Shown here piece by piece: positions 1 to 64,000 of a stretch of 64,000 bases of DNA. The notes below the pieces were generated by a model that searched no databases, was not told where the DNA came from, and was given only the letters and a program-made list of their open reading frames with translations. Source of the stretch: Lentisphaerota bacterium (GTDB taxonomy: Bacteria > Verrucomicrobiota > Lentisphaeria > Oligosphaerales > JABHEG01); contig JABHEG010000112.1 of the NCBI GenBank assembly GCA_018676675.1, positions 1-64,000 of the forward strand, written 5' to 3'. Position numbers and translations under genes: made by a program. How positions within the stretch are numbered: position 1 is the stretch's first letter; each line of letters opens with the position of its first letter.

Positions 1-1
1 A

Positions 2-58
2 CGGCTGCTTTCCCGTTGACCTGGGGCGAGTGCCCCAGGCTACGATGAGGCCGCCCCG
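2..58 (+). repeat. 57-bp direct repeat, copy 1, with hairpin
   Basis: It matches 399-455 at 53 of 57 positions in the same orientation. It contains a perfect hairpin: ctggggc (21-27), loop gagt, gccccag (32-38). The second copy has one stem mismatch. The two copies are about 340 bp apart in noncoding DNA. Confidence 0.7.
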
Positions 59-398
59 TTGGGGCTGCAAACGACAACACCAGAGGTGAACGAGTCGATA
101 GAGAGGGACGCGCCAAAGCTCGCGCCCCTCATCGTGCTGTTACCGGGCAGGAAGAATGCCCGACTGGCTTCACCCGAGATCAGGCCCGCCGCGGCCCGCC
201 CTCCGTAGCTCAAGGAGCGAAGGGGGGAGGCGACCTTGTTCTTGCGCTGTAGGCGCAACGCATCGTAGCCCGGGGTTAACCGCCGGGCAACCCTGGGACC
301 CGCGTCGCCCGGCAGAGGCCCGTTGCCAGCCAGGGAATCACCACGGGTGTTGTTTCGGGAGTCGACCCGAGGAGTTGAGGTCCCCTCTCAAGGCACGG

Positions 399-455
399 CG
401 GCTGCTTGCCCGTTGACCTGGAGCGAGTGCCCCAGGCTACGGTGAGGCCACCCCG
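399..455 (+). repeat. 57-bp direct repeat, copy 2
   Basis: Second copy of the element at 2-58, differing at four positions (408, 422, 442, 450). The hairpin is at 418-435 with one mismatch in the stem. Confidence 0.7.
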
Positions 456-620
456 GGGCGCCGGGCAACGTACCATACGACGCTGAAGCGTCTCCCCGGC
501 TTCCGCGTGAACGCGGGACTCAGACGAAGACAGGAAAGGCGTACCAAGTTGCTTCTGCAGACCCCGCAAGCGGTGACCGAAGAGCATTGCGGAACGACTC
601 AAGACCGAAGGAATAGCACA

Positions 621-2270
621 ATGATGCGTGGAGCATTCCTGATGTTGACCGCCAGCGCCATGGCCTCTCTTGCTGACGCCCCTCCGAACGCCATCACGAC
701 GGCTGAAGCAATCCGGGCCGAGGCCGTGATGCCCAATGCTGCGGAGGGAGGGCATCCCCTGCCCTTGGCGACGGCCTGGTGCACGGGAAGTCACCGGTGG
801 TCGGAAGGCTGGCGCCCCATTCATCAGCTTGACCTGATCGAGGGAGGGCATTTTCTCCTGCCGTGGTTTGCGCATCCTTCCCGAAGCCGAGAACTGGACG
901 AAGAAGAGGAAACGGCGTTCAGAGACTACTATGAGGCCGCGATCAAGCGTGCGGCCAAGCTCAGACTGCCCCTGACCTTCGTATCGACGCAGTGGGAGTC
1001 GCTGCTGAGCCGCCCCCCATGGTGCGATCTGCCTCCAGAGCAGAATCCAAACGTCGTCGACACCGATGGCAAAATCACCCGGAAGGTGAGTCCCTTTGGA
1101 CCTGTGGCCCCCTGGAAGGAGGCTGGCGGGACTTGGACGGACTCAGCTCGAATGCTTCTGCTTCAGAAATGGTATCCTGACCCGCCATTGATCATTTTCC
1201 TCTCAAACAACGAGCATGGTAAGCTGCGCTGGCACAAGGCTGAGAGCTCGGCACGGTACATGGAGATGTTCGGTGCCGGCCGCAGCGCTGACTTCAAACG
1301 TAAGGTGATCGGTGACGGCTGGGTTGAGCGCTACCGGGCACTCCAGAACGGCATGCGCGAGGGGCTCGTTAGCCCCAACTGGCGGAAGGCGGCCCGCTTC
1401 ATGGGCTATGGTGGGGGTGGACCGGAGTTCTTCGGGCGCTGGGGCGGCTGGGTACACTACTCACTCCACACAAGCACCCGCCTCACACCCTATCCGGCAA
1501 TGTGGGACGGCAACAGTCCGTCCTATTACACCCATGACTGGTGTCCAACGACGGACCACACGACCTGGAGCCCGCAGATTGAGTTCATGAACACGGTCTT
1601 CATGCAGCAGTTGGCCCGCAAACTCAACCCCGATTGGTGGTACGAGTTCAGCACGTGGGACGGACACGAGTGGCCCTGGCGCAAGAAAACACCATCAAAG
1701 GTCATGGTCTATGAACAGGCAGATCAGGTGTGGAACCCGGAACGCTACCAGGGATTCATCCAATTCGGAATGTGGCTGATGCGCCCGCGCGCTGTCCGTG
1801 AATACCGCGGCTGGACGACGCCCTGGGACAAGGCTGAACCGTACTTCATGGCGATCTCAACCGCCGTGGATCGGGTGCACCGGAACGCGACGTTACGTCG
1901 CTGGTGGCGTCACGGCAGCCTGGTACCGAACCGAACCAGGAAGCACCCATACCAAAACGGAATCCCGACAGAATTCCGCGATGTGGATCGCTGGTTCCTG
2001 CTCGACTGTGACGTCAACCCCCAGGAGTTCCCCTGGGACCTGCACTGGAAGGTTCCGGTCTTCGCGCTTGCGCGAACCATCGGCGAGAAACCGAATCGGC
2101 AATGGCTGGTGTACGCCCACGCCCCTCTCGGCGAACGGCGTGGCGTGCGTGTGACCATTCCGCAACACACGAACATCACCATCGATGTACCCCCAATCGG
2201 CGCCTTCTACGAAGTGGACGAAACCACGGACACCGTCAGACGGATCCCTCAAGACGAACGGAACAAATAG
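621..2270 (+). CDS. Secreted protein of unknown function, 549 aa
   Basis: I do not recognise the family. The ATG at 621 is chosen because it follows a gaagga ribosome-binding site and starts a signal-peptide-like stretch (MMRGAFLMLTASAMASLADA); an in-frame upstream start at 507 would bury this signal. The mature protein is soluble in appearance, rich in Trp and Tyr, without transmembrane segments, and has a central Trp/His/Asp-rich part (such as WWYEFSTWDGHEWPW) that could suit a carbohydrate-active protein. That last point is inference only. The downstream neighbour carB is convergent, with a terminator between them. Confidence 0.65.
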   Translation: MMRGAFLMLTASAMASLADAPPNAITTAEAIRAEAVMPNAAEGGHPLPLATAWCTGSHRWSEGWRPIHQLDLIEGGHFLLPWFAHPSRSRELDEEEETAFRDYYEAAIKRAAKLRLPLTFVSTQWESLLSRPPWCDLPPEQNPNVVDTDGKITRKVSPFGPVAPWKEAGGTWTDSARMLLLQKWYPDPPLIIFLSNNEHGKLRWHKAESSARYMEMFGAGRSADFKRKVIGDGWVERYRALQNGMREGLVSPNWRKAARFMGYGGGGPEFFGRWGGWVHYSLHTSTRLTPYPAMWDGNSPSYYTHDWCPTTDHTTWSPQIEFMNTVFMQQLARKLNPDWWYEFSTWDGHEWPWRKKTPSKVMVYEQADQVWNPERYQGFIQFGMWLMRPRAVREYRGWTTPWDKAEPYFMAISTAVDRVHRNATLRRWWRHGSLVPNRTRKHPYQNGIPTEFRDVDRWFLLDCDVNPQEFPWDLHWKVPVFALARTIGEKPNRQWLVYAHAPLGERRGVRVTIPQHTNITIDVPPIGAFYEVDETTDTVRRIPQDERNK

Positions 2271-2334
2271 TCAGGTGGCTCCCGACGTCGACTCCCTGCC
2301 CGCTACGCCCCTGAGTCAGAATCGGGGCAAGAAA

Positions 2335-2370
2335 AAGTCCTGGCAACGAGGGCTCTCGTTGCCAGGACTT
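2335..2370 (-). terminator. Rho-independent terminator of carB
   Basis: A perfect 16-bp stem (2335-2350 with 2355-2370) and a 4-nt loop. Read on the minus strand it ends in a run of five T, just after the carB stop at 2438. The plus-strand side lacks a comparable T run, so it mainly serves carB but may also insulate the convergent gene ending at 2270. Confidence 0.9.
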
Positions 2371-2437
2371 GTGTTTCCAGCTTCTACACGTTCAGTGGGG
2401 CCGCCCCGGACTGGGTGTCCGGGGGCCGTCGACTCAG

Positions 2438-5400
2438 CTACCCGAGATCAGCATGACGCTGCTGCAGGGATTTCATCTCGGCAGTGGCTTCCTTGAACGC
2501 CGCAATGCCGTCGGCAGTGGCTTTGGCCGCCGCGAGGGTCGTCACGTATGGAATCGCGTGCACGATTGCTTCCTTACGCAAGTAAGAGTCATCGTTCCTG
2601 CTGAGCTTGCCGATTGGCGTATTGACGACCATCTGGATCTCGCCGTTGGCGATGGCGTCAACAACATTGGGCCGCCCCTCATGGAGCTTCTTGATTCCGT
2701 CGGCAGCAATCCCGTTGTCCGCCAGAAACCGCCGAGTGCCTTCCGTGGCCAAGATCTTGAACCCGACATCGGTGAATGCCTGGGCAACTTCGGGGAGCCC
2801 CCGACGTTCCTCCTCGGAGACGGAAATCAACACTGTGCCTTCAGTCGGCAGTATGTTCTTGGCGGCTTCCTGGGCCTTGTAGAAGGCCAGCCCCGGCGTT
2901 TCGGCCATTCCGAGCACCTCACCGGTGGAGCGCATCTCCGGCCCCAACAAGGGGTCGACTTCCGGGAACATGTTGAATGGGAACACGGATTCCTTGACGC
3001 CGTAATGCGGGATCTTCTTATGGGTCAAATTGAACTCGCTGAGTTCCTTGCCCAGAAGGATCTCCGTCGCCACGCGGGCCATGGAGAGACCGCAGACCTT
3101 CGAGACCAGCGGAACAGTCCGGGACGCGCGTGGGTTGGCCTCAAGGATGTAGACCTTGTCCTCACAGATCGCGTACTGAATGTTCATCAGGCCGACGACT
3201 TCGAACTCGATGGCGATCTTCCGCGTGTAGTCGCGGATCGTCTCGAGGTGCTTCTCCGGGATGCTGACAGGCGGGATAACGCAGGCCGAGTCTCCAGAGT
3301 GCACGCCGGCCAACTCGATGTGTTCCATCACCGACGGCACGAAGGCGTCTGTACCGTCCGCAATCGCGTCGGCTTCGGCCTCAATCGCGTTCTCCAGGAA
3401 CCTATCAATCAGGATCGGCCGTTCCGGCGTGACCCCGACCGCGGCGGCCACGTACTGCCGCAGCATGTCTTCGTCATGCACGACTTCCATGCCACGCCCA
3501 CCCAGGACGTAGGACGGACGGAGCATCATCGGGTAGCCGATGTCAGCAGCCGCTCTGAGGGCGTCATCAAGATTGGCCGCCATAGCGGACTCCGGCTGCG
3601 GAATGCCGAGTTTGGCCATGATCTGCCGGAAGCGGTCCCGATCCTCGGCCAAGTCGATCTTGTCCGGAGTCGTTCCAAGAATCTTGCAGCCGGCTTCCTG
3701 GAGCTGAGCCGCCAGATTCAGCGGCGTTTGCCCGCCGAACTGCACGATGATCCCTTCCGGCTGCTCAAACTCGTAGATGGCCAGCACGTCTTCGACCGTC
3801 AACGGCTCGAAGTAAAGCCGGTCAGACGTATCAAAGTCCGTCGACACCGTTTCCGGGTTACAGTTGACAATGATGCTCTGGATCCCGTTGTCCTTCAGCG
3901 CGAAGGAGGCATGGCAGCAGCAGTAGTCAAACTCAATGCCCTGACCAATGCGGTAGGGCCCGCCGCCCAGAATCATGATCTTGCGGTCTGCTTCAGTCTT
4001 CTCAAGCTTGTTCGGAGCGTTATAGGTTGAGAAGTAGTAGGCTGCATCCTCAACGCCACTGACCGGCACCGGTTCCCAGCCTTCGACCAGGCCAATCGCC
4101 TTGCGCTGCTCACGAATCGCTGCTTCGTCGATCCCCAGCAATTGCGACAGATAGCGATCGGCAAAGCCATCCTTCTTGGCCCGGGTCAACAGCTCATCGG
4201 GGAGACTCTTCCCCTTGCAGGTCAGAATCTCTTCCTCCAGGACCACCAGTTCCTTCATCTGCTCAAGGAACCAGAGCTTGATGTGAGTCACCTCGTGCAG
4301 AGTTTCCAGGGCTGCCCCCTTGCGCATCGCCTCGTACACCATGAAATGGCGCTCGCTCGAAGGCTCAGCCAGCATCGCCATCAGTTCGGGTAGCGGCTTC
4401 TTGTTGAAGTCCTTCACAAACCCCAGCCCGCTGCGACCGTTCTCAAGTGACCGGATCGCCTTCAGAAAGGACTCTTTGTAGTTTTTCCCAATACTCATCA
4501 CCTCGCCGACTGCCCGCATCTGCGTCCCGAGCTTGTCCTCAACGCCCTTGAATTTCTCAAAGGCCCAGCGGGCAAACTTGACCACAACGTAGTCGCCCGA
4601 CGGCGTGTACTTATCCAGCGTCCCGTCACGCCAGTAGGGGATCTCATCCATGGTCATGCCACCGGCAAGCATGGACGACACCAACGCAATCGGGAAGCCG
4701 GTCGCTTTCGAAGCCAGAGCGGAGGAACGCGATGTTCGGGGATTGATCTCGATGACGACCACACGGTCACTCACCGGGTCATGGGCAAACTGAACGTTCG
4801 TCCCGCCGATCACCTCGATGGCCTCGACGATGGCGTAGGAGAACTTCTGCAGACGGTCCTGGAGTTCCTGGCTGATCGTCATCATCGGGGCCGTGCAGTA
4901 GCTGTCGCCCGTGTGAACGCCCATGGCATCGACGTTCTCGATGAAACAGACCGTGATCAGCTTGTTGTTGGCGTCACGGACGACTTCCAGTTCCAGTTCT
5001 TCCCAGCCCAGAACGGATTCCTCAACCAGGATTTGGTCGACCAGGCTGACTTGGATACCACGCGCCGCAATGACCCGAAGCTCATCGATGTTATAGACGT
5101 GTCCCCCACCGGTCCCGCCCATGGTGTAAGCCGGCCGGATCACAACCGGGTATCCCAACTCTTCAGCCGCCTTCTCGGCCTCTTCCACCGTGTTGACGGC
5201 TTTGCTTTTGGGCATCTCGATACCCAACGAGTTCATCGTGTTCTTGAAAGCAGTCCGATCCTCGCCACGCTCAATCGCGTCGACCTGGACCCCGATAACC
5301 TTGATGCCATACTTCTCAATGATGCCCTTCTGATGCAACTCGGAGGTCAGATTGAGGCCGGTTTGGCCGCCAAGGTTCGGGAGAATGGCGTCCGGTCGCT

Positions 5401-5641
5401 CTTTCTCGATAATCTCGACCATGCGTTCGAAGTTGAGGGGCTCGATATAGGTGGCGTCAGCCATGACCGGATCAGTCATGATTGTGGCCGGGTTGGAATT
5501 AACCAATACAATTGTGTAGCCGAGGTTGCGCAACGCCTTGCATGCCTGTGAACCGGAATAGTCGAATTCACCTGCCTGACCGATCACAATCGGCCCTGAA
5601 CCAATGATCATAACTTTGTCGATATCTGCGATTTTCGGCAC
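2438..5641 (-). CDS. carB: Carbamoyl-phosphate synthase large subunit
   Basis: It makes carbamoyl phosphate from bicarbonate, ammonia and two ATP, for pyrimidine and arginine synthesis. The 1067-aa product has the usual length (about 1070) and the duplicated ATP-grasp layout: the N-half opens with IIGSGPIVIGQAGEFDYSG and the C-half with ILGGGPYRIGQGIEFDYCC. Both halves carry the NPRxSR-type motifs (EINPRTSRSSALASKATG, EANPRASRTVPLVSK), and an MGS-like allosteric domain closes the protein. The GTG at 5641 is preferred: it is preceded by agggag and gives the usual VPKIADIDKVMIIG start, whereas an ATG at 5707 would add an unusual 22-residue extension. No small subunit (carA) lies in the window. 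Confidence 0.97.
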   Translation of the reverse strand: MPKIADIDKVMIIGSGPIVIGQAGEFDYSGSQACKALRNLGYTIVLVNSNPATIMTDPVMADATYIEPLNFERMVEIIEKERPDAILPNLGGQTGLNLTSELHQKGIIEKYGIKVIGVQVDAIERGEDRTAFKNTMNSLGIEMPKSKAVNTVEEAEKAAEELGYPVVIRPAYTMGGTGGGHVYNIDELRVIAARGIQVSLVDQILVEESVLGWEELELEVVRDANNKLITVCFIENVDAMGVHTGDSYCTAPMMTISQELQDRLQKFSYAIVEAIEVIGGTNVQFAHDPVSDRVVVIEINPRTSRSSALASKATGFPIALVSSMLAGGMTMDEIPYWRDGTLDKYTPSGDYVVVKFARWAFEKFKGVEDKLGTQMRAVGEVMSIGKNYKESFLKAIRSLENGRSGLGFVKDFNKKPLPELMAMLAEPSSERHFMVYEAMRKGAALETLHEVTHIKLWFLEQMKELVVLEEEILTCKGKSLPDELLTRAKKDGFADRYLSQLLGIDEAAIREQRKAIGLVEGWEPVPVSGVEDAAYYFSTYNAPNKLEKTEADRKIMILGGGPYRIGQGIEFDYCCCHASFALKDNGIQSIIVNCNPETVSTDFDTSDRLYFEPLTVEDVLAIYEFEQPEGIIVQFGGQTPLNLAAQLQEAGCKILGTTPDKIDLAEDRDRFRQIMAKLGIPQPESAMAANLDDALRAAADIGYPMMLRPSYVLGGRGMEVVHDEDMLRQYVAAAVGVTPERPILIDRFLENAIEAEADAIADGTDAFVPSVMEHIELAGVHSGDSACVIPPVSIPEKHLETIRDYTRKIAIEFEVVGLMNIQYAICEDKVYILEANPRASRTVPLVSKVCGLSMARVATEILLGKELSEFNLTHKKIPHYGVKESVFPFNMFPEVDPLLGPEMRSTGEVLGMAETPGLAFYKAQEAAKNILPTEGTVLISVSEEERRGLPEVAQAFTDVGFKILATEGTRRFLADNGIAADGIKKLHEGRPNVVDAIANGEIQMVVNTPIGKLSRNDDSYLRKEAIVHAIPYVTTLAAAKATADGIAAFKEATAEMKSLQQRHADLG

Positions 5642-6145
5642 GGTGTCATTCTCCCTGTTTTGATTCACGGTCAGAAACGAAAGAAACGGAAAGCGCGAGA
5701 GGTCCACCCCGCTAGACTCGAGGGCGCCCTCTCACGACAACAACTCCTCAACGGCCTTATCCCGGACAGCCACAACCGCTTGCTACTGCCCACACGCATA
5801 CCCGCCGAGACACGTCCCCCGAATCCCGATGCGTAGGAACGTGACTACGGTGATCTGCTTAGTTTTTCGTGACGCGCTCGCGTACCGTAACGACCACCTT
5901 CAGCGATGCAAGGCAGGGCAACGAATTACTGGCTTCCCACACACTCACTCGATGCCCCCTGCCGCTGCCTCTTGCCTCACAATAGGGGGGGGGGGCTAAG
6001 CCAATGCTATTGACTTTCTCTGCCCCCCCCCGTGTCTGGCCGAAGAGTCGCCGGGTGGCACCGCCTCCCACATTGTGTGCTTCTCGAGAGTGGGAGGGGT
6101 TGCCATGCCGCGACCGTCGCCAGAGAAAGTTAATAGCGTTGGGGC
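5642..6145. other. Intergenic region with G/C tracts and a foldback element
   Basis: There is no gene. It contains the region upstream of carB, a run of 11 G (5985-5995), a run of 9 C (6023-6031) and the inverted-repeat element at 6001-6142 described separately. The two homopolymer runs can pair with each other across the left end of the element. Confidence 0.6.
6001..6142. repeat. MITE-like foldback element, copy A (142 bp)
   Basis: The ends are inverted repeats of 22 bp matching at 20 positions: 6001-6022 (ccaatgctattgactttctc plus tg) and 6121-6142. An inner perfect inverted repeat, cctcccac (6064-6071) and gtgggagg (6090-6097), sits inside. A second copy lies in inverse orientation at 37350-37487. 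The block 6044-6080 matches the reverse complement of 37413-37449 at 36 of 37 positions. It encodes no protein. The right end abuts the stop of the URO-D-like gene. Confidence 0.8.
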
Positions 6146-7387
6146 CTACTCAATCACACTGCGGACAATCTCAACCCATTCGCGCAGGCGTTCACGATCG
6201 CCCTGGACGGTGAGGACATCCTTCAGGTTGATCTCGTAGTGACAACCGTACTTCTCCAGGATGTCCCTGCCCTCGGCGATGAGGCGCCGCACGCGGTCCC
6301 GGTCAAACGTCGCACACACCTGATCGGTCGGGTTCGGGCGCCAGGAAATGACGTAATCGCTGCCGATCTGCTCGGCGCATTTCTCGAGATCGGCCGCAGG
6401 AGTCACCGAGATCTGCCTCAGATTCTTGATGTCCCGCAAAATGTCGATCTTGTGGGTGAGATCCTCGCAACACCCGTAAGCACTGGCAGCGAAGCGTTCC
6501 ATGATCGGCTTCTGGTAATCCAGAGCGAAGTCCTTGTGCATCTGCGGGGAAATCCCGGTGAACTCCTGGGACTGCACAAAACACCAGAGGTCCTTGTGCG
6601 TGGCAGGAACGTTGGGGGCGAGGTCAACCGTGTAGTTGCTGTACGGGCACGACTGGATGTACTGATCCGCCCGTGAGATGTCCCCAAGTTCCTCGGCCCG
6701 GTCATGGGCGGCGATGACGGCCTTCTGCATCTTTCCGAGAAGCCGATGGAGACCTTCGGGATTCTCGATCATGTCCATCATCAGCTGGGTCATACCACGC
6801 ATGTTCGTGACGGCCGGCGCGAAGAACTCCCGGAAATACACGGGTACGCGTGAGACATAGATCGGCATGATATCACCAACAGCGTCCTCAAGGAGCTTCC
6901 GGTTTTCAGCCGTCCTCTCCTCGTCAATCCCGTGCTCTACCGGCTGGATCACGTTCAGATCGTCAAGTGATTTGATTGGGGGATCGGGATAGACATCGGC
7001 CGCGCCGCCTTCGAAAGGGCGGCGCCCCTCGTAGGTGCGCCGCGCAAACGGAACGCCCCAGGAGCCCTTCTGAAGCCCCGTGCGCGACGCCTGCAGTGTG
7101 AGATAAGGTTCGAGGAGATAGTCGTCGCCGATGTAGTGATGGTACAACTCGACCCGAAGCTCCTGCTCCTTCTGCCGGAAGAGGGGGTGCTCGCATCGAA
7201 GATTCGTGATCTCCTCAAGCTCGTCGGTGAAAAGGATGACCCAAATCCAGATCATGGGGCGCTCCATCCGGCAGTCGTGGAGCCGGCGCCACTGGTCCTT
7301 TGTTCTGTCTCTGTCCTGGCTCGCCGCCGCGTCCCTGCACCGTTTGGCGAGTTCTCTGAGAATCTTGGCATCGGACTCAATCGTCAT
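6146..7387 (-). CDS. Uroporphyrinogen decarboxylase-like (URO-D family) protein
   Basis: A 413-aa cytoplasmic protein that fits the URO-D-like TIM-barrel family, which in PVC bacteria is mostly made of methyltransferase-like paralogues (MtaA/CmuA relatives) rather than haem enzymes. The features seen are general: the NPEGLHRLLGKM segment, the SWRPNPTD segment near the C-terminus, and the overall length. The ATG at 7387 follows a GGAG site; the open frame extends further upstream without a good start. It is divergent from the glycosidase-like gene at 7515. The substrate is unknown. A RACo-like corrinoid activator at 38251 and a second URO-D-family gene at 54544 hint at corrinoid-dependent methyl transfer; that is inference. 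Confidence 0.7.
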   Translation of the reverse strand: MTIESDAKILRELAKRCRDAAASQDRDRTKDQWRRLHDCRMERPMIWIWVILFTDELEEITNLRCEHPLFRQKEQELRVELYHHYIGDDYLLEPYLTLQASRTGLQKGSWGVPFARRTYEGRRPFEGGAADVYPDPPIKSLDDLNVIQPVEHGIDEERTAENRKLLEDAVGDIMPIYVSRVPVYFREFFAPAVTNMRGMTQLMMDMIENPEGLHRLLGKMQKAVIAAHDRAEELGDISRADQYIQSCPYSNYTVDLAPNVPATHKDLWCFVQSQEFTGISPQMHKDFALDYQKPIMERFAASAYGCCEDLTHKIDILRDIKNLRQISVTPAADLEKCAEQIGSDYVISWRPNPTDQVCATFDRDRVRRLIAEGRDILEKYGCHYEINLKDVLTVQGDRERLREWVEIVRSVIE

Positions 7388-7514
7388 CACAATCTCCCAC
7401 CAGCCGCACTGCTCAACATATCCACAGTCGATGACTGCAGACGACATGCACCGGATGTATCGTAACGAGAAATCTTCCACATTCCACGTTCACAGGCCAA
7501 AAGGATCTGACACC

Positions 7515-10439
7515 GTGATTCATCGCTCTGCATCTTTGCTGTTCCGGGCCGCCCTTCCCTGCTTGCTGGTGGCCATCTCCACCGTTGCCCAACTTCCCGA
7601 GGGCCCCCGAAAACACGCGCAAACCGCGCCCCTGCGAGGCGAATTGCGCATTGACGGACACCTCAACGAAGACGCCTGGGCCGGAGCTCCCGAGCACACC
7701 GGCTTCGAGAAGGTCGGGCTGAAGCATCGCACGGAAGTCGCTGCCGATGTCCAGACTCAATTCCGCGTTCTCTACGACGACAATGCCTTTTACGTCGGCA
7801 TCCGTTGCCTCGAACCGCACACCGACCAGCTCACCGTCAGAGCCGCGGACAAGCACGATGCCGCCATGTGGAGCGACGATGACGTCGAACTGTTCGTCGA
7901 TCCTGTAGGGGACCGGACCGAGTACTACCAGTTCGCCATCAACAGCAAAGGCACCCAGGTGGACATGTACCTCATCGAGCGTGGCAACACCCAGAAAGCG
8001 TACAGCGCAGTGTGGCAAGCGGAGACCGTCGTTGGCGACGGGTTCTGGAACGTTGAGATCAGGCTCCCCTTTGGAGCTCTCTACCACCGCCCCTCGGCAA
8101 CATGGGCGGAGAACTGGGTGTTCTCCATTTCCCGCACGCGGACCCCAAAACCGCGCTATTACTCCCAGTTCAGCCCCGGCAATAAGTACCACGATATCGA
8201 CAGCTTCGGCACCGTGGGACCAATTCCCGTGGACAAGAGCCGCTTCAACCTCTTTGCCGAGCTGCCTTCCTTCCGCCTCACACCTGATGGGGAAGGCTTC
8301 CGGGCAGCGGTCCCCGTGAAGCTTGAGAACCGGGGGACGAAACGTTTCGACGGCACATTGACCCTCACCGTACTCGAAGCGCAGCCGGTCTCGGTGAGTA
8401 CGGCGATAGCCCTCCCTCCTGAAACGACAACGCCGATCCCTCCCCTCTCACTGCCGCTGCTGAAAGAAGACAAGTACCCGGTATTGATCGAGGTGGCGGA
8501 CCGTCAGGGGAAGCCCATCCTCGGTGCCCGATCCGATGAGTGGTTCCGATACGAGCCTTTGAGCGTACGCCTTCACGAGCCGAACTACCGGAACTGCATC
8601 TATCCAAGCCAGGACATCAGCGTCATCAGGGGCGTTCTGTCGGCGGCAATCGCTGTGGATGGTGACAACATCTCAGCTCGGGTCACCCTTGCGGGGCCCA
8701 ACGCTGCTCCTCGCATCGCCGACATCCCCCGAGCATCCGCAGAAACGTTGTTCGAGATCGACGTGGACCACCTGCCGGTGGGTGACTATGTGCTTCGGGG
8801 GGAAATCCTTCAGGGCAAAGGGAAGGCACAGCGCGTTCTTGCGGACATTGAGAAACCGTTTCGGAAGTTGCCCCAAAGCACCGTGGAGGCGCGAGTCGAC
8901 GGCGAAGGCAATCTACTCATCGACGGAACACCAGTCTTCATACGGGGGTGGTATGGAAGCATGAGCTACGTACGCAGTACTGCCGCGTGGCCCGAAACGC
9001 GACTCCCCCGAGCCACCAATTTCATTATGGGATGCTCCCGCGACACCACCATGGAGACCGGCCTCTACACCCTTCGTGGGTTCACACGCACAATCGACGA
9101 GGCGAAGGCCAAGTTGGACAACCCCATCGATGGCGAGTTAAAGGCCAAGCTCCGCGCCGGTGTTGCCGCCGTCCGAAGCAACCGCAACATCATTGGTTAC
9201 TACATCAGTGACGAACCGGAATGTCGAGGCCTTTCGCCAACCTTCCTGGAGAGCATGTACGCCTATCTGAAGGAACTCGATCCGTATCGGTTCTGTATGA
9301 TCGTCAGCCGCGCGCCCGAACGGTACATGAAGGCCTGTGACGTCATGTGCCCTCACCCCTACATGAACCCGCAGCAGTATGAAAATGGCACCCGCAAGTT
9401 CGCCGGCTACATGCAGCACATCCGCAACGTCACCCGCGAAGCACAAGACGCCAACGACGGATCCAAAGCGGTGTGGTGCATGCCGCAGACGTTCTCGTAC
9501 GGTGGCAACACGGACCGTCACCCCAACTTCCGGGAATCGCGCTGGTTCACCTTCACCGCTCTCGCCAACGGGGCGAAGGGAATCGTCCCATTCATATTCA
9601 ACGGATACTGGAATCACCTCGAAAACCGAATCGCGATGGATGCTGTCTTCGAAGAACTGGCGCTGCTTGCCCCCGCCTGGAAAGCGCCCGGAACGGCCAC
9701 AGAAATCACGGGGTCCATGCCGCAGGTCGACGCCATCGCAAAGCGCTTCCGCAAGGAACCGGGGCGACCGACTCACCTTTTCATTGTGGCCGTGAATCAG
9801 TCGTATGAGGGATGCCGGACCACGTTGACCTGCCCTGCCCTGAATGAGCTCAAGACAAGCCGTCTGATTGCTCTGCGCGAGAACCGGACGGTCGATGTCG
9901 AGGGAGGCGCTTTTACCGATGATTTCGGTCGTCTGGGCGTCCACGTTTACACGACTCTGGAAGCCCTTCCCTACATGGACGCTCTCACCGACATCCAGGC
10001 GGAAATAGACCGTCGCCTCCGGGCCGCCCGCACAGCCGGGAATCTGCTGGCCGATCCCAGGCTAAACTGGACACTCATGGGGCGCAAAGGGCTCTTCGAC
10101 GGCCGCAACCAGAGTCTGACCGATGGTGTGTTGGACGCCGGCGGTTGGCTGCCCGTCTACGGAGACCGCAGCCAGTGTCAGATCGTGTTTACAGCGCCGG
10201 TCACGTTTGGGAGGCTGGTCCTGCACACACCGTCCATCCGGGATGCGGAGCTTCAGGTCCGAAAGGCCGGTACGTGGCACACGGTACACGCTTGGCGTGA
10301 CCAGTTCGTCCACCGGCTTGAGTGGGCCGGTCCAGCCGTCACCACCGACGCCTTCCGCATCCTGCCCAAAGCGTTTCGCGGAAATTGGAATGGCCGTGCC
10401 ATGGCCGAGATCACGGAACTCGAGATCTATCGGAAGTGA
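7515..10439 (+). CDS. Secreted CBM9-like plus glycoside-hydrolase-like protein, 974 aa
   Basis: It probably acts on extracellular or periplasmic glycans. The GTG at 7515 is chosen: it has an aaagga site and begins a signal peptide (hydrophobic LFRAALPCLLVAISTVAQ). Residues about 35-230 form a CBM9-like domain (LRGELRIDGHLNEDAWAGAP start; DDDVELFVDP; NVEIRLPFGAL). From about residue 460 a TIM-barrel-like region begins with GNLLIDGTPVFIRGWYG, as in GH2/GH5-type enzymes. At about residue 560 it has YYISDEPE, a likely catalytic acidic motif. The C-terminus resembles a discoidin-like module (AEITELEIYRK). The exact GH family is not assigned. It is followed immediately by a stray CBM9 fragment. Confidence 0.75.
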   Translation: MIHRSASLLFRAALPCLLVAISTVAQLPEGPRKHAQTAPLRGELRIDGHLNEDAWAGAPEHTGFEKVGLKHRTEVAADVQTQFRVLYDDNAFYVGIRCLEPHTDQLTVRAADKHDAAMWSDDDVELFVDPVGDRTEYYQFAINSKGTQVDMYLIERGNTQKAYSAVWQAETVVGDGFWNVEIRLPFGALYHRPSATWAENWVFSISRTRTPKPRYYSQFSPGNKYHDIDSFGTVGPIPVDKSRFNLFAELPSFRLTPDGEGFRAAVPVKLENRGTKRFDGTLTLTVLEAQPVSVSTAIALPPETTTPIPPLSLPLLKEDKYPVLIEVADRQGKPILGARSDEWFRYEPLSVRLHEPNYRNCIYPSQDISVIRGVLSAAIAVDGDNISARVTLAGPNAAPRIADIPRASAETLFEIDVDHLPVGDYVLRGEILQGKGKAQRVLADIEKPFRKLPQSTVEARVDGEGNLLIDGTPVFIRGWYGSMSYVRSTAAWPETRLPRATNFIMGCSRDTTMETGLYTLRGFTRTIDEAKAKLDNPIDGELKAKLRAGVAAVRSNRNIIGYYISDEPECRGLSPTFLESMYAYLKELDPYRFCMIVSRAPERYMKACDVMCPHPYMNPQQYENGTRKFAGYMQHIRNVTREAQDANDGSKAVWCMPQTFSYGGNTDRHPNFRESRWFTFTALANGAKGIVPFIFNGYWNHLENRIAMDAVFEELALLAPAWKAPGTATEITGSMPQVDAIAKRFRKEPGRPTHLFIVAVNQSYEGCRTTLTCPALNELKTSRLIALRENRTVDVEGGAFTDDFGRLGVHVYTTLEALPYMDALTDIQAEIDRRLRAARTAGNLLADPRLNWTLMGRKGLFDGRNQSLTDGVLDAGGWLPVYGDRSQCQIVFTAPVTFGRLVLHTPSIRDAELQVRKAGTWHTVHAWRDQFVHRLEWAGPAVTTDAFRILPKAFRGNWNGRAMAEITELEIYRK

Positions 10440-10657
10440 GCGCGAGCGAACGGGTCCTCGAAGTGGCCATTCCGCTGGCGTCGTTCCGGAAAGAAGGCGG
10501 CAATCCGGACGGAACCACGGCCGTGCTCAACGTCAGTCGATCGCGGCACGTCCGGGGCGTTCCGCCCAGGGAGAATCAGTACTTCTCCTGGAGTCCCTTT
10601 GTAGTCCGTTCGTTCAACGAGATCGAGAATTTCGGCCGCATCCGATTCGTTGAGTAA
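10440..10657 (+). pseudogene. Orphan C-terminal fragment of a CBM9-like domain
   Basis: Directly after the preceding stop, in the +1 frame relative to it, about 73 codons read SASERVLEVAIPLASF...NVSRSRHV...FSWSPFVVRSFNEIENFGRIRFVE. This matches the second half of CBM9-like domains and parallels the CBM9 part of the upstream protein (NVEIRLPFGAL...SFGTVGP). There is no N-terminal half and no signal peptide. A GTG at 10436 overlapping the previous stop could start translation, but a gene remnant is the simpler reading. Confidence 0.5.
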
Positions 10658-10683
10658 GCAGTCACGCTCTGCCGCAACTGCCG

Positions 10684-11535
10684 TCAGCCCTGCCGGGCAA
10701 CCGGGAAGATCTTTACCGCCCCCGCGGCGAGAAGGAATACACTCCCTGCCATCATCACAATCATTGGCCCACTCGGCATGTCCGTCTGGTAACTCCCGGC
10801 AAGCCCGGCGCTCACGAACAAGGCGCATAGCCCTCCAGACACGATCATGCAATGCCAGAGCTTTCGAACCAGAAGCAATGCGGTCATCGCCGGAAGGGTC
10901 AAGAGAGCAATAACCATGATAATCCCCACGATCTGCATCATGGCGACGACGGTCAGAGCAGTGAGCAGGAGCAGGAGCAGGTAGTAAAGGTCGGCACGCA
11001 CCCCCCTCAGACGGGCATACTCCTCGTCGAAACAGACAGCCAGAAGCTTGCGGTAGTAGAGAACGCCACAGGCAATTGTGGCGGCGTTCAGCCCCCCGAT
11101 GATCCAGAGATCGCGTTTCGAGACCAGAAGAATATCGCCGAACAACACACTCATCGGGGCAAAATACCCCGGTGTTTTCTTCAGGAACAGAAGCCCTACA
11201 GCCATCCCGATGACCATGACCGCGCTGATCACTGAATCCCCCTGATGCTCGGAACTCAGAGTCACTCGGCCGATGATCAAAGCGGACAGAATAGCGGCCA
11301 CGAACGCTCCGGTTAACGGTGTGCACCAGGCCCACCCGAAGCGATGCTGAAAAAACACCGCCGCCCCGATGCCCGCAAGCGCGGAATGGGCGATGGCGGC
11401 GGCCACATAGCTGATTCGACGGACGGTCACGTAGCTGCCCACCACACCGAACGTCACGCTCCCCATGATCCCCACCAGGAAAGGCATGAAGAGAATCCCG
11501 TCGGGAGTCACCAGTTGTTGGATTGCGTCGGGCAT
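10684..11535 (-). CDS. znuB: Zinc/manganese-type ABC transporter permease
   Basis: Inner-membrane permease of the cluster 9 (metal) ABC family, 283 aa with about eight hydrophobic segments. The N-terminus (PFLVGIMGSVTFGVVGSYVT) and the segment with RRISYVAAAIAHSALAGIGA are typical of ZnuB/MntB. Its AGGAAG ribosome-binding site overlaps the end of znuC, which stops 10 bp upstream, so the two are translationally linked. The zinc assignment comes from context: the Zur-like regulator, the operator and the His-rich ZnuA. Confidence 0.9.
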   Translation of the reverse strand: MPDAIQQLVTPDGILFMPFLVGIMGSVTFGVVGSYVTVRRISYVAAAIAHSALAGIGAAVFFQHRFGWAWCTPLTGAFVAAILSALIIGRVTLSSEHQGDSVISAVMVIGMAVGLLFLKKTPGYFAPMSVLFGDILLVSKRDLWIIGGLNAATIACGVLYYRKLLAVCFDEEYARLRGVRADLYYLLLLLLTALTVVAMMQIVGIIMVIALLTLPAMTALLLVRKLWHCMIVSGGLCALFVSAGLAGSYQTDMPSGPMIVMMAGSVFLLAAGAVKIFPVARQG

Positions 11536-11545
11536 GGAGATAGCG

Positions 11546-12289
11546 TCACTTCCTCTGGGTGAACAGTTCCCATACGGCGTCCGAGGTCACCTCGCCAGGC
11601 TGAAGCAGGCGAACACTGCGGTTGACGAAGAAGACACCGTCAAGTTCGCCGCTGATATAGTCCAAATCGTGGGACACGGTAATAACCGTCATCCGACTGC
11701 TGAGTCTGTTCAGTGTTTCACGGACTTGCTGCTGGACCTTGGGATCGATATTGGCCGTGGGCTCATCCAGCAGAAGCAGCAGCGGGCCGCTGATCAGAGC
11801 CCGAGCGATCAGCACACGCTGGCGCTCCCCCCCCGACAGTCGACTGAACGGGCGCCCGGCAAGCCCCGCGATCTCGAGTTCCTCCATGATCTGATCCGCC
11901 GATTCACCACACCCCTTCTTGTGCCAGCCAAACCGGTGCTGTTCGACGCACCCCGTCAGGACGACCTCACGCACTGTGATGGGAAAACCCGGACGTATCA
12001 CCGAGTGCTGCGGCACGTAGCCAACATGACGACAGGCCCGGTGGGGAGGGATTCCGAAAAGCTCGATGGTCCCCTGGTCAGGAGAAAGTAGGCCCAACAT
12101 CAGCTTGAGAAGAGTGGTCTTGCCCCCCCCGTTCGGCCCAATTACACAGATATGTGACCGTTCCTCGACACAGAACGACACATCAGAAAGCACGGGCTCA
12201 ATCCGGGTCGGATACCGGAAAGCGACCTCTTTGAAGGAAACCTTCGGTCCAGCCAGATCATGGACGTGACAGCAGCGTTTTGCAGCCAA
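11546..12289 (-). CDS. znuC: Zinc ABC transporter ATP-binding protein
   Basis: 247-aa ATPase with Walker A GPNGGGKTT, signature LSGGERQR, Walker B LLLLDEP followed by TANIDPKVQ, and the switch His in VSHDLDYI. It energises the permease encoded next. The TTG at 12289 is the best-placed start, with AGGAG seven bases upstream; no ATG precedes the conserved VSFKEVAFRYP. It begins 13 bp after znuA. Confidence 0.92.
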   Translation of the reverse strand: MAAKRCCHVHDLAGPKVSFKEVAFRYPTRIEPVLSDVSFCVEERSHICVIGPNGGGKTTLLKLMLGLLSPDQGTIELFGIPPHRACRHVGYVPQHSVIRPGFPITVREVVLTGCVEQHRFGWHKKGCGESADQIMEELEIAGLAGRPFSRLSGGERQRVLIARALISGPLLLLLDEPTANIDPKVQQQVRETLNRLSSRMTVITVSHDLDYISGELDGVFFVNRSVRLLQPGEVTSDAVWELFTQRK

Positions 12290-12302
12290 GCTCCAACTCC
12301 TG

Positions 12303-13169
12303 TCACTTCACCGAACAAATGGCGTCAGCCGCCGCGGCCATCACGGCCAGGGGGTCGGCACCAAGCGGGTTGAGCGGAACCACCCGGCCCCCAATGCGTT
12401 TGGCCAGGATCCGGGCCGGCTTCTCGTTGAACTGAGGCTGCACAAAAATCACTTGTACCCCGTCGTTCTTAGCCTGTGTGATCAACGCCATCAGCTGTCT
12501 CGGGGCCGGCGATTTCCCATCGATCTCGACTGATTTCTGCACCAAACTGTAATCCCGGGCGAAATAGCCAAAGGCAGGATGGTAGACGTAGAATGTCGTG
12601 TCCCTATGTGGCGCAAGGCGTTTGGCGAGCTCCGCGTGGCGCTTCTCCATGGATGCCTGGAACGTGGCACAGCTGTCAGAGAAATGTCCCTTCTCTTTAG
12701 GTCGTTTCAGGCTCAATGCATCCCGGATCGGCTCCGCCATCTGGATCAGGTTCCGGATCGACAGCCAGGTATGAGGATCGTGCAGACCGCCGCAGGTTTC
12801 CCCGTGCTCATGGTCGTCGGCTTCCTTCGCGGTTTTGCCCCCATCACAGTCGGCTCCAGTTCCCAGCTCGACCACCGTCAATTCCGGGAACATCCGCCGT
12901 ACTTTCTTGAACACGATCTCCTCAAAGGCCGCCCCAACCCCCACGAAGACGTCACAGTCGCGCAACCTGGCAATGCTCCTGGGAGTCGCCGAGAACGTAT
13001 GCGGATCGTCGTTCTCACTCATGAACGACGTCACCTCGACCCGATCTCCACCAACGCCCTGAGCAACACACATCAGCGGCGGCAGGCTCACACACACGCG
13101 TAGCGACTCAGCCGCGGACAAACCCCAAGCAGCCAACAGACCGAAGCAGATCACGATTCTCAGCGACAC
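12303..13169 (-). CDS. znuA: Zinc-binding extracytoplasmic solute-binding protein
   Basis: Cluster A-I metal-binding protein, 288 aa, with a signal peptide (MSLRIVICFGLLAAWGLSAA). It starts at a GTG with AAGGAG nine bases upstream. The expected ligand motifs are visible: DPHTFSATP (first His), a His/Asp/Cys-rich loop DDHEHGETCGGLHDPHTW (zinc-chaperone loop plus second His), and YVYHPAFGYFARDY (third His). It captures Zn2+ in the periplasm for the permease. It is the second gene after the Zur-box-like operator. Confidence 0.92.
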   Translation of the reverse strand: MSLRIVICFGLLAAWGLSAAESLRVCVSLPPLMCVAQGVGGDRVEVTSFMSENDDPHTFSATPRSIARLRDCDVFVGVGAAFEEIVFKKVRRMFPELTVVELGTGADCDGGKTAKEADDHEHGETCGGLHDPHTWLSIRNLIQMAEPIRDALSLKRPKEKGHFSDSCATFQASMEKRHAELAKRLAPHRDTTFYVYHPAFGYFARDYSLVQKSVEIDGKSPAPRQLMALITQAKNDGVQVIFVQPQFNEKPARILAKRIGGRVVPLNPLGADPLAVMAAAADAICSVK

Positions 13170-13243
13170 GGTTCACAACTCCTTGCATGCCCAAGTCTGC
13201 GACTCAGGGCTATTCGCACTATGGACAACTCACATTGCCGAAA

Positions 13244-14422
13244 TCAAAACGACGCATGATACGATAGCATCAGGCCGTGACTTTGCCGACGCTCCCCCTC
13301 ACTCTCAGCATCCCTGATGCCAACATGCACCCCAAAGCCGCTGTCGAAGGTATACCCGACTGATGCCTGAGCGTGATGCCCATCTTCTTCCTCATCGCCC
13401 TCAATGTCAGTGTAGGTGCCACCCAACTCCCAGCCTTTCCAGTAGACCCCGGCCCCGAACGTGCAGAAGACCGTATCGTGACTTTCCATGCCGCCGAATG
13501 AATTGGCGGAAAGCGTCTCGGCGACCATGCGAACGGACAGATCTTCCGACAACGTCCCCACGTAAAGTAGGCCGACCGACGCCCGGTCCTCATCGGCGTG
13601 TTCATCCTCATCTACGCCATCGCCTTGGGCTTGGTGTGCGTAGGAGACGATTCCAGACAACTCATGGAAGGTGTCGCCGACGTTTGCATACCAACCGAAC
13701 GCCTCGAGAGCCAAGGCAAACGAGCTGAGATCCCCCGTATTGGCCAAGCCGCCGTGGTTATCCGAGTGCGGAACGGGGCGGTCCTCACCGACACCCTCGT
13801 TCAAGAACGTCGTGTCCGCCATGAACGTTGAGAGTTCGATATGGAAGGTCCCAAGCGACTCTGTCTCAACTTCGTATGCCCCACCAACACCAACGCGGTC
13901 AAGGAGGCTGTATTCCTCGGGCACTTCATAGCCGTAGAATCCGGGGAAGTGATGCATATTCAGCCCCGTGAGCGGGGTGAACTTCCCGGCAAAGAGCTCC
14001 CATCTGTCTCCGGAAAACGTCGCGCGCAGTTCCTCAATCATCGCAAGATGGTCCTCGAAGAAGCGATCCACGCCTTCGTACTCGTGATGCCCCCCGCCAC
14101 CATGGTCGTGGCCGCCGTGATCGTGCATCTCCTCGAACTTCAGGCTCCCGTCGATCCGGAACCACTCTGTGAGATACAGACCGAGGTCAACGTGCATGTG
14201 CGCTTTGGCCCACTCTATCTCGTTCCCCTCCTCGGGCGCGTCGTGGATGTCATCGGCGTGGATCCGAGCATCCACGTGCCCGCTCAGATACGGCAACGCC
14301 TTCTCGGCAGACGCATGGCTGCCTCCACACACCGAACACCGAGTCTGAGCCATCACGCTCGACGTCACCAACAGCACCGCCGCAACCAAACATCCCGTCG
14401 CCACGCATCGTCCACCAACCAT
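13244..14422 (-). CDS. His-rich outer-membrane beta-barrel candidate, Zur-linked
   Basis: 392 aa with a signal peptide (VAAVLLVTSSVMAQ) and GGAGG upstream of the ATG. The sequence is made of alternating amphipathic beta segments and ends in SYHASF, a terminal Phe as in porins. It carries several metal-binding stretches: CSVCGGSHAS near the N-terminus, HDHGGHDHGGGGHHEYE at about residues 105-121, and acidic/His loops (DEDEHADED). No TonB box or plug domain is visible, so it is not an obvious ZnuD-type receptor. As first gene of the zinc block behind the operator, a role in zinc passage across, or capture at, the outer membrane is likely. That is inference from context and composition. Confidence 0.7.
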   Translation of the reverse strand: MVGGRCVATGCLVAAVLLVTSSVMAQTRCSVCGGSHASAEKALPYLSGHVDARIHADDIHDAPEEGNEIEWAKAHMHVDLGLYLTEWFRIDGSLKFEEMHDHGGHDHGGGGHHEYEGVDRFFEDHLAMIEELRATFSGDRWELFAGKFTPLTGLNMHHFPGFYGYEVPEEYSLLDRVGVGGAYEVETESLGTFHIELSTFMADTTFLNEGVGEDRPVPHSDNHGGLANTGDLSSFALALEAFGWYANVGDTFHELSGIVSYAHQAQGDGVDEDEHADEDRASVGLLYVGTLSEDLSVRMVAETLSANSFGGMESHDTVFCTFGAGVYWKGWELGGTYTDIEGDEEEDGHHAQASVGYTFDSGFGVHVGIRDAESEGERRQSHGLMLSYHASF

Positions 14423-14493
14423 CGTTCAACGCCTCCATCTGATGATCACCCGCTGCCAAACCAGCGCAAACCACTCTGAGTCAACATTCGTTA

Positions 14494-14508
14494 TGTTATA
14501 CCATAACA
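14494..14508 (-). promoter_or_regulatory. Zur-box-like operator (TGTTAT-n3-ATAACA)
   Basis: A perfect palindrome, tgttat acc ataaca, in an AT-rich island of otherwise GC-rich DNA. It lies 72-86 bp upstream of the His-rich barrel gene and downstream of the zur stop. It closely follows the known Zur consensus TGTTATANTATAACA. It should repress the barrel-znuA-znuC-znuB block when zinc is sufficient. Confidence 0.8.
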
Positions 14509-14580
14509 ATCAAGAATCAAGAATCCGCAACTCATCTCGGTCCCAAGAGCGCTGGGAACAGTGAGAAAGGGATGGGGATG

Positions 14581-15033
14581 TCAGCTACAGCAGGCAGGGC
14601 ACGCGCCGTGGATCTCCAGGACAACCCGTCCGTACTCAAACCCGTTTCGGCGGGCCGTTTCGGCGAGCTGCTCACGAAGGTCTCCGTCGCAGACCTCCAC
14701 AGTTTTCCCACAGTGTGAACAGACGAGCAGTTGGCACCCGTGGTTGTGGAGTGGATGGCCGCAGGAAAAGTACGCGTTCAGCGACTCGATTTTGTGGACG
14801 AACCCCTGTTCTATCCAGAAGTCCAGCGCCCGGTAAACGACCGGGGGCATGGCTTTCCGCCCGGGCTCGGTTACCGCATCCAGGACATCGTAGGCCTTCA
14901 CAGCGTCGCCGCGGCAGGCCAAGACCTCCAGCACGCGTCGTCGCCCCGCGGTCAAACGCAGTCCCTTCTCCCGGCAATGCGCAGTCGCATCATGGAGAAT
15001 CTGCTCATCTGTTCTTCGGTGCGTAGAAGGCAC
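14581..15033 (-). CDS. zur: Fur-family zinc uptake regulator (Zur-like)
   Basis: About 150 aa. It has a winged-helix DNA-binding part (GLRLTAGRRRVLEVLACR) and the Fur-family dimerisation domain with metal sites: CGHPLHNHGCQLLVCSHCGK and the C-terminal CPACC give the two Cys pairs of the structural zinc site. The start is a choice between GTG 15033 (ggga five bases upstream, preferred) and TTG 15045; no in-frame ATG exists. It sits directly upstream of, and in line with, the zinc block. The gene before it ends only 18 bp upstream, so zur may be co-transcribed with the glycan-enzyme genes. Confidence 0.88.
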   Translation of the reverse strand: MPSTHRRTDEQILHDATAHCREKGLRLTAGRRRVLEVLACRGDAVKAYDVLDAVTEPGRKAMPPVVYRALDFWIEQGFVHKIESLNAYFSCGHPLHNHGCQLLVCSHCGKTVEVCDGDLREQLAETARRNGFEYGRVVLEIHGACPACCS

Positions 15034-15051
15034 GTTGGTCCCCAATTTGAG

Positions 15052-16767
15052 TCATCGCAATGCGGCAGCCACGGCCTGCAATTGGCGCAGGTGAGGTTCG
15101 TGTATCCGCCCAAGCCGGTGAGCTACCTCGAACGTCACGGCCCCACCTTGGGCGTTCACGCGCTTCACATAGTCAATCATAGCCGTATCATCCAACTGAG
15201 GCCCGTCAGCCTGTCCCCACCGACTGCCCATGTGGCAGAGAACCTGCCAGCTCATCGTCTCGGGGCACGGGTGAGTTTCCGGCGTCACCTCGAAGGTGTT
15301 CTGTTCCCCGGCCGTGTAGTCCTGCTCTTCCGTCAAGGCGGCGAATGCCTTGTCCCGCCGCGTCCCGGGGTTGAATGCGAGGATTGAATCCGCATTACCT
15401 GCTCGACAGGCCGCTGCCCATGTCCGCCAGCTGTTCGGTTTACTCACATCATCCCAGCCGGCGGTGTTGTAAGAGCCGTCAAACCACCAGCCATGGGCCT
15501 GACGCCCGTAGCGTTCAGACCACTCCTGAATCACAGCAGACCAGTTCTCAGTGAACGTCTGCGGGGCCGGTTTCTGCTCGTGGACATCTCCCAGCCGTTC
15601 CATCGCTCCCGCGTCTCGCTGGGGGCTTCGTGAAGGCAGATAGAGGAGCAGGCGGATGCCATAAAGCGCAAGCTCTCGGGCGACGTCCAGCGGCAGGTCG
15701 CGGGTGGAGCAGCGCTCCCCGGCCCGATAGCCGGTCAAGCGGTCGTACGTTGCATTCGGGGTGCAGTAGTACCCCGAATTTTGTCCCAGAGTCAACACCG
15801 CGTAAGCCGCGCCGGCATCGTTGCACTCCCGGGCAAATCCGGCTGCATCAAAGGCCTCCACCGTTCCATTCCAGCCGTCCCCGCCGCCGAGAAAATGGAT
15901 GAACAAACCGTACTTCGCTTCGCCTAGCCACGTACCGCGTCGCGCCATCTCTGCCTCCTTGAAACAACCTGCCGAAAACGCCACAACTCGGGGAACGGCC
16001 TTCTGTACAACCGTGAACGTATGCCCGCCGTCACGTTTCTCCAGCACATGCGGAATCCGCAACAGCTGAAGACGGCGGGATGCATTCTCATTCATCGTTC
16101 GGTCAAACGCCGTTGTCCCTGTCTGAAGCAGCAGTCTCATCCCCCGCAATGCACCGAGATGGTTGATTGGGTTGAACGTCTTCCACAGAACGGGGTCCTT
16201 CCCGAAGCGCTCTGGCGGCACGGCGTAGTCTTGGCCCTTCGGCAGACCCTCACGTGGGAAATCGAGTGGACCGATCATCGGAGCAAGCACGCCGAAATCC
16301 GCGCAATGACGGGCTGCGAACATCGTGCAGCCATACCCCCCCATGCTCCACCCGGAAAGCCCACGAAGCCCACGTCGAGAACTCACGCGGTAGGTCAGGT
16401 CACAGTGAGCGACGAGTTCCTCCATGTAGGTCTCGTAGCGGTCCTTTGGGCGAAACGGACTGTCGATGTACCATCCGTCGTCACCATCCGGTAGGATCGT
16501 CACGAACGGGGCCTTGAGCAAAGCCGATCGGCAGACCGCATCATCGGCCAGGCTGCGCTCATGCCTGCCCCGGCCATGGAAAAGGAAGAGAACAGGCCAC
16601 CGGCGGTTGATGTCGGCCCCGTATCCGGCCGGGAGCACCACAGAGTAGCGCTTCTCCTTGCCGAGAGCCCCGCTGTGGAAAGACGGATGGAGGATCCGGG
16701 CAGTGTCCCACGCAGAGACGCTGCCCCCGGCAATCACAAGCAGCCCTATACCCGCCGTTCTAAGCAT
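15052..16767 (-). CDS. Fusion of secreted esterase and GH29-like (alpha-L-fucosidase-like) domain
   Basis: 571 aa with signal peptide (MLRTAGIGLLVIAGGSVSAW). Residues about 20-275 are an alpha/beta-hydrolase esterase domain (feruloyl/acetyl esterase type) with the nucleophile elbow GLSGWSMGGYG and a terminal GGHTF His. Residues about 280-571 start with GTWLGEAKYGLFIHFLGGG. This matches the opening of GH29-type fucosidases (WFxxAKFGIFIHWG), and the domain has a WWFDGSY motif where GH29 enzymes carry the nucleophile Asp. The two activities could remove acyl groups and fucose-like residues from the same polymer. The GH29 part is shorter than stand-alone enzymes, so activity is uncertain. Confidence 0.7.
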   Translation of the reverse strand: MLRTAGIGLLVIAGGSVSAWDTARILHPSFHSGALGKEKRYSVVLPAGYGADINRRWPVLFLFHGRGRHERSLADDAVCRSALLKAPFVTILPDGDDGWYIDSPFRPKDRYETYMEELVAHCDLTYRVSSRRGLRGLSGWSMGGYGCTMFAARHCADFGVLAPMIGPLDFPREGLPKGQDYAVPPERFGKDPVLWKTFNPINHLGALRGMRLLLQTGTTAFDRTMNENASRRLQLLRIPHVLEKRDGGHTFTVVQKAVPRVVAFSAGCFKEAEMARRGTWLGEAKYGLFIHFLGGGDGWNGTVEAFDAAGFARECNDAGAAYAVLTLGQNSGYYCTPNATYDRLTGYRAGERCSTRDLPLDVARELALYGIRLLLYLPSRSPQRDAGAMERLGDVHEQKPAPQTFTENWSAVIQEWSERYGRQAHGWWFDGSYNTAGWDDVSKPNSWRTWAAACRAGNADSILAFNPGTRRDKAFAALTEEQDYTAGEQNTFEVTPETHPCPETMSWQVLCHMGSRWGQADGPQLDDTAMIDYVKRVNAQGGAVTFEVAHRLGRIHEPHLRQLQAVAAALR

Positions 16768-16797
16768 CTCGTCTCCGCGTTGTCGGTTGGCAAGACT

Positions 16798-18120
16798 TCA
16801 CTTGACGAACTCCCCGACAAACATGATGTGCCCCGCATACCACTCCGTGCCGTCGAAGCGTTTGGCAAAGGCGGCATCATCAAGATCGAGGACCTTCTTG
16901 TTGGGCCCGGCACGCCGGGTCAGGATCTTGCGCCGGTCGGGTTGCTTGTCCGTGAGCTCAAGCGTCACCGTGTGGACCGCCTCTGGATCAAGCCCTGACT
17001 TGACCCCAAGTTGCGACAGGCGGTAATACGTGCAGTACGGGTCAAACCGGGCCCGTTCTCCCACAACCTTCCCGTCCACCGTCATCTTCACGACGCCGCA
17101 CCGGGAGCCCAGCAGGTCGAAGATGTTGACCACGGATCCCTTGATCTTGAACGACACCGTTGCTCCTGGCGTGTTCGCCATCCACATCCTGGGGAATCGA
17201 CTCCGGAAGCGCTTGGCCATGCTGTCCGTCTTCGGATCCAGCAGCTTCCATTCAGGTGAGAGTTGGCCTTCCCCGAACGGAACCATCTGAGCCTTCTCGA
17301 GGTTGTTCGGATCAAGCGGCGCACCAAGCGTGTGGGAAGCGGGTTGGCCGACCTTCCGGATCTCCTGCATTCCCCGAGCGACGGCTTCCAGGTACAAAAC
17401 GTGCCCCGTGTCATCGTAGGGATGGACCCCGTCCTTGGAGAAGTAGTATGTGCCCTTGGCCATGGCGGCCAGGCGCTCTTTCTTGCTCTTAGCTTCCTTG
17501 AAGATGACACTGCCTTCCTTCTCCATCCGGGCGGCCTTGAGACACATGTGAATCGACGGAATGGCGTAGTGGTCCGCAATTGTCTCCATCACACTTGCTG
17601 CCCGAGGGAACTTCCCAGCCTGGAGATCTTTCAGCATGCCCACAGTGGCCGTGTAAACAAAGCAGATGTCAAGGTCTGGGTTTGCTGCCCATGCCTGACG
17701 CACAATTCCCTCCATGCTCCTGGTGATGCTCGCCGGAGCCGCGCCGCCGTCGTTCACCGCGAACTCCACGAACAGCAAGTCCGGGTTATGTCGGAGTACA
17801 TCGTTCTGCAGACGGAACACCCCAAGCCCGGAACCTGTTCCGCCAATCGCCGCATGGATCTGGTCCACCGTCGCCGCCGGATACTGCTCGCGGAACCATG
17901 CCAGCGTCTTCGGACGCCATCCGTTCTGAGCGGTGATGCTACCGCCCAGATACCCAATCTTCACGGCCCTTCCGTCGTCGAGCTTCTTAAAGAACGTCGG
18001 ACAACCACCGCGGACGGTGAATTCGGCAGTGTCTCGCAGAGGGTACGGTGCCTTCGGAGCAGCCCAGGCCCCGATCGTCAGAACAGCAGCAACAAGTGTA
18101 ACGCGAAACGTTCGAGCCAT
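16798..18120 (-). CDS. Secreted SGNH/GDSL hydrolase
   Basis: 440 aa with signal peptide (RVTLVAAVLTIGAWA). SGNH-family blocks are clear: block I IGYLGGSITAQNGW (Ser nucleophile), block II GGTGSGLGVFRL (Gly), block III LLFVEFAVNDGG (Asn), block V DGVHPYDDTGH (Asp and His). Such enzymes usually deacetylate polysaccharides. An extra C-terminal domain of about 170 residues follows (GATVSFKIKGSVVNIFDLLG), jelly-roll-like and often seen in carbohydrate esterases of family CE2. It lies 30 bp upstream of the esterase/GH29 fusion on the same strand, which suggests a joint glycan substrate. Confidence 0.82.
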   Translation of the reverse strand: MARTFRVTLVAAVLTIGAWAAPKAPYPLRDTAEFTVRGGCPTFFKKLDDGRAVKIGYLGGSITAQNGWRPKTLAWFREQYPAATVDQIHAAIGGTGSGLGVFRLQNDVLRHNPDLLFVEFAVNDGGAAPASITRSMEGIVRQAWAANPDLDICFVYTATVGMLKDLQAGKFPRAASVMETIADHYAIPSIHMCLKAARMEKEGSVIFKEAKSKKERLAAMAKGTYYFSKDGVHPYDDTGHVLYLEAVARGMQEIRKVGQPASHTLGAPLDPNNLEKAQMVPFGEGQLSPEWKLLDPKTDSMAKRFRSRFPRMWMANTPGATVSFKIKGSVVNIFDLLGSRCGVVKMTVDGKVVGERARFDPYCTYYRLSQLGVKSGLDPEAVHTVTLELTDKQPDRRKILTRRAGPNKKVLDLDDAAFAKRFDGTEWYAGHIMFVGEFVK

Positions 18121-18258
18121 GGTTCAATGATCCCTTCTGTGCCAGAAAAACAGTGTGCAGAGGCTGGACGGGAATTTCTAACCTGCACCAAGATGCCTTC
18201 CACGGCAAGTCAGCCAACAGGGCAATTTCCTCTTCGGCGCAGCCCCTCGCCTGGCCTG

Positions 18259-19233
18259 TTAGCCGTCAGTATTGGGCGGGGCGACCATCTTCCTCACCGT
18301 GCCCATCCCAGGTGCAGCCTTGGAGCGCAGTCTGACGGTGGCGACCACGGCAAGATGATCAGAAACCACATCCTCCAACACGGCATGGGAGACAAACTCG
18401 AGCTCATCCGATATGAGAATGTAGTCGAGTCGGGCCCCAAAGTCAGGGAACGTCACCACCGTTTCAGACTCCGGTTCCCATGTGCTCAGCCCCAGACGCC
18501 CGGCAAACTCGCGCACAACAGACCGACGCCGGATCCACTCCGAGTTGAAATCCCCCATGACAATAACCGGGCGGCCCGTAAGGCGCTCCTCCAGCGCGTC
18601 AGCCATTTCCTCGATCTCACTGACCCTCATTCGGTGGCTTGAGAAATCCAGGTGCACAGCAACAACATCGACCTGCTGCATCGGTGAAATTGTGACAGTG
18701 GCCACCGTGAATCCCTTCGAGAAACACGGACGGCTCCGATGGAATGTGTGAGCAACAGGATCCTGCAATTCCAGCCGGCTGAGCAGGCCCGTCCCATAGT
18801 GCAGTCCCCAGCCGGAAACGTGGTCACCAACCACCGCGTATGGAAACGCTGCCTCCCGAGCGACGTAGGCCGCGTGGTCAAAGGTCCCGTTCCACCATGA
18901 TCGCGAATCCGCCTCCTGGACCGCAACGACGTGCGCTCCCCCTCGGTCAATGACCGAAGCGATATCCTGAAGATTGCTCCTGATCGTGGCCTTGCTCTGG
19001 AACCCCTGACTTCGGGCCACCTTGCGCCCATGGGCGAGATTGATGGTCATGACCGTTAGCTCGCCATGAGCCTGCAGGGCCTCCGTTCCATCAACACACG
19101 TCACTGGGAGGGCGACCTGCACCGGGGCCCGGGTGCAGCGGGGGAATACAACGACAAGAACGGCAACACACACGGCAATAGCTACAAGCACGGCAAGGGA
19201 GCTGAGCATGATCCTCTTACGCACGTTTGCCAT
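18259..19233 (-). CDS. Endonuclease/exonuclease/phosphatase-family protein with N-terminal anchor
   Basis: 324 aa. The ATG at 19233 has GGAG seven bases upstream and precedes one hydrophobic segment (SSLAVLVAIAVCVAVLVVVF), a signal anchor. The rest is a DNase I-like EEP domain: MTINLAHGR, VVAVQEADSR (metal-binding Glu), VVAVHLDFSSHRM, VIVMGDFNSEW, and the terminal VSDHLAVVATV (catalytic Asp-His). The anchor places it outside the cytoplasm. The substrate could be a phosphodiester such as nucleic acid or a lipid; not decided by sequence. Confidence 0.82.
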   Translation of the reverse strand: MANVRKRIMLSSLAVLVAIAVCVAVLVVVFPRCTRAPVQVALPVTCVDGTEALQAHGELTVMTINLAHGRKVARSQGFQSKATIRSNLQDIASVIDRGGAHVVAVQEADSRSWWNGTFDHAAYVAREAAFPYAVVGDHVSGWGLHYGTGLLSRLELQDPVAHTFHRSRPCFSKGFTVATVTISPMQQVDVVAVHLDFSSHRMRVSEIEEMADALEERLTGRPVIVMGDFNSEWIRRRSVVREFAGRLGLSTWEPESETVVTFPDFGARLDYILISDELEFVSHAVLEDVVSDHLAVVATVRLRSKAAPGMGTVRKMVAPPNTDG

Positions 19234-19286
19234 CTGAGAACTCCGCCAGCGCCATCGGCGCATTCCAACTCCCCAACCACCGCTCC

Positions 19287-22200
19287 CTACTCTCCCAGCA
19301 AGCAGACAGAGCTGTCCGCCAAGGCCACACAGAGACGTTTCTCCAGAGCGGCTATGCCGCCGAACACAACCGGGGCGGCAAGCTTGTGCTCAACCATCGT
19401 CTTCCCGGTTTCCCGGGATACCACGATCACGTAACCCGCCGTCTTGGCCGGATCTTCGGCATCATACGTTCCCCCACCGGCAACCACGGCGTTGCTGCAG
19501 ACGACCAAAGAGGTCACCTGGTATCCATCCGGCAGTTTCACGGTCCAGTCCGGCTTGTGCCCGAGCTTCTCACGGACCTCGCCCACCTTCTCCATCGCGT
19601 AGCCGTAAAGATATCGATCATTGATCATCCGGCAGACGAGCGTCTTATCCCAGCTAACGAGCGTGCCGGGAACATTCCCGTAATTCATCTGGCGGAATTT
19701 TCGATATCCCAGTCGAGGCCAGTTCCAGTTCATGTACCCTTCGCTCCCTGTCCCATTCACCCCAAGAAACGGGGCAATCTCACCCGCCGGTTCCTCGAGT
19801 TCCGCAAGCGCCTTCTCGGTGTCGGCAATCCGCTTTTCAAGGTACGTTGACGTGCCTCCCGCCGCCGCCAACTGCTGCTTGTACCTCGCCAGATTACGCT
19901 TGTTCCTGGCAAGCTGGTCATGATACACATTCACTTCCCGGGTGGGGTTCGTCACCACTTCTCCCGTCGCCGGGTCAAGTCTCGTGATCATGAGCTGAAG
20001 TGCATCGTCAACGGCCAGCATCACATCATTCCGACGCATGTCCCGGACTCCGCCGCTCGGGTCGATGACCTTCGACCAACTGACCTCGCCGGTGATCGGA
20101 GAGAACGCCCTGACAATGATCCCGCCATCCGATCCCTGCGTGCGCCCCGCGGACGCGTAGCCCACCCCGTCCTTGACCAGAACGGAGCCGACGACCGGCC
20201 ACGGTGACTCGACCTTGCCGTAAGACACCATCCGCTCATCGTTCGGTGCCATCCGTAACCGCCAGCGGAGCCCGCCGTTCCGGCAGTCAAGTGAATAGAC
20301 GAAACCATCGTGGGCCCCGAACAAACACGTTCCCTGCACGATCGTCGGGGAAGAATCCACCCGCGACCCCACGTCGAACGTCCAGAGCAGGCGCCCATCA
20401 TTGAGATCCAGGCCGACGACCTGGTTGGCGTCCATCACGGCCGCTGTGACCACACCACCGGCCACAGAAGGCGCCGTGAGCACTGGATTGAGGTACTCTC
20501 GCCACGTCGTTGCCACGGGTCTGGACAGATCCGGAGTCGGTACGTCGCGCTTCCAAACCACGTTCAGCACGGAAGGAGCCGTTGCTACGGTCCCGCAATC
20601 CCGGGCAGCATCACCTCGGAACATGGACCATTCAGGCGTGGCCTCAGCCGCAGGAAGCGCGTCCCCGAAAGCGCCACCGCGTTCAAGGACGGACGCTGCC
20701 ATCATCTCCTCGGAACTGGGAATGCCGCCAACCGGACCAAAGCAGATAAAGCCGGAGATCTGTGGAGGACAGCAGGTGCACCAGTTCTGAGGGGTATAGA
20801 AGGCTCCGTACGAAGGGGCAGAGGCCGTGCCGCAGGCCCCGCGAGCTCCCGCGTAGGTAACCGATTTGCCGTCGACCGAAAAGCCACCACCACGGTTGCG
20901 GACAATGATGTCATTCACAATGAAACTCGGCGTGCAGACAGTAGAGCCAATTGACGTCTTCGAACTGCCTCGTTCCTTGCCTGTCTGCGGATCGTAGATC
21001 TTCCCGCCCAGATGGATCGAGTTCCCCAACAGAATGGGGAATCCCCCCGTCTCCTTCTGCAGAACGACCTCGCCAGTCCGAGCTGACAACATGGTCACTT
21101 TGTCCGTCCGCAGATCTCTGGAGTGGATGACTGACACAACTCCGCTTCCCACCGCGTCAAGCCTCATGTGTTCCTGCTCGAATCCCTCCCCGCCAAAATC
21201 TGCCGCCTTGGCCTCCCAAAGCACCTTTCCTGTCCGCAAGTCAACGGCAACAACTGCTTGGCTCGGGCGCGCGGGGGGCACCTCTTCCTCAGTCGCCTCG
21301 GGAGCCGGCTCTTTCGTCTTCGGTTTGTATCGCCGACTTTCTTCGAGCAGGTCAGGTCCTTCCCGGCGCGACAGGAAGAGAACGCCCTCGGCGCTACGGA
21401 TTGAGGTCGCCAAGCAAGGCAGGTCCCACAGCTTGGATCCACTGTCAGTTCGGAACGCCTCCACCACGCCTTCGGCAAAGGCACTGTGCATGCGGCGACG
21501 CTCATAGCGATTAACTTTGCTCCTGCCCGCCTGTGTGCCGCCTTTCCACGTCGCAGCCACCAGAACGCCCTTGTCAACGAGCAATTCTCCCGGCGCGTAC
21601 GTCGTGTCGATCCGGCGGATTTCCTCACCGGTGGCGGCATTCAACACGAGGAGGTCACCCTCCTCACAGACCGTGTAGACCGCGTCGTCCACAGCCGCGA
21701 ACGGGGCGAGATTCATATACCACAGACCGCCATAGTACACGCCGCCGATCTTCTTCCGCCACAGAAACGTCCCATTGAACGCATCCCGGGCAGTCACGTA
21801 CTGATCCAGCTCCTGGCCAAGAAAGTAGGCCCCCTTGAGGTTGTCGATTTCCGAGTCGGAGAACGTGAAGCACCGTCCACCCGAAATGGCCATACCCCGG
21901 GTGCTCGAATAGCGATTTCCGGCCCGCTTCCGGTTGTTGATATTGAACGGAAGCCCGGCATGCCAACGGTAGCCGACAGGAAAGCCGACCACGGTGTCGT
22001 TGGATATGCGATTTCCATCCGGCCCATGGATATTGTGCGTCCATTCATCCATCCCGGTCGGCATCTCGCGTTCCATCACGGTCCAGGTTCCACCTTTCCG
22101 CACACAGAGCTTGCCATGTGGAGCAACCGCCTTCAGGGCTTCAGCTTGCGAAAATCCGGCTGCCTCAGCCTTCGCCAGGTCCGGCACGATCATCGCGTTG

Positions 22201-22562
22201 ACAAGATTGTTGCGGTAGGGAACTGGAGTCAGCGGCAGCATCTCAACCGAGACAAAGCCGGCGAGACCGGCCGCGCCGACTGCCTGGCGTGCAGCCTTGA
22301 GTTCCGTGTCGCTCAACGCTATACCATGCACGAGGATCCGCCCCGTCCCGGCCAACTCAGTCGCCAGCTTCACCGAACCGGCGCCGCCAAGGCCGACAAT
22401 AGAGAAAAGCCCCTGATCCCGACCGCACAGCGACACCACCTCAGCCGTCGTCACCGATAGCTCAGCCGCGTGCAGGCCCCCAAGCGTTGCGGCTAAGCCG
22501 ACAGCCACGATTGCCCGTTGCAGAATCAGCCCCGTTGCTCGAGTACGTGTTCCAGTGCGCAT
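19287..22562 (-). CDS. PQQ-type beta-propeller protein with N-terminal methyltransferase-like domain
   Basis: 1091 aa. The ATG at 22562 follows GGAG and starts a signal peptide (RAIVAVGLAATLGGLHA). Residues about 30-150 resemble a degenerate SAM-methyltransferase fold (FSIVGLGGAGSVKLATELAG in place of motif I, LCVRKGGTWTVMEREMP at its end). The remaining part is a large eight-bladed-type PQQ propeller: repeated blades such as VVAVDLRTGKVLWEAKA, VVGLDLNDGRLLWTFDVG and VYSLDCRNGGLRWRL. A coiled-coil-like insertion lies near residues 905-950. Known propellers of this type are periplasmic dehydrogenases or scaffolds. No quinone-binding site could be confirmed, so the function is open. Confidence 0.75.
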   Translation of the reverse strand: MRTGTRTRATGLILQRAIVAVGLAATLGGLHAAELSVTTAEVVSLCGRDQGLFSIVGLGGAGSVKLATELAGTGRILVHGIALSDTELKAARQAVGAAGLAGFVSVEMLPLTPVPYRNNLVNAMIVPDLAKAEAAGFSQAEALKAVAPHGKLCVRKGGTWTVMEREMPTGMDEWTHNIHGPDGNRISNDTVVGFPVGYRWHAGLPFNINNRKRAGNRYSSTRGMAISGGRCFTFSDSEIDNLKGAYFLGQELDQYVTARDAFNGTFLWRKKIGGVYYGGLWYMNLAPFAAVDDAVYTVCEEGDLLVLNAATGEEIRRIDTTYAPGELLVDKGVLVAATWKGGTQAGRSKVNRYERRRMHSAFAEGVVEAFRTDSGSKLWDLPCLATSIRSAEGVLFLSRREGPDLLEESRRYKPKTKEPAPEATEEEVPPARPSQAVVAVDLRTGKVLWEAKAADFGGEGFEQEHMRLDAVGSGVVSVIHSRDLRTDKVTMLSARTGEVVLQKETGGFPILLGNSIHLGGKIYDPQTGKERGSSKTSIGSTVCTPSFIVNDIIVRNRGGGFSVDGKSVTYAGARGACGTASAPSYGAFYTPQNWCTCCPPQISGFICFGPVGGIPSSEEMMAASVLERGGAFGDALPAAEATPEWSMFRGDAARDCGTVATAPSVLNVVWKRDVPTPDLSRPVATTWREYLNPVLTAPSVAGGVVTAAVMDANQVVGLDLNDGRLLWTFDVGSRVDSSPTIVQGTCLFGAHDGFVYSLDCRNGGLRWRLRMAPNDERMVSYGKVESPWPVVGSVLVKDGVGYASAGRTQGSDGGIIVRAFSPITGEVSWSKVIDPSGGVRDMRRNDVMLAVDDALQLMITRLDPATGEVVTNPTREVNVYHDQLARNKRNLARYKQQLAAAGGTSTYLEKRIADTEKALAELEEPAGEIAPFLGVNGTGSEGYMNWNWPRLGYRKFRQMNYGNVPGTLVSWDKTLVCRMINDRYLYGYAMEKVGEVREKLGHKPDWTVKLPDGYQVTSLVVCSNAVVAGGGTYDAEDPAKTAGYVIVVSRETGKTMVEHKLAAPVVFGGIAALEKRLCVALADSSVCLLGE

Positions 22563-22785
22563 AGCACTCTCCATTGCCAAATGATGTCCCCATGCTTCAA
22601 TCAGAAAGGGTAACGTTAGTCTCAGCCAGGCCGGATTCAACCCAACTGATGCTTCGGGGACGGACCTCCGCCATGAAAGCTGCCCCGTTCCGGTGTAAGT
22701 TCCAACAGCCCCCGGGATTCTCGGTTCAGTCCCCTCTTTGCCGTCCCGTCCTGCTGACAGCCAAGCTCAACCCAATGAGGGCTCC

Positions 22786-23538
22786 ATGCCACAGGCCTAC
22801 GAACCATCGGATCGTGCGGTGGATGACTGCAGGCGCTTCGTTACCACACACTGGAGCATGGTCCTGGCTGCCGCCGGCAAGGACTCCCAGGAAGCGGCCC
22901 CCGCCCTTGCAGACCTGTGCGGGACCTACTGGTACCCCCTCTATGCTTTTGCGCGCCGCTCCGGGCACTCTTCCCATGACGCGAAAGACGTGACCCAGGC
23001 CTTCTTCGCCAAGCTGCTCGAGAAGCACTATCTACGAGACGTCCATCGCGACCGAGGCAGATTTCGTTCCTTCCTGCTGGTATCGTTCCGGCATTTCATT
23101 GCGAACGAACGAAACCGTGCCCGAGCACAGAAACGGGGCGGGGGGAAACACCCGGTCTCCTTTGAGGCCCAAAGCGCAGAAACGAGGTATTCTCTCGAGC
23201 CAGCACACGACACCACCCCGGAGCGGATCTTCGAGCGAGGATGGGCCGTGACCTTGCTTGAGCAGACCATCAAACGCTTGCGCAAAGAGCACGTTGAAAC
23301 GGATAGACTGCTGCTCTTTGAGGAACTCAAGGGCGTCCTCACCGGTGACGCCAACGCCACCCCGTATGCTGAGATCGGCGTACGCCTTGAGATGACGGAG
23401 GGAGCTGTCAAAGTCGCCGCCCATCGCCTGCGACGGCGCTACCGTCACTTGCTGCGCCAGACGATCGCCGACACCGTAGCAACGCCGGACCAGATAGACG
23501 ACGAACTGCGCCATCTGTTCGGTGTCCTGACCAGTTGA
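22786..23538 (+). CDS. RNA polymerase sigma factor, planctomycete-type
   Basis: 250 aa. Region 2 reads FVTTHWSMVLAA...DAKDVTQAFFAKLLEKHYL, where the opening FVTTHWSMVLAA is characteristic of sigma-70-like factors expanded in PVC bacteria. Region 4 has the helix-turn-helix YAEIGVRLEMTEGAVKVAAHRLRRRY. The ATG at 22786 is preferred (gagg upstream); an in-frame start at 22738 is weaker. It is 100 bp upstream of the membrane kinase on the same strand, a common arrangement in which the kinase is thought to control the sigma-dependent response. Confidence 0.88.
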   Translation: MPQAYEPSDRAVDDCRRFVTTHWSMVLAAAGKDSQEAAPALADLCGTYWYPLYAFARRSGHSSHDAKDVTQAFFAKLLEKHYLRDVHRDRGRFRSFLLVSFRHFIANERNRARAQKRGGGKHPVSFEAQSAETRYSLEPAHDTTPERIFERGWAVTLLEQTIKRLRKEHVETDRLLLFEELKGVLTGDANATPYAEIGVRLEMTEGAVKVAAHRLRRRYRHLLRQTIADTVATPDQIDDELRHLFGVLTS

Positions 23539-23638
23539 CCGGTAAGAAAATGGCCGCGAAATAGACCGAAGCGTGTAACTTCCCCGGTGTTTCCTTTCTT
23601 TGGAAGGTAGAGACACTCCTCATGGAAAGGGCATGCCG

Positions 23639-25243
23639 ATGGAAACTCAACCGATGTGCAGCACGTGCGGAACTCCCCTGCCAACGGACGCACCCGAAGG
23701 GCTGTGTCCTCAGTGCCTGGTGAGAGCCGCGTTCTCAAGTCAAACAGGAACCGCGTCAACGGCGCACGGCACCGACGGGAAGCTCCCTGTTCCCCGCCCT
23801 GAGGAGATCGCCGACCAGTTCCCTCAACTGGAAATTCTTGCTGCACTTGGGCAAGGAGGGATGGGCGTTGTCTACAAGGCGCGTCAAGTCAAACTCGACC
23901 GAATCGTTGCCCTGAAAATCTTGCGTTCCACACCGGAGCAGGACCCCGCGTTCGCCGACCGTTTTGCCCGTGAAGCCCGTGCTCTCGCCAAACTCGATCA
24001 CCCACACATCGTGACGGTCCATGATTCCGGCAAGACCGAAGCGGGCCTCTATTACCTCCTCATGGAGTTTGTGGACGGTCCCGACCTGCGCGGCGTCATC
24101 CAGTCCCGTGAACTCTCGCCCCAACAGGCCCTGACCATCGTCCCCCAAATCTGCGACGCACTTCAGTATGCCCATGACCGGGGAGTGGTCCATCGAGACA
24201 TCAAACCTGAAAACATCCTTCTCGACCGGGAGGGACGTGTCAAGATCGCAGATTTCGGGCTCGCAAAGGTACTGGGAAGCACGCCGAGCGAAGACGGGCT
24301 GACCAAAAGCCGACAGGTGATGGGGACACCTCACTACATGGCTCCCGAGCAGTTCCGGACACCTCAGGAGGTCGATCATCGCGCCGACATCTATTCCCTG
24401 GGAGTAGTCCTCTATGAAATGCTGACCGGCGTCCCCCCAATGGGCCACTTCCCTCCACCATCCCAGAAAGTGGAGGTCGATGTACGCCTCGACGAGGTCG
24501 TCCTCAAAGCCCTCGACAGCGAACCTGAACTGCGCTACCAACACGCCAGCGACGTCAGGGTCGACGTGGAGACCATCGTCCGAAGCGCCCCCTCAGGACA
24601 ACCGGGATCTGGTCCCCGCAGGCCTCCGCCCCCGCCCTCCGCACACCATAGCGGAGCCCGGGGCTGGAAGTCGCCAGTGGGGTGCTTGGTGGCCGTGTTC
24701 GTCACCGTTGGAGTGGTGTTGGGGAGCCTGGTCATCATCTCCCTGCTTCTGCCCGCTTTTCAGAGAGCCCGCCGCGCGGCCCATGTAACCCATTTGGCCG
24801 CCAACCTGAAGCAGATCGGTGTCGCTCTTCACACGTACGCGCTGGAGAACGATGAGCATTTTCCGGATGATCTTGGGCAGTTGCTCGACGACGGCTATAC
24901 CGAGGGCAACGTCTACGTCGCTCCCAGAAGTGGAACCCCGCAACCCAGCAGTGGGGAAGATGTCCGCGGCGGACGTTGCGACCTGCTCTATTACGGCAAG
25001 GGACTCACCATACAGACCTGCGGTCCCGACACCGAACTTGTGGCCACAAAGCCGGAGGCTCTACGAGGACATATTGCGGCCATTCAAGGCGACGGGATGG
25101 TCATCACCCGCAGCCAGCCTGGCCCCAGCTGGGGCAGAGCCCTGCTTTTCCCCGGCGTCGGTCTCGTACTATTCGTCGGCCTCGGGATGCTGGTCCCGAT
25201 TGGCTTCGGCATTCGTGCCCATAGGGCCCGGAAGTCAGCATGA
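23639..25243 (+). CDS. Membrane Ser/Thr kinase with zinc ribbon and prepilin-like outer domain
   Basis: 534 aa. An N-terminal zinc ribbon (CSTCGTPL...GLCPQCL, two CxxC) precedes a complete Hanks-type kinase domain: LGQGGMGVVYKA, catalytic Lys in VALKIL, VVHRDIKPENILL, KIADFGLAKV, GTPHYMAPEQ. A Pro-rich linker leads to a transmembrane segment at about 347-370. Right after it comes LLPAFQRARRAAHVTHLAANLKQIGVALHTYA (given here in two parts: LLPAFQRARRAAHVT and ANLKQIGVALHTYA), which parallels the prepilin at 32370. A second hydrophobic segment lies near the C-terminus (RALLFPGVGLVLFVGLGML). The ATG at 23639 has aaaggg seven bases upstream. Confidence 0.85.
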   Translation: METQPMCSTCGTPLPTDAPEGLCPQCLVRAAFSSQTGTASTAHGTDGKLPVPRPEEIADQFPQLEILAALGQGGMGVVYKARQVKLDRIVALKILRSTPEQDPAFADRFAREARALAKLDHPHIVTVHDSGKTEAGLYYLLMEFVDGPDLRGVIQSRELSPQQALTIVPQICDALQYAHDRGVVHRDIKPENILLDREGRVKIADFGLAKVLGSTPSEDGLTKSRQVMGTPHYMAPEQFRTPQEVDHRADIYSLGVVLYEMLTGVPPMGHFPPPSQKVEVDVRLDEVVLKALDSEPELRYQHASDVRVDVETIVRSAPSGQPGSGPRRPPPPPSAHHSGARGWKSPVGCLVAVFVTVGVVLGSLVIISLLLPAFQRARRAAHVTHLAANLKQIGVALHTYALENDEHFPDDLGQLLDDGYTEGNVYVAPRSGTPQPSSGEDVRGGRCDLLYYGKGLTIQTCGPDTELVATKPEALRGHIAAIQGDGMVITRSQPGPSWGRALLFPGVGLVLFVGLGMLVPIGFGIRAHRARKSA

Positions 25244-25316
25244 GGACCTTCAGCGGCGTGCGTGGCCCGGTCCTCCCTCGTATTCGGCAGAGCTGCACCC
25301 AGTTCGGTAGCAACCC

Positions 25317-26360
25317 TTAACGCAGCGTCACGGTTTTGCCAAGACGGACCGATTCCTCTGCCGCCGCAAGGATACGCGTATTGAGAAGGCCGTCTTCCCC
25401 GGACGTCAGAGTCCTCTTCCCGTCTCTGATGCACTCCACAAAGTGGTACATCGGCTCCACACAGAAGCCGAGTTGGCGCCCGTGCACCTCCGGGGTCACG
25501 AACAGGTCGGGGTAGGACGAATCGGGGAAGCCCCCGGGGGTTCGGGATGTGTACTTGGCCACGGCCCGGTTATGGGTGGCGTCAAAGTAGAACACCCCCT
25601 CCGTTCCGGTGATCTCCCAGCGATGGTCGATCAAGGCGGGCGCCGACTGCGGCAGCACCCAGCAGTTCTCAACGACCGCGGTCGCTCCACCGGCGAACTC
25701 GAGGATGGTCAGATACATGTCAGCAGTTGGGATTCCCATCCCCGTCAACACACCTTCTTTGCGCCGACACGTCACCTCCACAGGCACATCATCGAGCAGC
25801 CAACAGATGGTGTCAATCGCATGGCTGCCGAGAAAATGAAGTACAGACGACTGTCCTGCCCAAGGCAGCATTTTGGTCGGCACATAGATGGTATCATTCA
25901 GGCGATAGCTGAAGTAGATGACCTGCCCAAGTTCGCCTTGGCGAACGGCTTTCCAGGCCTCGTGAACCGGTGGATTCCAGCGATTGTGCCAGTCCACCAT
26001 AAGCGTAACCCCATTTGCCTGGGCGGCGCTGATCATCGCTTCGCAATCGGTCACGGTCGCTGCCAGAGGCTTCTCCACCAACACATGCACGCCCGCCCCC
26101 AGCGCCGCCATTACCGGGGCCCGGTGCTGGGCATCAGGTGTCGCCACGGAAACAGCGTCCAATCCCAGCGCCAGAAGCTCCTCGACCGACGTCACGGCCT
26201 TCTGTGCTCCGCAGTTGGCAGCAACCGCTTCGGCGCGCGCCATGTCCAGATCACAGATGCCGACGAGTTCCGCCCCGGCATGCTGCTGATAGGCTCGAGC
26301 ATGCATCGCTCCCCACGTCCCGGCCCCGATCACCCCAACCCGAACACTGCTCTGTGACAT
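25317..26360 (-). CDS. Gfo/Idh/MocA-family NAD(P)-dependent oxidoreductase
   Basis: 347 aa, cytoplasmic. It opens with a Rossmann motif (VGVIGAGTWGAMHARAY) and has the family signature VLVEKPLAATV, whose Lys sits in the active site. The C-terminal alpha/beta domain starts after MVDWHNRWNPPV. Substrates in this family are sugars, inositols or their phosphates; the sequence does not decide which. A GGAG site lies upstream of the ATG. It diverges from the CBM9/glycosidase gene at 26532, so the two may respond to the same sugar. Confidence 0.85.
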   Translation of the reverse strand: MSQSSVRVGVIGAGTWGAMHARAYQQHAGAELVGICDLDMARAEAVAANCGAQKAVTSVEELLALGLDAVSVATPDAQHRAPVMAALGAGVHVLVEKPLAATVTDCEAMISAAQANGVTLMVDWHNRWNPPVHEAWKAVRQGELGQVIYFSYRLNDTIYVPTKMLPWAGQSSVLHFLGSHAIDTICWLLDDVPVEVTCRRKEGVLTGMGIPTADMYLTILEFAGGATAVVENCWVLPQSAPALIDHRWEITGTEGVFYFDATHNRAVAKYTSRTPGGFPDSSYPDLFVTPEVHGRQLGFCVEPMYHFVECIRDGKRTLTSGEDGLLNTRILAAAEESVRLGKTVTLR

Positions 26361-26531
26361 TCCTAAATCTCCTCTACGTCACCAGACCGACGGGGTATAC
26401 CCGGACGCCTGCAGGGGTCACACCCAACTGCTCTTTGCAGACTTTGACCTGTGAAACGCCCCACCGCCAGTCTATCGTATGCCCCTGTTCCCGAACAACA
26501 GGCGGTGTAGCCCGTCACAGGAGAGTCATCC

Positions 26532-29486
26532 ATGCGCCCCGTCCTCACCTTCCTGCTCACGCTGCTCCTCAGTCTTTACGCCCGGGCTGATGTCCGCGGG
26601 ATCGCGCAACTGTCAGATCCACCACCACCTGTCGACGGATCCCTGGAACGCACGGGGACCTCCCCTACTCAGTTCAGTTGGGGAAGCCGGGCAGATGTTG
26701 TCTTCGGAGACAGCAAGTGGACCGGGGCAAGTGATCTCTCAGGACAACTGTTTCTGGGCTGGGATGCCCACCATCTTTACATCGCTGCGATCGTCACCGA
26801 TGACGCCATTGCCCAACCATACTTTGGGCGAGACATCTACAAAGGAGACCACTTGGAAGTGTTCCTGGATGTGCCTCGGCACGACCAGGCCTCGCGGAGT
26901 GGAAAGACGCTCTTTCAGATCGGCTTGAGCCCCGGGAACTTCGCTGTCGGAGAGGCAAATGTGGCCCCGGAGATCGTGACCTGGTCCCCCACTCTCGGCA
27001 TCGTGGAAGACGCACGAATCGCCGCCCGGCGAACTGAAGATGGTTACGCCATTGAGGCCGCCCTCCCTTGGGCCTCGCTGGGTATTGAGAACGCCGCTGC
27101 AGGTCTCCGACTCGGGATCGATGTCACCCTCAGCGATGCAGACATGATCCTGGACTCCGGCCAGGAGACCATGTGCAGCCTGCTTACATCGCCCTGGGAA
27201 CTCAGAGACCCCAACCGCATGCTTGAAGTCGCCTTGGGGGACACCGAAGGAGCAGTTGCCGTGCAAGCCCTGCTTACAGACGTCGTCCCACTGGCCAGGG
27301 ATTTGCTGATCCCATCCGGCGAACGCGTCGCCATCGACCTGTCGCGTGTTGACGCGACGCCCGTGAAGGAAGTGGTCATAGAGGCACGGATTAAGCATGA
27401 GAAGATCGCGGGAGGCACGCAGTGCTTGCGCGTCGAGGTGAACGGGAAACGACTGCAGCTTGAGCGGGTAAGGAACAGACTGAAGCGGTTTGACATGGCA
27501 GGAAGGCTGCTCAGCAGCCTCGGGAACACGGGGTGGTTCCTTTTCTACGCTCCCGACTTTACTCCGCCCGGGGTGAGTTCTTCCTACGCTGTCACCGGCA
27601 TCCAGCCTTACGAACTGCGGTTCGATGTGTCAGACATCTGGAAACCGGAGGGGAACACCATGCATGTGGTGCATGGGCAACCCAGGGTCAAGCGCCCCAT
27701 CATTGCGGACGTCGGCACCAGTAAAACGCTCTCTCCAAAGATGACGCCACCAAGGCCGAAACTCGCCCCGACCGGCCCCATACCCACGTTCCAGCCCGAC
27801 GGACCAGCCACACCGCCCTTTACATTTGCCACACGCCCCGATGGGGACTTGGTTGTGTCGCTCGGGAAACGTGAATGGTGTGTCCAGAGCACATTCTCGA
27901 CCGTTGCCCCGGGCTGGACCCAACTGACCAAGGGCGGGACAGCCGTCGTTACCCCGGAGTACCGCGTTCAGCGAACCGTCAAAGCTCACGCTGACCGGCT
28001 GCAGATCACGGACCGGATCACCAACACGAGCGATGTGGACCAGCCCGTCATGGTGAGACACGCCGTGGATGCCGGAGAGGATCTGAGATCCGTTCACATT
28101 GCCGGACTCAAAATCAGCGGTCCACGCCACCAGATCACTCAGGGCTCACACCCCGTGTCGCTGGCCCTGCACGATGATGCGGGCATCGCACTGGTCTCCG
28201 AAGATGATGTCATGCGCGCCCAGGCCATGAACTGCCGACATGGCAACATCATCAGCATCCGGAACCATCGCCTGGTGGTTGCGAAAGGAAAAATGGTCGA
28301 GCTCGAAATCTCAGTCTACCCCCTGGAAACGCCCGACCCTTTCGCCCTGATCAACCGTATCCGGAACAACTGGAACACCAATTTCACGATCGACGGCAGC
28401 TTCGGGTTTATGAAGCAGCGCAAACCCGTGACCACGATGACGGATCAGCAGTTCATCGACCATGTGAACGGCAAGGCGGCCCGATCCATCTGCAGTTCCA
28501 TGGGCTACTACAAGGGCGTATGGGCCCACGGAACAGCCTTCAAACACACCGACCCAACCGTCGAGAACAAGCTGTTCGAGCGGGCCCGACGCCTACTCCC
28601 CGGAACCAAAACGTTCTTCTACTTCCACTGCTACATCTCCGTCCATGAAGACGATAAGGCAACCTATCCTGATGCTGCTTTGCGACGGCCGGACGGAACA
28701 CACGCGGACTACCGGGACGCGATCTACCCGATCTTTGTCCCACGGCCGGGAACCACGTTCGCGAAAGTCCAGGATGAGCTCATTGACTTGCGCTTCGACG
28801 CCCTCGACCTGGACGGCATATACTGGGATGAAATCGCGTACAGCGCCTACATGTATGACTACAGCGACCACTGGGATGGAATCTCAGCGGCCATTGACCC
28901 ACAAACCCATCAAATCACCAGGAAGATCGCCAACGTGACCCTCGCCACGCTGCCATGGCGTCTGCAGGCGGCCAAACGCATTCAGACCAGAGGATTGCTC
29001 ATCGGCAACGGCGCCCCCATGACCCGGACATTCACGGAGCTTCACTTCCCACGCTTCATCGAGACCGGCTCCATCTCGAATCTGACCCGCGGGCAGCTTT
29101 ACACCCCCATCGCGCTGGGCGATCACCTCACCGAACGAACGCCGATCCACTGCTACAGAAACATGCTTGACGCACTGGACTACGGAGCCCTCTACTATTG
29201 GTACAGCGACCAGATTGTCGCGACAAGGCCCACCCTCACGTCCGTCATGTTCCCGGCTACCCCGGTTGCACTGGGACCAGGCTACATGATCGCTGAGGAG
29301 CGCATTCTCACCAATCGAAGCGGCCTTTTCGGCTGGGGAGATGACTGTCAGTTTGAGCCCATGGCCTTTGATGACCAAGGCCGTCAAACCGACAAGATCA
29401 CCGTGCCCCGCATCATCAAGAGTGGCAAGGCCTTCGCCGAGGTCCGAATTCCGGATGGCTTTGCCGTGGCCCTGCTGAGGAAGTAG
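26532..29486 (+). CDS. Secreted CBM9-like plus glycosidase-like protein, 984 aa
   Basis: Signal peptide MRPVLTFLLTLLLSLYARA; GGAGA upstream of the ATG. Residues about 25-230 form a CBM9-like sugar-binding domain (QLFLGWDAHHLYIAAIVTDD, GDHLEVFLDVP, IEAALPWASLGIE). A middle part of beta-rich domains follows. From about residue 610 there is a TIM-barrel-like region with FFYFHCYISVHEDD and LDLDGIYWDEIAYSAYMYD, where the Asp and Glu of DGIYWDE are plausible catalytic residues. The family could not be named. A sulfatase gene follows after 14 bp, so the pair likely attacks a sulfated glycan (inference). Confidence 0.72.
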   Translation: MRPVLTFLLTLLLSLYARADVRGIAQLSDPPPPVDGSLERTGTSPTQFSWGSRADVVFGDSKWTGASDLSGQLFLGWDAHHLYIAAIVTDDAIAQPYFGRDIYKGDHLEVFLDVPRHDQASRSGKTLFQIGLSPGNFAVGEANVAPEIVTWSPTLGIVEDARIAARRTEDGYAIEAALPWASLGIENAAAGLRLGIDVTLSDADMILDSGQETMCSLLTSPWELRDPNRMLEVALGDTEGAVAVQALLTDVVPLARDLLIPSGERVAIDLSRVDATPVKEVVIEARIKHEKIAGGTQCLRVEVNGKRLQLERVRNRLKRFDMAGRLLSSLGNTGWFLFYAPDFTPPGVSSSYAVTGIQPYELRFDVSDIWKPEGNTMHVVHGQPRVKRPIIADVGTSKTLSPKMTPPRPKLAPTGPIPTFQPDGPATPPFTFATRPDGDLVVSLGKREWCVQSTFSTVAPGWTQLTKGGTAVVTPEYRVQRTVKAHADRLQITDRITNTSDVDQPVMVRHAVDAGEDLRSVHIAGLKISGPRHQITQGSHPVSLALHDDAGIALVSEDDVMRAQAMNCRHGNIISIRNHRLVVAKGKMVELEISVYPLETPDPFALINRIRNNWNTNFTIDGSFGFMKQRKPVTTMTDQQFIDHVNGKAARSICSSMGYYKGVWAHGTAFKHTDPTVENKLFERARRLLPGTKTFFYFHCYISVHEDDKATYPDAALRRPDGTHADYRDAIYPIFVPRPGTTFAKVQDELIDLRFDALDLDGIYWDEIAYSAYMYDYSDHWDGISAAIDPQTHQITRKIANVTLATLPWRLQAAKRIQTRGLLIGNGAPMTRTFTELHFPRFIETGSISNLTRGQLYTPIALGDHLTERTPIHCYRNMLDALDYGALYYWYSDQIVATRPTLTSVMFPATPVALGPGYMIAEERILTNRSGLFGWGDDCQFEPMAFDDQGRQTDKITVPRIIKSGKAFAEVRIPDGFAVALLRK

Positions 29487-29500
29487 CTGAGGCGGTAACT

Positions 29501-30970
29501 ATGAACAAACCCAATATCGTTTTCATCCTGATCGATGACATGGGGTGGGTCGACCTGTCCTGCATGGGTAGCACGTTCTATGCAACACCCAACATCGATC
29601 GTCTCGCTGCGGAAGGGATTGCGTTCAGCGACGCCTATGCATCCTGTCCCGTCTGCTCCCCCACCCGGGCGAGCATTCTCAGTGGCAAGTACCCGGCCCG
29701 GGTTGGGGTCACCAATTTCATCGGTGGCTCTCCCGCCCATAGTCAACGGGGGGGAGACCGCGGACGGCTCCTGGCTGCTCCATACACGCCGTACCTGGCG
29801 CCGGAGGAGAAGAGCATCGCCCGGGCGTTGAAGGAGCATGGTTACCAAACTTGGCATGTGGGAAAATGGCACCTCAGCGGCTACATGAACCGCAACGAGA
29901 AGGGCCCCAACCCGTACTGGCCGGAGAACCACGGTTTCGACGTCAACATCGGCGGCTGCAGCTGGGGGATGCCGTTCGGGCGGGGCGGCTATTTCCTGCC
30001 GTGGGACCACCCAACCCTTGAGCCTCGAGAAGGTGACGATTACCTGACCGACCGCCTTGGGGATGAAGCGGCTCAGCTGATCCGGGAAAGCGACGACCGT
30101 CCCTTCTTCCTTAACATGTGCTTCCATTCCGTGCACATCCCCATCCAGGCGAAAGAAGAGACGATCCAGAAGTACAGAGAAAAGGCCACCGCCATGGGGC
30201 TGGATGAGATCGAGCCTTTTGCGATCGGTGACTTCTTCCCAAGTGAACACAAGAAGAAAGAACGGATCAAACGTCGCCTCGTGCAGTCCAATCCGGTCTA
30301 CGCCGCCATGATCGAACACCTGGACGAAAATGTCGGCAAGATCCTCGACGCCCTTGAGGCCAAAGGTGTTGCGGAAAACACGATCGTGGTTTTCACATCC
30401 GACAATGGTGGAACGTCAACATCCGAAGGCTCCCCAACCTGTAACGCTCCTCTGAGCGAGGGGAAAGGCTGGATGTACGACGGGGGACTTCGGGAACCCC
30501 TGTTGGTCCGGTGGCCCGGCCGAATCGCTCCGGGAACCACGACCGACGCCCTCGTCACGAGCCCGGACTTCTACCCGACATTGCTTGAGGCCGCCGGCCT
30601 CCCTCCAGAGCCCCAACAGCACGTTGACGGCATGAGCTTCCTGCCGGTTCTCAACGGTGCCTCAACCCACGATCGCGGAGGCATTTTCTGGCACTTCCCG
30701 CACTACGGCAACCAGGGCGGCCTACCCGGTTGCGCCATCCGCAAAGGGGACTGGAAGCTCATTGAGTTCTTCGAAGACGACAGCATCGAACTCTACAATC
30801 TGGCTGACGACATCAGTGAGACACACAACGTCGCATCCGGACATCCTGAGATCGTGGAAGAGCTCCTCGTCGAATTGCATGACTGGCAACACGATGTCGG
30901 AGCCCTCTATCCCGAACCGAACCCCGATTTCACCCCTTGGCGAGACGCCGACCTCAAAGCGATAGACTGA
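29501..30970 (+). CDS. Formylglycine-dependent sulfatase
   Basis: 489 aa. It is a type I sulfatase of the alkaline-phosphatase superfamily. It opens with NIVFILIDDMGWVDLSCMG (metal-binding Asp pair) and has the CxPxR motif at Cys52 (CSPTRASILSGKYPAR), where Cys is turned into formylglycine. GYQTWHVGKWHL and VVFTSDNGG give the remaining active-site residues. No signal peptide precedes the catalytic domain, unlike the secreted glycosidase 14 bp upstream, so this enzyme may work in the cytoplasm on imported sulfated sugars or the start may be misjudged. No formylglycine-generating enzyme is in the window. Confidence 0.9.
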   Translation: MNKPNIVFILIDDMGWVDLSCMGSTFYATPNIDRLAAEGIAFSDAYASCPVCSPTRASILSGKYPARVGVTNFIGGSPAHSQRGGDRGRLLAAPYTPYLAPEEKSIARALKEHGYQTWHVGKWHLSGYMNRNEKGPNPYWPENHGFDVNIGGCSWGMPFGRGGYFLPWDHPTLEPREGDDYLTDRLGDEAAQLIRESDDRPFFLNMCFHSVHIPIQAKEETIQKYREKATAMGLDEIEPFAIGDFFPSEHKKKERIKRRLVQSNPVYAAMIEHLDENVGKILDALEAKGVAENTIVVFTSDNGGTSTSEGSPTCNAPLSEGKGWMYDGGLREPLLVRWPGRIAPGTTTDALVTSPDFYPTLLEAAGLPPEPQQHVDGMSFLPVLNGASTHDRGGIFWHFPHYGNQGGLPGCAIRKGDWKLIEFFEDDSIELYNLADDISETHNVASGHPEIVEELLVELHDWQHDVGALYPEPNPDFTPWRDADLKAID

Positions 30971-31077
30971 GAGCTTGCCGGACGGCCTTGGAGGGCTACT
31001 GTTTCGGTCTCTCTACCCCTGTTCCATATACATAACCACAGTCCTGTCAACGGACACTGAATGTCGGAAGAACTCAC

Positions 31078-32220
31078 ATGAACTATCGCAACTTCGGTCG
31101 TCTGGATTTCCAGGTTTCTGCCCTCGGCTTCGGCTGCATGCGCCTCCCGGTCATTGACGGCGACATGAACAACATTGATGAAGCCCTGGCGATTGACATG
31201 ATCCGCTACGGCATTGACCATGGTGTGAACTACATCGACACCGCCTACCCGTACCACGGGGGGAACAGTGAGCGCGTCCTGGGGAAGGCTCTCAAGGGTG
31301 GGTACCGTGAGAAGGTCAAGGTTGCGACCAAACTCCCGACCTGGGCCGTGCATGAACCGGCCGATTTTGACCGCCTGCTGGAGGAACAACTGGAGCGCCT
31401 CCAGCTTGATGCCGTGGATGTTTACCTGCTTCACAACCTCAAAACGACCAACTGGTCCAAGCTCTGTGATCTCGGCGTCCGGAGTTGGTTGGACCGCATC
31501 CTCGCCGAAGGCAAGACCGATCATGTCGGCTTCTCCTATCATGACCACTTCGAGCTCTTCACCGCGATCATTGGCGGCTACGACAACTGGGCGATGGCGC
31601 AGATCCAGTACAACTATGTGAATGAGGAGGTCCAGGCAGGAACAAAGGGGCTGGAGTATGCCGCGGATCAGGGACTGGCCGTGGTTATCATGGAGCCACT
31701 CCTTGGTGGATGTCTCGCCACCCCATCCACATCCGCCCAAGTCGTTTTCGATGCCTCAGGCAGCAAACGCACCCCCGCAGACTGGGCGCTTCAATGGCTG
31801 TGGAACAAACCGGAAGTCTCGACCGTACTCAGCGGCATGAGCACCATGCGCCACGTCGTCGAGAACGTGGCGAGCGCCGGACGATCTGAAGTGGGGGGCT
31901 TCAGCGACAGTGACCTTCAGGTCATCGCAGACGTGGCAAGAGAATACAACAGCCTGAACGTAATTCCGTGTACCGGCTGTGGCTACTGCACCCCCTGCCC
32001 CACCGGTGTGGATATCCCGCAGAACTTCCAGCTCTACAACGACACAGTCGTGTTCGGAGGCAACCAGGCAACGCTCAACCGCAATCTCTACAGCGGCATG
32101 CCGACTGAAGCCAAGGCCAACGCCTGCGTTGCCTGCGGTAAATGCGAAGACAAGTGCCCGCAGAAAATCGCCATCCGTGAATGGTTGCCAAAGGTCCACA
32201 AGCAGTTCACGAATGCGTGA
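31078..32220 (+). CDS. Aldo/keto reductase with C-terminal ferredoxin-like domain
   Basis: 380 aa. Residues 1-275 form an aldo/keto reductase barrel: FGRLDFQVSALGFGCMRLP, the Asp/Tyr pair in YIDTAYPYHGGNSE, and Lys in VATKLP. The C-terminal part holds two Cys clusters, CTGCGYCTPCPTG and CVACGKCEDKCPQ, predicted to bind 4Fe-4S centres. Such proteins are widespread in anaerobes and in PVC bacteria; electrons may flow between the clusters and NAD(P)H. The substrate is unknown. Confidence 0.88.
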   Translation: MNYRNFGRLDFQVSALGFGCMRLPVIDGDMNNIDEALAIDMIRYGIDHGVNYIDTAYPYHGGNSERVLGKALKGGYREKVKVATKLPTWAVHEPADFDRLLEEQLERLQLDAVDVYLLHNLKTTNWSKLCDLGVRSWLDRILAEGKTDHVGFSYHDHFELFTAIIGGYDNWAMAQIQYNYVNEEVQAGTKGLEYAADQGLAVVIMEPLLGGCLATPSTSAQVVFDASGSKRTPADWALQWLWNKPEVSTVLSGMSTMRHVVENVASAGRSEVGGFSDSDLQVIADVAREYNSLNVIPCTGCGYCTPCPTGVDIPQNFQLYNDTVVFGGNQATLNRNLYSGMPTEAKANACVACGKCEDKCPQKIAIREWLPKVHKQFTNA

Positions 32221-32369
32221 CCGCACCCCTGCGATCTCGCCTAGACCTGCTTTTTTGTTTGGTGAAGACCACCGGTTGCCGTATACTGGTAGAGTGAATT
32301 GGGCCATTTCCTCCGGCGAGGGACCGGGAGATGGCCACAGAAGGGCAAGGTACACAGGAGGAGATGGGC

Positions 32370-33059
32370 ATGCAAAGGCACAAGCGTTTCACTCTGATCG
32401 AGCTGTTGGTGGTCATCGCGATTATCGCAATCCTGGCAGCCATGCTGCTCCCGGCCCTTCAAAATGCGCGAGCCAAGGCACTCCAATCATCCTGCGGAGC
32501 CAATCTCAAGCAGGTTGGTCTTGCCTTCATCCTCTACGCCGATGACAACAACAACATCTGGTACCAACGGTTCACACCCGGGTGGGCCAGCTGGACCCCC
32601 ACATTGAAAGATTACTATGGCGAGCCGGACATCCTCCGCTGTCCGGGCCGGGCCACTGGAACATATGGGACCGCCTGCGAGCACTGTTCCGTTACCCATG
32701 CAGGCCTGGGAACGACCTTTCATGCCACCGACTACATGCTGAACCGCGTCAGGGCACGCAGGAACAACGGTATTATCGAGGGCTTCAGGGGCATGCTGTC
32801 CGTTAACGCCAGAGCCCCCTCCAACTATGTTGTGGCCATTGACGGACGTCGCAGTTGGCTCCATTTCTACAGCTGGGCTCGGGGGCTCAAGACCGATGGT
32901 CGCGGCTGCAACCCGTCGATTGCCAACATGCATCCCGGTGGCTTTGCCAACACGCTCTACTTCGACGGTCACGCCTCGGCGTTCAAGCCTCTCACGATCG
33001 AGCCGCCTGCCGGCAGCTTCCACGCCAAAATGTGGGATCGTGATAACCTGGGCAGATAG
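32370..33059 (+). CDS. Prepilin-type protein with H-x-DG C-terminal motif
   Basis: 229 aa. The start at 32370 is chosen because AGGAGG lies eight bases upstream; the ATG at 32364 is too close. The short leader MQRHKR and the segment [19 protein letters not shown] form the type IV prepilin cleavage/methylation motif with Glu at position +5. The helix continues as [16 protein letters not shown], then [16 protein letters not shown], typical of the DUF1559-like family abundant in Planctomycetes, Verrucomicrobia and Lentisphaerae. Near the C-terminus, [13 protein letters not shown] is an H-x10-DG variant of the usual H-x9-DG tail. Function is likely structural or sensory at the cell surface; members are numerous and poorly characterised. 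Confidence 0.88.
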
Positions 33060-33091
33060 CGAGTTCCTCGCACTTGCAGGACAGCATGCTC

Positions 33092-33110
33092 GCCCGGCCT
33101 CAAGCCGGGC
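33092..33110 (+). terminator. GC-rich hairpin after the prepilin gene (possible terminator)
   Basis: A perfect 7-bp stem, gcccggc (33092-33098) with gccgggc (33104-33110), loop ctcaa, 33 bp after the stop. No T run follows, so termination is uncertain. Confidence 0.4.
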
Positions 33111-33314
33111 CGCTTGCCCGACGGCCGTGTAGTCGGCTCCTCCTCCCTCCATGTCCCACCCGCTCTCAAAGGTGATGTGGAGGCCCCCTCTATGGCTTGA
33201 TTCCTGCCCTCACTCGACTAAACTTCACGAGGCACAATGCGGCCCTGCCTGGCATCGACATTGTCGGATCCGGGATGTGACCAGTACACGAGCTCCTTCT
33301 GCGGGAGAAGAACC

Positions 33315-34730
33315 TTGGGTAAGAGCCTCTTCGCAAAAGTGTGGGATGCACATGAAGTACAGGTGATGCCGAACGGGCAGAGCCAGCTCCTCATCGGTCT
33401 GCATCTGATTCATGAAGTCACCAGTCCACAAGCCTTTGGGATGCTGCGTGAGCGCCGCCTTGACGTCCCCTATCCGGGACTGACTTTCGCCACAGTCGAC
33501 CACATTGTGCCGACCACCAACTTGGCCCTGCCCTGGGAAGACGCCATCGCGCAGAAGATGTACGAAGCACTGCAATCAAACTGCAGTGACTTCGGTATCA
33601 CTTACTTTGGCCCCGGCTCGGGCAATCAGGGCATTGTACACGTTGTGGGCCCTGAACAAGGACTGACTCGGCCCGGCCTCACCATCGCATGCGGCGACAG
33701 CCATACCGCGACCCACGGTGCCTTCGGGACGATCGCTTTCGGCATCGGCACAACTCAGGTCCGCGACGTCCTGGCAACCCAGACCATGGCCATCGAGCGG
33801 CCCAGGCTTCGCCGAATCAACGTTGACGGCGCCCTGCAGCCCGGAGTGACGGCCAAGGACATCATCCTCCACATCATCAAGACACTGGGAGTAAAGGGCG
33901 GCGTCGGCTCCGCCTATGAATACGGGGGCACGACCATTGAGGCCCTCTCCATGGAAGAACGCATGTCCATCTGCAACATGTCAATAGAGGGAGGAGCCCG
34001 TTGCGGCTACATCAACCCCGATGACGTGACGTTTGAGTTTCTCAAGGGACGGCCCCACTCACCGACCGGACCAGCCTGGGAGGAAGCCGTTGCGAAATGG
34101 CGCAAATGGGCCAGCGATCCGGACGCCGAGTACAATGATGTGGTCAATTTCGCCGCCGAAGATATCGAGCCGACTGTGACGTGGGGCATCACCCCCGGGC
34201 AAGGTATCGGCATAAGTAAATGTGTCCCAAGTCCAGACACGCTGCCGGAAGCTGAACGGGACATCGCCGAGGAAGCTCTTGCACACACGCGCTTCATCGC
34301 GGGGCATCCTTTGAAGGGCCAGCCCGTTGATGTGTGTTTCATCGGGAGCTGCACGAATGGCCGGCTGTCCGACTTCCGCGCCGCTGCCAGACTGCTCAAG
34401 GGCCGCAAAGTGAAGGCTGGAGTTCGAGCGCTTGCCGTCCCCGGGTCTGAACAGGTCGACGCTGCAGCCCGTGCGGAGGGCCTGGACGTGATCTTCCGAG
34501 AAGCCGGCTTCGAGTGGCGCCTGCCCGGGTGCTCAATGTGCCTGGCGATGAATCCGGACAAACTCGTCGGAGACCAGGTCTGTGCGAGCAGCAGCAACCG
34601 CAATTTCATTGGTCGTCAGGGCTCGGCCACAGGACGTACCGTACTGATGAGTCCTCTCATGGTCGTCGCCGCCGCCATCACCGGCGCAGTGGCCGACGTC
34701 CGTGAAGTGTGCGACGTCAAAACCCTTTAG
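33315..34730 (+). CDS. leuC: 3-isopropylmalate dehydratase large subunit
   Basis: 471 aa, the usual length. It isomerises 2- to 3-isopropylmalate in leucine synthesis together with LeuD. The TTG at 33315 (gggag upstream) gives the standard start [14 protein letters not shown]; the in-frame ATG at 33237 would add 26 unrelated residues. 4Fe-4S ligands are visible in [13 protein letters not shown] and [12 protein letters not shown]; substrate residues in [20 protein letters not shown]. It is followed by leuD after 24 bp. No leuA or leuB occurs in the window. Confidence 0.95.
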
Positions 34731-34754
34731 TCCCTGCCTAGCGAGGAATCCGCC

Positions 34755-35354
34755 ATGGGCACCATCAATGCCATCACACAGGTCACCGGTACGGGCGTGT
34801 TCGTCCGCGGCGACGACATCGATACCGACCGCATCATCCCCGCGACTTTTTTGCGCTGTGTCACCTTTGACGGGCTCGGAGAATGCGCCTTCCACGGCGA
34901 GCGTTTCAGGGAAGATGGAACAAGCCGCGACCACATCGTCGATCAGCCGCAACACCAGGGAGCCTCGATCCTGGTAGTGGACGAGAACTTCGGCTGCGGC
35001 TCGTCGCGAGAACACGCCCCCCAAGCGCTCATGCGCTTCGGCTTCAAAGCCATTGTGGGAGGATCATTCGCTGACATCTTCTTCGGCAACTCCACGACCC
35101 TGGGCATTCCCTGCGTGTGTATGGAGAGTCAGGACAGGGCGCGCCTGGCGCGGATGGTTCAGGATACTCCGGACGCCGAGATCACTGTCAACATCGATGC
35201 CTTGACGATCACAGTGGGCACCGAGACGCTCCCTGTCACGTTGCGCAACAGCGCCCGTCAGGCACTGCTCAGCGGCCGATATGACCCCCTCAACCAACTC
35301 ATTGAGGCTAAAGAGAAGGTCGCAGAGACGGCGTCCGCACTCAGTTACGTGTAG
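34755..35354 (+). CDS. leuD: 3-isopropylmalate dehydratase small subunit
   Basis: 199 aa, normal for the family. It forms the swivel domain that completes the LeuCD active site. Motifs: RGDDIDTDRIIPATFL, FGCGSSREHAPQAL, and FADIFFGNSTTLGIP. A GGAAT-type ribosome-binding region precedes the ATG at 34755, and the gene is in operon with leuC. Confidence 0.95.
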   Translation: MGTINAITQVTGTGVFVRGDDIDTDRIIPATFLRCVTFDGLGECAFHGERFREDGTSRDHIVDQPQHQGASILVVDENFGCGSSREHAPQALMRFGFKAIVGGSFADIFFGNSTTLGIPCVCMESQDRARLARMVQDTPDAEITVNIDALTITVGTETLPVTLRNSARQALLSGRYDPLNQLIEAKEKVAETASALSYV

Positions 35355-35463
35355 AGAGATAACGCGGGGTGCCTCGCTGAGCGGCAAGTCATCGAGACTG
35401 ACTTCTCACCGACGTGGTATCCCCAAACGAGCAGTCACACGGCAACAACTCACGAGGCTCGCA

Positions 35464-36345
35464 ATGGCAACGACGTTCACGCACTCCTACCCCATTGGAT
35501 TCCGCCGTGGCGGCGGCTGGCAAGACGATTTGGGTGCGCTCATCGCCTTCGCGGCAGACAACGGTTTCGAACACCTCGACCTTCGTCCTGCCACCACTGA
35601 AGACCTGAAGCGAGTCAAGAGCGCTGGCCTCGGTTTCGGCACGATCGATTTGGTTGACTGGCCCGCTCTGGGGTCAGCCGATGCAACAAGGCGTACGGAC
35701 GCCGTCCAGACTAATGCGGAGCTCATCAAGGCGGCTGTAGCCGAGGGGGCGCACGCCTTCTTTCTCGTTCTCCTGCCGGAAGAACCAGCCAAACCTCGAC
35801 GCGATAACTTCGGGCAATTTGTCAAAGGCCTCGGCGCGCTCTGCGACGCGATAGCAGACACTGATGCGAAACTCTCCATCGAAGGATGGCCGGGGCCAGC
35901 CCCCAATTTCGCCACCCTCGCCTGTGTCCCCGCTGATCTCAGGGCTCTGTTCAAGGAAGTGAACAGTGATGCCCTCGGCATCAACTTTGATCCCTCGCAC
36001 TTGATCCGCATGGGGATCAACCCCGTCCGATTCCTTGATGAGTTCGCTCAACGTGTCGTACACGTACATGGGAAAGACACCGAACTGCTGGATGACGACC
36101 TGTACGAATACGGAAACGTGCAACCGGCCACGTTTGGGAAAAACCACGGTTTCGGCGGATTCCACTGGCGTTACACCATCCCCGGACGCGGCATTGGGCG
36201 CTGGGGAAGAATGCTCGAGCAACTCAGCCAGGCCGGCTATAGCGGCGGTATCAGCATCGAACTGGAAGACGAAGACTTCAATGGCTCGGAGGAAGGGGAG
36301 AAGCGCGGCCTATGCGCAGCCCGGGACTTCCTGATGGGCATCTGA
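35464..36345 (+). CDS. Xylose-isomerase-like TIM-barrel sugar isomerase/epimerase
   Basis: 293 aa, cytoplasmic. ATG at 35464 with gagg six bases upstream; the open frame starting at 35281 overlaps leuD in another frame and is not the gene. AP-endonuclease-2-type barrel features: FEHLDLRPA, LSIEGWPGPAP (metal-binding Glu), GINFDPSHLIRMGINP (Asp and His), RVVHVHGKDTELL (His) and a final SIELEDEDF. These bind a divalent cation and isomerise or epimerise sugars. It is followed by a second gene of the same superfamily. Confidence 0.8.
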   Translation: MATTFTHSYPIGFRRGGGWQDDLGALIAFAADNGFEHLDLRPATTEDLKRVKSAGLGFGTIDLVDWPALGSADATRRTDAVQTNAELIKAAVAEGAHAFFLVLLPEEPAKPRRDNFGQFVKGLGALCDAIADTDAKLSIEGWPGPAPNFATLACVPADLRALFKEVNSDALGINFDPSHLIRMGINPVRFLDEFAQRVVHVHGKDTELLDDDLYEYGNVQPATFGKNHGFGGFHWRYTIPGRGIGRWGRMLEQLSQAGYSGGISIELEDEDFNGSEEGEKRGLCAARDFLMGI

Positions 36346-36439
36346 ACGCCGCCGGATGAAATCCGACAGCACATCCCGCACACACTCAGAGCAGATCAAC
36401 TCACTGTCCAACGCACACCCACAACCCATGGAGAAACTC

Positions 36440-37243
36440 ATGCCATTCGGACTGATTCACTACAACGCCCCCGGAGACACGTTCGAAGAGTTCGTGCAGT
36501 ACGCAGCCACAACAGGATTCGACAGCATTGAGGTCATGATCTACGACGTGTGGCCCAAAGATGCCGAATTCGATCCCACTCGAGCCCATGAGGCGAAGGC
36601 GATTCTGGACAAGCATGGAATCGCGGCGTCGGCTCTGACCGCTGCCAACGACTTTGTGCAACTCGATCCCGCCGCCATTCAGCAACAGGTCGACCGCATG
36701 CAGCAGGTCTCCCAGCTCGCCCAAATCCTCGGCACGAACGTCCTTCGCACTGAGGGTGGACAACCCAAAGATGCGGTCGCCCCGGAAAAATGGGCGGAAG
36801 CCATCGCCGGCTGCCTCAAAGCCTGTGTGCCCTTCTGCCAGGACATGAACATCAAACTTGCAGTTGACAACCACGGCGTGGTAAGCAATGACCCCAACGT
36901 CCTCCTTCCCGCACTGGAAGCAGTCGGGTCCGAGTACATCGGCTCCAACCTTGACACCATGAACCTGCGCTGGTGGGGAAATGCAGTGGCTGACCTTCCG
37001 GGGATCTACAAGGCCCTCGCTCCGTATGTGTTTCACACTCACATGAAGGATGGGACAGGATCACGTGCCGAGTACAAGGGAGCCGTCCTGGGCCACGGCG
37101 AGATCCCGTTGATGACAGCGGTGAATGCGCTCAAGGAAGCCGGGTACAACGGCGTGTGGTGCGCCGAATGGGAAGGCAAGACCGATAAGGCGCAAGGCTA
37201 CGCGGACTGCCTGGCCTGGATGAAGGCGAACTGCCCCGGCTGA
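36440..37243 (+). CDS. Xylose-isomerase-like TIM-barrel sugar isomerase/epimerase, second copy
   Basis: 267 aa. The ATG at 36440 is preferred since GGAG lies seven bases upstream; it gives MPFGLIHYNAP. Metal-binding motifs are present: FDSIEVMIYD at the N-side, IKLAVDNHGVVSND, NLDTMNLRWWGN, VFHTHMKDG, and GVWCAEWEGK with the last Glu. It differs clearly from its upstream neighbour, so the pair is not a recent duplication and may act on successive or different sugars. Confidence 0.8.
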   Translation: MPFGLIHYNAPGDTFEEFVQYAATTGFDSIEVMIYDVWPKDAEFDPTRAHEAKAILDKHGIAASALTAANDFVQLDPAAIQQQVDRMQQVSQLAQILGTNVLRTEGGQPKDAVAPEKWAEAIAGCLKACVPFCQDMNIKLAVDNHGVVSNDPNVLLPALEAVGSEYIGSNLDTMNLRWWGNAVADLPGIYKALAPYVFHTHMKDGTGSRAEYKGAVLGHGEIPLMTAVNALKEAGYNGVWCAEWEGKTDKAQGYADCLAWMKANCPG

Positions 37244-37349
37244 TCCGTGTCCTCCTGGAGGGCGAGAGTTCCTTGAGCCATGCTAGAGGTCGGCCCCTGC
37301 CCGAAGGGCCGTGCGGCGTACTCGGGGATGCTCTTGTACGGCGGGCGGC

Positions 37350-37487
37350 CCAATGCGATTAAGTTCCTCGGGAAGACGGTCGCGCCATGGCAGCCCCTCC
37401 CACGTTACGGGAGCACACAATGTGGGAGGCGGTGCCGCCCGGCGACTCTTTGGCCATCCGGGAATCAGAGAAACTCAATCGCGTTGG
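37350..37487. repeat. MITE-like foldback element, copy B (138 bp)
   Basis: Second copy, inverted relative to 6001-6142. Ends 37350-37371 and 37466-37487 are inverted repeats matching at 18 of 22 positions. The inner pair is cctcccac (37396-37403) and gtgggagg (37422-37429). The core 37413-37449 matches copy A at 36 of 37. An outer perfect 9-bp inverted repeat, gtacggcgg (37336-37344) and ccgccgtac (37506-37514), may mark the true borders (179 bp). It fills the 306-bp gap 37244-37549, which has no gene. Confidence 0.8.
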
Positions 37488-37549
37488 CGGACCAGCCCCC
37501 CACCGCCGCCGTACTCTAAAACGTGCTCAAACTCAGGAGATGAACCGCC

Positions 37550-38218
37550 ATGAACGGACGCCTTCTCACGGCCCTGACCGCTGTTGCCCTCGCCGCTTTC
37601 CACATCGTTGTTCAGGCCCAGACCGCGGGCAAGCTGCCAGGGACCGTGGACTTTGCCCGGGAGTCCTGGAACACCTCCGCGTGGTCCCCGGTCCGCCTCC
37701 CTCACCAAGATGCCCCAGTGACGTTCCTGCAGAAAGACACCTGCCTGGCTACCGGTCCGTTCTCCTCTGCGGAAACGAAAGCCAAGACGGACAACGCCGT
37801 GTTGATCGCTGACACTGGACTCACGGAAGGCACGTTCGAGGCCACGTTTACCATCGGGAGCAAGAAGGGGACAGCCCCGGGTTTTGCGGTCTCACCCGTC
37901 TGCGAAGACGGGGTGCTCGTCTCCGCCGTGGCCATATTCGTCGCCAGCTACACAATCGCCATCTGGAAAGCGGACATAGACGCGGAAAAGGGAGAAACAA
38001 CCTACCGACATCTGGCTCGGCTGAACCGAACGTTCCCCACCGAAACGCCACTCACTTTCCGCTGCCGTTACAGCGCAAAGCGCAATGCAGTCTGGATCAA
38101 AGCGGGCGATTCAGACGAAATCCATCTGCGCGACATCGATCACACGTTCAACTCCCGGATTGGCATCTGGGGATGTCACGGGCCGTGCGAATACTACAAT
38201 CTCACGATCAGCAAGTAG
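37550..38218 (+). CDS. Secreted jelly-roll-like protein of unknown function
   Basis: 222 aa with a signal peptide (LLTALTAVALAAFHIVVQAQ). The mature protein is beta-rich, with paired segments such as GTFEATFTIGSKKGTAPGF, LTFRCRYSAKRNAVWIKA and the closing SRIGIWGCHGPCEYYNLTISK. This is the pattern of a concanavalin-like jelly roll, as in DUF1080-type or LamG-like domains, which often bind or cleave sugars. I cannot name a family. Two Cys near the C-terminus may form a disulphide. The upstream gap holds foldback copy B. Confidence 0.6.
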   Translation: MNGRLLTALTAVALAAFHIVVQAQTAGKLPGTVDFARESWNTSAWSPVRLPHQDAPVTFLQKDTCLATGPFSSAETKAKTDNAVLIADTGLTEGTFEATFTIGSKKGTAPGFAVSPVCEDGVLVSAVAIFVASYTIAIWKADIDAEKGETTYRHLARLNRTFPTETPLTFRCRYSAKRNAVWIKAGDSDEIHLRDIDHTFNSRIGIWGCHGPCEYYNLTISK

Positions 38219-38250
38219 GCCGGACCGGGAATGGAGGAGAGGCCTCCGGG

Positions 38251-40098
38251 CTATGCGTCCTCCGGGAACATCATGGCCATCCCAAACTCCATCTGGAACT
38301 CGGGATCCATGGAAAGATCAACGTGCTCGGCTGACTCCGCGATCGACTCCACGATTCCTCTTGCCTCTTCGGAAATCAGCACATACTTCGCTCCCATGCT
38401 CGAGGCGTTACCCACGAACCTGAGGCGATCGGATGGGATATTCGGCAAGAGACCGATGCGCCTCGCGTTGCCCCGGCGAATGAAGTTGCCGAACCCTCCC
38501 GCAATCAGCACCTCACTCAGATCGTCGGCAGTCAAACCACAGCGTTGAAGCATGATGTTCAGTCCGGCTCGGATAGCGCCAGTGGCAAGCTGAAGTTCCC
38601 GAATGTCGCGCTGAAGCAGGTAGATCGCCTCTCCACTCTTGCTTTCCTCGGCTGAAGCAACCAGAACATCGACCTGCCCATCATCCCGCTCGTGCAGGCG
38701 ACTGCACAGCGCACTAGGAACCGACGATGGGACTTCCTCTTTCCCAAGCACGCGCCCGGTGGCGTCGATGATACCTGCTCGCAGAAGAACGGCAGCCAAG
38801 TCGATCAGTCCCGTCCCGCAGAGCCCGATGGGAGCCGTGTCACCAATGACGTTGTAGACGAGATCTTCGCCGTTCATCACGACTTTCTCGATGGCCCCGA
38901 CAGTCGCCCGCATGCCCGCTGAAATGCGGGCTCCCTCAAAGGCCGGGCCTGCTGCGGTTGACGTGGTGAAGAGCTTGCCATCACAGGCCAGAACAATCTC
39001 ACCGTTCGTGCCGATATCCACCAGCACAGCAGGCCGGTCCGTACAATGCAGGCCGTTTGCCAGGATGCCGGCGACAGTGTCACCACCCACAAAGCCGCCA
39101 ATGTTGGGGAAGACACAGAGCCGGGCGTTCGGATGCACGCGGAGACCGACTTCCCGAGTCGTCATCATGAGAGTCCGGTTATAGGCCGGTGGGAAAGGCA
39201 CTTCCCCCAAAGCCGCTGGACTGATGCCGCAGAACAGGTGCTGCATTGTCGTGTTGCCCGCAACAGTGATCTCATAGATCTTCTCCTGCGGTACGTCGGC
39301 CTCCGCGACCAATTCCTCGATGAGCTCGTTGAGCGCGCCAACCACGGAGGCCTGCATCTCTTCGACCGCTCCCGGCGTCTCACGGGCCCGGGTGATTCGG
39401 CTGATCACGTCGTCGCCCAGACTGATCTGCGGATTCATCGTGGCCACAACGGCGAGTTCACGCCCGGTCGTCAGGTCGATCAACTCGCCAACAACCGTGG
39501 TTGTCCCCAGGTCGAACGCCACCCCATAGCACTGCCCTTCCGTATTCCCGGGCTCGAAGGCAAGCAGGCGCGACGAGCACACCACGGCAGTCCCCTTGAA
39601 TGCATTGTCACGCAGTGCATTGGGGAGCCCCTGCATAACGTCCAGGTGCACGTGTACTTTCCCTATCTCGCGCTCAAGTCGCCGCAAGTCCGCAACAGCA
39701 TCCTCACTGGATGGGCACGGCAGCTCAACGTAACGCTTCCACACCGCCGGCTGGCCGGACAGCTCACGTCCCTCCCCCGAAGTCAGGATTTTCGTGGAGG
39801 CCTCATAAAGAGAGGCATCCGGTACATCCACAACAGAATCCCCGCCAACCTTCGCTTGACAGGCCAATCGGTAGCCCTCCTCAAGCTGCTCTTCGGTCAA
39901 CGCACTGCGGCAGGCCTCGCTGGGAGCACACGCTCCCTCCACCACCCGGACGCGACATTTGCCGCACGTGCCTTTTCCCCCGCACGGGCTCTGAAGCAGA
40001 ACACCTGCCCGAGCAGCGGCCTCAAAGAGAATCGTTTCGGCAAGGACATGGACTGTCCGTCCGCTCGGCTGGAAGGTCACTTTGTATCTGGACTTCAT
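38251..40098 (-). CDS. RACo-like reductive activator of corrinoid proteins (2Fe-2S plus ASKHA domains)
   Basis: 615 aa. The N-terminal 2Fe-2S ferredoxin domain has Cys ligands in SPCGGKGTCGKCRVRV and YRLACQAKV. A linker is followed by the DUF4445/ASKHA ATPase domain: GVAFDLGTTTVVGELIDL, VAGNTTMQHLF, FVGGDTVAGILANG, VDIGTNGEIVLA, GDTAPIGLCGTGLIDL. These proteins use ATP to reduce the cobalt of inactive corrinoid proteins in methyltransferase systems. No corrinoid protein is next to it; URO-D-like genes lie elsewhere in the window (6146 and 54544). The ATG at 40098 (aagga upstream) is preferred over the one at 40107. Confidence 0.85.
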   Translation of the reverse strand: MKSRYKVTFQPSGRTVHVLAETILFEAAARAGVLLQSPCGGKGTCGKCRVRVVEGACAPSEACRSALTEEQLEEGYRLACQAKVGGDSVVDVPDASLYEASTKILTSGEGRELSGQPAVWKRYVELPCPSSEDAVADLRRLEREIGKVHVHLDVMQGLPNALRDNAFKGTAVVCSSRLLAFEPGNTEGQCYGVAFDLGTTTVVGELIDLTTGRELAVVATMNPQISLGDDVISRITRARETPGAVEEMQASVVGALNELIEELVAEADVPQEKIYEITVAGNTTMQHLFCGISPAALGEVPFPPAYNRTLMMTTREVGLRVHPNARLCVFPNIGGFVGGDTVAGILANGLHCTDRPAVLVDIGTNGEIVLACDGKLFTTSTAAGPAFEGARISAGMRATVGAIEKVVMNGEDLVYNVIGDTAPIGLCGTGLIDLAAVLLRAGIIDATGRVLGKEEVPSSVPSALCSRLHERDDGQVDVLVASAEESKSGEAIYLLQRDIRELQLATGAIRAGLNIMLQRCGLTADDLSEVLIAGGFGNFIRRGNARRIGLLPNIPSDRLRFVGNASSMGAKYVLISEEARGIVESIAESAEHVDLSMDPEFQMEFGMAMMFPEDA

Positions 40099-40229
40099 CG
40101 ACAGCATTCCTTTGCGTGTCGTTCCTGTCTCGATCTCCACAGAGAGCATCTCGCCCCGAAACCATGTCCGACACCAAACTCAGAACCACGCAGCCAGGGC
40201 GTCAGAGGCGACGAGCCTGCAACATAAGA

Positions 40230-40678
40230 ACGGCGGGTTGCATTGCAAGACCCGTCCCGGGGCGTGTCCTTCCGGGTCAACCCGCATGTCTCATAGACTT
40301 GGGGTGCGTCGAGCCTTGCTTTCGCAAGCGGGTGCTGTGGAGCCGAGCAAGGCGAGACGGGCTTCACGGCTTCCGTGGAGCAGCGAGACCCCCGACGAGC
40401 GTCAAACCACTGCCCCGTGCGGCGAGAGCGAGGATCGGCGTGCCCCAAGTTTACCCAACGGGTGGGCATTGCCTCTTGGTCTCCGAAACACAGTGTCTCG
40501 TCCGAGGACCGACCGCTGATTCTCAATGCTCTCTGCCAGAGCGAGAAACAAACGCCACAGTGTCCCGCCCATGAGAAATGTGGGCTAACCGCCGCGAGGC
40601 ACCAATACCAGCCCCGCCTCTTCCGTTGTCCCTTCAAGAAGCTGGAAACGACAGGACCATATCGCTAAGGTAGCGGTC
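40230..40678 (+). ncRNA. Candidate structured noncoding RNA upstream of serA
   Basis: This gap (40099-40770) has no convincing gene but many helices. The main one joins 40294-40312 with 40435-40453: 19 consecutive pairs, four of them G.U on the + strand, which would be A.C mismatches on the - strand. Others: 40233-40239 plus 40249-40254 with 40273-40285 (13 pairs, with a small hairpin at the break); 40313-40320 with 40346-40353 (8 pairs); hairpin 40361-40381 (9 pairs, one G.U); 40521-40546; 40567-40585 (7 pairs, two G.U). Helix 40313-40353 competes with a small hairpin at 40315-40328. I could not match it to RNase P, tmRNA, 6S, SRP or a known riboswitch. It may be a free RNA, a leader of serA, or an RNA tied to a mobile element (HEARO-like). 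Confidence 0.6.
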
Positions 40679-40770
40679 TCGTGCCGAAAGACAGACCGGA
40701 CCGGTCACCGGCAGGAAACCACCCCCCCGCCGCACCGGCCGGGGAACGACTTGCAGGGAGAGTGATTGCC

Positions 40771-42363
40771 ATGGCAGAGGATACCGCCCGGATCCTGATT
40801 GCTGATGCCCTTGACGAAGCCGCCATCCGAATCCTGGAGGATGCCGGGCTCTCCGTCGACACCACAACCGGCCTCAGCGAGGACGAGTTATGCGATATCA
40901 TCGGGGACTATCGAGGCCTTGTGGTCCGCTCCGCCACCCACGTGACGGCTCGCGTTATCCAGGCAGGCGGATCACTGCAGATCGTGGGGCGAGCCGGAGT
41001 GGGTGTGGACAACATTGACCAGGACGCTGCGACACGAGCCGGAATTGTAGTCGAGAACACCCCGTTGGGGAACATCACCAGTGCCGCCGAGCATGCCGTT
41101 GCCCTGCTCTTCGCTGCAAGCCGAAACATATCCAGAGCCGACCGCGACATGCAGGCAGGGCGCTGGAACAAAAAGGGCTGCACCGGCGTCGAGCTCTCAG
41201 GGAAGAAGCTTGGCATTGTCGGTTTGGGAAAAGTCGGCAATATCGTCGCAAGCGTCGCCCACAGTCTTGATATGGATATCCTTGTTTCCGACCCCTATCT
41301 GACCGCAGGTCGAGCATCCGAAATGCGCGTCCGCAAGGTCGACTTCGAAGAACTCCTCCGCGAGGCAGACTTTGTCTCTGTCCACACGCCGCTCACGGAA
41401 GAGACCAGGAATATGATCGGCCTCAAACAACTGCGCATGATGAAACCCACGGCGCGCCTCATCAATGCGGCACGTGGCGGCATCCTGAACGAGTCTGAGC
41501 TTGCCCAGGCTCTAGCCGAAGGCGTCATCGCCGGTGCAGCACTGGATGTCTATGCCAATGAGCCACTCGAGGATGAGTCCCCCCTGCGAGGTCTCGACGC
41601 AATCACTCTGACCCCCCATCTGGGCGCCAGCACCGAGGAAGCTCAGACGCGCGTCGCCGAGAACATCGCCCAGCAATTCGTCGACTTCTTCACCAAGGGC
41701 ATCATACACAATGCGGTGAATGTCGACGTGCGCCTCAATCCACGTATTGCCCCCTTTGCGCACTTGGCTGAGACGTTGGGCCAGATGATCTCCAGCATCG
41801 TCAATCACCCCATTCAGAAACTCGAGGTAGGGTGCTACGGACCACTGGTGAGTGAAAATGCGGAGGAACTCAGCCTGATGGGATTGCGCGGGGTCCTTCG
41901 TCAGGCGGCCGAGGAACCGATCACGATCGTCAATGCCCCGCTGATCGCCCGGGCTCGCGGTATCGACCTCATAGAGTCGAAGTCCGAACGAGCTGCCAAC
42001 TTCTCGAACCTGGTCACCGTCGCAGCGGAGACAAAGTGCTCACACCACATCGTGGCGGGAACGTGCTTCGATGGAAAGGACGCACGCATCGTGCAAATCG
42101 ACGGGTTCTTCGTCGACGTCAAACCGGCCGAGTATCTCCTTGTCATGTTCTACCCCGACCAACCCGGAATGGTCGGCAGATTCGGGACGTTGCTGGGGGA
42201 GGCCGACATCAATATCGGCAACATGGCCGTGGGGCGGCAGGAACGACGAGGTCAGGCGGCTGTCGTTCTCACTCTGGACGATCCCGTTCCGGAGGACGTC
42301 CTCGAGAAGATCCGCTCGAGCGTTCCGATCGAACGCCTTCATCTGCTCCACCTGGCGGTCTGA
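40771..42363 (+). CDS. serA: D-3-phosphoglycerate dehydrogenase
   Basis: 530 aa, the long three-domain form. It oxidises 3-phosphoglycerate in the first step of serine synthesis. The ATG at 40771 follows gggagag. Substrate-domain start ARILIADALDEAAIRIL; NAD site LGIVGLGKVGNIVA; catalytic residues in LINAARGGILNE (Arg), the Glu of YANEPLEDESPL, and LTPHLGASTEEA (His). An ASB domain and a C-terminal ACT domain (YLLVMFYPDQPGMVGRFG) follow, so serine feedback is possible. A 400-bp structured noncoding region lies upstream. Confidence 0.95.
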   Translation: MAEDTARILIADALDEAAIRILEDAGLSVDTTTGLSEDELCDIIGDYRGLVVRSATHVTARVIQAGGSLQIVGRAGVGVDNIDQDAATRAGIVVENTPLGNITSAAEHAVALLFAASRNISRADRDMQAGRWNKKGCTGVELSGKKLGIVGLGKVGNIVASVAHSLDMDILVSDPYLTAGRASEMRVRKVDFEELLREADFVSVHTPLTEETRNMIGLKQLRMMKPTARLINAARGGILNESELAQALAEGVIAGAALDVYANEPLEDESPLRGLDAITLTPHLGASTEEAQTRVAENIAQQFVDFFTKGIIHNAVNVDVRLNPRIAPFAHLAETLGQMISSIVNHPIQKLEVGCYGPLVSENAEELSLMGLRGVLRQAAEEPITIVNAPLIARARGIDLIESKSERAANFSNLVTVAAETKCSHHIVAGTCFDGKDARIVQIDGFFVDVKPAEYLLVMFYPDQPGMVGRFGTLLGEADINIGNMAVGRQERRGQAAVVLTLDDPVPEDVLEKIRSSVPIERLHLLHLAV

Positions 42364-42409
42364 ACCTCCTCTTCCTGATGCCTTACCGCAGCTGACGCTC
42401 CAGGCGGTA

Positions 42410-42427
42410 GTGTTATACGTACAACAC
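42410..42427 (+). promoter_or_regulatory. Palindromic operator candidate upstream of LacI-type gene
   Basis: gtgttatacgtacaacac is an 18-bp near-perfect palindrome (16 of 18 positions symmetric), in the style of LacI/GalR operators. It lies 165 bp upstream of the regulator start in the 228-bp gap after serA. A weaker related sequence, gtttgtacgatgtaaac, is at 42516-42532. Autoregulation, and control of the downstream fucI, would be expected. Confidence 0.5.
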
Positions 42428-42591
42428 AACAAGATGTGGCCCACCGCCTCTCCAGCAGCCCCGCCTCGCGTTTTGCTCTGTCAGGCCTCTCGTTATCTGT
42501 CACCCTTGCGCACGGGTTTGTACGATGTAAACTATCCGGACAAGTCCACTGCAATCCATCGTTCACTCGGATCAATACGACATCCACATCC

Positions 42592-43629
42592 ATGCCGGGA
42601 AACGTCACACAACGAGACATTGCAGAGCACCTTGGGATCAGCTACCTGACTGTGAACCGCGTGCTCTCAGCGAGTGGAAAAAGCTCCGGCAAAGTTGGCC
42701 ATGCCACTCGGGGACGAATCCTTGACGCCGCCCAACTGCTCGGCTACCGCCGGAACATCCATGCCAGCAATCTCGTCCTGCAGCGGACCTCCACCATCGG
42801 AGTCGTTTGGCCTCATCATGCTCTGAGCTACTACCAGGATGTGGTCAGCGCCCTCGAGCGAAAGGCCCGTGAGTCAGGCTATCAGGTCGTGTTGACGCAC
42901 CGCGCCTCCCCTGGGACAGGCTCGCGCGCTGAGGTCGAGTTCCTGCTGGACCGACGGGTTGACGGTCTGATCGTCGCACCTGACCAGCAAGCGGAAGAGG
43001 CCGAGACGTTTCAGGTCCTCGCCCAAGCCGGAACCCCTGTCCTGCTCTTCAACAGTTTCATCCCGGGAATCCCGTGCCATTACCTGGGAACAGACAGCCG
43101 AAGAGGAAGTAACGACCTCGCTCGCCACATCCTCGAGCTGGGTCATCGGCGGGTGACCTTTGTCGCCGGACCTGAGAATGACTACACCAGTCGCAGCCGG
43201 CGCGAGGGGTTCCTTGACGGGATCCGGATGATTGCCGGTGACGAACCAGGGCCCAACATCGTGTCTGCTGGGGGCTTCGATGTCGAAGATGGTCGCCGCG
43301 TCGCTGAGGAGGTCCTCGCGATGCCCCCACGCCCCACTGCTGTCATCGCTGCGAACGATGCGCTCGCGATTGGCCTCTTCCTGGAATTCCGCCGACATGG
43401 GCTGGATATTCCCGGCGACGTGTCGCTTGCGGGCTACGCCGGGATGTGGGAGGGGGCCCTTCTGACCCCGCCTCTGACAACCGTCTCACAACCAGTGGAA
43501 GACCTTGGGACACGGGCCGCAGAACTGATCATCGAGCTCATAGGCAAGCCCGACCGCCCCCCCGTCTTCGAAGAATTGTCCGATGCTCTAACGGTGCGCG
43601 GATCATGCGCGCCCCCCGTCACCAGTTGA
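42592..43629 (+). CDS. LacI-family transcriptional regulator
   Basis: 345 aa. The N-terminal helix-turn-helix is [22 protein letters not shown] with hinge helix residues in [10 protein letters not shown]. The ligand domain has periplasmic-binding-protein features: [55 protein letters not shown], and the C-terminal [11 protein letters not shown]. The ATG at 42592 is placed just before the HTH; its ribosome-binding site is poor. L-fucose isomerase follows 25 bp downstream, so it probably senses L-fucose or a related sugar. Confidence 0.9.
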
Positions 43630-43654
43630 CCTGTCCAAAAGAAGGAACCAGACC

Positions 43655-45466
43655 ATGGCAGACGCCAGTGCATTCAAAATGACCGCTCCCGTGAACCGTC
43701 TCCGTGGAGGACTGCCCAAGATCGGGATCAGGCCGACGATTGACGGCCGTCTCGGCGGCGTCCGCGAGTCGCTCGAAGACCAGACAATGAACATGGCCAA
43801 AGGTGCGGCGGAGTTCCTGAGTGCTAATCTCACCCACGCCTGCGGCCTTCCGGTGGAATGTGTAATGCCGGATGCCTGCATTGGTGGGGCGACTGAAGCC
43901 GCTGCCTGCGCTGAGATGTTCACCCGTGAAGGAGTGGGGGTCTCCCTCACCGTTACACCGTGCTGGTGCTACGGTTCTGAGACAATGGATATGGATCCCA
44001 CCCTCCCGAAAGCCGTGTGGGGATTCAACGGAACGGAGCGCCCCGGGGCCGTCTATCTCGCCGCTGTTCTCGCTGCCCACAGCCAGAAAGGCGTTCCAGC
44101 TTTCGGGATCTATGGCCACGACGTGCAGGAAGCCAGCGACACGAGCATCCCGGAAAACGTGCAAGTCAAACTCCTGCGCTTTGCCCGAGCTGGGTTGGCT
44201 GCGGCCAGAATGCGTGGGAAGTCATACCTCTCGATGGGCAGCGTCTCGATGGGGATAGCCGGATCCATCGTGAACCATGAGTTCTTCGAAGAATTCCTCG
44301 GCATGCGCGTTGAGTGCGTCGACATGACGGAGTTCGTGCGCCGCTTCGATCGTGAAATCTATGACAAAGAGGAATACGAGCGCGCCCTGGCTTGGGTCAA
44401 AGCCAACTGCATCGAGGGCGATGACCCCAACGACCCCGAAGTCCAACACTCCGCGGCAACGAAGGAACGCTGCTGGGAGCTCTGCGTCAAGATGGCAATC
44501 ATTGCCAGAGATCTGATGGTTGGTAACCCGAATCTGGCGGCAGCCGGCTATGGCGAGGAAGCCCTTGGGCGCAATGCGATCCTCGCAGGCTTCCAGGGCC
44601 AGCGCCAATGGACCGACCACCTCCCGAATGGCGATTTCATGGAAGCAATGCTCAACTCGTCGTTCGACTGGAACGGAATCCGCCAGCCGTACCTGGTTGC
44701 GACCGAAAACGATTGTCTCAATGGGGTTTCCATGCTCTTCGGCCACCTCCTGACCAACACGGCTCAGGTCTTCGCCGACGTCCGGACCTATTGGAGCCCC
44801 GACGCCATCGAACGCGTGACCGGAAAGAAGCCGACCGGAGTCGGAGCAGGCGGCCTTATCCATCTGATCAACTCCGGCCCGGCGGCGATTGACGGAACAG
44901 GTGAGCAGGAGGCCGACGGCAAACCCGCCCTCAAACCGTTCTGGGATGTGACCCCCGACGAAGCGGCAGACTGCCTCAATGCCACCCAATTCTGCTACGC
45001 GGAACTGGGGTATTTCTCCGGCGGCGGCTACTCGACCGACTTCACCACCAAGGCCGATATGCCCGTAACCATGACCCGGCTCAACCTGGTCAAGGGACTG
45101 GGCCCCGTCCTCCAGATCGCCGAGGGCTACACCGTCGAACTCGACGATGACATGCACGATGCTCTCGATCTGCGCACCAACCCCACCTGGCCCACGACCT
45201 GGTTTGCTCCCAGACTCACCGGAGAAGGCCCCTTCAAGGACGTCTATTCCGTGATGAACAACTGGGGCGCCAACCATGGGGCCTTCAGCTACGGGCACAT
45301 TGGCGCTGACATCATCACGCTTGCATCCATCCTCCGGATTCCTGTATGCATGCACAATGTCAATGAAGATGATATCTTCAGGCCCAGCGCCTGGAATGCA
45401 TTCGGAATGGACAAAGAAGGCTCCGATTACCGCGCCTGTGAAGCGTTCGGTGCCCTCTACGGCTGA
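43655..45466 (+). CDS. fucI: L-fucose isomerase
   Basis: 603 aa (E. coli FucI is 591). It converts L-fucose to L-fuculose with Mn2+; some homologues take D-arabinose. The start [21 protein letters not shown] is diagnostic, followed by [29 protein letters not shown], and the C-terminal [18 protein letters not shown] carrying the conserved active-site His. No fuculokinase or aldolase is in the window. It forms a two-gene unit with the LacI-type regulator and is closed by the terminator at 45491. Confidence 0.93.
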
Positions 45467-45490
45467 TCCCGTTGCATAGCCGCCAATGAC

Positions 45491-45530
45491 AGGGCAGTGC
45501 ACCCTCCTGATACGGGGGAGGCACTGCCCT
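45491..45530 (+). terminator. Terminator after fucI
   Basis: Stem agggcagtgc (45491-45500) with gcactgccct (45521-45530) is perfect over 10 bp and extends inward through the ccctcc/gggag region. A pyrimidine-rich tail with scattered T follows. It lies 25 bp after the fucI stop. Confidence 0.75.
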
Positions 45531-45555
45531 TCTTCCTTCCCCCCATGGTGAGCTG

Positions 45556-46335
45556 ATGGCCAGCCGACAACATCCGTTTGTGCAGGGCGCGATGGCACCG
45601 TTGGAGGGCGCCCGATTTCTCTGCAGGCACCGAGAGCTTTGGAAGCTCGCCGCCGTGCCGCTCGCTATCAATCTCGTCCTCTATGCCGGATTGGTTCTGG
45701 CTTTTCTGAGTGCGCTGCCAATCCTTCTGCAACGAATCCTCCCCCACGAGACCAAATGGTACTGGACGGTGCTCGCGGTTGTTCTCGGGATTCTGGCTGT
45801 TGCTCTCCTCCTGCTCGTCTGCTTTTTCACGTTCACGGCTGTGGGCTGTGCTCTTGGAGGACCATTCTACGAGGCCCTGTCCGAGCGCACCGAAGAGCTG
45901 ATCAGAGGGCAACGTCCCAACTCTCCCGTGCGCAATGTCTCTCTCGTGGTCGGCCTTCTTTGTTCTGTACTGGAAGAGATAAAAAAACTGCTGATCTACT
46001 GCCTGGGCATGGCCGCATCACTGCTGATGGGGCTCATCCCTTTCGTCGGTGCGTTCATTGGACTTGCCTTCGGAACGGTGTGGACACTGCTCTTCCTGGC
46101 CCTTGAGTTCGGGGATCACTATCTATCGCGACACTGGCCTCGGTTCGCTGACCGCTGGAACCGTCTCTGGGCCAAACGAACGCAAAACCTCGGTTTCGGC
46201 TGTGTCGCCTTTGCCCTTCTGCTGGTCCCGATTACCAACATCCTTCTGATGCCGGTGGGAGTCGTCGGGGCCACGATTCTCTGGCACCGGATCCTCCCCA
46301 GCCAGGCCACCGACGAGCCGGAGAACCGCGCTTAA
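45556..46335 (+). CDS. EI24/CysZ-like integral membrane protein
   Basis: 259 aa with four or more membrane segments (for example LWKLAAVPLAINLVLYAGLV, VLAVVLGILAVALLLLVCF, MGLIPFVGAFIGLAFGTVWT). The start GAMAPLEGARFLCRH and the FFTFTAVGCALGGPFYEALSERTEEL segment fit the EI24/CysZ family, which includes the sulfate channel CysZ. Whether this one moves sulfate is not shown; with a sulfatase in the window the idea is attractive but unproven. Confidence 0.75.
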   Translation: MASRQHPFVQGAMAPLEGARFLCRHRELWKLAAVPLAINLVLYAGLVLAFLSALPILLQRILPHETKWYWTVLAVVLGILAVALLLLVCFFTFTAVGCALGGPFYEALSERTEELIRGQRPNSPVRNVSLVVGLLCSVLEEIKKLLIYCLGMAASLLMGLIPFVGAFIGLAFGTVWTLLFLALEFGDHYLSRHWPRFADRWNRLWAKRTQNLGFGCVAFALLLVPITNILLMPVGVVGATILWHRILPSQATDEPENRA

Positions 46336-46365
46336 TCCGACCAGATGTTGGCCCCCGAGAAGAGA

Positions 46366-46402
46366 GAACGGTGGCCGGGGCGAGAACCCGCAGCCACCGT
46401 TC
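46366..46402. terminator. Bidirectional terminator between convergent genes
   Basis: Perfect 10-bp stem gaacggtggc (46366-46375) with gccaccgttc (46393-46402), and a further cggg/cccg pair inside the loop. It lies between the convergent genes ending at 46335 (+) and 46445 (-). T-rich sequence follows on the minus-strand side. Confidence 0.7.
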
Positions 46403-46444
46403 GTTGTAACTCAATTCCGAACGCCGCCAGGCGCTCCTAGCCCA

Positions 46445-47266
46445 TCACTTCCGCTTGAAAAGCCCCTTCACGCCTCCCAGCGCCTTGGACGCACTCTCCT
46501 TCACCGCTTCACCCGCCTTCTTGGCTTCTTCCCCTACCTCCTTGACCAACTTCTTTCCGTCCTCAAGAATGGCACCTGCCCCAGTTGCGGCTTCACCAAT
46601 CTCCTTGAAAACAGCCCCGAACACCTCTGACACAATCTCGGCGACCGACCGACCATCTCCCGTACCCAAATCCTGGAGATGAATCTCGGGAAGCTCCACG
46701 CTGACGGCCTCACCAGCCATCACCTTGGCGCTCAAGTTCAGCTTGGCGCCAGTCAGGCGGAAATCGTCAAGCTGCACGTCTTTCCCACTTCCTTCGGAGC
46801 CAGGAGCATCCGCGACCGGAGCGCCCTCTTCTGACGGGGCGGCTTCCGCCGCGCCTCCGGTGTATGCTTCGACATTCTTCTGGATGGCCCCAATGTTACT
46901 CCCTGACAGCCCCACTTCGTAGGTGATTTCGGGGCTGTCGATCAGGATCTCCTGGATGTGGATGCGGTCACCAAGCAAGCTCTTCGAGTCCAGTCGAATC
47001 CGGATGTGGTCCAGTTTGAACGCGGAAGGCGTCTTGAAGCCTTCGGGATTGCCTACCACCATGCCGATGATTTCGACTCGTCCGCCCAGTGGAGCAACTT
47101 GAATGTCCTCCACGGTCACGTCGCACTTTGTGATCTGCGGCCCCAGTGTCTCAACCCCGGTCTTGATGATCGAGCCAAGGTGCATGTACAGTGCGGTGAC
47201 GGCCACCACAACCAACAGCACGACCACCGCACCTGCAATGAGCAGAACCTTCATCCACTTCTTCAT
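46445..47266 (-). CDS. AsmA-like envelope protein
   Basis: 273 aa. The ATG at 47266 follows a perfect AGGAGG. One N-terminal membrane anchor (VLLIAGAVVVLLVVVAVTAL) leads to an AsmA/TamB-like N-terminal domain: VETLGPQITKCDVTVEDIQV, GRVEIIGMVVGNPEGF, SLLGDRIHIQEILIDSPEI. A low-complexity Ala/Glu/Pro stretch sits in the middle, and the C-terminus is a Lys/Ala/Glu-rich helix (GKKLVKEVGEEAKKAGEAV). Family members help transport lipid or protein to the outer membrane; this short form is uncharacterised. Confidence 0.7.
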   Translation of the reverse strand: MKKWMKVLLIAGAVVVLLVVVAVTALYMHLGSIIKTGVETLGPQITKCDVTVEDIQVAPLGGRVEIIGMVVGNPEGFKTPSAFKLDHIRIRLDSKSLLGDRIHIQEILIDSPEITYEVGLSGSNIGAIQKNVEAYTGGAAEAAPSEEGAPVADAPGSEGSGKDVQLDDFRLTGAKLNLSAKVMAGEAVSVELPEIHLQDLGTGDGRSVAEIVSEVFGAVFKEIGEAATGAGAILEDGKKLVKEVGEEAKKAGEAVKESASKALGGVKGLFKRK

Positions 47267-47388
47267 ACCAAAGACCTCCTGAGGCAACCTGACTGACACA
47301 CGACAAAAAAGGCGGGCGACTCGAGCCCCCCGACTCGACTGATACGCTGACCGGCCCAATCGGAACCGGTCCACCGACTATACTCCTC

Positions 47389-48705
47389 TTACAACAGATT
47401 CGCTGCTGTCTCGGCCAACACACTCCGTTCCCCCTTGACCAAGCCAATGTGGGCCGAAAGCTCGCTCCCCCGGAATCGGTCGATCAGGGACACCAAGCCG
47501 TTTGACAACGCGTCAACGTAGGGGTTGTCTATCTGATGCGGATCACCCGTCAGCACGATCTTGGTTCCGGTACCTACCCGTGTGATCACCGTCTTGAGTT
47601 CCAGAGGGGTCAGATTCTGAGCCTCGTCGATGATGATGTACTGCCGGGGAATGCTCCGGCCCCGGATGTAGGTCAACGGCTCGATGCTGATCTCCTCACA
47701 CTCCATGATGTCGGGAGGCAGAAGACGATTGGGGCTGTGCTTGTCCTGCTCCCAAATCAGTTCGAGCGCATCGTAGATCGGCTGCATCCAGGGCTGCATT
47801 TTCTCATCGATGCTCCCGGGAAGATAGCCAATGTCGCGACTGACAGGCATGGTCGGACGAAAAACCAGCACCCGCATGTACGTGTTGTGAGAAAAGACCT
47901 TGTGCAGACCGGCAGCCACCGCCAGAAGGGTCTTCCCGGTTCCAGCTTTCCCGGTTAGCGTGACCAGGCCGATCTTGTCATCCAGAAGGGCATCAAATGC
48001 GAATGCCTGTTCGCGGTTCAGCGCCTTCAGCCCAACGATGTCTTCACGCAGGGTTGGGATCTCGAGCATCTCGGTGCGCGTGTCCAGGATGCGGCAGAAC
48101 GCTGCCTCCCGTTCGCCCGTTGCGGACTCCGCGTAAACGTATTCGTTCGGGGCGCCCGAGAGACCTTCGGGACGCCCTTTCTTCCCATCTTTCAGGCGGG
48201 CCATGGTTTCCGGGGACACAGTCATCGTGTGCCATCCCGTGTAAACATCCGTGTCTGTGAACCGGTCAACCGAGTAGTCCTGAGCCACAATTCCCAGAGC
48301 ATCGGCAGTCAGGCGCAGATGTACATTCTTGGTCACCACGGTTGTATCGGCCCCCGCCGTCCCTCTACGAAGGCGCATCGCTACGGAGAGCAAGCTGTTT
48401 GAGACACGCTTCTGGCGATCGAGTCCAGCCCTCGAGAGGCTTGGATCAGTGGGCTCACACACAATCCGCAGCGTTCCCCCATTGCTCAACTGTATGCCCT
48501 CACCGAGGCGGCCCTTGTTTCGCAGATCATCGAGGATGTGCGCAACGGCACGCGAGCTCCGCCCAAGTTCACTGGTGTCATGCTTGAACGAGTCCAACTC
48601 CTCGATCACCTCAAGGGGGATGAGGACATTCGCGTCGCCAAAATGAAAAAGGGCCTGCGGGTCATGCAGGAGGATGTTCGTGTCTATGACGAAATTCTTG
48701 GGCAT
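47389..48705 (-). CDS. PhoH-family ATPase with N-terminal PIN domain (PhoH2)
   Basis: 438 aa. The ATG at 48705 (GGAG eight bases upstream) starts the PIN ribonuclease domain FVIDTNILLHDPQALFHFG, with further acidic residues in IPLEVIEELDSFKHD. The PhoH ATPase part has Walker A LTGKAGTGKTLLA, Walker B YIIIDEAQN and VLTGDPHQID. PhoH2 proteins are RNA helicase/RNase enzymes. The gene is divergent from folP at 48848. Confidence 0.92.
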   Translation of the reverse strand: MPKNFVIDTNILLHDPQALFHFGDANVLIPLEVIEELDSFKHDTSELGRSSRAVAHILDDLRNKGRLGEGIQLSNGGTLRIVCEPTDPSLSRAGLDRQKRVSNSLLSVAMRLRRGTAGADTTVVTKNVHLRLTADALGIVAQDYSVDRFTDTDVYTGWHTMTVSPETMARLKDGKKGRPEGLSGAPNEYVYAESATGEREAAFCRILDTRTEMLEIPTLREDIVGLKALNREQAFAFDALLDDKIGLVTLTGKAGTGKTLLAVAAGLHKVFSHNTYMRVLVFRPTMPVSRDIGYLPGSIDEKMQPWMQPIYDALELIWEQDKHSPNRLLPPDIMECEEISIEPLTYIRGRSIPRQYIIIDEAQNLTPLELKTVITRVGTGTKIVLTGDPHQIDNPYVDALSNGLVSLIDRFRGSELSAHIGLVKGERSVLAETAANLL

Positions 48706-48847
48706 CCAGTGGTCTCCAATGGCCCAAGCCGCTATGGTCGAAGCTGAAGATGCCTCGGGCCGGGAACAAGGGCATGGCAAAAGCACCAAATTTAGCCTGC
48801 CAACAGCGCCGTGACAAAACGGAACGCAGTGCCGTTGGAGCCAACTG

Positions 48848-49705
48848 ATGCAAAACCTGGACTTCTGCTTCGCTGACATGACGTGGCACCTGGGCAGTGC
48901 CCCCCTGATCATGGGCATCCTCAATGTGACACCGGACTCGTTCTCCGACGGGGGGGACTATGCGTCCACCGACCGCGCAATCGGCCGAGCTCTTGCCATG
49001 GTCGAGCAAGGGGCAGCCGTCATCGACGTCGGAGGAGAATCCACCCGTCCGGGGTCCATGGCGGTGGACGCTCCCGAAGAAATCCGTCGGGTTGTGCCCG
49101 TGATCGAGGAACTCAGCCGCCAGACCACAACGCCCATCAGCATCGACACGGCGAAAGCACCGGTCGCCAAAGCGGCGATCGAGGCAGGCGCGGCGATCGT
49201 CAATGACGTCAGCGGTCTCCACGCTGACCCGGATATGGCCGGTGTCGTGGCGAAGGGGGGAGCCGGCTGCGTAATCATGCACATGCGCGGTACTCCGGAG
49301 ACCATGCAGCAGTTCACCCACTACGATGATCTCTGCGGCCAGATCAGCACGTATTTCAGAGAAACGATAGCCTACGCAGAGAGTGAAGGAGTCCCGCCGA
49401 CCCGGATCATGCTTGATTCAGGCATCGGTTTCTCAAAGACCGCAGAGCAGAATCTCACTCTCATCGCCGAAACCGGACGATTCCGTCAACTGGGGCGGCC
49501 CGTTCTCGTTGGCCCCTCTCGGAAGTCATTCATCGGCACGCTCCTGGATGGAACGCCCCCAAAAGAGCGAGTATGGGGAACAGCAGGAGCCGTCGCCGCG
49601 GCGATTATCTACGGGGCTGACGTGCTGCGCGTCCATGATGTGGAGGAGATGCGCCAGGTCGCGGTTGTGGCCAGCGCAATACGTAATGCGGCAGCCTCTG
49701 ATTGA
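48848..49705 (+). CDS. folP: Dihydropteroate synthase
   Basis: 285 aa. It joins p-aminobenzoate and dihydropterin pyrophosphate in folate synthesis. Motifs: MGILNVTPDSFSDGG, DVGGESTRPGS, ISIDTAKAPVAKAAI, IVNDVSGLHADP, VGPSRKSFIG and the terminal RVHDVEEMRQ. GGAG sits seven bases before the ATG. proB follows 63 bp later on the same strand. Confidence 0.95.
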   Translation: MQNLDFCFADMTWHLGSAPLIMGILNVTPDSFSDGGDYASTDRAIGRALAMVEQGAAVIDVGGESTRPGSMAVDAPEEIRRVVPVIEELSRQTTTPISIDTAKAPVAKAAIEAGAAIVNDVSGLHADPDMAGVVAKGGAGCVIMHMRGTPETMQQFTHYDDLCGQISTYFRETIAYAESEGVPPTRIMLDSGIGFSKTAEQNLTLIAETGRFRQLGRPVLVGPSRKSFIGTLLDGTPPKERVWGTAGAVAAAIIYGADVLRVHDVEEMRQVAVVASAIRNAAASD

Positions 49706-49768
49706 GCCATCTGGCTTTGTCCGCTACCCTTACACCTCTATATTTCACCTGGTACGGCCTCGAATGCG

Positions 49769-50971
49769 GTGGCCGATGATATCATTGAACCCTTTCTGGA
49801 CCAAGCGATGCACTACAGCTACGATGACACCGGGGAACGTCAAGCCGTGCTTCGGCAGCTTACTCGCGTGGTGATCAAAGTCGGGACACGCCTGCTGACC
49901 GACATCGATGACCAGTCCAAGACTGAACGAGTCGAGCAGCTTGTCGCCGCGCTTGCACGGCTTCGTGAACGCGGCCTCGATGTCGTTCTCGTCTCTTCCG
50001 GCGCGATCGGGGCCGGGATGGCCGTCCTGGGTACAGAACAGCGACCAACTGCCCTGGCAGAACTGCAAGCGCACGCCGCCGTTGGACAGTGTCGTCTGAT
50101 GTCTCTCTACGAAACAGCCTGCGTCAAGCATGGCTTCCACTGTGCTCAGTTGCTCCTCACCGCGGCCGACGTCCAGAGCCGAGGGCGCCACGTGAACGTG
50201 ATGTCCTGTGCCAGCGACCTCCTGGCTCGAGGAGTCCTTCCGATCGTCAATGAGAATGACTCGGTGAGTGTTGAAGAAATCCGTTTCGGTGACAACGACG
50301 TCCTTGCCGCGTTGGTCGCGACCATGATACGGGCAGACCTGACCGTTCTCCTTACCACAGTGAACGGTATGCACGATGGCAACCAGGCGGTCCCACCACA
50401 GCGACTTTCCGTGGTGAACCAGGTATCTGAAGAGATCAAGGAGATGGCCTCAGGCACTGACGGCAACCGGTTTTCGGTTGGAGGCATGATCACCAAACTC
50501 CGCGCCGCTGAACTGGTCACGCGCGCCGGTGAAGGGCTCTGGATTGCCGATGGAACCGATTTCAGCATCCTCGACCGGATCATCGCGGGTGAGGACGTTG
50601 GGACACTTTTCCCGGCCGGCTCCGACACGCGCATGCGTTCACACAAGCGTTACCTGGCCTTCTTTGCCGAACACCGCGGCGACCTTATCATCGACGCCGG
50701 GGCGGAAAAGGCCGTGGTAGAGCAAGGGCGAAGCCTGCTCCCGAGCGGAATCACTCAGATCATTGGCGACTTTGTTCGCGGCGACACGATCCGCATCCTG
50801 AACACTGACGGCGTTGAACTCGGACGCGGAGTCACCAACTACAGCTCCGAGAACGTGGCCCTGATCAAGGGGCGGAAGAGCGGCGACATCCGGGCGATTC
50901 TCGGCTATGATGCCTGCGACGATGTCGTCGTCCACCGGAGCTACCTGGTCCTTACATCGACAAACAGTTGA
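49769..50971 (+). CDS. proB: Glutamate 5-kinase with PUA domain
   Basis: Up to 400 aa. It phosphorylates glutamate for proline synthesis. The amino-acid-kinase domain shows RVVIKVGTRLLTD, VVLVSSGAIGAGM, LPIVNENDSVSVEEIRFGDND and GGMITKLRAAELVTRAG. The C-terminal PUA domain begins at GDLIIDAGAEKAV and includes SSENVALIKGRKSGDI. The start could also be the ATG at 49808; neither has a strong ribosome-binding site. No proA is in the window. Confidence 0.93.
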   Translation: MADDIIEPFLDQAMHYSYDDTGERQAVLRQLTRVVIKVGTRLLTDIDDQSKTERVEQLVAALARLRERGLDVVLVSSGAIGAGMAVLGTEQRPTALAELQAHAAVGQCRLMSLYETACVKHGFHCAQLLLTAADVQSRGRHVNVMSCASDLLARGVLPIVNENDSVSVEEIRFGDNDVLAALVATMIRADLTVLLTTVNGMHDGNQAVPPQRLSVVNQVSEEIKEMASGTDGNRFSVGGMITKLRAAELVTRAGEGLWIADGTDFSILDRIIAGEDVGTLFPAGSDTRMRSHKRYLAFFAEHRGDLIIDAGAEKAVVEQGRSLLPSGITQIIGDFVRGDTIRILNTDGVELGRGVTNYSSENVALIKGRKSGDIRAILGYDACDDVVVHRSYLVLTSTNS

Positions 50972-51025
50972 GGCCATTCGCCACCGGATTGCCTGATCCC
51001 CGCTTCTCAGCAAAGAGGACAATTC

Positions 51026-52033
51026 ATGACCGACCAAGCACATCGTTACCGCCAACTGGGGCAGACCGACATCACAGTTTCCGCAATCGCCATGGGTTGC
51101 TGGGCAATCGTCGGAGATGCCACGTGGGGCAATCAGATAGAGCAGGACGCGATCGATGCCATGCGCGCCGCCCTGGATTGCGGCATCACGCACTTTGACA
51201 CAGCCGAAGGCTATGGCGCCGGATACTCTGAGGAGCTCATCGCCAAAGCACTTGGGGACGTTCGAGATCAGGTCATCATCGGCTCCAAAGTCAGCCCGAA
51301 CCACGCTGATAGCTGGGATGACCTGCGCGAAGCCTGTGAGCGTAGCCTGAACTGCCTGCAAACGGACGTCATCGACATCTACCACCTCCATTGGCCCAAC
51401 CGCACGCGGCCGATCGCTGATATCATCGGCGACTTCGAGCGCCTCAGAGACGAGGGAAAGATCCGGGCCTTTGCCGTCTCGAACTTCGGCAAGGGTGACC
51501 TCAGCGAACTGCTCGCAAACGGCCGCTGCGAAGTCAATCAGCTTCCCTACAACCTGCTCTGGCGTGTCATTGAGGATGAGATCACCCCGATCTGTGCCGC
51601 AAATGACATCAGCATCACCTGCTACAGCCCGATCGCACAAGGGCTTCTTACCGGGAAGTTCGCGACAGTCGACAGCGTTCCGGAAGGACGCGCACGAACG
51701 CGACACTTCGCCTGCACACGCCCTCAGGCCAGGCACTCGGAATCAGGGCAAGAGCAAGAGACGTTTACCGCGATCAACATGATTCGGGAGATCGCCGGGG
51801 ATATCGGGGTGAGTATGGCAGAACTGTCCCTTGCCTGGTTGCTCTACCAACCAGGTGTCGCTTCCGTCCTCGTCGGAGCTCGAAATGCTGACCAGGCCCG
51901 CCAGAATGCCAAGGCAATGACTCTGGACTTGGGGCCCGAGACCCTCGCTGGCCTTGACCAGGCTACCGCGACGCTCAAACAGGCGTTCGGGACAAACCCC
52001 GACATGTGGCAGACCGAGTCCCGTTACCGGTGA
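51026..52033 (+). CDS. Aldo/keto reductase
   Basis: 335 aa. YRQLGQTDITVSAIAMGCWAIVG opens the barrel; the catalytic Asp and Tyr are in HFDTAEGYGAGYSE, Lys in IGSKVSPNHA and His in YHLHWPNRTRP. GGAC precedes the ATG. The protein fits the ring-hydroxylating/voltage-channel-beta type reductases that act on sugars or aldehydes; the substrate is unknown. The next gene overlaps its stop (GTGA). Confidence 0.88.
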   Translation: MTDQAHRYRQLGQTDITVSAIAMGCWAIVGDATWGNQIEQDAIDAMRAALDCGITHFDTAEGYGAGYSEELIAKALGDVRDQVIIGSKVSPNHADSWDDLREACERSLNCLQTDVIDIYHLHWPNRTRPIADIIGDFERLRDEGKIRAFAVSNFGKGDLSELLANGRCEVNQLPYNLLWRVIEDEITPICAANDISITCYSPIAQGLLTGKFATVDSVPEGRARTRHFACTRPQARHSESGQEQETFTAINMIREIAGDIGVSMAELSLAWLLYQPGVASVLVGARNADQARQNAKAMTLDLGPETLAGLDQATATLKQAFGTNPDMWQTESRYR

Positions 52034-53166
52034 CCACTGCGAGCGGCATCTATGTGCTCACTCTCCGCCTTCCCCGGCGGACCACCGTGACACTCAGGCG
52101 ACGGTCCGTGGATCTTGCGGCGGGATGGTATCTGTATGTGGGGAGCGCGATGGGCGGGCTACGGGCGCGTGTCGCCCGCCATGCCCGAACAAAGGAATTC
52201 CGTCACTGGCACATTGACGCACTCCTCGCAGCCGGACAAATCCGTGACGTGCAATGCTGTATCACAGCCAACCCCGACGCGGAATGCCAACTCGCCGGGG
52301 CTCTCGCCGGGCGCACAGATACGACACCGGTCCCCGGTTTTGGGGCCTCGGACTGTAAGTGCCCCTCCCACCTTACCTACAGCCGCCAACGGCCTACCGT
52401 ATCAATCCGCTCGAACCGCGTTCGTCCCCACCTGACTGAGATCATGACGGAACTCCATGCCCGGTACGTCGACCACGCTTCCCGAGCACGGGATCCCTTC
52501 CGTACACTAATCTCCTGTGTTCTGTCCCTCCGAACGAAGGATCCCGTCACTCACTCGGCTTCTGAACGGCTCTTCGATGCGATCCCTACTGCTGAAGAGC
52601 TCAGCACCGCCGATTCTTCCCTCGTGGCAGAGCTGATATATCCGGTAGGCATGTACCGCGAGAAGGCAAGGCGTCTCCCCCAAATCGCTGGTCAGATCCT
52701 GATGCGTTTCGGCGGACGGACCCCCTCCGAAATAGACGACCTCCTGACCCTCCCCGGAGTTGGGCGGAAGACGGCCAACCTGGTCCGCTCGTTCGCCTTC
52801 CATCTGCCCGCCATCTGTGTGGATATCCACGTGCATCGGATCACAAACCGACTCGGCCTCGTGCGGACGTCCTGCCCTGACGACACCGAGCGGGAGCTCG
52901 AACGGCTTCTCCCGCAAGAGCACTGGATCGGGATAAATCCCCTCCTTGTCCAACACGGCCAGCAGATCTGTCGACCAACTCGTCCACGTTGCCCGAGCTG
53001 TCCGCTGGTCAATCGCTGCACGTATCCGGCGCTCTGCGAGGAAACCGAGATCCTGAGGGATGTTCCGGGCATTCCCCCTCACCCGAGCCTCAATGTCCTG
53101 CCATGCGCTCCCGCGCCCAAGAGCCCCGAAGTCACTCACATGGACTCCCCCTGGGACGACACCTGA
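52030..53166 (+). CDS. Fusion of DUF123 (GIY-YIG-like) domain and endonuclease III
   Basis: 378 aa. Residues about 1-125 form a DUF123 domain: SGIYVLTLRLPRRTTVTLRR, GWYLYVGSAMGGLRARVARH, FRHWHIDALLAAG, and the Cys/His-containing GFGASDCKCPSHL. Residues about 135-360 are endonuclease III. They have a helix-hairpin-helix with the catalytic Lys in LLTLPGVGRKTANLV, the Asp in CVDIHVHRITNRLG, and a 4Fe-4S cluster C-x6-C-x2-C-x5-C (CRPTRPRCPSCPLVNRC). It repairs oxidised pyrimidines by glycosylase/lyase action. The GTG at 52030 overlaps the previous stop as GTGA, so the two genes are translationally coupled; a GTG at 52006 is an alternative. Confidence 0.88.
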   Translation: MTTASGIYVLTLRLPRRTTVTLRRRSVDLAAGWYLYVGSAMGGLRARVARHARTKEFRHWHIDALLAAGQIRDVQCCITANPDAECQLAGALAGRTDTTPVPGFGASDCKCPSHLTYSRQRPTVSIRSNRVRPHLTEIMTELHARYVDHASRARDPFRTLISCVLSLRTKDPVTHSASERLFDAIPTAEELSTADSSLVAELIYPVGMYREKARRLPQIAGQILMRFGGRTPSEIDDLLTLPGVGRKTANLVRSFAFHLPAICVDIHVHRITNRLGLVRTSCPDDTERELERLLPQEHWIGINPLLVQHGQQICRPTRPRCPSCPLVNRCTYPALCEETEILRDVPGIPPHPSLNVLPCAPAPKSPEVTHMDSPWDDT

Positions 53167-53183
53167 GCTGTGTACGGAATGAG

Positions 53184-54269
53184 TCAGCCGGCCTGAGCGG
53201 GAATCCCGGCGGCAGCCCGGATCAACTCCATGACCTCCACCCGTCGCCGAACGCTTTCGGGGGTCACCGTCAGAGGCCTTCCTTCGCGAATAGCAGCACG
53301 CAGGTCAGTGTAAAGCGCCAGCACCGCATTCGGAGGCGGGGCTGCCCCGGCTCCGCCCGCCTGGACCTCGCCGGCGGGTTCCCAGCTGTCCGTTTGCCAT
53401 TCGAGCTTCTCGCTGTTGTAGCTGCGGTCCGGTGTCGGGTTCATGTCCAGAGGACGCGGATCCATCCCTCCGAAATCAACCCACTTCCATTCAAGACGCT
53501 TCTCGTTTCCGCGCATCCCGCCGCGCGTACCGGCAATGGTCCAGCGATCCTGCGAGTAGGGCCAGATGTCGGTCAGTTCGACCTCGACGGTTGGGTGTCC
53601 CTCGCCGCTCAAAATGAACTTCAGGTGGTCTTCGGCATCTCCGCTGCACAGATAGCGGCCGGCTTGGGCCCACACCTCAGGAGTACCTTCTTCCCCGAAA
53701 AGAGCAACCGCGTGGTCCAGCGGGTGCGGTCCGTTGTTGTTGAGCGCTCCCCCAGCTCGATCGCGTGACGTCTGCCAGTCCCACCGACGCTTGAACCCCT
53801 GCCAGCAAATCCGGATGTGCACGACATCGCCAATGACACCGGAGTTGACGACCTCCTTGACCTTCTGGAAATCTCTCTCGTAGCGACGCTGCTGGAATGG
53901 CGCGAGCACCTTTCCCGCTGCCTTCGCGTCGGCAATCATTGCATCCACATCAGCCACGGTCAGCCCAAAGGGCTTCTCGCACAACACATGCTTGCCCGCA
54001 GCCAATGCCTGTCGTGCATGGGGGGCATGGAGGTGGTTGAACGTGGCCACCACGACCAACTCGACGTCCGCATCCGCCAGCAATGACTCCACGTCGTCGT
54101 AGGCTTTGCAGCCGATTTCTTCGGCGCTCTGCGCGAGACGTCCGGGAATCGCATCCGTTACAGCCACAATTTCGAACTGCTCAGGAATCCTCCGCATCAC
54201 CCCTCGGTGGATGCCCCAGCCACTTCGCCCAAGTCCAAGAATCCCGACCTTGATCGGCAGCTCTGCCAT
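53184..54269 (-). CDS. Gfo/Idh/MocA-family oxidoreductase
   Basis: 361 aa. The Rossmann start is KVGILGLGRSGWGIHRGVM, followed by VVVATFNHLHAPHARQAL and the active-site signature HVLCEKPFGLTVADVD. The C-terminal sheet domain has GGALNNNGPHPLDHAVALFG with the conserved His. The ATG at 54269 has GAAGGA ten bases upstream. It differs clearly from the homologue at 25317. Substrate: an unidentified sugar or polyol. Confidence 0.85.
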   Translation of the reverse strand: MAELPIKVGILGLGRSGWGIHRGVMRRIPEQFEIVAVTDAIPGRLAQSAEEIGCKAYDDVESLLADADVELVVVATFNHLHAPHARQALAAGKHVLCEKPFGLTVADVDAMIADAKAAGKVLAPFQQRRYERDFQKVKEVVNSGVIGDVVHIRICWQGFKRRWDWQTSRDRAGGALNNNGPHPLDHAVALFGEEGTPEVWAQAGRYLCSGDAEDHLKFILSGEGHPTVEVELTDIWPYSQDRWTIAGTRGGMRGNEKRLEWKWVDFGGMDPRPLDMNPTPDRSYNSEKLEWQTDSWEPAGEVQAGGAGAAPPPNAVLALYTDLRAAIREGRPLTVTPESVRRRVEVMELIRAAAGIPAQAG

Positions 54270-54543
54270 GTCTTGTTCGTCCTTCGGTAATTGTCTTCTG
54301 CTTCTCATCAGAGCCGGGAGCTCTGCCGTTGATGGTCCCACGTGCTTGGCTGAACTATACCAGCTTGGTCTGGTCAGGGCCACGTTCCCGGGAGATCACA
54401 TCCGTGGCCCCCAAGTCTCGTGAGGGCGGCAGATCACAACTGCTTCGTCTGCGCCACGGAAACCACGCCGTAAGGCGCTTGAAACATGCCGTCGTTCCGA
54501 TAGGGTAGCCTCAGCTTACCCATACCATCGGAGCGCTCGTGCC

Positions 54544-55629
54544 ATGAGGAAGACGATGACCTCTCGCGAGAGAGTCTTGACGGCCCTGGCCAATCAGGAG
54601 CCTGATCGCGTCCCCATCAACTACCACGCCAACGGAGGCATCAATCAACGCCTTCTGGAACACTACGGTTTAACCACGGGGCAAGGCGAGGAGCTTCGGC
54701 AAAGGCTCGGGGTGGATTTCCGCGGCATCGCCGCTCCCTACGTCGGCAGAAAACTCCACGAAGATATCCCCGAGCAAGGCGTCACCGTTGACAACTGGGG
54801 AATACACAGACGCTGGATTGAGCATGAGACAGGCGGCTACTGGGACTACTGCGATTTCCCCCTTTCCGAAGCTACTGAGGAAACGGTGGCAGCCTGGCCA
54901 ATGCCATCACCCGATGATCACGATTTCAGCCATGTCCATGAGATCTGTCGCCGCAGCGCCCCCCACGCCTTGTTCACCGGTGGAGCCGGCCTCGGAGACG
55001 TCATCAACTCAACGGGGATGCTCCGTACCATGGAGCAGACGCTGGTGGATCTCATTACCGACGATCCCGTCGGCCTTCTGCTCATCCGCCGGCGGAGCGA
55101 GATCAACCTGGAGACCGCCCAACGAACACTTGAGGCGGCCAAGGGAAGAATCGATTTTCTCTGGCTTGGCGAGGATCTGGGCACGCAGATTGCCCCAATC
55201 CTCAGCCTGGAGTTGTTCCGTAAACACATCAGGCCGATTCACCAACGATTCGTGGACCTGGCCAAAGCATTCGATCTCCCCGTCATCATCCACACCTGCG
55301 GCTCCAGCAGTTGGGCCTACGAGGACTTTATCGAGATGGGAATCGATGCGGTGGATACGCTCCAACCGGAAGCGGCGAACATGTCGCCGGAGTACTTGAA
55401 GGCCACGTTTGGGGGGCGGCTTGCCTTCCATGGTTGTATCAGCACAGCCGGCCCTGTCGCCACGGGAAACGTCCAGGACACGATTGAGGACTGCAAGCGA
55501 ACACTCGACGTCATGAAGCCGGGCGGCGGATACTGTTTCGCTCCGACTCACGCCCTGCAGGACAACTCCCCCACCGAGAATGTCCTGGCCATGTACGAGA
55601 CGGCACGCACTTACGGAGCCTACGCGTAG
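54544..55629 (+). CDS. Uroporphyrinogen decarboxylase-family protein
   Basis: 361 aa. The N-terminus MTSRERVLTALANQEPDRVP is the hallmark of the large URO-D-like family seen in Lentisphaerota and Firmicutes. LPVIIHTCGSSSWAYEDFIEMGIDAV (here HTCGSSSWAYEDFIEMG) is the HxCG-type metal-binding segment of methyltransferase-like members; true haem enzymes lack it. LAFHGCISTAG completes the site (zinc thiol ligand). So a methyltransferase-type activity is more likely than decarboxylation. It is 69 bp upstream of an aldo/keto reductase on the same strand. Confidence 0.82.
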   Translation: MRKTMTSRERVLTALANQEPDRVPINYHANGGINQRLLEHYGLTTGQGEELRQRLGVDFRGIAAPYVGRKLHEDIPEQGVTVDNWGIHRRWIEHETGGYWDYCDFPLSEATEETVAAWPMPSPDDHDFSHVHEICRRSAPHALFTGGAGLGDVINSTGMLRTMEQTLVDLITDDPVGLLLIRRRSEINLETAQRTLEAAKGRIDFLWLGEDLGTQIAPILSLELFRKHIRPIHQRFVDLAKAFDLPVIIHTCGSSSWAYEDFIEMGIDAVDTLQPEAANMSPEYLKATFGGRLAFHGCISTAGPVATGNVQDTIEDCKRTLDVMKPGGGYCFAPTHALQDNSPTENVLAMYETARTYGAYA

Positions 55630-55698
55630 AGTGACAGCCCGAGACGCCTCTCCGAGCGAGGGACTCCCTTGAGTTGATCAGACAAGAAGAGCGACCAG

Positions 55699-56682
55699 AT
55701 GACCAAACGAATGCAGACAACTGTGAGTATCCCGGGAACGGACCTCCTCGTGCCCCGGGCAACCGTTGGGACCATGATGTTCGGCAACCGGGCTGACGAG
55801 GCAGAATCCCGGAGGATCGTCGATATCGCCTTGGACCGAGGGATTAGCTTCTTCGATACGGCTGACATGTACAACGACGGAGAGTCAGAGCGACTGCTTG
55901 GGAAAGCCCTCGGCTCCCGGCGGGATCAGGCCATTGTGGCAACCAAGGTCGGCTACGGCAAGAACGCTGAAGGCAAGGAGGAAGGGACATCTCCCCCCGC
56001 AATCGAACGGGCTATCGACCTCTCACTCCAACGCCTCGGCATGGACTCTGTGGATATCTACTACCTGCACCGACCCGATTACCTGACCCCCATCGAGGAC
56101 ACACTCGCGGCCATGGTGGAAGTCATCCAGGCAGGCAAAGTGCGGCACTTCGGTCTCTCCAATTTCGCAGCGTGGCAGACCTGCGAGGTCGGTCAGATCT
56201 GTGAGCGGAACGGCTGGCCAAAACCTGTCATGAGCCAGATGATCTACAACATGCTCGTCCGGCAAATCGAGTACGAGTACATCCCGTTCTGCAAAGCCCA
56301 TGACCTCCATCTCACAGTCTACAACCCTCTGGCCGGAGGTCTGCTGACAGGAAAATACCGCGATCTCACCGACGAAGACAAAGGGGGACGCTTCGTAAAC
56401 AACGCCATGTACCGCAAACGATACTGGAGCCAGAGAATGCTCGACGGCGCCCACGCCCTGCAGGAGATAGCCGACAAGCTTGAGATGCCCCTCACGCACA
56501 TGGCCATCAACTGGGTCACCCAGCAGACCGACGCTGACAGCATCCTTCTCGGCCCCAGCAGCGCCGAACAACTCGTTGACTGCCTCGCGGCAGATGACTG
56601 CGATATCCCGGCGTCGGTCATGGAGGAAATAGAGGCATTTCTCGTCGATTTTGATGGAACGGATGCCACTTACGCACGGTAG
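55699..56682 (+). CDS. Aldo/keto reductase
   Basis: 327 aa. Catalytic Asp/Tyr in FFDTADMYNDGESERLLGKAL, Lys in VATKVGYGKNA, and His in YYLHRPDYLTP. The start is an ATG with gaagag nearby. It lies between the URO-D-family gene and a small unknown gene; sugar or aldehyde substrates are typical, and none can be named from the sequence. Confidence 0.88.
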   Translation: MTKRMQTTVSIPGTDLLVPRATVGTMMFGNRADEAESRRIVDIALDRGISFFDTADMYNDGESERLLGKALGSRRDQAIVATKVGYGKNAEGKEEGTSPPAIERAIDLSLQRLGMDSVDIYYLHRPDYLTPIEDTLAAMVEVIQAGKVRHFGLSNFAAWQTCEVGQICERNGWPKPVMSQMIYNMLVRQIEYEYIPFCKAHDLHLTVYNPLAGGLLTGKYRDLTDEDKGGRFVNNAMYRKRYWSQRMLDGAHALQEIADKLEMPLTHMAINWVTQQTDADSILLGPSSAEQLVDCLAADDCDIPASVMEEIEAFLVDFDGTDATYAR

Positions 56683-56746
56683 TTATGCCGTAACAACCGA
56701 ATGGCTAATCACCACAGACACGTTACCACCAGGGAGGATCCTTACC

Positions 56747-56956
56747 GTGGCTACCACACTCGATGACAGGCAGTTGGCCGACATTCAGGAGCGCGTGCGT
56801 GAATGCCTGAAGATCGCTGACGACTACAGACACGCGATCGGTGACGAGGACTCGATCCTCCTCATGCAGAATCTCCGTAGCATCGCGACCGCACTCGACA
56901 TCCAACTGCCGGAGCGCCACATCGATTTGCCGGGCCCAGCATCAAACGAGGCGTGA
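56747..56956 (+). CDS. Small protein of unknown function, 69 aa
   Basis: The GTG at 56747 has GGGAGG nine bases upstream. The protein is mostly helical (QLADIQERVRECLKIADDYRHAIG), cytoplasmic and without recognised motif. Its stop is one base from the ATG of the histidine phosphatase, so the two are surely co-translated. The longer open frame back to 56651 would overlap the preceding gene and is not used. Confidence 0.6.
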   Translation: MATTLDDRQLADIQERVRECLKIADDYRHAIGDEDSILLMQNLRSIATALDIQLPERHIDLPGPASNEA

Positions 56957-56957
56957 C

Positions 56958-57635
56958 ATGAGAATCCATCTAATCCGCCACGGTGACCCCGACTACGCCA
57001 ACGATACATTGACGCCGCTCGGCCATCAGCAGGCCAAGTGTCTAGCCGACGCCCTCGACCAGACTTCCATCGACGCCCTCTTCGCCTCCCCCATGGGACG
57101 GGCCCAGGCAACGGCCTTATACACCAGCAAGGGAAAGGGAATGCCGGTGGAAACCCTGGAGTGGCTGCATGAGCTCAACGGCAACTATGAGGGGCAGTTG
57201 TGGTCATGGAACATGCATGGCACAGAAACGCTAAGCCGGCCGACCGCACTGAGTGTGGACGAGTGGCATCTGGAGATAGTCTACGGGCCCCATATGCAGC
57301 GAGTGGTCGCCCCATTCTACAATAGCTTTGACGCCTTCCTGGCAGGATATGGATATGAAAGGGAGGGCTTCCGCTACCGCATTCGCAGGACCGCCCCGGA
57401 GACGTTGACGCTTTTCTGCCACGCGGGAGTGGTTCTTACCCTCCTGGCACACGTGCTGCATATCCCCCTCCCCGTGAGTTACTCACAGTTCGGTTGTGAC
57501 CCATCGAGCGTGACGACGATCGATATGGAGGAAGCAGGAGGGCATGGCGTCTTTCGGTTGACTGGCCTCAACGACATGAGCCATTGTGCGACGCTGCGGC
57601 ACGCGGTACAGCAGGAAGGTGCTTTTCCGGGATAA
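56958..57635 (+). CDS. Histidine phosphatase-family protein
   Basis: 225 aa. MRIHLIRHGDPDYANDTLTPLGHQQA carries the phosphate-accepting RHG motif; LFASPMGRAQATA holds the conserved Arg, and TLFCHAGVVLTLLAHVL the second His. It resembles phosphoglycerate-mutase-like phosphatases; the substrate is open. The start follows the preceding stop by one base. Confidence 0.85.
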   Translation: MRIHLIRHGDPDYANDTLTPLGHQQAKCLADALDQTSIDALFASPMGRAQATALYTSKGKGMPVETLEWLHELNGNYEGQLWSWNMHGTETLSRPTALSVDEWHLEIVYGPHMQRVVAPFYNSFDAFLAGYGYEREGFRYRIRRTAPETLTLFCHAGVVLTLLAHVLHIPLPVSYSQFGCDPSSVTTIDMEEAGGHGVFRLTGLNDMSHCATLRHAVQQEGAFPG

Positions 57636-57726
57636 AGGGATTGCCGCGCCGGCCCTAACGCTGCAACAGCGTGTCAGTAGCGCCTCAGAGCCCCCCCTGC
57701 TGCTCTTCCCTGCTCGAGGAGTCAGG

Positions 57727-58656
57727 TTACTTTCTGCCGCCGTAGCCGAAATCCTGCACCCGTCGGCTCCGCTTCCGCCAATCCGCTGCGACTTTTACCC
57801 AGAAGCGCAGCTCGACCGGGCGATCGCAGAGCGCGGACAGCCGAGCGCCGGCACGCTTCTGAAGGTGCCGCAACATGCTCCCTTTGCGGCCGAGCACAAT
57901 TCCCTTGTGTCGATCATGCTCAACGTAAAGAACAGCCTCTACTCGGCTACGCTTGCCCGTGTCCTTCCAGGAATCGATCTCGACAGCCATCGTGTGTGGG
58001 ACTTCCTCGCGGAGTTCTTCCAGAAGTACCTCCCGAATGAGGTCGACCGCAAGATCCCGTTCAAACACATCCGTCACCTCATCGCCACTGTAGAAAAAGG
58101 GCCCCGCCGGCAGCAATGGTAGCAGTTTAGCCAGCAATGGCTCAAGGGCCGGGCGTCTGAGAGAGCAAACGCGGCAAGCCGGCGTGTCACTCCCCAAACG
58201 CTCAAGGTAGAACGCCTCCGCCGCGTCCAACTCCTCCGCACTGGCAATGTCTGACTTGTTCACGCAGAGAACCACCGGTTGCTCCGCGGAAGCCGCCAGT
58301 TCAGCTACAAGCGAGTCTTCATCCCCCTGTGGTCGGGTCGGATCAGCCATACACAGGATGATGTCAGCGTCCTCAAGAGCCCGTCCAATGATATGGGACA
58401 TCGCTTCATCCAAAGCATGCTTGGGGCGATGGACCCCGGGAACGTCCAGGAAGAGGAGCTGCGTGTTCGCATCAGAGTAGATGCCCAGCAGCTGCCTGCG
58501 CGTTGTCTGAGGCTTCGCTGATACAGCAGCAATCCGCAACTCGAGGAGGGTATTCAGGAGGGTGGACTTCCCGGTATTAGGGCGCCCGAGAAGCGCAACA
58601 TACCCGACCTGCCCGGTTGGCCAATCGGGGGGAGAAGGCATGGGGGAAGACGTCAT
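57727..58656 (-). CDS. era: GTPase Era
   Basis: 309 aa. It helps 16S rRNA maturation and 30S assembly at the membrane. G1 is ALLGRPNTGKSTLLN, G3 is FLDVPGVHRP (Val where most Era have Thr in DxPG), G4 is CVNKSD. The C-terminal KH domain shows KGIVLGRKGSMLRHLQK. Its ATG overlaps the stop of the upstream Lrp-like gene as ATGA, indicating translational coupling. Confidence 0.95.
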   Translation of the reverse strand: MTSSPMPSPPDWPTGQVGYVALLGRPNTGKSTLLNTLLELRIAAVSAKPQTTRRQLLGIYSDANTQLLFLDVPGVHRPKHALDEAMSHIIGRALEDADIILCMADPTRPQGDEDSLVAELAASAEQPVVLCVNKSDIASAEELDAAEAFYLERLGSDTPACRVCSLRRPALEPLLAKLLPLLPAGPFFYSGDEVTDVFERDLAVDLIREVLLEELREEVPHTMAVEIDSWKDTGKRSRVEAVLYVEHDRHKGIVLGRKGSMLRHLQKRAGARLSALCDRPVELRFWVKVAADWRKRSRRVQDFGYGGRK

Positions 58657-58925
58657 ATCACGTCGAAGATACTGGAGAGATCGTACGCGGAGAAGCTCTG
58701 GAGTGCGAACAGTGTCTTCGTCCGCTCAACCCCGTCGATGTGCGCTATCTCGTTCGTGATCAAGTGTGACAGTGTGCTGTTGTCAGCAACTCGCACAACC
58801 GCAACCATGTCGTACTCGCCGGCCACAACATGCGCTTCTTTCACGCCTTCGTGGCCCAGCAGTTCGTCACCGATCTTCTGGACGTTGCGGTCCTGAACGT
58901 TGATCAGTACAAATGCGGTGACCAT
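58653..58925 (-). CDS. Stand-alone Lrp/AsnC ligand-binding (RAM) domain protein
   Basis: 90 aa. The ATG at 58925 follows GGAGGA. The protein is only the effector domain of Lrp/AsnC regulators: AFVLINVQDRNVQKIGDELLGH, VKEAHVVAGEYDMVAVVRV and RTKTLFALQSF; no DNA-binding helix-turn-helix precedes it. Such domains form rings and bind amino acids or other small molecules. Coupling to era by ATGA overlap is the striking feature. The target is unknown. Confidence 0.85.
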   Translation of the reverse strand: MVTAFVLINVQDRNVQKIGDELLGHEGVKEAHVVAGEYDMVAVVRVADNSTLSHLITNEIAHIDGVERTKTLFALQSFSAYDLSSIFDVI

Positions 58926-59098
58926 CTGGAGTCCTCCACTGGCGTTGTCACTGGACAGGAGCGCTTCGCGTTCCTTCCTCCCGCATGCCCTGCTGCAAGC
59001 GGCGCCACGGCACATCGAGGCGCCACCGCGAGCTTCACGGCGGGGAGCATGAACGCACACCCATCCCGCCAAACAACCATGTACAGACACGGGGCGTA

Positions 59099-59293
59099 CT
59101 AGGCCTTGGCGGCGAGCTTGCAGGGGCGCTGCAGGGCCTTGCGCATCTGCTTGGGATTCATCTGGCGAATCACGTCCTCGTTGATCCCCAAAGCGGTAAG
59201 GCGCCTGCGGTGCTCAAGCAAACGGCGGCGTTTCACAGCGCCCTTCTTCTTGGGGCGCACTTTGTTCTTATTCCGAAATGTACTTGTTGCCAT
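59099..59293 (-). CDS. Small, strongly basic protein of 64 aa
   Basis: MATSTFRNKNKVRPKKKGAV and the following RRRLLEHRRRL are dense in Lys and Arg, which suggests nucleic-acid or ribosome binding. ggac lies upstream of the ATG. It sits among era, nusB and ftsY, so a role in RNA or ribosome work is plausible (inference). I do not recognise a named family; it differs from the known Verrucomicrobia/Chlamydiae small basic protein as I recall it. Confidence 0.65.
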   Translation of the reverse strand: MATSTFRNKNKVRPKKKGAVKRRRLLEHRRRLTALGINEDVIRQMNPKQMRKALQRPCKLAAKA

Positions 59294-59614
59294 CGGTTAG
59301 GTCCCTGTCCTCTGTCGAGAGGTAAAGCCACTCGCTTCAGTGAAACACAAAACGCATACTATAGTCCCACCCGCACGTCTTTTCCATGTGGCGCAGGTAG
59401 TGGGCAGGGCTGTTCCATCCTGACGAATCTGGCTCGTTCGTGATGGCGTGATACCGTGATACCGTGATACCGTCCCCGGATTCTCGTGCTCACGGTTTCA
59501 CAGAAGTGAGAATGAGACAGCCCTGGGTAGCGGGCATAGCGCCTCAGTCTCATGAGGCGTCCGGGTATTCTCCCCCACGCAATTGCGGGGGTGGCTGGCT
59601 GTCCAAGGGGTGGA
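59294..59614. other. Intergenic region with short tandem repeats
   Basis: There is no gene. It holds three exact copies of the 8-mer gtgatacc (59448-59471) preceded by a degenerate one (59440-59447), and a hairpin of ccccc/ggggg around the palindrome gcaattgc near 59575-59592, located just after the ftsY stop. Confidence 0.6.
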
Positions 59615-60535
59615 TCACTCGAAGAGAGCCTGCGCAAACATCGTCACATCGAACGGTTGCAGGTCGCCCATCTCTTCACCCAACCCGATAAAGTGCACGG
59701 GATAGCCAAGCTCCTCGTGGATGGCCACCACCACGCCTCCCTTTCCCGTCCCGTCGAGCTTGGTCAGAACCAATCCGGTCACATCACAGTGGCGACCAAA
59801 TTCCCGCGCCTGAATGAGGGCGTTCGTGCCGCTGGATGCATCAACCGTCAGCCACACTTCATGGGGCGCACCCGGGCATGCTTTCCCGACCGTCCGCCGA
59901 ATCTTGACCAGTTCATCCATCAAACTCCGCCGCGTGTGCTGCCGGCCGGCCGTGTCGATGAGAAGAATGTCCGCGCGACGCTGCACAGCCGAACGCGTTG
60001 CGTCGAAGGCGACCGCGGCTGCGTCCCCTCCCTGCTGCCCGGCGATGACAGGAACATCCAGTCGGCCGCCCCAGATATTGAGTTGCTCCACTGCCGCAGC
60101 ACGAAACGTGTCGCACGCCGCCATCAAGACGGATCTGCCATCCTCTTTCCACAGATGGGCGAGCTTGGCACAGGTGGTCGTCTTTCCACTGCCGTTCACT
60201 CCGACGAGAAGCACCACAGTGGGCCCGTCTTCAGCATAGCGGATCTCAGCCTTCCGCTCGTTTCGCGACAACAGACCCGAGATGTCTTCCCGGGCCACCC
60301 CCATGATATCCTCGGTGGTCAGGACCTCGCCGCGCTCGTAGCGTCCGCGAATTTCATCCACGATTCGCGTACTGACATCAACCCCAAGATCGGTGCTGAT
60401 CAGAGCCGCCTCAAGCTCCTCGTAACAGTCCTCGTCCCACGTTGTCGCGTCAGTGAAAATTCCCTGGATACGCCGAACCAACGACGTCTTCGTCTTCAGC
60501 AAACCGTTGCGGAATACCTGCAGTATCGATCTCAC
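59615..60535 (-). CDS. ftsY: Signal recognition particle receptor FtsY
   Basis: 306 aa. SRP-type GTPase that docks ribosome-nascent-chain complexes at the membrane. The NG domain is complete: N-part YEELEAALISTDLGVDVS, G1 LVGVNGSGKTTTCAKLA, DTFRAAAVEQL, G3 IDTAGRQH, G4 LTKLDGTGKGG. The acidic A domain is almost absent, as in many short FtsY. The GTG start at 60535 has AGGAAG five bases upstream. Confidence 0.95.
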   Translation of the reverse strand: MRSILQVFRNGLLKTKTSLVRRIQGIFTDATTWDEDCYEELEAALISTDLGVDVSTRIVDEIRGRYERGEVLTTEDIMGVAREDISGLLSRNERKAEIRYAEDGPTVVLLVGVNGSGKTTTCAKLAHLWKEDGRSVLMAACDTFRAAAVEQLNIWGGRLDVPVIAGQQGGDAAAVAFDATRSAVQRRADILLIDTAGRQHTRRSLMDELVKIRRTVGKACPGAPHEVWLTVDASSGTNALIQAREFGRHCDVTGLVLTKLDGTGKGGVVVAIHEELGYPVHFIGLGEEMGDLQPFDVTMFAQALFE

Positions 60536-60575
60536 GGATCTTCCTCTCCGATGGCCCCCAAGCGGGCCCTATTCA

Positions 60576-61106
60576 TCAGCCGCTCTCGGCAGATGCCCCT
60601 GCCGTCTCCGCCGTGTCCGAGACATCACGGCTCTGGCGCAGCAGACTGTCCAGAACGCCGTTCACAAAGCGGCTGGATTCTTTGTCGCCATAGGACTTAG
60701 CCAGCTCTATCGCCTCGTCGACAGCCGTCACCGGTGGAACGTCGTCACAGCGCAAAAGCTCAAACGCCGCAATCCGCAGGATATTCCGGTCAATGACCGC
60801 CATGCGCGATATGGACCAGTTGTGGGCACTCTCAGCAATCCGCCGGTCAATGTCCTCCAGCCCCAGGCTGACACCTCTGATGATTCTCTCGGCAAACGGC
60901 ATCGCGGGCGACACGACATCGTCCCCCGGGACATCTCCCCACTCGTCCAAAGTCAGCCAGAACGTCTTGAGGCGCGCAGGCAGGTCCTCCCACTCATCCT
61001 GAACATCAGCCTGATAGAGAAACTGCAGTGCGCTTTCTCTGGCAAATCTCCGTTGGCGCAGGTAGAGCTCCAGGGCCTCGTCACTGGGCGGGGGCTTGTT
61101 GCTCAT
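60576..61106 (-). CDS. nusB: Transcription antitermination factor NusB
   Basis: 176 aa. It binds boxA RNA with NusE in rRNA antitermination. The core is [66 protein letters not shown]. There is a short N- and C-terminal extension. The start overlaps the ribH stop (ATGA), with GGAGG upstream. Confidence 0.93.
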
Positions 61107-61591
61107 TGTACCTCCGGAAGGTTCTTCATCAGGTTGGCCATCTCGATCGCCGTCTCGGCGGCGCTCGCCCCTCGGTTGCCCGCCTTCGACCCGGAACGCT
61201 CGATCGCCTGCTCGATCGTCTCGGTGGTCACGACACCATAGATCACGGGCAAACCGAACTCAGACGAAGCCTGGGCCAATCCACGCGCGACCTGAGCATT
61301 GATGTAGCCGGCATGCGCGGTCGATCCCTGGATGACAACTCCCAGTGCAATCACAGCGTCGTAGCGCCCGCTGCCCGCCATCCGATGTGCCACCAGCGGA
61401 ATCTCAAAGGAACCGGGAACCCAGGAGACCTCGACGTCCGAACGGGACCCGCCATGCCGCGCGATGCAGTCAACCGCACCGCCCAACAGTTTCGAGGTGA
61501 AAAATTCATTGAACCGACTGCAGACGATGCCGAACCGAAGTCCTGTGGCTACCAACTGCCCTTCGTACGTCACAATCTCAGCTTGTTTCAT
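61103..61591 (-). CDS. ribH: 6,7-dimethyl-8-ribityllumazine synthase
   Basis: 162 aa. It makes the riboflavin precursor lumazine from the RibBA product and the pyrimidine intermediate. Motifs: [67 protein letters not shown]. The ATG at 61591 (gagg upstream) is preferred to the TTG at 61600. nusB overlaps its end by four bases. Confidence 0.95.
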
Positions 61592-61740
61592 CGTTGCCAA
61601 CCCTCACGTTGTGGGTGCACAATTTCCCGGCCTCAAGCGGACGGACGAACAATATACTCTCGGTCACACCAAAGGTCGATTGGGGCTGGGCACGTGGACC
61701 AGCTCACCTCAATGCCGCGAGAGCCGCGTCAGCGTCCCGA

Positions 61741-62943
61741 TCACAGCATATGTCCCATGCGTTCCTTCTTGGTGCGAAGGTAGCGAGTGTTGTGTTCGGA
61801 CGGGGTAATCACGATCGGGACGCGCTCCGTGATTTCCAGGCCATACCCCTCGAGACCAACAATTTTCTTGGGGTTATTGGTCAGGAGCCGGATGCTGCGA
61901 ACACCTAGATTGAGCAGAATCTGAGCCCCCAATCCATACTCACGCAGATCAGGAGGGAAACCCAGTCTCACATTCGCTTCGACAGTGTCGAGCCCACGCT
62001 CCTGAAGATGGTATGCATGAAGCTTGTTAACCAGGCCTATCCCCCGCCCTTCCTGGCGCATATACACCAGCACGCCCCCGCCCTCTTCGGCGATCATGCG
62101 CATGGCTTCATCCAACTGCTCGCCGCAGTCACAACGCTCAGAATGGAAAACATCCCCGGTCAAGCACTCACTGTGGACACGCACCAGGACATTCTCCTGG
62201 TTGGCCACCTCGCCACAGACAACGGCGAGGTGTTCGCGCCCATCGGTCTTGGCCACGTAGCAATGCAAATCAAACTCACCGTGCGGTGTGGGCAACTTCA
62301 CGGTGCGTACCAAATCAACCAGGCTCTCCGTCCGACGACGGAAGCGAATGAGATCGGCAATCGTTCCCCATTTGAGATCGTGGTGCTTCACGAATTCCGC
62401 AAGATCCGGCACCCGAGCCATCGTCCCATCGTCATTCATGATCTCACAGATCACCGCCACTGGAAGCTGGCCCGACAGACGCGCAAGGTCAATCGCAGCT
62501 TCCGTGTGCCCTGCCCGAACGAGGACCCCTCCAGCACGGGCAATAAGGGGGAACACGTGCCCCGGCTTGACGAAGTCGTCAGCCCGGCACGTCGGGTCCG
62601 TAAGCCTGGCAATCGTCTTGGCTCGATCGAAGGCCGAAATCCCGGTCGTCGTGTCCTCTTTTGCATCAACGCTGACCGTGAACAACGTGTGGTATGCATC
62701 GGCAGGCCGGGCCATCTCGTGAAGGCCGAGCTCGGTCGCCCGGTCCCGGGTCAAGGGCACACAAATAAGGCCCCGCCCATGCGTCGCCATGAAGTTGATC
62801 GCCTCAGGGGTGACAGCATCCCCCGCGATCACCAGATCCCCTTCGTTCTCTCGGTTCTCGTCATCGGTCAGAACAACCATCTCACCTGCCCCGATAGCGG
62901 CAAGAATCTCTTCGGTGGAGTTGAACGTTATCATCGTACCCAT
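61741..62943 (-). CDS. ribBA: Bifunctional 3,4-DHBP synthase / GTP cyclohydrolase II
   Basis: About 400 aa, two domains. The N-half (RibB) shows [20 protein letters not shown] and the C-half (RibA) shows [21 protein letters not shown] with three zinc-binding Cys, and [15 protein letters not shown]. Together they begin riboflavin synthesis from ribulose 5-phosphate and GTP. Start 62943 has gggag very close; ATG 62934 is an alternative. An FMN riboswitch precedes it by 150 bp. Confidence 0.95.
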
Positions 62944-63093
62944 AGCTCCCTGTTCGGACCGCGACAGACCTGTGCCTGCCGACTCAAAACGCCGACGAGG
63001 TATTTGTGCGCGCCAAATCGGGGGAGCAGCGTAACGCCGCGAAGAGGAAGGAAGCCGCCAGCACGACGCAACACAGACATACGCCGCAGGCAA

Positions 63094-63254
63094 CGTCTCT
63101 TCTCCCTTCCAGACTGTACTGTCGGTCCCGGAGTTGCACCGGATCAGTCCTGTGGATCACGTGACCGATGGCTTTCGGTCGCGTGCAAGGAACACACAAG
63201 ACTCGCGGACTCTTACCGCCGGTAGGGAATTTCACCCCGTCCCGAAAAGACGCG
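63094..63254 (-). promoter_or_regulatory. FMN riboswitch (RFN element)
   Basis: Read on the minus strand it contains the hallmark blocks ggggtgaaattccctaccgg, cggtaagagtccgcgagtc, ccggtgcaactccgggacc (variant of the usual third block) and the closing gggagaagagacg, which pairs with the 5' cgtctttt. It lies just upstream of ribBA, so FMN is expected to turn down ribBA and, if read through, ribH, nusB and ftsY. Confidence 0.95.
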
Positions 63255-63502
63255 TTTCGAACGTCGATAAGACATACCGACGAACGCTCAGTCACTATAC
63301 CCCTCCCCGGTGGTTCTCGCCAGCCTGAGAAGCTATATTGGGGCATCGGGAACACGCCCCATCCCTCGAGGACGGACACCGGAAGGAATGCCGCGCGACA
63401 CGGCCCAATCCGGTCGCCAAGCTCCGTCCGCTCCTTCTGCCCACGCCCCCGGTGACATCCACTGGAGGGAGTCTGACGAGCGAACGTTCAGAAAGGACAG
63501 CG

Positions 63503-64000
63503 ATGAGTGCCCAAAACGCCAAAGCGCCCGGCTCCAATACCTACAAACTGGTCCTCGCACTGGCGGTCGTCGCTGCTCTTGCCGCCCTTTGGCACACCCA
63601 GATCGCCCCGCGCCTTGCGGCTCGTGGGGCCGTCCCGCGAGCGGTAACGCCACGTGGGAATCTGGCGTCAGACGAAAGGGCCACGATCGAGCTGTTCCAG
63701 AGATCCTCTCCGAGTGTGTGCTTCATCACCACTGCCGCCGTACGTAGAGACTGGCTCAGTTTCAATGTGTTCGAGATCCCCCAGGGAACAGGCTCCGGCT
63801 TCATCTGGGATACCGATGGACACATTGTGACCAATTTTCACGTCATAGAAAAAGCTCAGACGGCAAAGGTCACACTGGCGGACCAGAGCACGTGGGATGC
63901 CACGTTCGTAGGTGCTGAGCCGGACAAGGATCTGGCCGTCCTGCGCATCACCGCACCGAAAGGACGCCTCACGCCGATCCCCATCGGCACGTCCAGTGAC
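63503..64000 (+). CDS. HtrA/DegP-like serine protease, N-terminal part (cut by window end)
   Basis: 166 codons are visible and remain open at the window edge. The ATG at 63503 follows aaagga. An N-terminal membrane anchor (YKLVLALAVVAALAALW) precedes the trypsin-like domain: GTGSGFIWDTDGHIVTNFHV with the catalytic His, and EPDKDLAVLRI with the catalytic Asp. The Ser and any PDZ domain lie outside the window. It is divergent from the FMN riboswitch/ribBA unit. Confidence 0.9.
   Translation, partial: MSAQNAKAPGSNTYKLVLALAVVAALAALWHTQIAPRLAARGAVPRAVTPRGNLASDERATIELFQRSSPSVCFITTAAVRRDWLSFNVFEIPQGTGSGFIWDTDGHIVTNFHVIEKAQTAKVTLADQSTWDATFVGAEPDKDLAVLRITAPKGRLTPIPIGTSSD

Follow-up and report, generated by a model that had tools for sequence, protein, structure and literature searches.

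Among bacterial MITEs, the Correia/NEMIS, ERIC and QMITE2 elements are known to have structured transcripts, and insertions of Correia and ERIC elements change mRNA processing (reviewed in PMC10969869). The element described here resembles them in being short, non-coding, dispersed, bounded by terminal inverted repeats (TIRs) and, as predicted here, stably folding as a transcript. However, its TIR and its transposase are different ones, and unlike them it displays a defined internal hairpin with compensatory changes and strand polarity, which is better conserved than the rest of the element. HEARO (the IscB omega RNA) is structured as well and likewise associated with a mobile element; the present element differs from it by its lack of a covariance-model match, by having no linked nuclease that could be seen and by being TIR-bounded. 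With the IS1380 insertion sequences (PF13701) it shares the terminal repeat CCCGCATTTCTCAT and the YTAR insertion sites (as in locus L058, see below), whereas it possesses no transposase gene and measures about 304 bp compared to 2,252 bp. No internal hairpins of its plan were seen at the ends of the inspected IS1380 copies, and a literature search yielded no IS1380-derived MITE.

The window analysed here is a stretch of 64,000 nucleotides from a Lentisphaerota bacterium. The original prediction placed a structured RNA of about 450 nt at positions 40230-40678, between a RACo-like gene and serA. The conserved unit is smaller and comprises positions 40281-40584 plus target duplications, while the remainder is unshared flank. 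BLAST searches of the host genome (G000; 14.1 Mb in 390 contigs) returned 40 matches to the segment 40281-40584, which correspond to about 25 distinct places, spread over about as many contigs. The segment is therefore a dispersed repeat, and the suggestion of an independent, single-copy RNA is not supported. Copies aligned with their flanks have common start and stop points, which coincide with the TIRs, and the flanks 40230-40276 and 40589-40678 are common to no other copy. BLAST searches of 60 relatives found no copies, hence there is no close relative for an empty-site comparison. Likewise, a covariance model of the window family (R2) recovered no convincing copy from 241 genomes of the phylum, and the viral contigs that were searched contained no match to the TIR.

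The whole element (40281-40584), as delimited by the BLAST copy boundaries, is present in its long form and in B-first orientation on the + strand. It consists of the left TIR, hairpin B, the mini-hairpin CCCAACGGG, hairpin A and the right TIR, and this order on the + strand is fixed across copies. The ends are 14-bp terminal inverted repeats, CCCGCATTTCTCAT...ATGAGAAATGCGGG. The left TIR (40281-40294, + strand) reads CCCGCATGTCTCAT and is the same as that found at IS1380 transposons elsewhere; the right TIR (40571-40584, - strand), recognised in the copy alignment, reads ATGAGAAATGTGGG on the + strand. Hairpin B (40295-40452, + strand), with its arms at 40295-40340 and 40407-40452, is the best conserved part according to RNAalifold, pair counts and divergence in an alignment of 19 near-complete copies. 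The 19-bp helix described earlier between 40294-40312 and 40435-40453, with 19 consecutive pairs of which four are G.U on the + strand, is confirmed and lies in this hairpin. The subsequent mini-hairpin (40453-40463, + strand; ACCC-AAC-GGGT, with the loop GAA in the copies L028 and L029) has a counterpart, CCCGAAGGGTGA, in elements of Desulfobacterota. Hairpin A (40464-40570, + strand) abuts the right TIR and diverges fast, with about 45% differences in L028 and L029 against 4-7% in hairpin B.

Copies in the host genome comprise a long form of about 304 bp, a short form of about 241 bp (both lengths taken between the duplications) and fragments; 13 of the 19 aligned copies are of the short form. 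What distinguishes the two forms is the tip of hairpin B (40341-40406, + strand), where the copy alignment shows an apical extension in long-form copies only, with 1-2 nt in its place in short copies. This difference bears on the switch that had been proposed for the region. The competing pairing of 40313-40320 with 40346-40353 forms eight perfect pairs in the window, but exists in only two of the 19 copies, because it requires AGCAAGGC, which is carried by the window copy and L010 only. Four other long copies display AGCAGAGC or AGCATAAC at this site, and the 13 short copies are without the stretch. The copies thus lend no support to a conserved switch. A second predicted helix (40233-40239 plus 40249-40254 with 40273-40285) is present with its 13 pairs, but not conserved: its pairs link the left TIR with unique flanking DNA, and it occurs only at the window insertion.

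The element is flanked by 4-bp target duplications of the type YTAR, which are exact in 10 of the 19 aligned copies (e.g., CTAA/CTAA, TTAG/TTAG, CTAT/CTAT). In the window copy the right duplication is CTAA (40585-40588, from the copy alignment), while the left one, TCAA (40277-40280), is a decayed YTAR with one mismatch. Several host copies are situated exactly at the stop codon of a gene, with the YTAR duplication giving TAA or TAG (L009 at 2001, L019 at 2000, L020 at 2002, and further L028 at 2000 and L022), and at L009 and L028 each of the two duplications may contain the end of one of two convergent genes. In about six copies the stop codon of the upstream gene falls within the left duplication; as a rough estimate gives a chance of about 20% for this, we make no claim on insertion into stop codons.

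A long serA leader, or another cis-regulatory RNA specific to the window locus, had been suggested for the region, and the position of the element, which has the same direction as serA and lies about 185 nt upstream of its ATG (40771), is compatible with such a role. Nevertheless, copies elsewhere adjoin unrelated genes (NamZ, Fpg, methyltransferase, PIN and URO-D family), homology stops at the TIRs and the flank on the serA side is not common to the copies, which makes this explanation highly improbable.

As the original prediction stated, no protein family fits the region: the open reading frames overlapping the element have no match in Pfam, and there is no transposase gene among them. Longer, transposase-bearing elements in the same genome were considered and rejected; truncated copies merely adjoin host genes. 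The TIR pattern YTARCCCGCATTTCTCATRR has at least 105 matches in GTDB genomes compared to about 7 expected by our own estimate. Among the matches listed, many pair up as the two termini of short non-coding elements (90-350 bp), often at a distance of 180-350 bp, and elements of this kind occur in Desulfobacterota, Verrucomicrobia, Balneolaceae, Gammaproteobacteria and others. In a planctomycetote (Planctomycetota, L058) both TIRs bound an element of 2,252 bp that encodes a 647-aa transposase (PF13701, IS1380; E 2e-125) and has YTAR at both ends (TTAG/CTAG). In five additional loci (L172, L174, L180, L127 and L141) a PF13701 gene begins just inside one exact copy of the TIR, and in L157 and L154 IS1380 transposase genes are located near slightly divergent copies. 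The host assembly, which is incomplete, contains only two PF13701 fragments (G000:C31:8849-9034, L149, and C73:11641-11865, L150). The TIR of the MITE was not found near these two IS1380-like remnants, nor was an intact IS1380 transposase with such TIRs found in this incomplete assembly.

Dispersal, TIRs, YTAR duplications, the absence of a gene and the TIR in common with IS1380 transposons lead us to regard window positions 40277-40588, very probably, as the insertion of an IS1380-type MITE. The ends and duplications suggest that an IS1380-type transposase (DDE, PF13701), acting in trans, would have recognised the ends of the element; its insertion into a YTAR site in the spacer that separates serA from the divergently oriented RACo-like gene would have duplicated four bases. 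Members of IS5 likewise use YTAR-like sites, and the YTAR duplication would also fit an IS5-type instead of an IS1380-type MITE. This assignment is improbable, as in several genomes it is PF13701 (IS1380) genes that are bordered by exact copies of the TIR. Moreover, piggyBac, whose insertion site is TTAA (PMC7351741), has been used as an outgroup and treated as a relative of IS1380 (PMC10813416).

A strand-polar, structured element on the + strand had been predicted, and this prediction holds. The fold of the region on the + strand has a z-score of -4.56 against 100 dinucleotide shuffles, none of which is as good, while the - strand is not exceptional in the same comparison (z -1.23). The + fold is the more stable one in 18 of the 19 copies, with a mean difference of 14.7 kcal/mol. 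In the RNAalifold structure of the + strand, 96.7% of the cells of the 19 aligned copies are paired. Two-sided (compensatory) changes occur at 12 pairs, a number that none of 500 shuffles reaches and that compares to 0-4 in slid controls; homologues with covarying helices therefore exist in the form of the copies themselves. Within hairpin B, 138 cells are G.U and 7 are A.C. Most of these G.U cells are pairs that are already G.U in the family consensus and hence do not represent independent events. The substitutions A>G and C>T (21) are no commoner in hairpin B than G>A and T>C (24); a simple mutational bias of one strand therefore does not explain the excess of G.U. In the divergent copies L028 and L029, hairpin B is 93-96% identical to that of L016, but hairpin A only 55-56% (96% and 56%, respectively, for L028).

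We interpret the compensatory changes, the tolerance of G.U but not of A.C and the conservation of hairpin B beyond that of hairpin A as an indication of selection for a single-strand fold in hairpin B. An RNA-level constraint on the element, which mainly concerns the hairpin B fold on the + strand, is accordingly probable. Our confidence in RNA-level selection stays moderate, since the 19 aligned copies are closely related to each other and provide few changes to score. The combination of both, a MITE that is in addition constrained at the RNA level, appears to us quite likely.

Searches of Rfam at gathering as well as permissive thresholds (up to E=10) found no family that matches the element meaningfully, and none of the candidates that were to be checked (HEARO, group II intron, large ornate RNAs, riboswitches) exceeds the gathering threshold. 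Elsewhere in the window, at 63093-63253 on the - strand, Rfam recognises an FMN riboswitch (108.6 bits). The proposal of an RNA tied to a mobile nuclease element such as HEARO thus retains its mobile part, while its family assignment is replaced by TIRs and target duplications. Large structure and association with a mobile element would suit a HEARO/OMEGA-type or other IS200/IS605-linked RNA, yet there is no Rfam match to any such family, and TIRs with 4-bp target duplications are not IS200/IS605 ends. We consider this the least credible of the explanations discussed here, with hardly any chance of being correct.

Elements with the same ends and the same order of parts (TIR, hairpin B, CCCGAAGGGTGA mini-hairpin, hairpin A, TIR) are found in Desulfobacterota. 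Their hairpin B is distinct in sequence from that of the window family; its internal loops are conserved and its stems covary strongly. The covariation score is 0.64 compared to 0.22 in shuffled data for 12 sequences, and 0.705 compared to 0.195 for 55 sequences, whose alignment had been fitted to the model. G.U again outnumbers A.C in this core (65 to 9). In other lineages with the same plan the B-first strand is the more stable one in about 22 of 26 elements (p=0.0005, with elements that are partly related). A covariance model of the Desulfobacterota hairpin B (R1) was run on a sample of 115 genomes of the class to which Desulfogranum belongs and matched in 37, some of which contain at least 35 copies; no Rfam family covers this hairpin. 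R1 finds no match at E<1 in the genome of the window element; R2 matches L055, L129 and L116 weakly, TIRs included. Further R2 matches were discarded in L212, where TIRs are missing, and in L092, where they correspond to REP/RAYT-like palindromes. The latter locus, from an Acidobacteria MAG (1590-2781), contains a probable RAYT-type gene (1714-2445, - strand) surrounded by REP-like palindromes (GTAGGGGCACGGCGTGCCGTGCCC). Elements with an R1 core and the window element are alike in the order of parts and in the more stable strand, and many of the former have the IS1380-type TIR, but the two differ in hairpin B sequence and internal loops. The window element has ends, plan and strand polarity as in the Desulfobacterota class, and its core is not demonstrably homologous.

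An explanation without RNA function would regard the element as an inert IS1380 derivative, in which palindromes are kept by DNA processes alone, namely gene conversion and template-switch correction of quasi-palindromes. It fits all evidence for mobility, and template switching could create compensatory changes. It is also in line with the unbiased orientation to host genes (12:6 relative to the upstream gene among host copies, p=0.24; 10:21 among Desulfobulbia relatives in G190, p=0.07) and with the result that a promoter-like site for the element was looked for and not found. Because orientation to host genes shows no significant bias, a role as 3'-UTR or terminator was dropped. However, template-switch correction is expected to purge G.U in the same way as A.C and to wipe out internal loops. 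By contrast, G.U is retained in both the window family and the Desulfobacterota core (see counts above), the loops of the latter are conserved while the stems covary, and constraint on hairpin B is far above that on hairpin A. We therefore consider an inert derivative rather unlikely, and return to a MITE under RNA-level constraint.

The Desulfobacterota core is not confined to one type of ends. In G190 and G104, R1 cores are located in elements with the unrelated ends ACCTAAATCCTGC...GCAGGATTTAGGT (L183, L225-L234, L240-L276), and 31 of 36 copies have duplications of 3 bp; TIRs of the ACCTAAATCCTGC type have 158 matches in a single 4.3-Mb genome (Desulfobulbia). R1 cores are also observed on a third foot type, GTAAGCGATCAC...AATCGCTTAC, without IS1380 ends (L187, L189, L191, L192, L197). 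It is conceivable, as a tentative reading, that the window element forms a single lineage within a widespread class of RNAs, mobile and structured, which are carried in miniature transposons and have been paired with unrelated ends. The covarying hairpin core and the mini-hairpin might in that case be selected as RNA, and the core rather than the ends might be what persists. The ends it would possibly have used are the IS1380-type, with 4-bp YTAR duplications, and the ACCTAAATCCTGC type, with 3-bp duplications. If this is true, bacteria would have, in the mobile core, an equivalent of SINE-like RNA parasites.

For the element in the window, transcription of the + strand, either by read-through or from an undetected internal promoter, would yield a compact RNA closed by the element's own TIRs. 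Pair conservation suggests that the hairpin B fold of this putative transcript is under selection. A fixed role in host mRNAs is made less likely by the lack of a significant orientation bias and of a promoter-like site. The weakest step concerns its consequence: by analogy with the Correia and ERIC elements, the RNA fold may shield or process transcripts, but as the specific role of the element this is speculative and rather doubtful.

With these results an orphan 'large RNA' becomes a defined mobile element family, and IS1380 gains a miniature partner across several phyla. A large set of unlisted structured repeats is exposed, together with an RNA-like core that is common to two unrelated types of ends. 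Readers of large PVC-like genomes should be cautious, since a strong fold between genes may turn out to be a MITE. If the core is indeed selected as RNA, bacterial MITEs would be more than transposon debris.
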